A stretch of DNA of 33,528 nucleotides from positions 1 through 33,528 of the forward strand of contig CAILQW010000003.1 of assembly GCA_903836515.1 (NCBI GenBank), written 5' to 3'. Positions 1-33,528 of the stretch are shown here, one piece after another (positions within the stretch are counted from its first letter, which is position 1; every line of letters begins with the position of its first letter). The notes below the pieces were generated by a model. The model worked only from the letters and a program-made list of their open reading frames with translations. It was not told the origin of the DNA and did no database searches. A program made the position numbers and the translations under genes. The stretch comes from Candidatus Omnitrophota bacterium (lineage in GTDB: Bacteria > Omnitrophota > Gorgyraeia > Zapsychrales > Fredricksoniimonadaceae).

Positions 1-135
1 CTTAAAGCTAAAAACATCATCCGCCGTGCCTATGGCTACCGGGATGACGAGTACATGAAGCTAAAAATTATCCAGGCGTGCTCGTCTTTAAGGTTTTTTC
101 AGCCGTGGACGGTGGCGTTCAACAATTCAGAATGA
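1..135 (+). pseudogene. ISL3-type transposase, C-terminal end (partial)
   Basis: The frame is open from the first base of the window and stops with TGA at 133-135, giving 44 residues. It contains the segment AYGYRDDEYMKLKI, which resembles the conserved C-terminal end of ISL3-family (IS204/IS1001/IS1096/IS1165) DDE transposases, where an RAYGYRN-type motif is followed by a short helix. This is the only plus-strand coding signal I trust. The remainder lies left of the window, so I cannot tell whether the copy is intact there. The residues after about 36 no longer look like the family. The family call rests on one motif recalled from memory. Confidence 0.55.
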
Positions 136-263
136 GCCGGAAATTTATTATAGGGAACCGGATTTTGAAATATCAAGCGCGGCAAAAGCGGAGGGCATCA
201 CCCCATACACAACGATCAACAATATCACCATGCGCAAAACCGCGACCCACCAATTCGCGCGTA

Positions 264-286
264 AGGGCGGGTCTAAGACCCGCCCT
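264..286. repeat. 23-bp perfect palindrome (REP-like)
   Basis: Arms AGGGCGGGTCT (264-274) and AGACCCGCCCT (276-286) surround a single central A. It is followed by GAAAAGTCATAAAAA, which is not a convincing terminator tract. Such short high-GC palindromes are often dispersed REP-type elements. It abuts the 12-bp direct repeat that starts at 283. Confidence 0.6.
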
Positions 287-294
287 GAAAAGTC
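283..294 (+). repeat. 12-bp direct repeat CCCTGAAAAGTC, copy 1
   Basis: This copy is identical to positions 728-739. The two copies bracket the truncated DUF4160 / intact DUF2442 pair, and the right copy falls exactly where the recognisable DUF4160 sequence begins. That suggests a recombination footprint. Confidence 0.5.
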
Positions 295-346
295 ATAAAA
301 AATGATGCGGCGTGGCGTGACATCAGAGATCTTTTGCTTTTAGAAC

Positions 347-586
347 TTATGAATACAATGTATCGGGGGCAATGTCCGCGCCATTTGGCCAGCAAATGGT
401 CCCAAGTTCGGCATCCACCTTCATTCGACGGAATTTTTTGGGGTCAAGCAACGCTTTAAATACACCCCGGCCAAGATATTTACGAAGGTCAACCACTTTT
501 CTTTTCAGATCATCAAAAATAAGCTCCACCGTATAATCCCGGATGATCCTGGCCTCAATGACCTCTCTGGCGACAATAGTTTTCAT
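347..586 (-). CDS. DUF2442 family protein
   Basis: This is a 79-residue protein read from ATG at 586. An upstream ATG at 637 in the same frame is rejected, because the preceding DUF4160 frame ends in a TGA that overlaps the 586 ATG in the classic ATGA arrangement. The sequence has the DUF2442 pattern: a short beta strand pair ('V.LIFDD...VVDL'), a Phe/Leu-rich middle ('GRGVFKALLDPKKFRRMKV') and the terminal 'GTICWPNGADIAPDTLY' motif, all intact. DUF2442 proteins are small, often mobile, and commonly encoded directly after DUF4160 in two-gene modules that resemble toxin-antitoxin pairs. Their molecular function is unknown to me. Here the partner has lost its N-terminal half, so the pair is probably non-functional. 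Confidence 0.8.
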   Translation of the reverse strand: MKTIVAREVIEARIIRDYTVELIFDDLKRKVVDLRKYLGRGVFKALLDPKKFRRMKVDAELGTICWPNGADIAPDTLYS

Positions 587-739
587 AATAACGGCTCGAT
601 CGTTTTTAATTGGCCTTCTTTTTGGGCGATAGCCCAATCATGCATCAATTCGGCTGCATGGATCTTCACCCATTCCTTCACAAGCCTTGTGGCGCGCGGA
701 GGAAGTTTCCCCGCGATCAAACGACAACCCTGAAAAGTC
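583..739 (-). pseudogene. DUF4160 protein, N-terminally truncated
   Basis: The reverse-strand frame ending at TGA 583-585 reads CRLIAGKLPPRATRLVKEW followed by a helix with HDWAIAQ and a C-terminal IEPLL. This matches the C-terminal half of DUF4160 proteins ('G.L..G.LP......V..W...H..EL...W..A......I.PL'). The first half, with its usual PPHxHV-like motif, is absent, and no start codon or ribosome binding site precedes the remnant. Upstream, the same frame runs straight back to the TAA of the broken LamG gene at 754. The break coincides with the 12-bp direct repeat at 728-739. It overlaps DUF2442 by four bases, as in intact modules. Confidence 0.65.
728..739 (+). repeat. 12-bp direct repeat CCCTGAAAAGTC, copy 2
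   Basis: This is the second copy of the repeat at 283-294. On the minus strand it is read as the four residues just before homology to DUF4160 begins, marking the join between the LamG gene end and the truncated DUF4160 gene. Confidence 0.5.
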
Positions 740-753
740 GAACACTTCGATCT

Positions 754-1237
754 TTACTGCTGTATCAAATGCCCCTTGACGGTCAGGCTTTGTTTTTTGC
801 TGCGCATCTGGACAGGCAACGCGGGGTCTTCCACAAATGAGACCGCTTTGGCCTTGCCATCTTTCCCCACGCTGAACTTGCCTTTTTCGTGATTGTACAT
901 GGCCACAACTTCAACCACACTCAGTGCACGACTAAAAACCTTAACTTCGTCGATGGAACCATTAAACTGCCACACATTCTGTGTTCCAAACTGCCCTATA
1001 CTAAAAGATGCTGATGCCCGACCATTTCCCACTGCCGATGGTGTTTCTTTTTCTTTAACCCCATCTACATAAATAATATTCTTGCTTGTTGCCGGTCTTG
1101 GTGATGTTGAGCGCGGCCATGACGGGTGAACCCATCGAAAACAAAACCACCACCAACAACGCCGCAAATAGGGGCAGGGTCCCTGCCTGCCTGCCGGCAG
1201 GCAGGTATGACCCGCCCTCTAAAAATGCAAAACCCAA
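754..1237 (-). pseudogene. secreted LamG-domain protein, frameshifted
   Basis: Two overlapping frames make up one damaged gene. The upstream frame (stop at 1055) encodes a hydrophobic export signal, LFAALLVVVLFSMGSPVMAA, then ALNITKTGNK. The downstream frame (to TAA 754-756) resumes around 1085 with the laminin-G / concanavalin-like segment NIIYVDGVKEKE, then GQFGTQNVWQFNGSIDEVKV and FSRALSVVEVVAMYN, the usual C-terminal strands of a LamG domain. The normal first part of the domain, roughly 100 or more residues, is missing between them. An internal deletion with loss of frame therefore explains the gene best. LamG domains bind carbohydrates or proteins at the cell surface. A 20-bp palindrome (1186-1205) sits in the signal-peptide region and obscures the original start. 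Confidence 0.6.
1186..1205. repeat. 20-bp perfect palindrome (REP-like)
   Basis: The sequence CCTGCCTGCCGGCAGGCAGG is its own reverse complement. It lies in frame within the first codons of the broken LamG gene, reading as 'PAGRQAG' or 'PACRQAGR' on the minus strand depending on frame. High-GC palindromes of this form are dispersed in several candidate-phylum genomes, as I recall. A copy count in the source genome would settle that. Confidence 0.65.
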
Positions 1238-1334
1238 AACATCCGGCGTGGCGTGGCTGCGGATCCTTTACAGCCTTGCGCATGTCAAACATATTCATCC
1301 CTTTCCAAAGTTCCGGCGGAGCAACGATCTCAAC

Positions 1335-2081
1335 CTATCCCGGCCCGGCGAAGATCCCGGTGAGGATATGCTTCTTTCTTCCGTGGCCCGTGGCCTTGAC
1401 GACACGAAAACCGCTGGCCTCAAGCCCGCGCCGCACAGCGCCTGCCACCGTAAATGTGGATAACGTGGTCCCGGGACGGCTTAAAGCCGCCACCCCGGCG
1501 AAAACCTCCGGCGTCCACATGCCGGGATTGCGCGCAGGGGCAAACCCATCCAGGAACCAGGCATCCGCGCCTTCCCGAGCCAGGCCATCCTGCTTGATCC
1601 GCCGCAACGCAGCCACCACATCCCCCACAACAACTGTCAGATGAACGCGCCCCTCGTCAAAAACATGGGCCATGACCTCACCGCACGATGGATCATATTG
1701 CCGCATCAGGGCTTCCCTCCCGAAAGCAAGCCGTTCCCAACAGCCCAGGGCCCGATTCAACTGATCTTTCGCCAGTGGATATAATTCAACCGATATAAAA
1801 CGCAGCTGCCAGGAGACTGGCGCGCACGCCCGCCACAGTTCCCAGGCACAGCAAAAATCCAGCCCTGTCCCGAACCCTGTTTCCATGATCGTAAAAATAC
1901 CGGGAAACAAAGGGTCGAGCGCTTCAAAACGCGCCCGCAAGCGATTAGCGCCGCAGCCCACATGCACCGCTTCGGCGTAACCATCTTCCGTGCAAAAATA
2001 CTTGTCGCCAAAGATCTCCGAATACGGCGCACCTTGGTTGTCCCAGCGGACAGGCACGATGGAAGGGATCTCCCGCTTCAT
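1335..2081 (-). CDS. mnmD: MnmD-like tRNA wobble-uridine methyltransferase
   Basis: This 248-residue protein corresponds to the stand-alone methyltransferase domain (DUF752) of MnmC. It uses S-adenosylmethionine to convert 5-aminomethyl-2-thiouridine at tRNA position 34 into the methylaminomethyl form. The Rossmann SAM loop reads METGFGTGLDF at about residue 65. The family signature DAWFLDGFAPARNPGMWTPE lies at about 168-187, and the C-terminal 'GR.KHI' segment is present. The FAD oxidase half of bifunctional MnmC is absent, as in most non-enterobacteria. The ATG at 2081 is preceded by GGGGAG with five bases of spacing, 15 bases after the plsC stop, so it is probably co-transcribed with plsC. 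Confidence 0.85.
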   Translation of the reverse strand: MKREIPSIVPVRWDNQGAPYSEIFGDKYFCTEDGYAEAVHVGCGANRLRARFEALDPLFPGIFTIMETGFGTGLDFCCAWELWRACAPVSWQLRFISVELYPLAKDQLNRALGCWERLAFGREALMRQYDPSCGEVMAHVFDEGRVHLTVVVGDVVAALRRIKQDGLAREGADAWFLDGFAPARNPGMWTPEVFAGVAALSRPGTTLSTFTVAGAVRRGLEASGFRVVKATGHGRKKHILTGIFAGPG

Positions 2082-2096
2082 GGCGCTCCCCTGCCA

Positions 2097-2708
2097 TCAT
2101 ATATCATGGATGCCTTTTCCCTGTAACGCAAAGATCGCGGCCATGACTTTCTCGGTGATACCTTCAGGAGAATCCTCAGATCCAAACGTAAGCGGCGAGC
2201 CGAAAACAACCCTGACAGGATACCGCTGGGGGAAAGACTTGCCCCTAGGGAGAACTTTGTCCGTGCCTTCAATATAAACCGGAAGTACGGGCTTCCCGCT
2301 TTTGACCGCCAGGAAACCGGCGCCAGGCTGAGGCTTGTCGCCGCCGCGGGTGCCCTGGGGAAAAATGAGGACCGGATAACCCTGTTCCAGCTGACGGAGA
2401 AATTCAGCAAGGGCATTTCTGTCCGCCTTGCCGCGCCTGACCGGAAACCCGCCGCCGCAGCGGATCAAGGCCCCCAACACCGGATGGCTGAACAACGTGT
2501 CCTTGGCCATAAAACGCATCTGGCGCGGGCAAACAACCGGCAAAAGAATAGGATCGATATTGCTGATATGATTGGACGCAAGGATAAACCCACCCGAACG
2601 CGGCACATTTTCAGCACCCTCGACCCGGCAGGGATAATAAATCAGGCTGACAAGCGATGCCAGGCCGGTCATCGTCCAGTAGTAGAGTGTTCGGAGAAAT
2701 TCGATCAT
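2097..2708 (-). CDS. plsC: 1-acyl-glycerol-3-phosphate acyltransferase (PlsC family)
   Basis: This 203-residue membrane-associated acyltransferase transfers a second acyl chain to lysophosphatidic acid in phospholipid synthesis. The HX4D catalytic box is visible as NHISNID (about residues 45-51), motif III as FPQGTRGG (about 115-122) and motif IV as PVLPVYIEGTD (about 139). Motif III normally reads FPEGTRS, so Glu to Gln is a small deviation that also occurs in some family members. The N-terminus is hydrophobic and suits peripheral membrane anchoring. GGGAG lies seven bases before the ATG. It follows the phosphohexomutase gene after 84 bases and precedes mnmD. Confidence 0.88.
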   Translation of the reverse strand: MIEFLRTLYYWTMTGLASLVSLIYYPCRVEGAENVPRSGGFILASNHISNIDPILLPVVCPRQMRFMAKDTLFSHPVLGALIRCGGGFPVRRGKADRNALAEFLRQLEQGYPVLIFPQGTRGGDKPQPGAGFLAVKSGKPVLPVYIEGTDKVLPRGKSFPQRYPVRVVFGSPLTFGSEDSPEGITEKVMAAIFALQGKGIHDI

Positions 2709-2792
2709 AGGCTGACTCCCAACAAAAGGTCTTTGCCCATGGCCTTGAGCGATAGGACATAGACAAAGACCTCATGGTGCTGAAATAAGAAA

Positions 2793-4220
2793 TTACAGCG
2801 TCTTGGCCAACTCGAGCGCGTAATTCAGCAATTCCCTGGTACGCTTGGGCGATTTGGACTCCGCATACGCGCGCAGGATCGGCTCTGTACCCGAAGCGCG
2901 GACCATGATCCAGCTGTCATCGGCCAGCTCAAGCTTCACCCCATCGTAATCTTTCACGGCAATGACTTTCTTGCCGAGGATCGTTTCCATCTTCTTGACC
3001 GGATCCAGCGTCTTGACCAGGGATTTCATGCTGATGCTTGTTTTATCGTAATAATAACGGCCGTATTTTTTCTCGACGTCTGCCAGGATCTTGCCGATGT
3101 TCTTCTTTTCGTAAACCATCATTTCCAACAGCAGAAGCCCGGCCAATATCCCGTCGCGCTCGGGGATATAATTCGGAAAGCCCATCCCGCCCGCTTCCTC
3201 CCCGCCCACAATGATCTTTTCCTTCATCATCAGGTCGGAAATATATTTAAAACCTACCGGCGTCTCATAAAGTTTGATGCCGTTGGCCTTGCACATATTA
3301 TCGATCATGGCCGTGCCGCAGATGGTCTTCACAATACCGCCCTGAATGCCGCGATTCTTCCACAAATGCAGGGCCAAAAGCGCCAGGATCTTCTGGGGCG
3401 ACAAAAACTCTCCCCCCGGCAAAACCGCCGCCACACGGTCCGCATCCCCGTCAAGCACCAGCCCGATATCGATCTTTTCTTTTTTCATCTTTGCGATCAG
3501 TCCGCCCAGATACTGCGGCAGGGGTTCAGGGCGTGAATTGTTAAAACCCGGATTCACATCGGAACGCAAGAGCTCAAGCCTGATCCCTGACCCCTTGAGC
3601 ACCTCCGCCAGCAACGTACCGCCCGAACCATGCATCACGTCCTGCGTCACGCGGAACGTGGCCGCCTTGATCTTCTTTAAATTGACATACCCCTTGATGA
3701 ATTTAAGGTAATCTTTCTTGAGGTCCAGGACCTTGATCTTCCCGTCGGCAACAAGTTTCCCGAAATCATCAGTGCGCAGCGGCTCAACGCCAAGATACGC
3801 CTCGACCGCATTGGTGATGTTCTTCCCCGCACCGCCGCCGGCTGCCGTCTTGATCTTGAACCCGTTATATTCGGCAGGATTATGGCTCGCCGTGATAACG
3901 ACCCCGGCCACACACCGCCGATCCCGGCAGGCAAGGCTCAAGGCAGGTGTGGGCAGCGACGCGCTGGAAAGAATGACCTCGATATCGTTGGCCGCCAAAA
4001 CAGCGGCGGTCGCCTCCGCGAAATCTTTCGAGAGGAAACGGTTGTCATACCCCACCGCCACGCGCACCACCTCTCCCGGGATCTTTTCCGCGTCCTTGCA
4101 GACCCATACCGCCATGGCCTGGGCCAGGATCCTGACATTTTCAAATGTGAATGTGTCCGCGATCACCGCTCTCCAGCCGTCGGTACCGAATTTGATGACA
4201 TGCTTGGGCTCTGTGCTCAT
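2793..4220 (-). CDS. phosphoglucomutase/phosphomannomutase family enzyme
   Basis: This 475-residue alpha-D-phosphohexomutase interconverts 1- and 6-phosphates of glucose or mannose, feeding nucleotide-sugar and cell-envelope synthesis. All four domains are represented. The phosphoserine loop TASHNPAEYNGFKIK is near residue 110, the Mg-binding DGDADR loop near 251, the sugar-binding GGEEAGG loop in domain 3, and the phosphate-binding loop RASGTEP near 437. Length and order are normal for the family. AAGGAG lies six bases before the ATG. Sugar specificity (pgm or manB, or phosphoglucosamine) cannot be read with confidence, so no symbol is given. It is encoded 21 bases after nadD and is probably co-transcribed. 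Confidence 0.9.
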   Translation of the reverse strand: MSTEPKHVIKFGTDGWRAVIADTFTFENVRILAQAMAVWVCKDAEKIPGEVVRVAVGYDNRFLSKDFAEATAAVLAANDIEVILSSASLPTPALSLACRDRRCVAGVVITASHNPAEYNGFKIKTAAGGGAGKNITNAVEAYLGVEPLRTDDFGKLVADGKIKVLDLKKDYLKFIKGYVNLKKIKAATFRVTQDVMHGSGGTLLAEVLKGSGIRLELLRSDVNPGFNNSRPEPLPQYLGGLIAKMKKEKIDIGLVLDGDADRVAAVLPGGEFLSPQKILALLALHLWKNRGIQGGIVKTICGTAMIDNMCKANGIKLYETPVGFKYISDLMMKEKIIVGGEEAGGMGFPNYIPERDGILAGLLLLEMMVYEKKNIGKILADVEKKYGRYYYDKTSISMKSLVKTLDPVKKMETILGKKVIAVKDYDGVKLELADDSWIMVRASGTEPILRAYAESKSPKRTRELLNYALELAKTL

Positions 4221-4241
4221 AACAACTCCTTATTGCTAATC

Positions 4242-4817
4242 TTATGTTTTGGTCAAACGGTGCTCCCGGATATATCCCAGGACGCTTTCCGGGACCAGGT
4301 ACTGGATCGATTTCCCCTGCTGGATCCTCTTGCGGATCTCCGTCGACGACATGTCAATGCCGTGCATGGTGATGGCATGGTACTTGAACCTGGCCAGGCC
4401 ACGGGGGTAACCCGGACGGTTCACCGAGACGAAAGCGCACAGGCGCTTGATCTCCTCGATATCCTTCCAGGTATGGATCTGGTTGATCGCGTCCCCTCCG
4501 ACAATAAAATAAAGCTTCGCCGGGGACGGATAGATCTCGCGAAAATGCCGGACCGTATCCACCGAATAGGAACGCCCGCCTTTTCTGACCTCAAAATCAG
4601 AAACCTCGAACGTGGAATTGTAGGCCACCGCCAGACGGACCATCGCGATGCGGTCTTCGACGGAAAATAGTGTGGATGAACGCTTGTGAGGCGGCACGCA
4701 GCTGGGAATAAAGATGATCCTGTCAAACCCCATTTCCTCCTGCGCCGTACGCGCCATGAGAAGATGTCCGATATGCACAGGATCGAATGTGCCGCCGAAT
4801 AATGCGATTTTTGTCAT
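4242..4817 (-). CDS. nadD: nicotinate-nucleotide adenylyltransferase
   Basis: This 191-residue enzyme transfers AMP from ATP to nicotinate mononucleotide to form deamido-NAD. The nucleotidyltransferase signature GGTFDPVHIGH is at residues about 7-17, and the second ATP-binding motif SSTEIRKR is near residue 156. I chose the ATG at 4817 over the GTG directly before it (4820), because AAGGG is well spaced from the ATG but too close to the GTG. It lies nine bases after proA. In many bacteria nadD is followed by rsfS; no rsfS gene follows here, and the next gene is the phosphohexomutase. Confidence 0.92.
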   Translation of the reverse strand: MTKIALFGGTFDPVHIGHLLMARTAQEEMGFDRIIFIPSCVPPHKRSSTLFSVEDRIAMVRLAVAYNSTFEVSDFEVRKGGRSYSVDTVRHFREIYPSPAKLYFIVGGDAINQIHTWKDIEEIKRLCAFVSVNRPGYPRGLARFKYHAITMHGIDMSSTEIRKRIQQGKSIQYLVPESVLGYIREHRLTKT

Positions 4818-4826
4818 CACGTTCCC

Positions 4827-6083
4827 TTAGACGCGGATCTGTCCGGTGCCGTAAACCTGATATTTGTATGAGGTAAGCCCCAGAAGGCCCATGGGGCCGC
4901 GCACATGGAGCTTGTCCGTCGATATCCCGACTTCGGCCCCCAGGCCGAACTCGTATCCATCGGTAAACCGTGTCGACGCGTTGACATACACGCATGCGGC
5001 ATCGACACCCCGCAAAAAGATATCCGCCTCCTTCTTGTCCTCAGTCACAATCGCATCCGAATGGCGCGAACCATAGGTGTTGATATGGTCGACCGCTTCC
5101 CGGACATCTTTCACAACCTTGACGGCAAGGACGAGATCCAGGTATTCCTCATGCCAATCCCCGGCGACAGCCTTCTTGACGCCGGGTACAATACGCTGTG
5201 TCGCCGCGTCCCCCCTGACCTCAACCCCCGCCGCACGTAAACGGGCGATCATCGCCGGAAGGAATTTCCTGGCCGCCCTGGCGTGGACCAGCATCTTTTC
5301 CATGGCATTGCACACGCCGGGGCGCTGAACCTTCGCATTGAAACAGATATCGGATGCTTTTTTAAAGTCCGCCCGGGCACTCACGTATATATGGCACACA
5401 CCCTTGTAATGCTTGATGACAGGCACGCGGGAATGTTCCGCCACAAAACGGATGAGGCCCTCGCCCCCCCGGGGTACCACAACGTCCACCCAGGCATCCA
5501 TCCTCACAAGCTCCGTAACGGCCGCACGATCCGTAGACGCGATGAACTGCAGCGCGCCGGCAGGCACGCGCGTTCCGGCCAAAGCGCCTTGCAGCGCCTT
5601 GAAGATGGCCGTGTTGGAGCGGATCGCCTCCTTGCCGCCTTTGAGGACCACCGCATTGCCCGACTTGATGCAAAGCGCCGCGCAATCCGCCGTCACGTTG
5701 GGACGTGATTCGTAAATAATGGCCACGACACCTATGGGGGTGCGCACCTGCTCGATGCGCAGACCGTTGGGACGCTTTAAAACCTGGATCAGTTCACCCA
5801 CCGGATCCTTGAGACGGACAATGTCAAGGATCCCCTGGGCCATGGCCTTCACACGGCTTTCATTCAATGACAGACGATCGATCATCGCCTTGGAAAGGCC
5901 GGCTTTTTCGCCGGCAGCCACATCCTGGGCATTCGCCTTGAGAATAGACGCGCGCCGGTCCCAAAGCGCTTTAGCCATGGCGTTGAGCGCCGCATCCTTA
6001 TCTTGTGAGACAACCAGGGCAAGCTTTAACGCCGCGGCCCTGGCTTCCCGGACTTGTTTTAAAATGATCTTTTGGAGATCCAT
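4827..6083 (-). CDS. proA: gamma-glutamyl phosphate reductase
   Basis: This 418-residue enzyme of the aldehyde-dehydrogenase fold reduces gamma-glutamyl phosphate to glutamate semialdehyde with NADPH, the second step of proline synthesis. The catalytic cysteine lies near residue 258 in the context QRPGVCNAMEK. The substrate/cofactor segments IYESRPNVTADCAALCIKSG and the C-terminal FTDGYEFGLGAEVGIST are intact. Length matches the family (about 415). The ribosome binding site is weak. It follows proB by 68 bases, the usual order proB-proA, and is followed at once by nadD. Confidence 0.95.
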   Translation of the reverse strand: MDLQKIILKQVREARAAALKLALVVSQDKDAALNAMAKALWDRRASILKANAQDVAAGEKAGLSKAMIDRLSLNESRVKAMAQGILDIVRLKDPVGELIQVLKRPNGLRIEQVRTPIGVVAIIYESRPNVTADCAALCIKSGNAVVLKGGKEAIRSNTAIFKALQGALAGTRVPAGALQFIASTDRAAVTELVRMDAWVDVVVPRGGEGLIRFVAEHSRVPVIKHYKGVCHIYVSARADFKKASDICFNAKVQRPGVCNAMEKMLVHARAARKFLPAMIARLRAAGVEVRGDAATQRIVPGVKKAVAGDWHEEYLDLVLAVKVVKDVREAVDHINTYGSRHSDAIVTEDKKEADIFLRGVDAACVYVNASTRFTDGYEFGLGAEVGISTDKLHVRGPMGLLGLTSYKYQVYGTGQIRV

Positions 6084-6151
6084 CCTGTCACCCGCGCTGT
6101 AACAACAGCTTTCCCGGCATGAAGAACCGGAGCCTTCGTTGTTGCGTCTTC

Positions 6152-6937
6152 TTAAAAAAAGTATGTGCCCAGGGGCTCTTTACCCAGCACGATCCGCCGG
6201 ATGACATCCGGCGTCTGTCCGTTGGCAATGATGCATGGCACCGACGCGAGGGAAGCGATCTCAACCGCATTGAGCTTGGTAATCATCCCGCCCTTGGAAA
6301 GGTTCTTGTCGCGGGCTCCACCTGCCGCGCTTTTGATCTCGTCGGTGATCTCATGGACCTCGCTGAACTTCTCCGTCAGCTTGCCGCCTTCCTTCTTGTA
6401 CAAACCATCCACGTCAGAAAGCATGATCAGAAGATGGGCGCGTGCCATGGCCGCGACCATGGCGGAAAGCTTGTCGTTATCGCCGAACTTGATCTCATCC
6501 GTCGAAATGGTGTCGTTCTCGTTGATGATGGGGACAACCCCGCGATCGAGGAGCACATTTAAGGTGTTACACGCGTTACGGTGCCTTAACTGGGTATTGA
6601 AATCATCCCATGTCAGAAGGATCTGCGCGCACACACGGCCGCGTTTCTTGAAAAGATCGCCATAGAGGCGCATCAAAAGCGCCTGGCCCACCGCAGCCGC
6701 CGCCTGCAAAGACGGGGTGTCCGTTGGACGGCCCCGCGCTCCCATTTGCCCCAGGCCCAGCGCAATGGCGCCGGAACTGACAAAAACGACCTCAAGCCCC
6801 GCGTCTTCAAGATCACAAATCTGGCTGACCAGAGACTTCAGGGACGTTTCATGCGGCTTCAACAGATGGTTCGCCAAAAGGCTGGAACCCACCTTGATGA
6901 CCACCCGCTTCAATTTTCGGGGGAACCTGCGTGCCAT
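6152..6937 (-). CDS. proB: glutamate 5-kinase, short form without PUA domain
   Basis: This 261-residue amino-acid kinase phosphorylates glutamate for proline synthesis. Recognisable elements are the N-terminal KVGSSLLA, the FVSSGAIALGLGQMG segment, and the glutamate-binding region with NENDTIS and GDNDKLSAMVA. E. coli ProB has about 367 residues with a C-terminal PUA domain. Here the protein ends after the kinase domain, a known short form. Proline feedback may therefore differ, which I infer only from length. The start is supported by GGTGAGGT just before the ATG. The obgE stop lies three bases upstream of the start. Confidence 0.93.
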   Translation of the reverse strand: MARRFPRKLKRVVIKVGSSLLANHLLKPHETSLKSLVSQICDLEDAGLEVVFVSSGAIALGLGQMGARGRPTDTPSLQAAAAVGQALLMRLYGDLFKKRGRVCAQILLTWDDFNTQLRHRNACNTLNVLLDRGVVPIINENDTISTDEIKFGDNDKLSAMVAAMARAHLLIMLSDVDGLYKKEGGKLTEKFSEVHEITDEIKSAAGGARDKNLSKGGMITKLNAVEIASLASVPCIIANGQTPDVIRRIVLGKEPLGTYFF

Positions 6938-6940
6938 ACC

Positions 6941-7918
6941 TCACCCGGCTTTTGGGATTTTCTTAAGGATAGCGACCATGACATCCACGAGCGTCTCGAC
7001 GCCCTTGTGTTCCAGGGCCGAAACCTCGATGATATCCACGTCAAATTTCTTTTTAAAACGCTTCAGGTGTTTTTTCGCAGCCGGAAGATCCATCTTGTTG
7101 GCCACGACGATCCTGTGTTTGTGCGCGAGAAGTTCACTGTACTGCTCCAGCTCGAACACAATGGCTTCGTAATCATCCAGCGGGTCACGGTCTTCGGTGC
7201 CAGCCATGTCAATGACCTGGACCAGGACCTTGGTACGCTCCGCGTGCTTTAGAAACTTGATGCCAAGCCCCTTGCCCAGATGCGCCCCTTCGATAAGCCC
7301 CGGCAGATCAGCGACAATAAAATTGAATGCGTCGGTCTCCACGATCCCCAGCACCGGATGCTTGGTGGTGAAGGGATAATTGGCGATCTTCGATTTAACC
7401 TTGGAAATGGTGTTGATGATCGTGGATTTCCCGGCATTAGGGAAGCCCACCAGCCCGACATCCGCAATGATCTTCAGTTCAAGGCGCAGGGTCTTTTCTT
7501 CCCCGAGTGTGGGCGGATGAACAGTCCTGCGGCGCTTGTTACCGATCCCGCCTGACCCGCCCTGGGCCACGAGAACCCGTTCCCCGGGCGTGGAAAGATC
7601 GCGGATCAACAGGCCTGTGGCATCATCCCACAGCACGGTCCCCACAGGGACCCGCAGGACGCAGTCATATCCGGTAGAGCCAGTCTTGCCGCTGCTCCCG
7701 CCGTGGCCGCCGCGCTCTCCCTGGTAATGCTGTTTGAACCTGTAATCGAGGAGGGTCTGAATGTGGGGATCGGCGACAAAAATGATGCTCCCGCCGCCGC
7801 CGCCGTCACCGCCGTCCGCGCGCGGATAGCGCATCCACAGGTCGCGGTAATGGCTTTCGCATCCCTTGCCGCCGCCGCCTGCCTTGACATGGATCCGTGC
7901 GGAGTCGACGAACGCCAT
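6941..7918 (-). CDS. obgE: Obg GTPase, without C-terminal extension
   Basis: This 325-residue ribosome-assembly GTPase has a glycine-rich Obg domain at residues 1-155 (GGDGGGGGS, GGSGGIGN), then the G domain with G1 GFPNAGKST (about 156-164), G3 DLPGLIEG, G4 NKMD near 270, and G5 SALEHKG. The OCT domain found in some Obg proteins is absent, as in many phyla. It binds the large ribosomal subunit and links growth state to ribosome maturation. It starts ten bases after the rplU stop. Usually rpmA (L27) lies between rplU and obgE; here there is no room for it. Confidence 0.95.
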   Translation of the reverse strand: MAFVDSARIHVKAGGGGKGCESHYRDLWMRYPRADGGDGGGGGSIIFVADPHIQTLLDYRFKQHYQGERGGHGGSSGKTGSTGYDCVLRVPVGTVLWDDATGLLIRDLSTPGERVLVAQGGSGGIGNKRRRTVHPPTLGEEKTLRLELKIIADVGLVGFPNAGKSTIINTISKVKSKIANYPFTTKHPVLGIVETDAFNFIVADLPGLIEGAHLGKGLGIKFLKHAERTKVLVQVIDMAGTEDRDPLDDYEAIVFELEQYSELLAHKHRIVVANKMDLPAAKKHLKRFKKKFDVDIIEVSALEHKGVETLVDVMVAILKKIPKAG

Positions 7919-7928
7919 AGGGCCTGCG

Positions 7929-8243
7929 CTATTTCGCTGAAATGCTGGTGATTTGAAGAGCCGTCAGGTCCTGGCGGTGGCCGATGGCCTTACGCGCGTC
8001 CTTGCGCTTCTTGAACTTGAAACTGATATCCTTGTCATCACGGAAATGACGGACGATCTTGGCGGCCACCGTAACCCCCTTGACAAAAGGAGCCCCAACA
8101 CGCACATCCTCACCATTATTATAAAGGAGAACATCCGTGATATCGAAAGCCTGGCCTACCTCGTTATCGAGCTTGGGCGCGTCGATCATATCGCCTTCCG
8201 CGACCTTGAACTGGAAGGAGCCCACCTGAATGACTGCGTACAT
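7929..8243 (-). CDS. rplU: 50S ribosomal protein L21
   Basis: This 104-residue protein begins MYAVIQVGSFQFKVAEGD and contains the family's hallmark FKFKKRKDARKAIGHRQDLT near the C-terminus, where the basic residues bind 23S rRNA. Length is standard. GGAGG lies eight bases before the ATG at 8243. It heads a likely operon rplU-obgE-proB-proA-nadD. The 134-base region before it carries a near-perfect -10 element and a short GC-rich palindrome, consistent with its own promoter and leader. Confidence 0.95.
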   Translation of the reverse strand: MYAVIQVGSFQFKVAEGDMIDAPKLDNEVGQAFDITDVLLYNNGEDVRVGAPFVKGVTVAAKIVRHFRDDKDISFKFKKRKDARKAIGHRQDLTALQITSISAK

Positions 8244-8340
8244 ACGTAAAACCTCCGGTACTGTGTTAAATCTGTTGGCCGGCCCATTCCGTGGAGCCCG
8301 GCTCTAAGGAGTGTGTATTATATATAATTAACGGCAATTT
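8244..8340 (-). promoter_or_regulatory. likely promoter and leader of rplU operon
   Basis: Read on the minus strand, a TATAAT element (complement of 8317-8322) lies about 73 bases before the L21 start codon, inside an AT-rich run. No good -35 box is found at the right distance. The expected leader contains GAGCCGGGCTC, which can form a small hairpin, and GGCCGGCC. L21 operons are autoregulated through leader RNA in some bacteria; whether this leader does so is unknown. The strong -10 box is the only firm evidence. Confidence 0.4.
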
Positions 8341-8377
8341 ACCAGAAAAAAGATCAACCTGCCCTTTTCAGGCCTTT

Positions 8378-9883
8378 TCAATCGATCTTGACCCGACCAC
8401 GGCCATGACAATACGGGCATTCGGCGAATTTCAGGGATTCAATGGTCTTGCCCGCGCGTTCACGGGTCATTTCCACAAGCCCCAGGCTCGAAATCTTGTT
8501 GACCTCGGTCTTGGAAAGATCCTTGGCAAGCTCGACCCTGAGCACATCCAGGACCTTGCGCTTGTGGTCTTCACGGGACATGTCAATGAAATCAATGACA
8601 ATGATCCCCCCCAGGTCCCGCAGGCGCAGCTGCCGCGCGATCTCGGGCGCGGCCTCGATATTGACATTGAACGCGGCGTCTTCCGGCGAGGCGGATGTCT
8701 TGTAACGGCCGCTGTTGACATCGATGACCGTCACCCCTTCGGTCGGTTCAATGACGATATACGCCCCGGTCTTCAGGAAAACTTTCTGGTCGTAGATCCG
8801 GTCGAGCTCCGCCGATACCTTATGGGCTTCGAAAATAGAAGCTTCCCCGCCGTAATAATGAACCTTCTTGAGGGCCGGCTTGCCTACAAGCGATTCCACA
8901 TACTTGGTCAGTTTTTCGTGCTCTTCCTTGGAATCGATATGGACGCCCGTCACTTCCTTGCGAAAGAAATCGCGGACCACCTTCCAGATGATATCGCCTT
9001 CCTGGTAAATGATCGCGGGTGCCTTTTTTTCCTTGGCAAGCTTGACGACCTTCTGCCATTTCTCATACACAAAACGCGCGTCATTGAGCAGTTCCTCTTT
9101 TTCCTGCCCGGCGGAAACGGTACGGATGATAAATCCGCCGTCCTTGACAAAATCGCACGCCCTGATGATATCGCGCAAGCGCTGGCGCTCCTCGACAGAT
9201 TCGATCTTCTGCGAAACCCCGATATGCTTGTCGTAGGGCATATAAACCACGAACCGGCCCGGAATGGACAAATGAGTCGTCAGGCGCGCCCCCTTGGTCC
9301 CGAAAGGATCTTTCTCGACCTGGACCAGGACCTCCTGCCCCACCTTCAGCGACACAGGGCGGTCTTTCCCGCCTCCCTGATCGCGCCCGGAACGTCCGCG
9401 GCCCCGGCCGCGGCCATGACCATGACTGCTCGGCCCGCTGCTCGCCGGAGCTTCAGGTTTGGGTGCAGCGGCGTCGGAGGGCTTGGTAACATCCAGGGCT
9501 TCAGGTGTTGGCACCGGGCCGGGAGCCGGGGCATTGCCCTCGGTATCCACCGGCGGAGCAACAAGCGGCGCCTTGGGCTTGCGGTTTAAAAGTTTATCGA
9601 AGAAACCTTGTGCGGCCGTGCCTGGACCATTGAGGTTGTCAAAGTCCTGGACATAGGGATGATCGGCATCCGTCAGATACAAAAAACCGTTGCGTTCCTG
9701 CCCGATATTGACAAAAGCCCCGTTGATCGACGGCAGGATGGACTCGACCTTGCCCTTGTAGATATTGCCCAGGCTGGAGCGGTGGCGGTCGATTTCAATA
9801 TAAAAATCATCAAGATGCTTGTTCTCGACAATGGCCACACGGCGTTCGCCGTCTGCCACGTGAATGAGGATCTCTCTGGACAC
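8378..9883 (-). CDS. rng: ribonuclease G/E family endoribonuclease, atypical
   Basis: This 501-residue RNase E/G-type enzyme processes rRNA and decays mRNA. The N-terminal S1 domain starts normally (SLGNIYKGKVESILPSINGAFVNIG) but is interrupted at about residues 88-175 by a low-complexity Pro/Ala stretch ending in a Gly/Arg run (GHGRGRGRGRSG), after which S1 resumes at LKVGQEVLVQVEKDPFGTKG. The catalytic aspartates are present in VTVIDVNSGRY and GGIIVIDFIDM. The Zn-link CPYC is at the extreme C-terminus (CPYCHGRGRVKID), so the small domain that normally follows is missing. The start is GTG at 9883, supported by AAGGAG five bases upstream. It follows the secretin gene by 60 bases. Confidence 0.85.
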   Translation of the reverse strand: MSREILIHVADGERRVAIVENKHLDDFYIEIDRHRSSLGNIYKGKVESILPSINGAFVNIGQERNGFLYLTDADHPYVQDFDNLNGPGTAAQGFFDKLLNRKPKAPLVAPPVDTEGNAPAPGPVPTPEALDVTKPSDAAAPKPEAPASSGPSSHGHGRGRGRGRSGRDQGGGKDRPVSLKVGQEVLVQVEKDPFGTKGARLTTHLSIPGRFVVYMPYDKHIGVSQKIESVEERQRLRDIIRACDFVKDGGFIIRTVSAGQEKEELLNDARFVYEKWQKVVKLAKEKKAPAIIYQEGDIIWKVVRDFFRKEVTGVHIDSKEEHEKLTKYVESLVGKPALKKVHYYGGEASIFEAHKVSAELDRIYDQKVFLKTGAYIVIEPTEGVTVIDVNSGRYKTSASPEDAAFNVNIEAAPEIARQLRLRDLGGIIVIDFIDMSREDHKRKVLDVLRVELAKDLSKTEVNKISSLGLVEMTRERAGKTIESLKFAECPYCHGRGRVKID

Positions 9884-9943
9884 AAAAACTCCTTAACATA
9901 TAAAAAATATTGAGAAACAAAATTTATTCCCGCCCGGCAGTGA

Positions 9944-11359
9944 CTACTTGGCCGACACCGGCGGCATGACCGGCGACGCCGACTGAATGACAACGTTGAC
10001 GTTCGATCCACCGGGTGTGATGATATGCGGTGTCAGGAATATCACAAGATCTTTTTTCACATGGCTGTCGACCGTGTGACGGAAGGGCCATCCCAGGACC
10101 GGAATATAGCCCAGGATCGGAACACGATGCTCCGTCTTAACGACAGTATCGGAAATGAGTCCCGCGATCACAAGCGTTTCGCCGTCCTTGATCATCACAC
10201 TGGTAATGACCGATTCGTTGCTGAGCACAGGCATCGTCGCACTGCTGGCACTCACACCGGTTGCCGGAATAGTTGACAATATGCCTGTGATCTTCGGCGC
10301 GATATCCAGCGTCACCATATGCGCGTTATTGATGTGCGGGGTCACATCAAAGATGATCCCGATATCCAGGTACGTCCAGCCGGAAATATGCAGCGTTCCG
10401 GTTTGCGAATCGGAGGTGTACTGGGGCATGGGGTACTGCTGGCCGACCTGGATCTTGGCCGGCTGGTTGTCCAGCGTCACAATGCGCGGATTCGAAAGGA
10501 TATTGGTGTCATCCCGGCTCTTGAGCATGTCAAGCGTCGCGGAAAGCCCGGCGGCATTAAGTGTGCCATAGGTGACCGTGGCCGTATCCGGAAGGATATC
10601 CGTAGGATACAAGTTGCCGCGTGTCATGGACTTGCGCGTCCAGGGAAAATTGACCGCTCTCTGCCCGCCCTGCAGGGACGCAGATAAACCCCAGTCAACG
10701 CCGAGCTTGTCATTCTTGTCCAGATTCGTCTCGACGATCCTGGCCTCGATGAGGACCTGGGGAGTCACCGCGTCAAGGCGTTCCACCACCTCACGGATCA
10801 GCGGGAGATTGCCGGACACCTCGGTGACGATCAGCGAATTGGTCCTCTTGTCGAAATTAATGCTGCCGCGTGCCGTTTTCATTTTTTCGACAGACTTGAG
10901 CACATCCTCGGCCTTCGCGAAATTCAGGATAAAGGTTTCGGTGGACAAAGGCTCCTGCTCCGCGAGGATCCTGGCATCTTCCCGGCGCTTCTTCATGTTT
11001 TCGACGGTCGTAACCGTGATGATGCTGCCCTTTTGTTCGCTGCTGTACCCGTAGGTCGAAAGGATCACGTCCAGCGCTTTTTGCCAGGGAACATTTTTCA
11101 ACTGGATTGTGACAAGCCCCGTCACCTCAGGTCCTGCGATGATATTGAGTCCGCTCCTGAACGCCAGCACCTTGAGGACGTTCTTGATATCGGCATCCCG
11201 GAAATCGATGGTGACATTGCCCTCCTGGTTCAAGTCGAGCTGCATCACCGGAGCCTCGGCAGGCGCATTTCCGGACGAAGTCTTCACCGCATCGGCGGCC
11301 ATCGCCGCCCCCGCGCATGCCCAGATACCGATCATTGCAAGAATGAAATTTCTAGCCAC
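9944..11359 (-). CDS. pilQ: type IV pilus secretin (PilQ-like), compact
   Basis: This 471-residue outer-membrane secretin has a signal peptide at 1-21, then a secretin/TonB short N-terminal domain (about 48-115, VTIDFRDADIKNVLKVLAF), an N1-type domain (about 139-195, SLIVTEVSGNLPLIREVVERLD) and the secretin barrel (about 200-455) with IQVGQQYPMPQ and the terminal VPILGYIPVLGWPF. It lacks the AMIN domains of longer PilQ proteins of 700 residues or more. The start is GTG at 11359, supported by AGGAGG five bases before it; the PilP stop lies immediately upstream. It is last of the pilMNOPQ set, so it should form the pore through which the pilus or pseudopilus exits. Confidence 0.88.
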   Translation of the reverse strand: MARNFILAMIGIWACAGAAMAADAVKTSSGNAPAEAPVMQLDLNQEGNVTIDFRDADIKNVLKVLAFRSGLNIIAGPEVTGLVTIQLKNVPWQKALDVILSTYGYSSEQKGSIITVTTVENMKKRREDARILAEQEPLSTETFILNFAKAEDVLKSVEKMKTARGSINFDKRTNSLIVTEVSGNLPLIREVVERLDAVTPQVLIEARIVETNLDKNDKLGVDWGLSASLQGGQRAVNFPWTRKSMTRGNLYPTDILPDTATVTYGTLNAAGLSATLDMLKSRDDTNILSNPRIVTLDNQPAKIQVGQQYPMPQYTSDSQTGTLHISGWTYLDIGIIFDVTPHINNAHMVTLDIAPKITGILSTIPATGVSASSATMPVLSNESVITSVMIKDGETLVIAGLISDTVVKTEHRVPILGYIPVLGWPFRHTVDSHVKKDLVIFLTPHIITPGGSNVNVVIQSASPVMPPVSAK

Positions 11360-11716
11360 TTATTCCTCCTTTTTTAACTGAAGCACAGATATCTCGGTAT
11401 CCTTGAGAAGGATCACGCGGTCCGCGTCGATGCGCTGGACCGCGTAAAGCCCGATCGTCCCGCCCTCCTGGACAAGACTGCCATTGATAATAGCCATCCG
11501 CCCGCGGCCATCAGAGACAATCCCTTCAAGCACCATGTCCGAGACCATAAAATCGGTCTCCTGGGTAATGATCGCCCCTGCCGGGGTGATCAAGGGTAAG
11601 AACGGGTCCCGCGCCCCTTTGGGGTCATAAATAAAAGAAGCATCATCCTGTGCCGCCCAAAGCGAAAGCGGACACATGAGCATCAGGATAAGGACCAGGA
11701 AGAGTCTTTTTGTCAT
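11360..11716 (-). CDS. pilP: PilP-like pilus alignment protein
   Basis: This 118-residue protein has a Sec signal (residues 1-22, ending LWAAQ) and the PilP-like core: DPKGARDPFLPL near the N-terminus of the mature protein, followed by a small beta domain containing MVLEGIVSDGRGRMAIING. PilP normally joins the PilN/PilO complex to the secretin. Classical PilP is a lipoprotein; here I see no canonical lipobox cysteine. The assignment rests on the DPF motif, size and position between pilO and the secretin. The gene abuts the secretin start. Confidence 0.72.
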   Translation of the reverse strand: MTKRLFLVLILMLMCPLSLWAAQDDASFIYDPKGARDPFLPLITPAGAIITQETDFMVSDMVLEGIVSDGRGRMAIINGSLVQEGGTIGLYAVQRIDADRVILLKDTEISVLQLKKEE

Positions 11717-11720
11717 GCCG

Positions 11721-12308
11721 TCATTCCCCGAGCACCAGAATCTTCATCTGCAATTTAACGGTGTGGCGGGCACGATCCCGGTCGTCCGCCATCACATCCA
11801 CGGTTTCCAACTGCCAGAAAACATGCTCTTGTATAAGGCGGTTTAAAAACCGCCCCAGATCGTGATACCCCGCACGCGCCCGAATAAGAATGGAAAGGCT
11901 TTTATATTTCCCATCCTCATTGGTCACAAGGGCCGCCCCATCTGCTTTCTGCGGCACCAGCTGATCGATCTTCACGCCATATTCATTGCCCACCGTCGAT
12001 ATTTCCCGAAGGACCGCCGGGACGCCATCCTGGGTATGCACCATGGCCTTAAAGTCCTTCATTTGCCGCCGCGCCTTGTCAAGGTTCTCCCTGAACTGGG
12101 CCATGCGCTGGGTGTTAACCGTAAGCAGATCAATATCCGTCCTGACCTGGACGGTTTTGGCGCTCAGGGCAGCAATCGCCCCCCATTGGGGCCGCGCCAT
12201 AAAAAGGACGTCAAGCACGACCACCCCCAGGGCTGCCGCCACCAGCAAAGGGAGCAGATACTTGGGGTCAAGCGTCTTTAATTTTTCAAGCCATTGCCGT
12301 AAATCCAT
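11721..12308 (-). CDS. pilO: PilO-like inner-membrane pilus protein
   Basis: This 195-residue bitopic protein has a short cytoplasmic N-terminus, one transmembrane helix (about 18-37, LLPLLVAAALGVVVLDVLFM), a coiled-coil (about 45-85), and a ferredoxin-like C-terminal domain with the strand pattern LSILIRARAGYHDLGRFLNRL. This is the PilO architecture; PilO pairs with PilN to align the pilus motor with the secretin. It lies 20 bases after pilN and four bases before pilP. Confidence 0.8.
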   Translation of the reverse strand: MDLRQWLEKLKTLDPKYLLPLLVAAALGVVVLDVLFMARPQWGAIAALSAKTVQVRTDIDLLTVNTQRMAQFRENLDKARRQMKDFKAMVHTQDGVPAVLREISTVGNEYGVKIDQLVPQKADGAALVTNEDGKYKSLSILIRARAGYHDLGRFLNRLIQEHVFWQLETVDVMADDRDRARHTVKLQMKILVLGE

Positions 12309-12328
12309 ACCCTTGCTTTCCTGAAGAA

Positions 12329-12913
12329 TTACTTAAGCTTCGCCTTCAATGAAAAGTCTGCCACGGAAACAGCCGCATTCTCTCGCCGCTGGATCGAATC
12401 CACATCGACACCCGTAAAGTTATTCTTGATGCCCGGTTTTTCCTTGAGGGCGGCCACAAAATTTCCAACATCCACCATCTCGTTCTGTATTTTCGACACA
12501 GCACTGCCGTAAACAGTCAAGGTGCCCTTGTCAAAAACAATCTCGCGCAGCCAGATACCTTTGGGGATCGTATCGGAAATGTCATTGAGAAGCTGGGCCC
12601 ACGAAAGCCCCTGGGCAGAAGTGATGGGGCGCAGGGTATTCATCTTCGCCTGGATAGCCTTGAGCTCGCCGGAAACATCGTCGTAAATCTTTTTGTCAGG
12701 ACCCATCCTGTCCCAACGCGCCTCCAGGATCTTGTGCGTCGCCAGTTTGTATGCCCCGATCCCGGCCAACGCCACATGCATCAGGACCAGGCATCCTGCC
12801 AGGGCCGCGACAGAACCCACGATGACCTCACCAGGAATACCGCCCACCCCTTCGCTCATGAGGTTGGCACGCTGTTTCCGCTGGGATTCAGGGATGAAAT
12901 TCAGTCTAATCAT
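12329..12913 (-). CDS. pilN: PilN-like inner-membrane pilus protein
   Basis: This 194-residue protein begins MIRLNFIPE, the short PilN motif that inserts into PilM on the cytoplasmic side. A transmembrane helix follows (about 30-55), then a coiled coil and a ferredoxin-like periplasmic domain (GIWLREIVFDKGTLTVYGSA). Its start overlaps the pilM end by eight bases, indicating translational coupling. Length and order are standard for pilN. Confidence 0.85.
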   Translation of the reverse strand: MIRLNFIPESQRKQRANLMSEGVGGIPGEVIVGSVAALAGCLVLMHVALAGIGAYKLATHKILEARWDRMGPDKKIYDDVSGELKAIQAKMNTLRPITSAQGLSWAQLLNDISDTIPKGIWLREIVFDKGTLTVYGSAVSKIQNEMVDVGNFVAALKEKPGIKNNFTGVDVDSIQRRENAAVSVADFSLKAKLK

Positions 12914-14003
12914 ATTCAGTCAATGCCAGGCCAAGCGCCACAGCCATCCGGCATCCTTCTTTCACAAAGGCCCCGCGATCCGCTTCCCCAACACCGATAT
13001 GCATGGCCTCTGCCGGGTTCCAGGCCGCCAGCGGGATATCAAAATGCCCCGCGAGCACCTCTTGCGTCCGGGGGATATAAACCCCCTGCCCCAACAGGCA
13101 GATACGGCCGATCGGAATGTTTTTCTCGGTATTAAAATAATCGAACGACAGACGTATCTCGGCGATGAGATTGGAGAACACGGCGTCCAGGCTCTTGCGA
13201 AGGTCTTCCTCACGCCCTGTGACAGCAGCCCCGGCCCCCAGGCACAGATCGCGGGCCTCGGTCAGCGGTATGCCGGTCATATTGGCCAGTCGGCGCGCCA
13301 CATCGGCAACACCGATAAAAATATCGCGTGTGAAACAGGGCGCTCCGCCGCACATGATCATGAGATTTGTCGTCGTATCGCCGATATCCACCAAAGCCAC
13401 GGCTTTATCGCCGAAATCCGCGCGCGTACAACCCGGCGCTGAAAACAGCAGGAAAATATTGGCAATCGCAATGGAAGCCACCGTCACCGACGAAGGCTCA
13501 ACCCCGCATTCTTTAAGGATCTTCAACCGGGAGTCAACGATATCTTTTTTGACCGCCGCCACAAGGACCGACATCTTCTTGTCCCTGCCCCTGGGATCAA
13601 GGATGGAGCAATCGACGTAAACGGTCTCCTGGGGGAACGGGAAATATTTGTCCGCTTCCATGACAAATGCCTTGTGGAGATCGGAACTGGTCATGCGCGG
13701 CATATCGATATGACGCACCAGCGTCCCCTTGCCGCCGATCGACACCACCAGCGGTTTGGCGCGGGAAGAAGGCCCCAGCCGGTCAAGCACCTTGATGATC
13801 GCCGCTTTTTCGTCAGCGCCCTCAATGGGCTCCATGGCCCAGGCAACGAGTTCAAAAGAATCCTGGTGCCGGCGAATGTGCACAGCCCGGCACGCTGCAG
13901 GCGTGATGTCGAGGCCCACGGTGCCGTCATCACTGCCCGACATCATCACGCGCTTGATGAACCGGAAATATTTTTCAAGTATTGGATGCATAGGTTGCGG
14001 CAT
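12906..14003 (-). CDS. pilM: PilM-like actin-fold pilus assembly protein
   Basis: This 365-residue cytoplasmic protein has the FtsA/actin-like PilM fold. VGLDITPAACRAVHI near residue 28 is the phosphate-1 strand, and VALVDIGDTTTNLMIM near residue 210 is the second nucleotide-binding loop. PilM links the assembly ATPase region to PilN. It heads the M-N-O-P-Q set. A rho-independent terminator (14064-14102) separates it from the pilin genes, so it probably has its own promoter or relies on read-through. Confidence 0.88.
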   Translation of the reverse strand: MPQPMHPILEKYFRFIKRVMMSGSDDGTVGLDITPAACRAVHIRRHQDSFELVAWAMEPIEGADEKAAIIKVLDRLGPSSRAKPLVVSIGGKGTLVRHIDMPRMTSSDLHKAFVMEADKYFPFPQETVYVDCSILDPRGRDKKMSVLVAAVKKDIVDSRLKILKECGVEPSSVTVASIAIANIFLLFSAPGCTRADFGDKAVALVDIGDTTTNLMIMCGGAPCFTRDIFIGVADVARRLANMTGIPLTEARDLCLGAGAAVTGREEDLRKSLDAVFSNLIAEIRLSFDYFNTEKNIPIGRICLLGQGVYIPRTQEVLAGHFDIPLAAWNPAEAMHIGVGEADRGAFVKEGCRMAVALGLALTEYD

Positions 14004-14063
14004 TTTCAGCCTGTCCTAATATATCAAATAATTTGCTCCTATAGATTATTTTCTTCATTATTT

Positions 14064-14102
14064 GCTAGTAAAAAAGAAAGGAGGCCTGAAAAGGCCTCCT
14101 TT
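14064..14102 (-). terminator. rho-independent terminator after the pilins
   Basis: On the minus strand an 11-bp perfect stem AAAGGAGGCCT / AGGCCTCCTTT with a four-base loop (14077-14102) is followed by CTTTTTTAC. It lies 29 bases beyond the stop of the first pilin gene and 61 bases before the pilM start, so it should end most pilin transcripts before pilMNOPQ. Confidence 0.88.
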
Positions 14103-14130
14103 GATGCGACAGATAAAACCGATCCGGTGC

Positions 14131-14514
14131 TTATTGGAGAACGCCGCCGGTCGTGATCGTGTACGTTGCTGTGCCCGATGTCCCTGCCGTCACGGGTGTC
14201 GCGACGAACGTATAGGACCCGGCCGCGAATGTGCAGGTATAGGTATAACCTGACATCGTCTGACTGCACGGATTCTCGCTCATGTACGGCGGTGTCGCGC
14301 CGGTCAATGAGGTGATCTGCAACGGATAATTGCCCGAGTTCGTGGTCGCAAAGGTCTCCGACGCCGTGGAAAGGGTACGCAGCTTCCCTTTAGCCAACGC
14401 GTCATTAGCGGAGATCTTGGCCCGCAACAGGTTGGGGATAGCGATCGCGGCCAAAAGCGCGATGATCGCCACAACGATCATGATTTCAACGAGTGTAAAA
14501 CCTTTCTTCTTCAT
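14131..14514 (-). CDS. type IV pilin / pseudopilin, copy A
   Basis: This 127-residue prepilin has the leader MKKKG, with prepilin-peptidase cleavage before F6, the invariant Glu at mature position 5, and the hydrophobic helix IMIVVAIIALLAAIAIPNLL. The globular part has 'RAKISANDALAKGKLRTLSTASETFA' helix features, then a short Thr/Ala-rich beta region with two cysteines (NPCSQTMSGYTYTC) that may form a disulfide. AAGGAGG lies just before the ATG. It is nearly identical in protein sequence to copy B (14773-15153), with only two substitutions and one extra Lys. It could be a major pilin or a GspG-like pseudopilin. Confidence 0.9.
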   Translation of the reverse strand: MKKKGFTLVEIMIVVAIIALLAAIAIPNLLRAKISANDALAKGKLRTLSTASETFATTNSGNYPLQITSLTGATPPYMSENPCSQTMSGYTYTCTFAAGSYTFVATPVTAGTSGTATYTITTGGVLQ

Positions 14515-14660
14515 AATGCCTCCTTGGGGTTTTGATAGCGAATGGGCGTCCGTAAGGAGATCTTAAAAAAGTGAAGGGATAATAACAGCACTCTCGATCT
14601 TCCCCCTTCGTGACACCGCCATTCATTCCTTAAAAACCTTACTTGCCTCCTTTCCTTTAT

Positions 14661-14772
14661 TTATTCCATCGGCGCATAAACGCCGTAATGGTCCATGTGC
14701 GATCCTGTTAAAATATAACACGTTCCGTTATAAATTGCTAAATCTTCAACGGCGCCAGCACTGCGTCCGGTG
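14661..14772 (-). other. coding-like remnant between the pilins
   Basis: Directly after the stop of pilin copy B, another frame reads FSNTGRSAGAVEDLAIYNGT and then CYILTGSHMDHYGVYAP, ending in TAA at 14661. It has no start of its own. Its codons are AT-richer than the neighbouring genes (tta, att, aat). It may be the 3' end of an older pilin-like gene replaced by the duplicated copy. I do not recognise a family. Confidence 0.25.
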
Positions 14773-15153
14773 TTACTGAAGGACGCCGCCCGTGGTAATG
14801 GTATATGTAGCTGTTCCCGATGTACCTGCGGTAACCGGTGTCGCAACGAAGGTATAGGATCCGGCGGCAAAGGTGCACGTATAGGTATACCCGGACATGG
14901 TCTGTCCGCACGGATTCTGGCTCATGTACGGGGGTGTTGCCCCGGTCAATGAGGTGATCTGCAGGGGATAATTGCCCGAGTTGGTGGTCGCGAAGGTCTC
15001 CGAAGCCGTGGAAAGGGTACGCAACTTACCTTTGGCAAGCGCATCATTGGCGGAAATCTTGGCTCTCAACAAATTGGGGATGGCAATGGCGGCCAGCAAC
15101 GCGATGATGGCCACAACGATCATGATCTCAACAAGTGTAAACCCTTTTTTCAT
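14773..15153 (-). CDS. type IV pilin / pseudopilin, copy B
   Basis: This 126-residue prepilin has the leader MKKG, cleavage before F5, the conserved Glu and the same hydrophobic helix as copy A. The mature proteins differ only at Glu to Gln and Ser to Gly around the first cysteine (SQNPCGQ here against SENPCSQ). At the DNA level the two genes differ at dozens of mainly third-codon positions, so they are not a recent copy. AAGGAG lies six bases before the ATG, and a good sigma-70-type promoter is present at 15192-15221. It is first of the two pilins to be transcribed. Confidence 0.9.
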   Translation of the reverse strand: MKKGFTLVEIMIVVAIIALLAAIAIPNLLRAKISANDALAKGKLRTLSTASETFATTNSGNYPLQITSLTGATPPYMSQNPCGQTMSGYTYTCTFAAGSYTFVATPVTAGTSGTATYTITTGGVLQ

Positions 15154-15191
15154 GGGATCTCCTTAATGCTATTATCGGAAACGATTTCTTT

Positions 15192-15221
15192 ATTATACTA
15201 TCAAAAAAACAAAATTGTCTA
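15192..15221 (-). promoter_or_regulatory. sigma-70-type promoter for the pilins
   Basis: On the minus strand TAGACA (-35, five of six matches) is followed after 18 bases by a perfect TATAAT (-10). The start codon of pilin copy B is about 40 bases downstream with a strong ribosome binding site. It lies within an AT-rich gap in GC-rich DNA. Confidence 0.7.
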
Positions 15222-15236
15222 AAATTCAAAAAAAAA

Positions 15237-16265
15237 TCAGCGACCGCCATAAGCGCTGGCTTCGAGTACTGATTTTTTCTTGTCCAGGGAAACCATTTGT
15301 TTACGCAGCCCATCCAGCTCCTGGCGCAACGCGGCGTTGCGTGTGGATAATTCATTGATCTTGCCCTGATATTGCACCTGTGCCGACGCGCGCGCTTCCT
15401 GAAGACGTTTGATTTTTTCTTCCCTTGCCTTCTGGAGCGTCAGGGCCTCAATGTCAACGGCCCGGTTGCGTTCCGCCAGGGACTTGACCTCGCTTTCGAT
15501 CCGCGCCACACGCAAGTCGCTGTGATCCTCTGTGCCCAGGCGGTCGAGTTCGGCCTGGGTCGCGGCGAGCTGAGCTTTGATCCTGGGAAGTTCGGCCTCC
15601 ACGGCCGCCGCTTCCTTAAGCAGCAAGGCCTGCTCGGCCTTGACGCCCTCCCATTGTTCGGGGCCTTTTCTAATGGAAGTGTCAAGATCCACCCACTTGT
15701 TTCTGGCCGTCTGGAACTGATCACACACAGCATCCAAATCCTTCTGAAGCTTATCCCGTTGCGCCTGAAGCGCCGTGACGGACTGCTGCCAGTCGTAGGA
15801 AAGCACCCCGTCAGATCCCGTCCCCGCGAGATCAGATTCAAGGGCATCGGCCTGCTGGCGCAGGGAAGACTCCTCCTGCTCGACAGCCCTCATCTGTGTG
15901 TCGACATCCGCGGATGCGTCCCCAATCTTTTTCAATTCCTGGTCCATCCGTGCCAGCTGGGCCTTCAGCGCCCCCCCGGCAGCACCACGGCGCTGGCGTG
16001 CGGCCAGAGCAGCTTTCTTCTCTTCAAGACGACGGCCTTCCGCCTGCAGGGCGGTTAACTGCCCTGTCAAGACCTTGTTACTGGCCCGTAGAACCTTGTT
16101 CTGGTCGTTGATCGTCTCATTTTCACGTGAAAGGTCCGCCATGCTCTGGTTGAGCTTGTCGAGCGTATAATCGAACGCGGCAGGCCCCACGGACTGCTCC
16201 TGGGCCGCGCCAACACCGCCCAGGCACAACAGCATCCCGATCGACCATAAAAAACATGTTCTCAT
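15237..16265 (-). CDS. secreted coiled-coil protein in pilus operon
   Basis: This 342-residue protein has a Sec signal (about 1-21, ending GVGAAQ), then almost continuous heptad-rich coiled coil from about residue 30 to the end, rich in Gln, Leu, Ala, Arg and Lys (SRENETINDQNKVLRASNKV, QAQRDKLQKDLDAVCDQFQT). No enzymatic domain is visible. It is encoded eight bases after pilC and 83 bases before pilin copy B, so it is a likely periplasmic accessory of the pilus system. A structural role is conceivable but unproven; general cell-envelope coiled-coil proteins look similar. Confidence 0.75.
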   Translation of the reverse strand: MRTCFLWSIGMLLCLGGVGAAQEQSVGPAAFDYTLDKLNQSMADLSRENETINDQNKVLRASNKVLTGQLTALQAEGRRLEEKKAALAARQRRGAAGGALKAQLARMDQELKKIGDASADVDTQMRAVEQEESSLRQQADALESDLAGTGSDGVLSYDWQQSVTALQAQRDKLQKDLDAVCDQFQTARNKWVDLDTSIRKGPEQWEGVKAEQALLLKEAAAVEAELPRIKAQLAATQAELDRLGTEDHSDLRVARIESEVKSLAERNRAVDIEALTLQKAREEKIKRLQEARASAQVQYQGKINELSTRNAALRQELDGLRKQMVSLDKKKSVLEASAYGGR

Positions 16266-16273
16266 CCACCCTC

Positions 16274-17488
16274 CTAGGAAAGTGCCTGTGTCATATTGAT
16301 GATCGGCAAAAACAGGGCCATCACGATGAACCCGATGATGATCCCCAGAAAACCAATGATCAGCGGCTCAATGAGGCTCGTCAACGCATCAACAGCCGCA
16401 TCCACCTGCTCATCGAAAAAGTCGGCGACCTTGGACATCATCTTGTCCAGCTGGCCGGACTGCTCGCCGATAGCGATCATCTTGGTCACCATGACCGGGA
16501 ACACCCGGCTGCGCCCCAAAGGATCGGCAATGCTCTCGCCTTCGCGCACGCTCTGGATCACGCCTTCGACCACTTTCTCGAGGACCCGGTTGCCGATGGT
16601 CTTGCGGACAATATCGAGCCCCTCGAGGATCGGCACCCCGCTCTGGATCAGCACCGAAAGCGTGCGGCAGAAACGGCTCACCGAAACCTTGCAGATGAGG
16701 TCCCCAAAAATCGGCAGGCGCAATTTCCACGCGTCGATCTGATAGGCGCCTTTTTCGGTTTTCTTGAAAGAAATAAAGGCGAACACAAGGCCGACCGCGG
16801 CCATGACCCAGAAAACAAACTGTTTCTGCATCGCGTCGCTGAAATCCAGAAGCAGCTGGGTCATCGGCGGCAGGTCTTTGCCCAATGAACCGTAAATGTT
16901 CTTGAACGTCGGGACGACCTTGATGATCAGGATCGTGGTGACAATAAACGCCATCCCGACAATAACGCAGGGATAGATCATGGCTGAGCCGACCTTGCGT
17001 TTGAGCCTGTCAGTCTTTTCCATGTACGAAGCCAGCCGTTCCAGGACAGTCGTCAGGACGCCGCCGCTTTCCCCGACCTTGATCATGTTGACAAAAAGGT
17101 TATCGAATACCTTGGGATGCTTGGCGAACGACGCCGAAAGGCTTGTTCCCAGGCGGATATCCTCACGGATCTGGGCCAGGACTTTTTTAAGCGAAGGATT
17201 GGACGCCTGGTCCTCCAGCGCCTCCATGGTCTGCAGGATAGGGATCCCCGCGTCCACCATGGTGGCCATCTGGCGTGTAAAAAGAATGACATCCTCCGCC
17301 TTGATGGGACGGGCACCTTCCGGGCTCTTGAAAGAGAACAACACGGACTTCTTCTCTTCCTCGATCGAAATAATGGTCAGGCGCCGGCGGCGAAGCTCTT
17401 CAATGACCATGTTGACATCATTCGCCACGATCTTGCCGGTGATCGTGCGGGCATCCTGGTCTTTGGTGGCATAACGGAATGTGGGCAT
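16274..17488 (-). CDS. pilC: type IV pilus platform protein (PilC/GspF)
   Basis: This 404-residue polytopic inner-membrane platform protein begins MPTFRYATKDQ, the typical PilC/GspF N-terminus. An in-frame ATG 30 bases upstream would overlap the previous gene and is rejected. Two T2SSF repeats are seen: about 65-190, with FTRQMATMVDAGIPILQTME and VGESGGVLTTVLERLASYME, and about 265-395, with FCRTLSVLIQSGVPILEGLD and IGEQSGQLDKMM. Three transmembrane segments sit around 165-190, 215-240 and 370-395. It couples ATPase motion to pilin extraction. The upstream stop lies one base before the ATG. Confidence 0.92.
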   Translation of the reverse strand: MPTFRYATKDQDARTITGKIVANDVNMVIEELRRRRLTIISIEEEKKSVLFSFKSPEGARPIKAEDVILFTRQMATMVDAGIPILQTMEALEDQASNPSLKKVLAQIREDIRLGTSLSASFAKHPKVFDNLFVNMIKVGESGGVLTTVLERLASYMEKTDRLKRKVGSAMIYPCVIVGMAFIVTTILIIKVVPTFKNIYGSLGKDLPPMTQLLLDFSDAMQKQFVFWVMAAVGLVFAFISFKKTEKGAYQIDAWKLRLPIFGDLICKVSVSRFCRTLSVLIQSGVPILEGLDIVRKTIGNRVLEKVVEGVIQSVREGESIADPLGRSRVFPVMVTKMIAIGEQSGQLDKMMSKVADFFDEQVDAAVDALTSLIEPLIIGFLGIIIGFIVMALFLPIINMTQALS

Positions 17489-17489
17489 G

Positions 17490-17942
17490 TCAGCATGTCT
17501 CCGGATAAAAACTGGCAAGGGCCCGGTCGATCTCCGACCTGGTTGAAATGAACATCGCGATCCGGCAATGCGTCAGGGCTTCCACTTCCTGTCGCATCCC
17601 GGTGTCAAGCGGGTTCTGCATGACAACGCTAAGGATATTGCCGATCCTGTCTAACGGCACCAGGCGGTTGCGCCGGGCCATGTCGGCCGGAATAAGGCGG
17701 AGCACCTCGGGCTCAACGAGATACCGCGTCACCGCGATGTAGGGAAGGTTGCACTGAACAACCAGGGCTGTCACGATATCCATCTCGCTCACATACCCCA
17801 GCCGCGCCAGGATCTCGCCGACAAAACCTTCTCCCCCTGCCTTCTGGACCGACAAGGCATGCGCGAGCTGGGCGGCAGTCACCAGCTCCCTGCCGACCAG
17901 GATTTCCCCGATCAGATGACGGTCATGGCACATTGTCGGCAT
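17490..17942 (-). CDS. stand-alone MshEN / GspE N-terminal-type domain, copy 2
   Basis: This 150-residue protein consists only of the domain that normally precedes GspE/PilB ATPases. Two repeats of the pattern 'LGE.L...G.(V/I)....L..AL..Q' are visible (LIGEILVGRELVTAAQLAHA and FVGEILARLGYVSEMDIVTA), followed by a part with LIPADMARRNRLVPLDRIGN. MshEN domains bind cyclic di-GMP in some proteins; here the first Arg-Leu-Gly is replaced by His-Leu-Ile-Gly, so binding is uncertain. It lies between the second ATPase and pilC, suggesting a regulator or adaptor of the motor. Confidence 0.78.
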   Translation of the reverse strand: MPTMCHDRHLIGEILVGRELVTAAQLAHALSVQKAGGEGFVGEILARLGYVSEMDIVTALVVQCNLPYIAVTRYLVEPEVLRLIPADMARRNRLVPLDRIGNILSVVMQNPLDTGMRQEVEALTHCRIAMFISTRSEIDRALASFYPETC

Positions 17943-18017
17943 GGTCTTCCCCTTAAATTATTTTTATTATATAGGCTGGCTGCCCGCACGGAAATCAAAA
18001 AAACAAATATCTGCAAT

Positions 18018-19724
18018 TCACGCCTCATCCTCGGCCGCAACACGCAGGACCTCCGCGACCGTAACCTGCCCCTGCGCCAGACGGGCCAGGGCATCATCCC
18101 AGAGCGTCCGCATGCCCTGGCCATCCCGTGCGTATTTTTTAATGTCATCCGATGAGCGCCCCGCCAAAAGCATTTCGCGCACCGTGTCATCCACGACCAA
18201 AAGCTCGGTAAGACCAAAACGGCCCAGGTACCCTGTCTGGCGGCAGCGGTCGCACCCGCGTCCCTCGTAAAATTTCATATTCAGGTCAAGATGCCCGTCA
18301 AGGCGCTTCAAGGCCTCGGGTGGAATCTCGACCTGCTCTTTGCAATGCGGGCAGATCTTGCGCGCCAGGCGCTGGGCGCAAACCAACAGCAGGCTGGACG
18401 CCACCAAAAACGGCTCGACATCCATGTCCACCAGGCGCGTCAACGCGCCGGAGGCGTCATTGGTGTGAAGGGTCGAAAGGACCAGCTGACCCGTGAGCGA
18501 CGCCTTGATGGCAATGTCGGCTGTTTCATTGTCGCGGATCTCCCCGACCATCACAATATCGGGGCTCTGCCGGAGAATGGAACGCAGGCCCGCGGCAAAG
18601 GTCAGTCCGATGTCGGCGCGAACCTCGATCTGCGTCAGCCCCTCGACCAAATACTCCACCGGGTCCTCAACCGTGATGATATTCCGGTCCACCGTGTTGA
18701 GCTTGCTGATGATCGAATAAAGCGTCGTGGATTTGCCGCTTCCCGTCGGGCCGGTCACAAGCACCATGCCGTAAGGTTTGTGCATGTATTCGTTCATGAT
18801 CTCAACCGCCCTGGGCGAAAAACCGAGATGTTCCAGGCCCACCGAGAGGTTCGCCTTGTCCAGAACGCGCATGACAACCTTGGGGCCGAACGATGTGGGG
18901 AGGATGGAAACGCGGAAATCCACTTCTTTCGCCGAGACGCGCATCTTGAACCGCCCGTCCTGGGGGATCTGGGTCGTCGTGATATCGATGCGGGCCATGA
19001 TCTTGATACGGACAATGACCGCCCCCTGGCTTTCCCGGGGGATCTCCAGGATATCCTGCAAAACCCCGTCCACCCGGTAACGCACGCGCATCTGCCCTTC
19101 GGTGGGTTCCAGATGAATATCGGAGGCACGCTGACGGAGGGCTTCCTTGATCAGGAGATTGACCATGCGGATGATCGGCGCTTCGCCGCTGGAATCGGTA
19201 TCCTGGCCGTCCTCCTCCCTGGCCTCGCTGACGATTTCGAAATCGCCCATGTCCATGTTCTTGCTGACCTCGGCGACGGTGCTCTGGCCTCCCACATGAT
19301 AAAGTTTATCGAGGGCTTCGCGTATCTGCGATGCCGCCCCCATCACGACATCGATCCGTTTCCCGGTCAAGTCCCTCAGGTCGTCCACGGCAAACACATT
19401 GAAAGGATCCGACAGGGCCACGGTCACGCCGTCTCCCAGAGAGGCCAGCGGAACGATCTGATACTGCCGGGCGATACGTTCGGGGACAAGGTCCTTCAAC
19501 TTTTCATCCGGCTTGAAATGCCTCAGGTCAATGGAAGGAATGCGCAGTTCGCGGACCAGCAGGATAAGGAGCTCCTTCTCGTCGATCAAGCCATGGCGGA
19601 TCAGCGCCTCGCTCAAAGGGATCCCTTCGGTGCGGTGGCGCGCCACCGCGGCATCCAGGGCAGCCTGCGTCACATCGGGCCGCTGTAAAAGGGCTGTGAG
19701 GATCTTTTCACGAACGGTCATCAT
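18018..19724 (-). CDS. pilus/T2SS assembly ATPase (PilB/GspE), second copy
   Basis: This 568-residue hexameric ATPase has an N-terminal MshEN-type domain (about 1-140), a linker, then the ATPase. Walker A GPTGSGKST is near residue 325, the Asp box precedes GEIRDNETADIAI (Walker B region), and the His box is in LSTLHTNDA. A four-cysteine metal-binding site CPHC...CDRC is present, typical of assembly rather than retraction ATPases. It overlaps the previous ATPase gene by ATGA. The PilT type is excluded by the N-terminal domain. Whether it is PilB or GspE cannot be decided. Confidence 0.9.
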   Translation of the reverse strand: MMTVREKILTALLQRPDVTQAALDAAVARHRTEGIPLSEALIRHGLIDEKELLILLVRELRIPSIDLRHFKPDEKLKDLVPERIARQYQIVPLASLGDGVTVALSDPFNVFAVDDLRDLTGKRIDVVMGAASQIREALDKLYHVGGQSTVAEVSKNMDMGDFEIVSEAREEDGQDTDSSGEAPIIRMVNLLIKEALRQRASDIHLEPTEGQMRVRYRVDGVLQDILEIPRESQGAVIVRIKIMARIDITTTQIPQDGRFKMRVSAKEVDFRVSILPTSFGPKVVMRVLDKANLSVGLEHLGFSPRAVEIMNEYMHKPYGMVLVTGPTGSGKSTTLYSIISKLNTVDRNIITVEDPVEYLVEGLTQIEVRADIGLTFAAGLRSILRQSPDIVMVGEIRDNETADIAIKASLTGQLVLSTLHTNDASGALTRLVDMDVEPFLVASSLLLVCAQRLARKICPHCKEQVEIPPEALKRLDGHLDLNMKFYEGRGCDRCRQTGYLGRFGLTELLVVDDTVREMLLAGRSSDDIKKYARDGQGMRTLWDDALARLAQGQVTVAEVLRVAAEDEA

Positions 19725-21484
19725 CCGGGCGTCCTTTCCGCGGCATGGGGCGCATCCCGGCGCACCTCATCGGCCGCCGTCACACGCACGACTTCCTCCA
19801 GCGTGGTCAGGCCCTTCACGGCCTTGAGGATGGCATCCTCGCGCAGGGTGTGCATGCCTTCACGGCGGCCCTGGGCCTTGATGTCGATCTCCCCGGCCTT
19901 GGCCAGAATGAGTTTCTTGAGCGCCGACGTCAAAGGGAGGACCTCGTTGATACCCACGCGCCCGCTGTACCCCGTTGAAAAGCACTGGGCACATCCCTTG
20001 CCGCGAAAAAAAGAAAGATCTTTGCCCGGGATGAACTGTCCGATCCCAAGCTTATCGTAGAGCGTGGAGGATATTTTGTATTCCTCCTTGCACGCCGGAC
20101 AGATCCGCCGCAGGAGCCGCTGGGATACAAAACAATTGACCGAGGAACAGATCAGGAACGGCTCGATCCCCATATTGATCATGCGCACGATGGACCCCGC
20201 CGCCGTGGTGGTGTGCAGCGAACTTAAGACAAGATGCCCCGTGAGCGCCGCTTTAACCGCGATATCGAGCGTTTCGGTATCCCGGATCTCGCCGATCATG
20301 ATCACATCCGGGTCCTGGCGGAGGATGGAACGCAGGGTTGCGGTGAAGGTCAACCCCACCTCGAAACGGATGTTCACCTGGTTGATCCCCTTCATCTGGT
20401 ACTCGACGGGATCCTCGACTGTGACAATATTCCTTCCCGGAGAATCAATAAACCTGAGAACAGAGTAAAGGGTCGTCGTCTTGCCGCTGCCGGTGGGACC
20501 GCACACCAGGACCATCCCGTGGGGGCGCACACAGCACTCTTTAAGCCGGGCCAGGGGGGCGGCCTCGAAACCGATCTTTTCGATATCCACACGGTCAAGG
20601 TTCTTGTCCAGGACGCGCAGGACGATTTTCTCCCCATGCGCGGTCGGCAGGACGCTCACACGAAAATCAACTTCCTTGCCGCCGTCGAGCACAACCTTGA
20701 AACGGCCATCCTGGGGCAAACGGTGTTCCGATATGTCGAGATTCGAGACAACCTTGATGCGCGAGACGATCGAAAAATGAAGCGCCTTGGCCATACGGTC
20801 GATCTCACGCAGCAGCCCGTCGACACGGTAACGGATGCGCACATGCTTTTCCATGGGCTCGATGAATACGTCGCTGGCTTTGGCCATGACCGCCTGACGG
20901 ATAATGGTCATGGTCAGGCGAATGATCGGCGCTTCCTGGACAAGATGCTCGACCTGGACCGCATCCATACGTTCCGTCGCCTCGCTGACCAGCTCAAGGT
21001 CTTCCGCCTCCTTGATGTCTTTCTTGATCTGCTCGAAAGAGTCCTGGGACTGCGGCGCCGTACAGCGCTCCAGCGCCTCCTCGATATCTTTGGGACGGCT
21101 GATAACGGGCGTGATGTTCAGGCCTGTCAGCGCCTTGATATTGTCAATGATAAAAATATTGAGCGGATCGGCCATGGCCAAAGCCAGGTTACCGCCAATG
21201 CAGGAAACAGGCAGGATCTTGTATTTCTTCAGGACATCCAGCGGGATCATCGCCACGACGGACGGGTCGATCTTCATCCGCGAAATATTCATGATGGGCA
21301 GCTGCAGCCCCTCGCTCAAGAGAAACGCGATCTGCTCCTCGTTGACCAGGCCCATCCGGATCAGCAGTTTGGAAAGATCGCCGCCCGAACGCGCCTGCTC
21401 CTGAAGGGCGCGCTCAAGGTCCTCGGGTTTGAGGATCTTTTCACGCAGAAGGATATCCCTGATGCGTTCCTTGAGTGTCGCCAT
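19721..21484 (-). CDS. pilus/T2SS assembly ATPase (PilB/GspE), first copy
   Basis: This 587-residue paralogue of the following gene has the same order of parts: MshEN-type domain (about 1-145, LKERIRDILLREKILKPEDL), N2 domain, Walker A GPTGSGKTT near residue 328, GEIRDTETLDIAVKAALTGH, His box LSSLHTTTAAGS, and the Cys4 site CPAC...CAQC. Sequence similarity to the second ATPase is moderate, so these are old paralogues and may power different systems or form a mixed motor. Its start overlaps the stop of the preceding stand-alone MshEN gene (TAATG), indicating coupled translation. Confidence 0.9.
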   Translation of the reverse strand: MATLKERIRDILLREKILKPEDLERALQEQARSGGDLSKLLIRMGLVNEEQIAFLLSEGLQLPIMNISRMKIDPSVVAMIPLDVLKKYKILPVSCIGGNLALAMADPLNIFIIDNIKALTGLNITPVISRPKDIEEALERCTAPQSQDSFEQIKKDIKEAEDLELVSEATERMDAVQVEHLVQEAPIIRLTMTIIRQAVMAKASDVFIEPMEKHVRIRYRVDGLLREIDRMAKALHFSIVSRIKVVSNLDISEHRLPQDGRFKVVLDGGKEVDFRVSVLPTAHGEKIVLRVLDKNLDRVDIEKIGFEAAPLARLKECCVRPHGMVLVCGPTGSGKTTTLYSVLRFIDSPGRNIVTVEDPVEYQMKGINQVNIRFEVGLTFTATLRSILRQDPDVIMIGEIRDTETLDIAVKAALTGHLVLSSLHTTTAAGSIVRMINMGIEPFLICSSVNCFVSQRLLRRICPACKEEYKISSTLYDKLGIGQFIPGKDLSFFRGKGCAQCFSTGYSGRVGINEVLPLTSALKKLILAKAGEIDIKAQGRREGMHTLREDAILKAVKGLTTLEEVVRVTAADEVRRDAPHAAERTPG

Positions 21485-21933
21485 TACGCAGCGCCGTAAT
21501 ATTTCTTGATCGCGTTACGGATATCGCTGGCCGTGCTCACAAAAGCCTGGACAACACACCCGGAGAGAAGTTCAATGTCCTCCACCGCTCTGGCATTGAG
21601 GGGATTGGACATGGCCAACGTCAGGCTTTTGCCGATCTTGTCAATGGGGATCAGGCAGAATTGTTCACACATATGCGCAGGAACCGCGGCAAGGATCTCG
21701 GCATCAATCTCGTAATTGGCAAGAGGAAGATAGGGAAAACCGTACTGGCATGTCAAGGCCTGGGCAATATCCTCCTCCGTCGCGTTGCCGAGGCTGATGA
21801 GCGCTTCTCCGAAAAGAACACCTTTATTGTTTTTCTGGTATTCGATCGCGGCGTCAAGCTGAAGACGGGTGATCACCCCCCGCTCAATAAGGAGTTCACC
21901 CAGGTGTTTGTTGGAAGTCCGTTCAAATCGCAT
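21484..21933 (-). CDS. stand-alone MshEN / GspE N-terminal-type domain, copy 1
   Basis: This 149-residue protein starts from ATG at 21933; a TTG 18 bases upstream in frame is possible but less likely. Two MshEN-type repeats are clear: HLGELLIERGVITRLQLDAA, then LFGEALISLGNATEEDIAQA and QYGFPYL, followed by IPIDKIGKSLTLAMSNPLN. The pattern is the one associated with cyclic-di-GMP binding, with His instead of Arg at the first position. No ATPase domain follows. It is first in the pilus block and is translationally coupled to the first ATPase. No clear Shine-Dalgarno is seen. Confidence 0.78.
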   Translation of the reverse strand: MRFERTSNKHLGELLIERGVITRLQLDAAIEYQKNNKGVLFGEALISLGNATEEDIAQALTCQYGFPYLPLANYEIDAEILAAVPAHMCEQFCLIPIDKIGKSLTLAMSNPLNARAVEDIELLSGCVVQAFVSTASDIRNAIKKYYGAA

Positions 21934-22011
21934 ATGTTTAATATAATTCAATAAGTGTTATTTGACTATACCAACCCTGAATCTTTGCAACGCCATGCGC
22001 CGCGGCACCCG

Positions 22012-23124
22012 TCACAGGGTTGAACGGCGCTGGTGCGAAAGATTAAGCAAAAAACCCGCCATGACCGCGAAAACCAGAAACGACGTCCGTCCGTAACTGA
22101 CAAAAGGGAGCGTGATCCCCACCACCGGGCTCAGCCCCATGGTCATGCTCATGTTGATCACCACCTGCAACGTCAAAATGGACACGATCCCCACAGCCAC
22201 CAGATACCCGAACTTGTCTTTAACCCTTCCGGCGATGAGGATGCCCGTGTAGATCAGCATGAAATAACATCCCAGCAGGAAAAGCGTGCCCGCGAACCCC
22301 CACTCCTCGCCGATCACCGCGAAAATAAAATCCGTATGGCGTTCGGGCAGGAAATTAAGCTGGTTCTGCGTCCCCGCCAGCCACCCTTTGCCAAAAACCT
22401 GGCCCGAGCCGATGGCAATGCGGGACTGGATGATGGTATACCCCGCACCCAAAGGATCAATGTTCGGATTGAGAAAAACCAGAAGCCGGTCTCTCTGATA
22501 ATCCTTGAGAAAATGCCAGCCGAACGGGACCACCAGCGCACACAGCCCCAAAAACCAGGTCAGCGGTTTCCAGTCGATGCCGCTGGCAAAAAGCATGATC
22601 ACGAATATCCCGAACACCAGAATGGCCGTGCCCAGGTCAGGCTGTTTGAAAATAAACGCAAAACTGAGCATCATCAGGCAGAGCGGATACACAAGGTCAC
22701 GGCCCAGCGCATAAATGACACTACGGATATCAAAGGACAACTTCAGGTTCCGCTTGCTGAAATAGCGCCCCAGCATCAGGATGACCGCGACTTTTGACAA
22801 CTCCGACGGCTGAAATGTGATGCCCGCCACATTGAACCAGCGCGTGGCACCCAGGGCGGAACGCCCGGCGACCAGCACAAACACCAGCAGGCACACATTA
22901 ACAATATACAACGGATAGGCGACATCGTAAAACATCCGGTAATGCACCCGGCTCAGGATGAACATCACGGCCAGCGCCAGGGCCGCACAGGCCAGCTGGT
23001 CGTAAAAAACCTGATGCGACACACGGACATTGTCATACGACGCGCTGTACAATGTCACCAGGCCAAAGGACATGATGAGCAAGGTACAGATCCAGATCAT
23101 GCGGGCATCACCCGAAATCCTCAT
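22012..23124 (-). CDS. rodA: RodA/FtsW family peptidoglycan polymerase (SEDS)
   Basis: This is a 370-residue polytopic membrane protein from ATG 23124 (GGAG six bases upstream). A longer start at 23208 would overlap the preceding small gene by about 70 bases. About ten transmembrane helices are seen, with the SEDS signatures GATRWFNVAGITFQPSELSK, FIFKQPDLGTAI and INMSMTMGLSPVVGITLPFV. RodA-type proteins polymerise lipid II into glycan strands with a class B PBP. RodA is favoured over FtsW by the NMSMTMGLSPVVGI segment. The usual YGGSS after the last motif reads YGRTS here. Confidence 0.9.
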   Translation of the reverse strand: MRISGDARMIWICTLLIMSFGLVTLYSASYDNVRVSHQVFYDQLACAALALAVMFILSRVHYRMFYDVAYPLYIVNVCLLVFVLVAGRSALGATRWFNVAGITFQPSELSKVAVILMLGRYFSKRNLKLSFDIRSVIYALGRDLVYPLCLMMLSFAFIFKQPDLGTAILVFGIFVIMLFASGIDWKPLTWFLGLCALVVPFGWHFLKDYQRDRLLVFLNPNIDPLGAGYTIIQSRIAIGSGQVFGKGWLAGTQNQLNFLPERHTDFIFAVIGEEWGFAGTLFLLGCYFMLIYTGILIAGRVKDKFGYLVAVGIVSILTLQVVINMSMTMGLSPVVGITLPFVSYGRTSFLVFAVMAGFLLNLSHQRRSTL

Positions 23125-23137
23125 CAATGGCTCCGTG

Positions 23138-23389
23138 CTACTCGGATTTTTGCCAGGGCCAGGGGCATTCGTAACGGCAGGCAATCTCCGGATACGGGGT
23201 CTTGACACGCTTCATGCACGCCGCTTTACAGCGCAGGGTGTCGATGAGCGGCACCGCGCAAAAAGAAACCACCAGGATCACCAGAAGCACCTTCTTCTGC
23301 CGATCCGACAAAAGCGGCTTGCGCCCAGCCTTGTCCTTCTTCCATTCCTTTCTTTTCTCATTCCTGGACTTGTCTTGATCCTTGGCCAT
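23138..23389 (-). CDS. small membrane protein with twin CX3C motif
   Basis: This 83-residue protein starts from ATG 23389, preceded by GGAGG six bases away. The first 33 residues are very basic and charged, one transmembrane helix follows (about 34-52, VLLVILVVSFCAVPLI), and the short C-terminus has cysteines 54, 58, 71 and 75 in the arrangement C-x3-C-x12-C-x3-C. By the positive-inside rule the cysteine part lies in the periplasm. A twin CX3C pattern suits a helical hairpin stapled by two disulfides. I recognise no family. It sits between the Memo/AMMECR1 fusion and rodA and shares an operon with a DsbA-like and a MauE-like gene, so it may be their substrate. Confidence 0.75.
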   Translation of the reverse strand: MAKDQDKSRNEKRKEWKKDKAGRKPLLSDRQKKVLLVILVVSFCAVPLIDTLRCKAACMKRVKTPYPEIACRYECPWPWQKSE

Positions 23390-23390
23390 C

Positions 23391-24905
23391 TCACTCCTCC
23401 TTTTCGCCGAAAACATCAGCTGTGAATATTTCTATTTTAGTCGCGGGATCTTTCCAGCAATCGGGTTCAAGCCCCGCTTTCTGCGTACAAAGTTCCGACA
23501 AAAACTTCTCCCGGCTCCAGCCGGTCTCGGTCGCGACCTGGGGCAGGAAAACACCTCCGCGCGCGCCGCGCCTGACGATCACCCCGTGCGTGCCCATCAC
23601 GATCTGACGGGCATCCGTGACCGCCACGGGCGCTGAGAGGACGGAAATTTCGATGCGGACATCCTTAAGTTCGTCCGCTGTGACCGGCGCAAAACGGGGA
23701 TCCTGGCTCGCGGCCGCGACCGCCATGTCGCGCACCGTCAGGTACAACGGGCCTGCACCCACGATCTGACCGATGCACCCGCGCAGGGCGCCTGATTTCT
23801 TGAGAGTGACAAAGGCGCCCTCTTCCCGGGAAAGCCGCGGATCCTTCCCATCGGCCACAAAAGTTTTCCCCGTCCTGACAAACGTATCCACCGTGGAGCG
23901 CGCGATGGCCAGAAGGCTCTTTTTCTGCGCCTCCGTCAGGGCTGCGGCATTCACGGGCAGCTGGGCCGCCGGCTTCCTGTAAAATACGACCGAGGCGTAC
24001 CCCACAACACTCCGGGCATCCCCTGTCACATCCGCCGAGGTGGCATGCCGAAGAACCCTGGCCTGATCATACCCCATCGCCCGGGCATACAGCATGGCGG
24101 CTGTGACCACATGAAACCCGTCGACCTCCATCTCTCCGGCAACATGCCCGGACCAGAAAGCATCAGGATCGAATGTCTCGATGGCCGCTAACCCCTTGCG
24201 GTCAATATCATTAGCCTGTCCCAGGGGATGAAAATGCGACTGGTCAACGCTCACATCCACCAGCACATCCTGACGCCTGCCCACCGCCTGCACAAGGGCG
24301 GCAGCCACAGCGCGGACCGTGGCAGGGTCCGGCGGAAACCCCATGATCACCGGCACGATCTTCGCCCCGGGAAATACATGCTGGATGAACGGGATCTGGG
24401 TCTCGACCGAATTTTCCGGACGGCCGGGGGCCCCTTCAAAAACATCCCGGCGCACAACAAACAGCTTGTCCGCGGCCATCAGGCGCCCCGCCAGATCCTC
24501 ATCCACCGCCACAGCCCCCAGCGGCGTCGTAAAACGGCCCTTGGGCCATACCGCGGCCCCCTGAAACGAAAAATGGTGCGTCGGCGCGAGGACAATAACC
24601 GTTGACACTTTTTTCACCCGGACGGCCTTGAATCCGTACGCGGCCACGCCGCCGGAAAACGGATACCCTGCGTGCGGTGAAACGATAACGCCGATATCGC
24701 CGGCGGACGGGATATCCTGGGGAAGATCACCGGCGGCTGTAAGAAAACCGTCGAGCATCAACACCAATTCCTCCCTGGCGCCCGGATACCATGTCCCGGC
24801 CAGGCCAGAGGCCTTCATATCATCGTCGGCACAGGCAAAAGGTTTCATCATCGTCAATACCGTAAAAACGGCCCCAAAAAATAATACAGCAAATGGTGTT
24901 CTCAT
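23391..24905 (-). CDS. exported Memo-AMMECR1 fusion (AmmeMemoRadiSam B+A)
   Basis: This 504-residue protein combines two partners of the AmmeMemoRadiSam system. Residues about 1-27 form a Sec signal with an Ala-Cys-Ala end before DDD. Residues about 30-315 are the Memo domain (SGLAGTWYPG, SPHAGYPFSGGVAAYGF, LAPTHHFSFQG), with histidines expected to bind metal. Residues about 322-504 are the AMMECR1 domain, with LRGCIGQI and GVIVRRGARGGVFLPQVA. No radical SAM partner is visible nearby. The biochemical role is not settled in bacteria. The start overlaps the MauE-like gene by ATGA, and the stop is one base before the next start. Confidence 0.85.
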   Translation of the reverse strand: MRTPFAVLFFGAVFTVLTMMKPFACADDDMKASGLAGTWYPGAREELVLMLDGFLTAAGDLPQDIPSAGDIGVIVSPHAGYPFSGGVAAYGFKAVRVKKVSTVIVLAPTHHFSFQGAAVWPKGRFTTPLGAVAVDEDLAGRLMAADKLFVVRRDVFEGAPGRPENSVETQIPFIQHVFPGAKIVPVIMGFPPDPATVRAVAAALVQAVGRRQDVLVDVSVDQSHFHPLGQANDIDRKGLAAIETFDPDAFWSGHVAGEMEVDGFHVVTAAMLYARAMGYDQARVLRHATSADVTGDARSVVGYASVVFYRKPAAQLPVNAAALTEAQKKSLLAIARSTVDTFVRTGKTFVADGKDPRLSREEGAFVTLKKSGALRGCIGQIVGAGPLYLTVRDMAVAAASQDPRFAPVTADELKDVRIEISVLSAPVAVTDARQIVMGTHGVIVRRGARGGVFLPQVATETGWSREKFLSELCTQKAGLEPDCWKDPATKIEIFTADVFGEKEE

Positions 24906-25354
24906 ACCCGGGGATCAAAAAAACGGTCCACGCTGAAACGGCGCACCGCCGACAGGCTGCCCAGGCAGCGCAGGGCGCCGGCCAAGAGCGCCGCATCCAG
25001 AAAGATCACCCCGCGCAGGGGAAGATGGACAAGATTGCCAAAACAACCGCAATCGTCAATGGGAAGATGCCGGATGATTGCCTGGGCCACGATCATCATG
25101 AGCGAACCCGACACACCAACGGCGCCGGCCAGGCCGGCCTTAAGCCACAACCCCAGCGCCAGCGACACCCCCAGCCCCAGCTCAATCCACGGAAAAACAA
25201 CAGCTGCCAGGCGCGCCAGAGCGTCCGGCAGCACATCATAAGCCTGCAGGACATAAAGAAAATTTTCCGACGGATTCACGGCTTTCTCCCATCCGGAAAC
25301 CAGAAAAACTGCAGCCAGCGCAAAGCGCAGGGCCAGCACCAGGGACGCACCCAT
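24902..25354 (-). CDS. MauE/DoxX-like membrane redox protein
   Basis: This 150-residue protein has four hydrophobic helices (about 5-22, 46-70, 72-95, 110-130) and the cysteine pair DDCGCFG (C102, C104) at the membrane edge, typical of the MauE branch of the DoxX superfamily. It also has the early segment LVSGWEKAVNPSENF. MauE-type proteins are thought to support disulfide formation or reduction with a thioredoxin-fold partner. The DsbA-like gene immediately upstream (one base between the genes) suits this. Its end overlaps the Memo fusion start by four bases. Confidence 0.83.
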   Translation of the reverse strand: MGASLVLALRFALAAVFLVSGWEKAVNPSENFLYVLQAYDVLPDALARLAAVVFPWIELGLGVSLALGLWLKAGLAGAVGVSGSLMMIVAQAIIRHLPIDDCGCFGNLVHLPLRGVIFLDAALLAGALRCLGSLSAVRRFSVDRFFDPRV

Positions 25355-25355
25355 G

Positions 25356-25970
25356 TTATTTCATCTCCCCGGCAAGGACCTGCTGCAGGTTCTTTGTCCC
25401 GACAGCCATCTTGCCGTTGATAAAAAATGTCGGTGTGGCCGCAACGCCCCTGGCATGCCCTTGCGCAACATCCTCCTCGATCCTGGCCGCAACAGCATGG
25501 TCGGACATGCAGCGCATCATCTTGACATCGTCCAGGCCGAGGCCGCGGGCAAGGCTCAAGAAATAATCATCGGGATTGTCCATCCCCACCCAGCTTTTCT
25601 GGCTTTTAAAGAGCAGCTGCTCCATGGGCCAGAACTTTCCCTGGTCCAGGGCGCACGCCGCAATGACCGCGGCGCGCCGGGCATGCTGATGCATGGGAAG
25701 CGGAAAATACTTGAGCTCCAGCAAGATCCTCCCCCGGGCACGGCGGACTTCTTCATGGAGCAGGATGGATGCCTGGGCGCAGGCCGGGCATTGAAAATCC
25801 GTAAATTCAATAATCTTCACAGGCGCGCCCGCGGGTCCCAGCGTGCGCCCCTCGGCGGCGACATGCTCCGTCAGGACAGGCCGTGTGACGGCACGCGCCG
25901 CCATGACGGCGGCGATCACGCCCAGCCCCACCAAAACACCCCATACAGGTTTTGCAATATTCACGGGCAT
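25356..25970 (-). CDS. DsbA-like thioredoxin-fold disulfide oxidoreductase
   Basis: This 204-residue protein has an N-terminal membrane anchor or uncleaved signal (about 8-27), then a DsbA-type thioredoxin fold. The active site is CPAC (C61-C64) in FTDFQCPACAQ, and the cis-proline loop is ATPTFFINGK near residue 182. The PMHQHARRAA segment is typical of DsbA/BdbD-like proteins. It should oxidise or isomerise thiols in the periplasm. The start codon overlaps the pckA stop (TGATG). With the MauE-like neighbour it forms a probable electron-relay pair. Confidence 0.9.
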   Translation of the reverse strand: MPVNIAKPVWGVLVGLGVIAAVMAARAVTRPVLTEHVAAEGRTLGPAGAPVKIIEFTDFQCPACAQASILLHEEVRRARGRILLELKYFPLPMHQHARRAAVIAACALDQGKFWPMEQLLFKSQKSWVGMDNPDDYFLSLARGLGLDDVKMMRCMSDHAVAARIEEDVAQGHARGVAATPTFFINGKMAVGTKNLQQVLAGEMK

Positions 25971-27592
25971 CAGGCCTGTATCAGCTGCGGGCCGGCAGAC
26001 ACCAGGGCCTTGGCCGCCGGATCGTCCTCGAATTTCCTGAAATTCTTCACGAACATTTCTGCAAGGCGCCGGCAGGAAGCATCATACTCGTTCTTGTCCG
26101 CCCAGACATGACGCGGGTTAAGCAGCCGGGCATCGACCCCCTTGACCGCGCGCGGGATCTCCACGCCGAAAACCGGCATGCGCTCGAACTCGCCGTGATC
26201 GATGTCGCCGTTTAAGATCGCATCGATGATCGCACGGGTCTGCACGATATCCATGCGGTAACCGACACCGTATTTACCCGCAACCCAGCCGGTGTTCACC
26301 GCGTACGCCGTGGCGCCATGGCGGGCCATCTTCGCCGCCAGGATCTTGGCGTAACGGATCGGATGCAGCGGCAGGAAGGCCTGGCCGAAACACGATGAAA
26401 ACGTCGCCTGCGGCTCGGTCACACCGAGTTCTGTTCCCGCGAGCTTGGCCGTATAGCCGCTCAAGAAATGATACATCGCCTGTTCACTGGTCAGGCGCGC
26501 GACCGGCGGCAGTACGCCGTAGGCATCGCATGACAAAAAGACGATCCGCCGGGGATGCCCCCCCTTGGAAACTGGCTTCACAATATTATGGATATGATGG
26601 ATCGGATAGGACGCGCGGGTATTCTCGGTCTTGGCTTCGGAGGTGAAATCGATCCGGCCGGCACCGTCGAGCACAAGGTTCTCGAGGATGGCGTCGCGCT
26701 TGATGGCATGATAAATATCCGGCTCTTTTTCCTTGGAAAGGTTAATGCACTTGGCATAGCACCCGCCCTCGAAATTGAACACCCCCTCGTCGTCCCAGCC
26801 ATGCTCGTCATCGCCGATAAGACGGCGCTTGGGATCGGCCGACAAGGTGGTCTTGCCGGTGCCCGAAAGGCCGAAAAAGAGCGCGGTATCGCCCTTCTCC
26901 CCCATGTTGGCCGAACAATGGAACGCGCCGATCCCCTTGAGCGGCAGGAAATAATTCATAACCGTAAAAACACCCTTCTTGATCTCGCCGCCGTACCAGG
27001 TGCCGCCGATGCAGGTCATGCGCTCGCCGATATGGAACGCACCGAAAACCTCGGAACGCATCCCGTAGGACTTGAAATCCGGGCATGATGTCTTGCAGGC
27101 ATTGAGGATGGTCCAGTCGGGCCTGAAATCCTTGAGTTCCTCGGCGGTGGGGCGCAGGAACATGTTCTTGAAGAAATGCGCCATCCAGGCCACTTCCGTG
27201 ACCAGGCGCACGCACAGGCGCGTGTCCTTGTTGGTGCCGCAATAACCGTCCATCACATAAAGCTTCTTGCCGGAAAGCTGCTGCAGGGAAAGACCCTTGA
27301 GCCGGGCCCAGCCTTCGGGGGACAACCGGCGGTTATCGGACCCGTTCTCGGGAGTGGTCCACCATATCTCGCCGCTGGAAGATGGCTCGTCGACAAAATA
27401 CTTGTCCTTGGGAGAGCGCCCGGTGAACTTGCCCGTATCCACGTTGACCGCGCCGAGTTCCGTGACAACACCGCGCTCCCATCCCGTCAGGGAAGGGTCG
27501 GTCTCGCGGAGGAAAAGCTCCTCGTAGGAAAGATTGTGCGCAATGGTACAGGCATCTGTGATCCCCAGACGCAACAGATCCTCTTTAAGCAT
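25970..27592 (-). CDS. pckA: phosphoenolpyruvate carboxykinase (ATP)
   Basis: This 540-residue enzyme converts oxaloacetate and ATP to phosphoenolpyruvate, CO2 and ADP in gluconeogenesis; it can run in reverse in fermenters. The kinase-1a motif [14 protein letters not shown] is near residue 240, preceded by the metal-ligand region with [38 protein letters not shown] follows, with [10 protein letters not shown] near the N-terminus. Length equals the E. coli enzyme (540). GGGGG precedes the ATG. It sits 23 bases after a CheY-like gene and is coupled to the DsbA-like gene, an unusual location for a metabolic enzyme. Confidence 0.96.
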
Positions 27593-27615
27593 GACACCCC
27601 CTTGGACTGGCTGAA

Positions 27616-27972
27616 TTACACGTGTTTTTTGATCTTTTCCAAAACTTCATGGGGAGAGCAGGGCTTGACAAGGTATTCCTTGACCCCCTCCGCCATAAAA
27701 ATGTCCGCCATATTCCCCGATGACGTCAGGATAATAACGGGGATGGCCGCCCCCCCCTCGATCTTGCGTATTTCAAACAAAAACGAATACCCGTGCACCC
27801 GGGGCATCTGGATGTCCAGCAGGATGAGGTCGGGCCGGGCCGCCTGGACCTTGGCCAGCGCCTCGGCGCCGTCATAAGCGAGCGCCACACGGTATCCCGC
27901 TTCTTCCAGGAAGCTCTGGATCACATGGACAAGCGTGCGGTCATCATCAACGATCAGGACGGTCTTAGGCAT
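27616..27972 (-). CDS. single-domain response regulator (CheY-like)
   Basis: This 118-residue receiver domain has no output domain. The acidic pocket is D9-D10-D11, the phosphorylation site D53 (LILLDIQMP), the switch threonine T83 (VIILTSSG) and the conserved lysine K103 (YLVKPC). All key residues are present, so it should be phosphorylatable. It is encoded nine bases after the CheX-like gene and 23 bases before pckA. No histidine kinase lies in the window. Confidence 0.92.
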
Positions 27973-27981
27973 AGCGTATCC

Positions 27982-28569
27982 TTACGATACCCTGGGCACT
28001 GGGCCCATGGTCAGTTCCGCCGTGACGCGCCGGTCACCTTGAAGCAGGAAACGCGCCTCGTATTTCCTGTCCTGTCCCGGGCAAAAGCTGATCCCGTTGA
28101 CGGCGGTGTTGATATAACTTTCAAAATGAGACATCTGCAGGTGAATATAGCCTGCATCATAGATCTCCTTGACAAAATACCCGGCGATCAGGTTGGCCAG
28201 GGTACCGCATCCGTCCAGGATCGCAGCGTCGTCGTCCTCATCGATGCGGGGATAGTCCAGGCTCCACAAGAGCCGTGAAAGATAATCGGCCTCGACAAAC
28301 ACGACCAGGACACCCAGCGCCTCATCGCGCTCCATCGTCTCGACGCTCGTGTAAAACTTCACCGCTGAGAAAACAGTCCGGGCGCCGAATTTCTCCAGGC
28401 CGTCCACGCGCATGCGCCGGTGAAACTGCACAATCTTTTTTTCAACAAAGACAGGCTCGCCGGTAAAATCATACCCGCCCTTCAGCTGGATCATGTTACG
28501 GACCGCCGCCGACAACAGGAGCGTCAACCCGTAAAGACTGCTGGAAGGCGTTTCCATCGCGTCAGGCAT
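27982..28569 (-). CDS. CheX/CheC-like protein
   Basis: This 195-residue protein has an N-terminal half with no clear family. The C-terminal half reads 'DDDAAILDGCGTLANLIAGYF' and then LQMSHFESYINTAVNGISF, recalling the E-x2-N helix region and following strands of CheX/CheC-type CheY phosphatases (Asp-Gly-x-Gly-x-Leu-x-Asn here). It is flanked by two CheY-like genes and overlaps the upstream one by eight bases, so a role in dephosphorylating or binding those receivers is likely. The start is either 28569 or the ATG at 28557. Confidence 0.6.
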   Translation of the reverse strand: MPDAMETPSSSLYGLTLLLSAAVRNMIQLKGGYDFTGEPVFVEKKIVQFHRRMRVDGLEKFGARTVFSAVKFYTSVETMERDEALGVLVVFVEADYLSRLLWSLDYPRIDEDDDAAILDGCGTLANLIAGYFVKEIYDAGYIHLQMSHFESYINTAVNGISFCPGQDRKYEARFLLQGDRRVTAELTMGPVPRVS

Positions 28570-28948
28570 CGGTCTGCACGTAAGGGCGGGCCGCCGCCAT
28601 CAACTGGTCCGGCTTGAAGGGCTTTAACAGATACCCGGCCAGCCGTGGATTCACCTTGTAGGCCGCCTGCCGGCTTTCCTCGGAGGCAGACGCCGTGACC
28701 ATCACGATCGGGATACCCGCGGTGGCAGGCACCTTGACCAGGCCCTCCATCAACTCCACCCCGGTCATCTGGGGCATCTGGTAATCCAGGAACAAAAGCG
28801 CAATATCGCCGATATTGCCGGCGATAAGGGCAAACGCCGCTTCCGCGTTGTCCGCCTGCAGGATCTCGTTCTTGACGCCGGAATTGACCAGGGTCCTGGA
28901 CAACAATTTCCGGTCTAGGAGCGAATCGTCAACAATAATGATCTTCAT
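28562..28948 (-). CDS. single-domain response regulator (CheY-like)
   Basis: This is a 128-residue receiver domain read from ATG 28948; an ATG two codons upstream is equally possible. Acidic residues D7-D8, phosphorylation site D55 (LLFLDYQMPQMTG), T85 (VMVTASAS) and K109 (LLKPFKP) are all intact. It is first in the operon that continues with the CheX-like protein, a second receiver and pckA. The upstream 140 bases are AT-rich with a TATATTAT run just before the gene, a plausible promoter region but without a good -35 box. Confidence 0.9.
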   Translation of the reverse strand: MKIIIVDDSLLDRKLLSRTLVNSGVKNEILQADNAEAAFALIAGNIGDIALLFLDYQMPQMTGVELMEGLVKVPATAGIPIVMVTASASEESRQAAYKVNPRLAGYLLKPFKPDQLMAAARPYVQTDA

Positions 28949-29096
28949 GGGCATTCCGATAATATATATTACTTCCGAACTTCTGCAATAACGTCAGCCG
29001 CTGTTAACTATTTTAATAATAAATGAAATATTATTATAAATGAGAGACGCGCGTTCGCAAAGCGGATTTATTATTGTATTGATCCTGTAGACACCA

Positions 29097-29612
29097 TCAT
29101 GGCAATGAATACTGCGGACGTTTCACACGTTTCTTGACCTTTTTCTGGCCGATCCAGACTTTTTCATTGGTCGTCAGGTCAATAAGCTCCAGATTCGACT
29201 GGAACATGATGGCGTACTGCCCCCGGGTTTCATCCTTGACGGAATTGATCGATCCCTGGAGCATGAAATCGGCGCCGGTCTTGGACGCCACAAACCGGAC
29301 CCTGCCGGAATTAACAAGGGCCATTTCAAGGTCCTCGATAAAAACATTCGCATTAATATGTTCATGGCTGCGGTTGGTTACGGTGCCCACGATCACAACC
29401 GGGTCGCGCCCCTTCTGCTTGTTAAACCGGGCCACCCACTGCGCCGCTGTGCAGGTCCTTACCATTTCCTCGGCGACAAGACGGGCATCCGTATCATTCC
29501 ACCGTCCGGAAAGATCGACCACCTCCGCGGCATCCTTGCGGATGACCTGTGTGGCACACCCCGCCAACGCCAGCGCCGCGCACCCCAGGATGACAACACG
29601 CATTCTCTTCAT
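29097..29612 (-). CDS. LpoB-like PBP-activator lipoprotein
   Basis: This 171-residue lipoprotein starts from ATG 29612; an upstream start 45 codons earlier would run through the preceding gene. The signal ends in LALAGC with the lipid-bearing cysteine at 19. The LpoB signature follows: LSGRWNDTDARLVAEEMV, then 'DPVVIVGTVTNRSHEHINANVFIEDLEMALVNSGRVRFVAS' type strands. LpoB in enterobacteria activates PBP1b from the outer membrane; homologues are widespread, and their partners here are unknown. A run of seven G precedes the start. It follows the SPOR gene by 13 bases. Confidence 0.82.
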   Translation of the reverse strand: MKRMRVVILGCAALALAGCATQVIRKDAAEVVDLSGRWNDTDARLVAEEMVRTCTAAQWVARFNKQKGRDPVVIVGTVTNRSHEHINANVFIEDLEMALVNSGRVRFVASKTGADFMLQGSINSVKDETRGQYAIMFQSNLELIDLTTNEKVWIGQKKVKKRVKRPQYSLP

Positions 29613-29625
29613 AAAACCCCCCCAA

Positions 29626-30159
29626 TCATTCGGCGACAATAATGCCGCTCTTGAAATCCCTGTGGACCGACTCAAGGTTTTTCTTGGCTTCGTCTTCACT
29701 CGTGAACGACCCCACACGCACACGGTAAAATATCCCCCGCGGACCAAGGTCGCTCATCATCATATAGGCAGGATACCCCTTGTTCTTCAACAGCTTGAGC
29801 GACGCATCCGCGCGCACCTTGTCCTTGAAGGAAAAAACCTGGATCGCGAAAGCATCCCTGGCCTTGACCGCATTGGGCATGGTCACAATACCCGAGGCCG
29901 CATGCGCCGCCGGAGCCTTCTCAACTGCCGGGGCTTTCTCGGCCGCCGGAGCCTCGTGCACCGGCTTGATGGCGCCCACAGGCGTCCCTGCCGGAAGCGC
30001 TGTCGCGGTGATAGCCGCCACCGGGGCGCTCTGCACCGCCGCAGGCACGGCGACAGGCGCCGGAGCCGCCGGTTTTTCCCGGGTCAACGAAAGCGCGAGA
30101 AGTATCCCCGCCACTGCCACAATGACAACTGTAAGCCACACCTCACTTTTCACCGCCAT
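29626..30159 (-). CDS. SPOR-domain membrane protein
   Basis: This 177-residue protein has a short cytoplasmic start, one transmembrane helix (about 8-25), an Ala/Pro/Val-rich periplasmic linker with APAAEKAPAVEKAPAA repeats, and a C-terminal SPOR domain (about 102-175, FAIQVFSFKDKVRADASLKL and GIFYRVRVGSFTSEDEAKKN). SPOR domains bind denuded glycan strands at division septa. AAGGAGG precedes the ATG. It is likely co-transcribed with the LpoB-like gene, both serving cell-wall synthesis. Confidence 0.9.
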   Translation of the reverse strand: MAVKSEVWLTVVIVAVAGILLALSLTREKPAAPAPVAVPAAVQSAPVAAITATALPAGTPVGAIKPVHEAPAAEKAPAVEKAPAAHAASGIVTMPNAVKARDAFAIQVFSFKDKVRADASLKLLKNKGYPAYMMMSDLGPRGIFYRVRVGSFTSEDEAKKNLESVHRDFKSGIIVAE

Positions 30160-30255
30160 GAACGCCTCCTTGATAGCATAAAAATAATTTGAAAAACATT
30201 CTATCCTGTTTAATGACTACGCTCAACAGAAATATTTATCCCGCATTTTACATCC

Positions 30256-30295
30256 GCACCATTTTGTGCGCAGTGATTCGTCGATAAAATGGTGC
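30256..30295. repeat. 10-bp inverted repeat GCACCATTTT
   Basis: GCACCATTTT (30256-30265) and AAAATGGTGC (30286-30295) flank a 20-base spacer in the 153-base gap between the SPOR gene start and the exonuclease stop. No U-tract follows on either strand, so this is not a standard terminator. An operator or transcript-end hairpin is possible. Confidence 0.5.
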
Positions 30296-30312
30296 TGCTG
30301 CAAAATCTGGGT

Positions 30313-31107
30313 TTATCCGCACAAAAGCGCAGGATCTTCCTGCTTGGGAAACTGCCCCTTGAGGGCATTCTCCACCAGGAGTTTCACGTCCGGGCTAAAA
30401 TCCTTCCCCAGCATCCATGTCAGATACCCGGGATCTTTTTGAACGATCTCGCGCAGGCTTTCTTTCCGGGCATACTTGCCAAACATCATATAAAGTTCAC
30501 CGTTCCACCAGCGGAATCTTCTGTCCGCGTCGTAGAATTCGAGCTGTTCCCGGTACTGGAACTGCGCCAGGACATCCACACATGTATCCCCCGCGCCGTA
30601 ACGCGCGATCTGGGCCTCGATCACCTCCAGGGTCGCTTCGGTATCCGCCAGAGCCCCATGGGCGCCCATCAGCGGCTTCCCGCAGTAGAACGCATACGCC
30701 GCGGTGAGGTCGCGCTTTTCATTCACATGGTAAACTTTCTGGGCATCGAATACCCGGCGCTCCGAAGCGATCAAAGGCACCCCCGCCTCGGAGAGCTCCC
30801 GCTCCAGAAGCGGCAGATCGAATTTATCGATATTAAAACCGGCCAGGTCAGCCCCGGCAAGGAACGCGGCCACTTCGGCGGCAATAGCCTTGAAAAGAGG
30901 TGCCCCCGCCACATCCGCATCCGTGATGCCCGTCAGTTTCTGAACCACAAGCGGAATAGGGATCAGCGGATTGACACGCGAATGATACACCTCTTTCCCG
31001 CCCTCAGGCAGGCGCTTGACCAAAGCGATCTCGATAATGCGATCCTTCTCAACCCAGGTGCCGGTGGTCTCCAGGTCGAGGACAACAAGCGGGCGTTCCA
31101 GTTTCAT
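30313..31107 (-). CDS. DnaQ-like 3'-5' exonuclease (DEDDh)
   Basis: This 264-residue protein has an N-terminal exonuclease domain: ExoI VLDLETTGTW (about 9-18), ExoII LAGFNIDKFDLPLLE (about 88-102), ExoIII GAHGALADTEATLEV with the His-x4-Asp of the DEDDh type. Acidic residues D11, E13, D93 and the last Asp should bind two metals. It resembles the epsilon subunit of DNA polymerase III, but the 80-residue C-terminal extension has no recognised domain. It may be an epsilon-like proofreader or a separate RNase T-type nuclease. AAAGG lies five bases before the ATG. Confidence 0.88.
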   Translation of the reverse strand: MKLERPLVVLDLETTGTWVEKDRIIEIALVKRLPEGGKEVYHSRVNPLIPIPLVVQKLTGITDADVAGAPLFKAIAAEVAAFLAGADLAGFNIDKFDLPLLERELSEAGVPLIASERRVFDAQKVYHVNEKRDLTAAYAFYCGKPLMGAHGALADTEATLEVIEAQIARYGAGDTCVDVLAQFQYREQLEFYDADRRFRWWNGELYMMFGKYARKESLREIVQKDPGYLTWMLGKDFSPDVKLLVENALKGQFPKQEDPALLCG

Positions 31108-31134
31108 ATGAACCTTTCTAATGTAATGCGTATT

Positions 31135-31268
31135 TGTTTAGTGCCTAAAATCTTTTCGCCTGCCTTATCGCGCCACCCTTCCGGCTTCTCTCGGGGCTTG
31201 CGAGCCCCTCGTTCCAGGCGGAAAGGTACCTGGCGCTTGGCGCGGCGAAAACAAAGGGGCACTAAACA
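31135..31268. repeat. 134-bp imperfect inverted-repeat element
   Basis: Perfect outer arms TGTTTAGTGCC (31135-31145) and GGCACTAAACA (31258-31268) are followed inwards by TTTTCGCC (31153-31160) with GGCGAAAA (31244-31251), CGCGCCA (31169-31175) with TGGCGCG (31238-31244), and an apical hairpin GGGGCT-TGCG-AGCCCC (31193-31208). A small side hairpin CCAGG...CCTGG occupies 31214-31232. No ORF, no clear target duplication and no U-tract is seen. Either a MITE-like or REP-like mobile element or a structured RNA is possible. Confidence 0.65.
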
Positions 31269-31284
31269 TTCACTCTAATCTTAG

Positions 31285-31420
31285 CTTTTACCGGTTTAAG
31301 GCTGAAGGCATGCCGCAGATGCGAGTTCAGAAACCAAGCTTTCCTTAATTCCTTTTAGAAAAAGCTGTTTCTGCTGTCTGAGCAGCCAGGCATGCCGCAA
31401 GCCTTAAAGACCGGTAAAAG
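31285..31420. repeat. 136-bp nested inverted-repeat element
   Basis: Arms pair in order: CTTTTACCGGT (31285-31295) with ACCGGTAAAAG (31410-31420); TTAAGGCT (31296-31303) with AGCCTTAA (31400-31407); GGCATGCC (31307-31314) with a second GGCATGCC (31389-31396); CAGAAAC (31328-31334) with GTTTCTG (31367-31373); AGCTTT (31337-31342) with AAAGCT (31361-31366). A TATAAT on the minus strand (complement of 31421-31426) lies just at its edge and could start a transcript through it. The element has no coding potential and differs in sequence from the 31135-31268 element. Confidence 0.65.
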
Positions 31421-31459
31421 ATTATACCCCCGATAATATAGAACCGCGCTGCAAACATC

Positions 31460-32116
31460 TCACTCCGTATCCAGCTCGGACTCAAGTTCCCTGAATAAAT
31501 CTTCCGCTTTCTTGACAATGGCCGCGGGGATCAGCTTGAGCGTGTCCGCGTCCTTTTTAAAGGAACGGATCGCGTTGAGGAAGCGCCGGACCGCCGCGGT
31601 GTTGCGCTCTTCACGCTCCTCATCGGGATCGACCTGCTTGCGCTCCTTCATCATGGCGGTCAGGTCCTTGCGCACGAGCGACGCATCGCGCCCCTTGTCG
31701 ATGACCTGCCGCCTGACTTCCTGGTAATCCTGTTTGGTCAAGTCCTTGTTGGCGCGCGCCATGCGCAGCAGGTTCACCGCCTCGAACTCAGGGATGGTCC
31801 CCGCGTCTTTTTCCGCGAAAAACTCGGCGCGCAGGCATTGCGGTTCCTGTTGCTCGACGAAGGCATAGGTCTTGAGCAGTTTGAGCGCCATGGGCTTTTT
31901 GATCCCCACCTCGCGCTCGACATAATGCTCAAATTTCTCGTAGCCCCAGTATTCGTACAGCTTGTCACGGTGCACGCCATAAAGCGCCTGGGCGAGCTTG
32001 ATCCACGACTCCTTGAAACTCCTGGCACCTTCCTGGACCAGGGCACGCATTTCCTGGCTGTTGAGATTGTCGAGTTGTTTTAACTTGATGATGCGTTCTT
32101 CATGTTCCAGCGCCAT
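31460..32116 (-). CDS. uncharacterised helical protein
   Basis: This is a 218-residue protein from ATG 32116, with AAGGAG seven bases upstream. The frame is open for 168 more codons, but that part is the shadow of the PfkB gene. It is rich in Lys, Glu, Arg and Leu, with no signal or membrane helix. A central segment, LYEYWGYEKFEHYVEREVGI then KKPMALKLLKTYAFVEQQ, looks like a small helix-turn-helix-like bundle. The second half is charged and probably coiled coil (ERKQVDPDEEREERNTAAVR). It starts 16 bases after the PfkB gene and is probably co-transcribed. No family is recognised. Confidence 0.8.
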   Translation of the reverse strand: MALEHEERIIKLKQLDNLNSQEMRALVQEGARSFKESWIKLAQALYGVHRDKLYEYWGYEKFEHYVEREVGIKKPMALKLLKTYAFVEQQEPQCLRAEFFAEKDAGTIPEFEAVNLLRMARANKDLTKQDYQEVRRQVIDKGRDASLVRKDLTAMMKERKQVDPDEEREERNTAAVRRFLNAIRSFKKDADTLKLIPAAIVKKAEDLFRELESELDTE

Positions 32117-32132
32117 ATGCCGCTCCTTATGA

Positions 32133-33056
32133 TCAAGGGGTCTTGGGCCCCAGTTGCCTGACAATTTTCCTGCTGATAGCGCCGGGAACCGGAGCGAACA
32201 GGTTTGCCACCCCGCAGGCCGCCGCCAGGTCCACGCACGCATGAAAAGGCTTCCCCTCCAAACGTCCGGCCACAAATCCTGCCAGCGCGGCGTCGCCGCA
32301 CCCCACGCCATGGCCTTCCCTGACGCGGGGCACACGCACCCAGGCCGATTCATGCCCGTCGGAGGCGGCCAGGCCGTCTTCCCCCAGCGAAATAAGGACG
32401 TTCTTGATCCCATACCCCAGAAAAGCTTCCAACGCCTTACGCACCCCGGCCTCCGAGGAAAGCCGTCGCCCGAGGACCTCCTCGGCTTCCCGGCGGTTAG
32501 GCTTGATGATATCGACACCCAGTTCAAGGGCCGCCTTAAGCGCAGGCCCGGATGTGTCAACGGCGACAAGCGTTGTGCCGCGCCGGGCCAGGCGCAGCAT
32601 GCGTGTGAAAGTGCGGACACTCACCCCAGGCGGCAGGCTCCCGCAAAAAAGGACAGCCGCCCGCCCCTTGAGGATTTCCGGTAAAGCGGTCAGAAATGCC
32701 TGTTGTTCCGCGGCCGTGACCACCGGGCCCGGTTCAATGACCCGTGTCACCGCTCCGCCCCGCGCCACGAAGGTAGCATTGACCCGCGTCTCCCCCGACA
32801 CGCGGCAGAAAGAATGGCAAAGCCCTTCCTCCGTCAGCAGGGCTTCGCAAAGATCCCCCATCCGCCCCCCGCACCACCCTGTGGCCATGGCTGAAACGCC
32901 CAGCGCGCGCAAGGCCCGTGCGGCATTGATCCCCTTGCCCCCGGCCAGCGACAGCCCGGCCTCACCGCGCTGGTCGCGCCCTGGCACCAGAGTGTCAAGG
33001 CGTGTCAGGCGGTCAATGGCCGGATTGAGTGTGATGGTGAGGACTTTGGCGCGCAT
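32133..33056 (-). CDS. PfkB-family sugar-phosphate kinase (1-phosphofructokinase-like)
   Basis: This 307-residue ribokinase-fold kinase has the N-terminal TLNPAIDR of the FruK/LacC branch, the GGKGINAARALRALG substrate motif (about residues 38-52), LFCGSLPPGV, IKPNRREAEEVLG, and the ATP/anion-hole region GHGVGCGDAALAGF (about 249-262), where the Asp is the catalytic base. Family members phosphorylate fructose-1-phosphate, tagatose-6-phosphate or fructose-6-phosphate. Substrate cannot be chosen from sequence alone. The motif usually reads GAGDS or GSGDS; here Ala or Ser is replaced by Cys and the following Ser by Ala. A strong terminator lies just upstream. Confidence 0.87.
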   Translation of the reverse strand: MRAKVLTITLNPAIDRLTRLDTLVPGRDQRGEAGLSLAGGKGINAARALRALGVSAMATGWCGGRMGDLCEALLTEEGLCHSFCRVSGETRVNATFVARGGAVTRVIEPGPVVTAAEQQAFLTALPEILKGRAAVLFCGSLPPGVSVRTFTRMLRLARRGTTLVAVDTSGPALKAALELGVDIIKPNRREAEEVLGRRLSSEAGVRKALEAFLGYGIKNVLISLGEDGLAASDGHESAWVRVPRVREGHGVGCGDAALAGFVAGRLEGKPFHACVDLAAACGVANLFAPVPGAISRKIVRQLGPKTP

Positions 33057-33083
33057 GAAAATCCCGGAGACTGTTACGTGTTA

Positions 33084-33118
33084 ATGAAAAAGCCGCGGTG
33101 AAGGAACACCGCGGCTTT
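33084..33118 (-). terminator. rho-independent terminator
   Basis: On the minus strand the 12-bp perfect stem AAAGCCGCGGTG / CACCGCGGCTTT with a six-base loop (33089-33118) is followed by TTTTTCATT, counting the stem's last T bases. It lies 21 bases after the stop of the peptidoglycan-binding gene and separates it from the kinase gene. Confidence 0.92.
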
Positions 33119-33139
33119 AAGATCATCTATCCTTTGAAA

Positions 33140-33528
33140 TTACTTGGCCGTATCGCCCGCCGCGCCGGTCTCGGCCGGTGCCTCAAGATATGCCTTCAGC
33201 TCGTTCCACGTCTTCTGCCCGACGACGCCATCAGCTTTCAGGCTGTGCGCCTTCTGGAACGCCACCACCGCCGAGCGGGTCTTGGCGCCGACCTTGCCGT
33301 CAACCTTGCCTTCGTAAACACCCGCGGCCTTGAGGGCTTTCTGGAGTTCACGGCCGCTCACACCCACACGGATGATGTCTGCGCTTTTCGTATCAGCCTT
33401 GGAGGGCTCCGCCTTGAGCGCGGACGAAGTCCTGGAAACCGACGACGCCTCTGCGGGTTCTTCCGCAGATTTACCTGATATTTCCTTCACCTCGTACTTT
33501 AAATCAACGATCTCTTTTTCCTGATCCT
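33140..33528 (-). CDS. peptidoglycan-binding domain protein, 3' part
   Basis: The frame is open to the right edge of the window (129 codons visible). An internal GTG at 33490 could start it, but the reading continues upstream without a stop as DQEKEIVDLKYEVKEISG, a coiled-coil-like stretch, so the true start is probably beyond the edge. A Ser/Ala/Glu/Lys-rich linker precedes a C-terminal PG_binding_1 domain: ELQKALKAAGVYEGKVDGKV, GAKTRSAVVAFQKAHSL and ADGVVGQKTWNELKAYL. Such domains hold proteins on the murein. It is followed by a strong terminator. Confidence 0.85.
   Translation of the reverse strand, partial: DQEKEIVDLKYEVKEISGKSAEEPAEASSVSRTSSALKAEPSKADTKSADIIRVGVSGRELQKALKAAGVYEGKVDGKVGAKTRSAVVAFQKAHSLKADGVVGQKTWNELKAYLEAPAETGAAGDTAK

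Follow-up and report, generated by a model that had tools for sequence, protein, structure and literature searches.

The window analyzed here, a stretch of 33,528 nucleotides from a Candidatus Omnitrophota bacterium (contig CAILQW010000003.1), contains a reverse-strand operon in which genes for PEP carboxykinase (PEPCK), a DsbA-like protein, a MauE-type protein, a Memo/AMMECR1 fusion, a small membrane protein and RodA follow one another in that order, with spacings of -4 to 13 nt (Table 1). The rodA gene most likely starts at the ATG at 23124, which leaves a 13-nt gap, and not at the upstream GTG at 23208. The Memo/AMMECR1 fusion carries an apparent N-terminal signal sequence that suggests its export. 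The PEPCK gene is missing at this place in many relatives.

Table 1. Coordinates of the small gene and its operon in the window.
Feature	Position	Strand	Basis or remarks
RodA-type SEDS protein, following the small gene	22012..23124	-	Pfam FTSW_RODA_SPOVE; start taken at ATG 23124
Small protein, 83 aa	23138..23389	-	Lys/Arg-rich N-terminus, one membrane helix and C-terminal C-x3-C-x12-C-x3-C tail
Twin-CX3C module, codons C54 to C75	23165..23230	-	Invariant Y66-P67-E68 and A70 in alignments
Shine-Dalgarno region, AAGGAGGAGTGAG ahead of the ATG of the small gene	23390..23402	-	Seen directly in the sequence
Memo-AMMECR1 fusion (AmmeMemoRadiSam B + A), Memo ligand Cys -> Asp262	23391..24905	-	Pfam Memo and AMMECR1; TIGR04336/TIGR04335; column comparison; MEMO1 alignment
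MauE/DoxX-type membrane protein, CGC motif (C102, C104) and clade-specific C130	24902..25354	-	Pfam MauE
DsbA-like thioredoxin, N-terminal hydrophobic anchor, CPAC active site	25356..25970	-	Pfam Thioredoxin_4 and DSBA; CXXC conserved
ATP-type PEP carboxykinase	25970..27592	-	Pfam PEPCK; 1-nt overlap with the DsbA-like gene

The frame of the small gene (23389->23138 (-)), whose product begins MAKDQDKSRNEKRKEWKKDK, was found exactly as claimed in a preliminary description of this DNA: 83 residues, a Lys/Arg-rich start, one membrane helix and cysteines at positions 54, 58, 71 and 75. An extra cysteine, C44, lies within the membrane stretch and is not conserved. This hydrophobic stretch covers residues ~34-52 (mean Kyte-Doolittle value, 2.6), and all 20 copies of the small protein described below have a 19-residue hydrophobic stretch with a mean hydropathy of 2.3-3.2. 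The start is supported by AAGGAGGAGTGAGATG, a strong Shine-Dalgarno sequence, and by the 1-nt gap to the stop of the Memo/AMMECR1 gene. No second twin CX3C with a gap of 9-16 residues was found among the other open reading frames of the window. Within the genus, the small gene had a dN/dS of 0.06-0.21, dS being near saturation, and variation was greatest at third codon positions. A chance open reading frame at 23138-23389 is ruled out by the existence of homologues, by purifying selection and by a constant gene position in the family of the window (here termed f1). The small gene is real and is under purifying selection.

The distribution of the small protein was examined by single-sequence and profile searches. 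A single-sequence search recovered 14 further copies in f1 (E values of 1e-26 to 1e-35) and weaker matches in f7 and f4, two further families of its order. Profile searching gave credible small-protein matches in 20 of 81 genomes, comprising 15/32 from f1, 4/4 from f7 and 1/7 from f4. A single-sequence search of the class, a profile search of the phylum and a scan of GTDB yielded no convincing copies outside this order, and the hosts in GTDB records were Omnitrophota, including Ca. Elulimicrobium and Ca. Aceula. Two weak matches were rejected by inspection, L077 as a glutamate synthase-like protein and L095 as lacking the cysteine pattern. The invariance of the cysteines, which the preliminary description had named as a check, was confirmed: the C-x3-C-x12-C-x3-C spacing is the same in 20/20 copies, and alignments of 12-17 members have invariant columns at C54, C58, Y66, P67, E68, A70, C71 and C75. 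The four cysteines and the YPE-A residues are unchanged across the three families at 30-35% identity. Searches of Pfam, NCBIfam and the PDB matched the small protein to no known family, and a search of one literature library found no bacterial twin-CX3C membrane family, in agreement with the earlier statement that no family with this layout had been described. The small protein is a family not previously described and restricted to one order of Omnitrophota.

Separately, G002:C145 holds a second copy that differs in architecture, a polytopic protein of about five helices (L050:8174-8806) with the same CVASC...YPELACKYQC tail at its end, which stops one residue past the last cysteine. By inspection, the positive-inside rule would place the tail of this copy outside. 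The bin is 64% complete, and this contig may be foreign to it.

The gene neighborhood of the small gene differs between families. In f1, 15/15 copies are flanked by Memo/AMMECR1 and rodA, the place where the preliminary description had suggested that relatives be searched, and a CXXC DsbA and a CGC MauE lie upstream wherever the contig reaches that far. The operon with DsbA-like and MauE-like genes that had been described for the window is thus conserved within its own clade. In f7, the small gene precedes a UvrD-type helicase gene and follows genes that are recJ/argS-like by inspection only; in f4, it follows an Hpt-like gene.

AlphaFold2 models of the small protein, obtained at modest confidence, predicted a helix-loop-helix fold. 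For the window protein (14 homologues), helices were predicted at residues 29-61 and 67-74, with a mean pLDDT of 73 and a pTM of 0.41; for an f7 homologue (17 homologues), they were predicted at residues 2-35 and 41-48, with a mean pLDDT of 79 and a pTM of 0.47. The predicted long helix spans C54 and C58, the loop falls at TPYP, and the short helix bears C71. The probable role of the four cysteines is to stabilize a small helical hairpin, against which the low pTM of these models (0.41-0.47) would count. A fold search gave no PDB match with an E value better than 3.9, a result that carries little information for a helical fragment. The preliminary description had also placed the cysteine tail in the periplasm. 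Net charges of the 15-residue flanks support an outside tail in f4 (7 at the N side versus 2 at the C side) and in most f7 copies (3 versus -1 to 3), making this location likely; it is not settled for the window clade, where the charges are ambiguous (4 versus 5 in the window protein). Homologues were found, their cysteines are conserved and the tail is not predicted to be cytoplasmic, so that none of the outcomes that the preliminary description had listed as fatal to it was encountered.

The predicted fold invites comparison with two known groups of twin-CX3C proteins. The mitochondrial small Tims (Tim8/9/10/12/13) adopt a helix-loop-helix with C1-C4 and C2-C3 disulfides (PMC3759932), and share with the small protein the CX3C-loop-CX3C arrangement, the helix-loop-helix predicted here, a possible C1-C4/C2-C3 pairing and the plausibility of being oxidized by the compartment's own oxidase (PMC3759932, PMC5203823). 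However, small Tims are soluble hexameric chaperones, whereas the window protein has a membrane anchor, a very short second helix and the invariant YPE-x-A. The small-Tim Pfam model (zf-Tim10_DDP) did not match any of 14 members up to an E value of 10, nor did any small-Tim PDB chain match up to the same value. The small protein resembles a twin-CX3C hairpin in its working but, being membrane anchored and without a profile match, is not a small Tim. Plant alpha-hairpinins, antimicrobial peptides that form a helix-loop-helix with two disulfides (PMC11591084), have a CX3C-Xn-CX3C pattern for which the curation range of n = 4-20 includes the 12 residues seen here (PMC11591084), and share the fold predicted at modest confidence. 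They are small free defense peptides without a membrane helix, in contrast to the bacterial, membrane-anchored window protein, and no sequence relation was found.

From the gene, its conservation, operon, motif and distribution, we infer a topology, disulfides, hairpin packing and partner, which together make up the best explanation available, a tentative one that falls somewhat short of an even chance: an exported, membrane-anchored twin-CX3C hairpin, with two nested disulfides in the window organism, that turns its YPE-x-A face toward an envelope partner. The small protein would be a single-pass protein of the inner membrane with a cytoplasmic N-terminus and the tail outside; the ambiguous flank charges in f1, which do not fix the orientation, would count against this arrangement. 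The membrane helix would extend beyond the membrane into the tail, taking in C54 and C58, turn at the K-T-P-Y-P loop and pack against the short helix, which would carry C71 and, at its end, C75. In the window organism, an envelope oxidase, DsbA, recycled by MauE, would most likely close the nested pairs C54-C75 and C58-C71, giving a rigid hairpin that displays the invariant Y-P-E-x-A surface. Such a hairpin could act as a non-catalytic docking module, or envelope adaptor, for an envelope partner. Judged by gene order alone, the likeliest partner in the window operon would be the exported Memo/AMMECR1 protein or RodA.

The relationship of the small protein to DsbA and MauE was also considered, since the preliminary description had proposed it as a dedicated substrate or partner of this pair. 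Such a private partnership is not supported. Upstream of the small gene, the operon corresponds to a known block of DsbA-MauE with an AmmeMemoRadiSam A/B fusion (TIGR04335/TIGR04336), which is widespread in the order but usually lacks the small gene; conversely, 4/4 f7 genomes keep the small gene with all four cysteines and have no operon-type DsbA-MauE block, so that the gene occurs apart from the pair. Searches of the f7 genomes for MauE gave nothing or only weak matches in the DoxX range, and VKOR gave no match. Three of the four have only a single-cysteine DsbA paralogue, with active sites CPYS, CPYS and CPFS (L149, L150 and L151), and no DsbA was found in the fourth at the thresholds used. 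VKOR, present in 1/81 genomes, was discarded as a candidate oxidase. Because f7 keeps the cysteines while searches for DsbA, MauE and VKOR gave no CXXC DsbA, operon-type MauE or VKOR there, oxidation by DsbA cannot be their family-wide cause, unless another oxidase, such as DsbB or Erv, acts; f7 organisms may still oxidize the tail by such other means. In the window organism, disulfide closure of the tail is likely, and DsbA and MauE would serve as general oxidases for the small protein, not private ones.

The AmmeMemo system's radical SAM partner was found in 65/81 genomes (in G000 on another contig) and thus was not correlated with the small gene. In genome G046 (L122:3118-5710), the DsbA-MauE pair adjoins a radical SAM gene that matches the AmmeMemoRadiSam enzyme model, an arrangement that constitutes a second link of this system to thiol oxidation genes.

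The main rival to a disulfide hairpin is metal binding. Here, the four cysteines would bind Zn, Fe or Cu, and the membrane-anchored tail would store the metal or hand it over, for example to Memo; disulfides would be absent or secondary. This reading is favored by f7, in which the cysteines persist without a CXXC DsbA or MauE. Twin-CX3C small Tims show both disulfide formation and zinc binding, and in the reduced state bind zinc 1:1 through all four cysteines (PMC3759932). MEMO1 is also a metal protein, with H49, H81 and C244 as its ligands for iron or copper (PMC11081632), and the C244 position is Asp in the small-gene clade. However, the f1 tail shares its operon with a CXXC DsbA and MauE, the twin CX3C on two predicted helices would suit nested disulfides well, and no metal-handling gene was recognized beside the f7 or f4 copies. 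A metal site is less likely than the disulfide hairpin, though the most credible of the alternatives.

A second alternative is that the small protein is a structural or regulatory subunit on the RodA or cell wall side, with cysteines that only stabilize its fold and a redox linkage that is a by-product of old gene order. Consistent with this reading, rodA is only 13 nt away and lies near the small gene in every f1 genome that has it, and the redox block, widespread in the order, also occurs where the small gene is missing. It is nonetheless improbable, as the f7 and f4 copies do not adjoin rodA and other f1 genera have rodA without such a protein.

Among genomes that lack the small gene, many have the DsbA-MauE-Memo/AMMECR1 block followed by a 151-aa one-helix protein, a 411-aa membrane protein or both, and in f1 genera then by rodA (for example, L106:2937-3392 for the 151-aa protein and L106:3706-4941 for the 411-aa protein). 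The conserved 151-aa protein has no Pfam match. The 411-aa protein ends in a DCC1-like domain by Pfam; a vitamin-K-carboxylase-like (HTTM) identity was set aside, as Pfam backs the DCC1 part only. The 151-aa protein occurs in 27/61 and the full-length fusion in 26/61 genomes without the small gene, while both are found in 0/20 genomes with it. For the fusion, this exclusion gives a Fisher p of 1.7e-4 when kinship is ignored, a value that overstates it, since the small gene requires only three changes on the Memo/AMMECR1 tree and the independent events are therefore few.

The neighboring genes also differ in the small-gene clade. The Memo ligand position corresponding to MEMO1 C244 by profile alignment is Asp in 15/15 small-gene operons of f1; the other members compared in the order, f7 and f4 included, all have Cys there (24/24). 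Extradiol dioxygenases carry Glu at this place (PMC11081632), and Asp262 together with H78 and H110 resembles a 2-His-1-carboxylate site. MauE of the small-gene clade has an extra Cys at position 130, near the C-terminus, in 13/15 members versus 0/22 elsewhere. The Memo Cys->Asp change, the MauE Cys gain and the small gene suggest an operon that was altered together; the Memo and MauE changes are limited to one clade and may coincide through shared ancestry alone. A stronger version, in which an envelope redox operon was rewired by displacement of the DCC1-like cassette and the twin-CX3C protein supplies a thiol function lost with the Memo Cys->Asp change (possibly creating an iron site), is quite doubtful. 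Least probable is a thiol-disulfide relay that functionally replaces the DCC1-like oxidoreductase fusion of other genera: the Memo/AMMECR1-rodA slot does hold either the small gene or the 151-aa protein plus the fusion, with the exclusion counted above, but one slot replacement, in f1, suffices for this pattern, the f7 and f4 copies sit elsewhere, the large membrane domain of the fusion has no counterpart in the small protein, and CX3C pairs on helices are, to our knowledge, not a redox active site.

Collectively, the locus provides a new small family within a conserved operon, and greater interest attaches to two leads, the gene replacement in the operon and the switch from Cys to Asp in Memo. 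Mitochondria and plants are the best-known sources of twin-CX3C hairpins, and a bacterial, membrane-anchored hairpin of this kind that is strongly selected would have been invented independently. Being compact, the small protein would also serve as a test case for how oxidation proceeds in the envelope of an uncultured phylum. For Memo/AMMECR1 proteins, of long-unknown function, the displacement of the cassette and the Cys->Asp replacement in Memo serve as a natural experiment, since the metal sites and partners predicted from one form of the operon differ from those predicted from the other.
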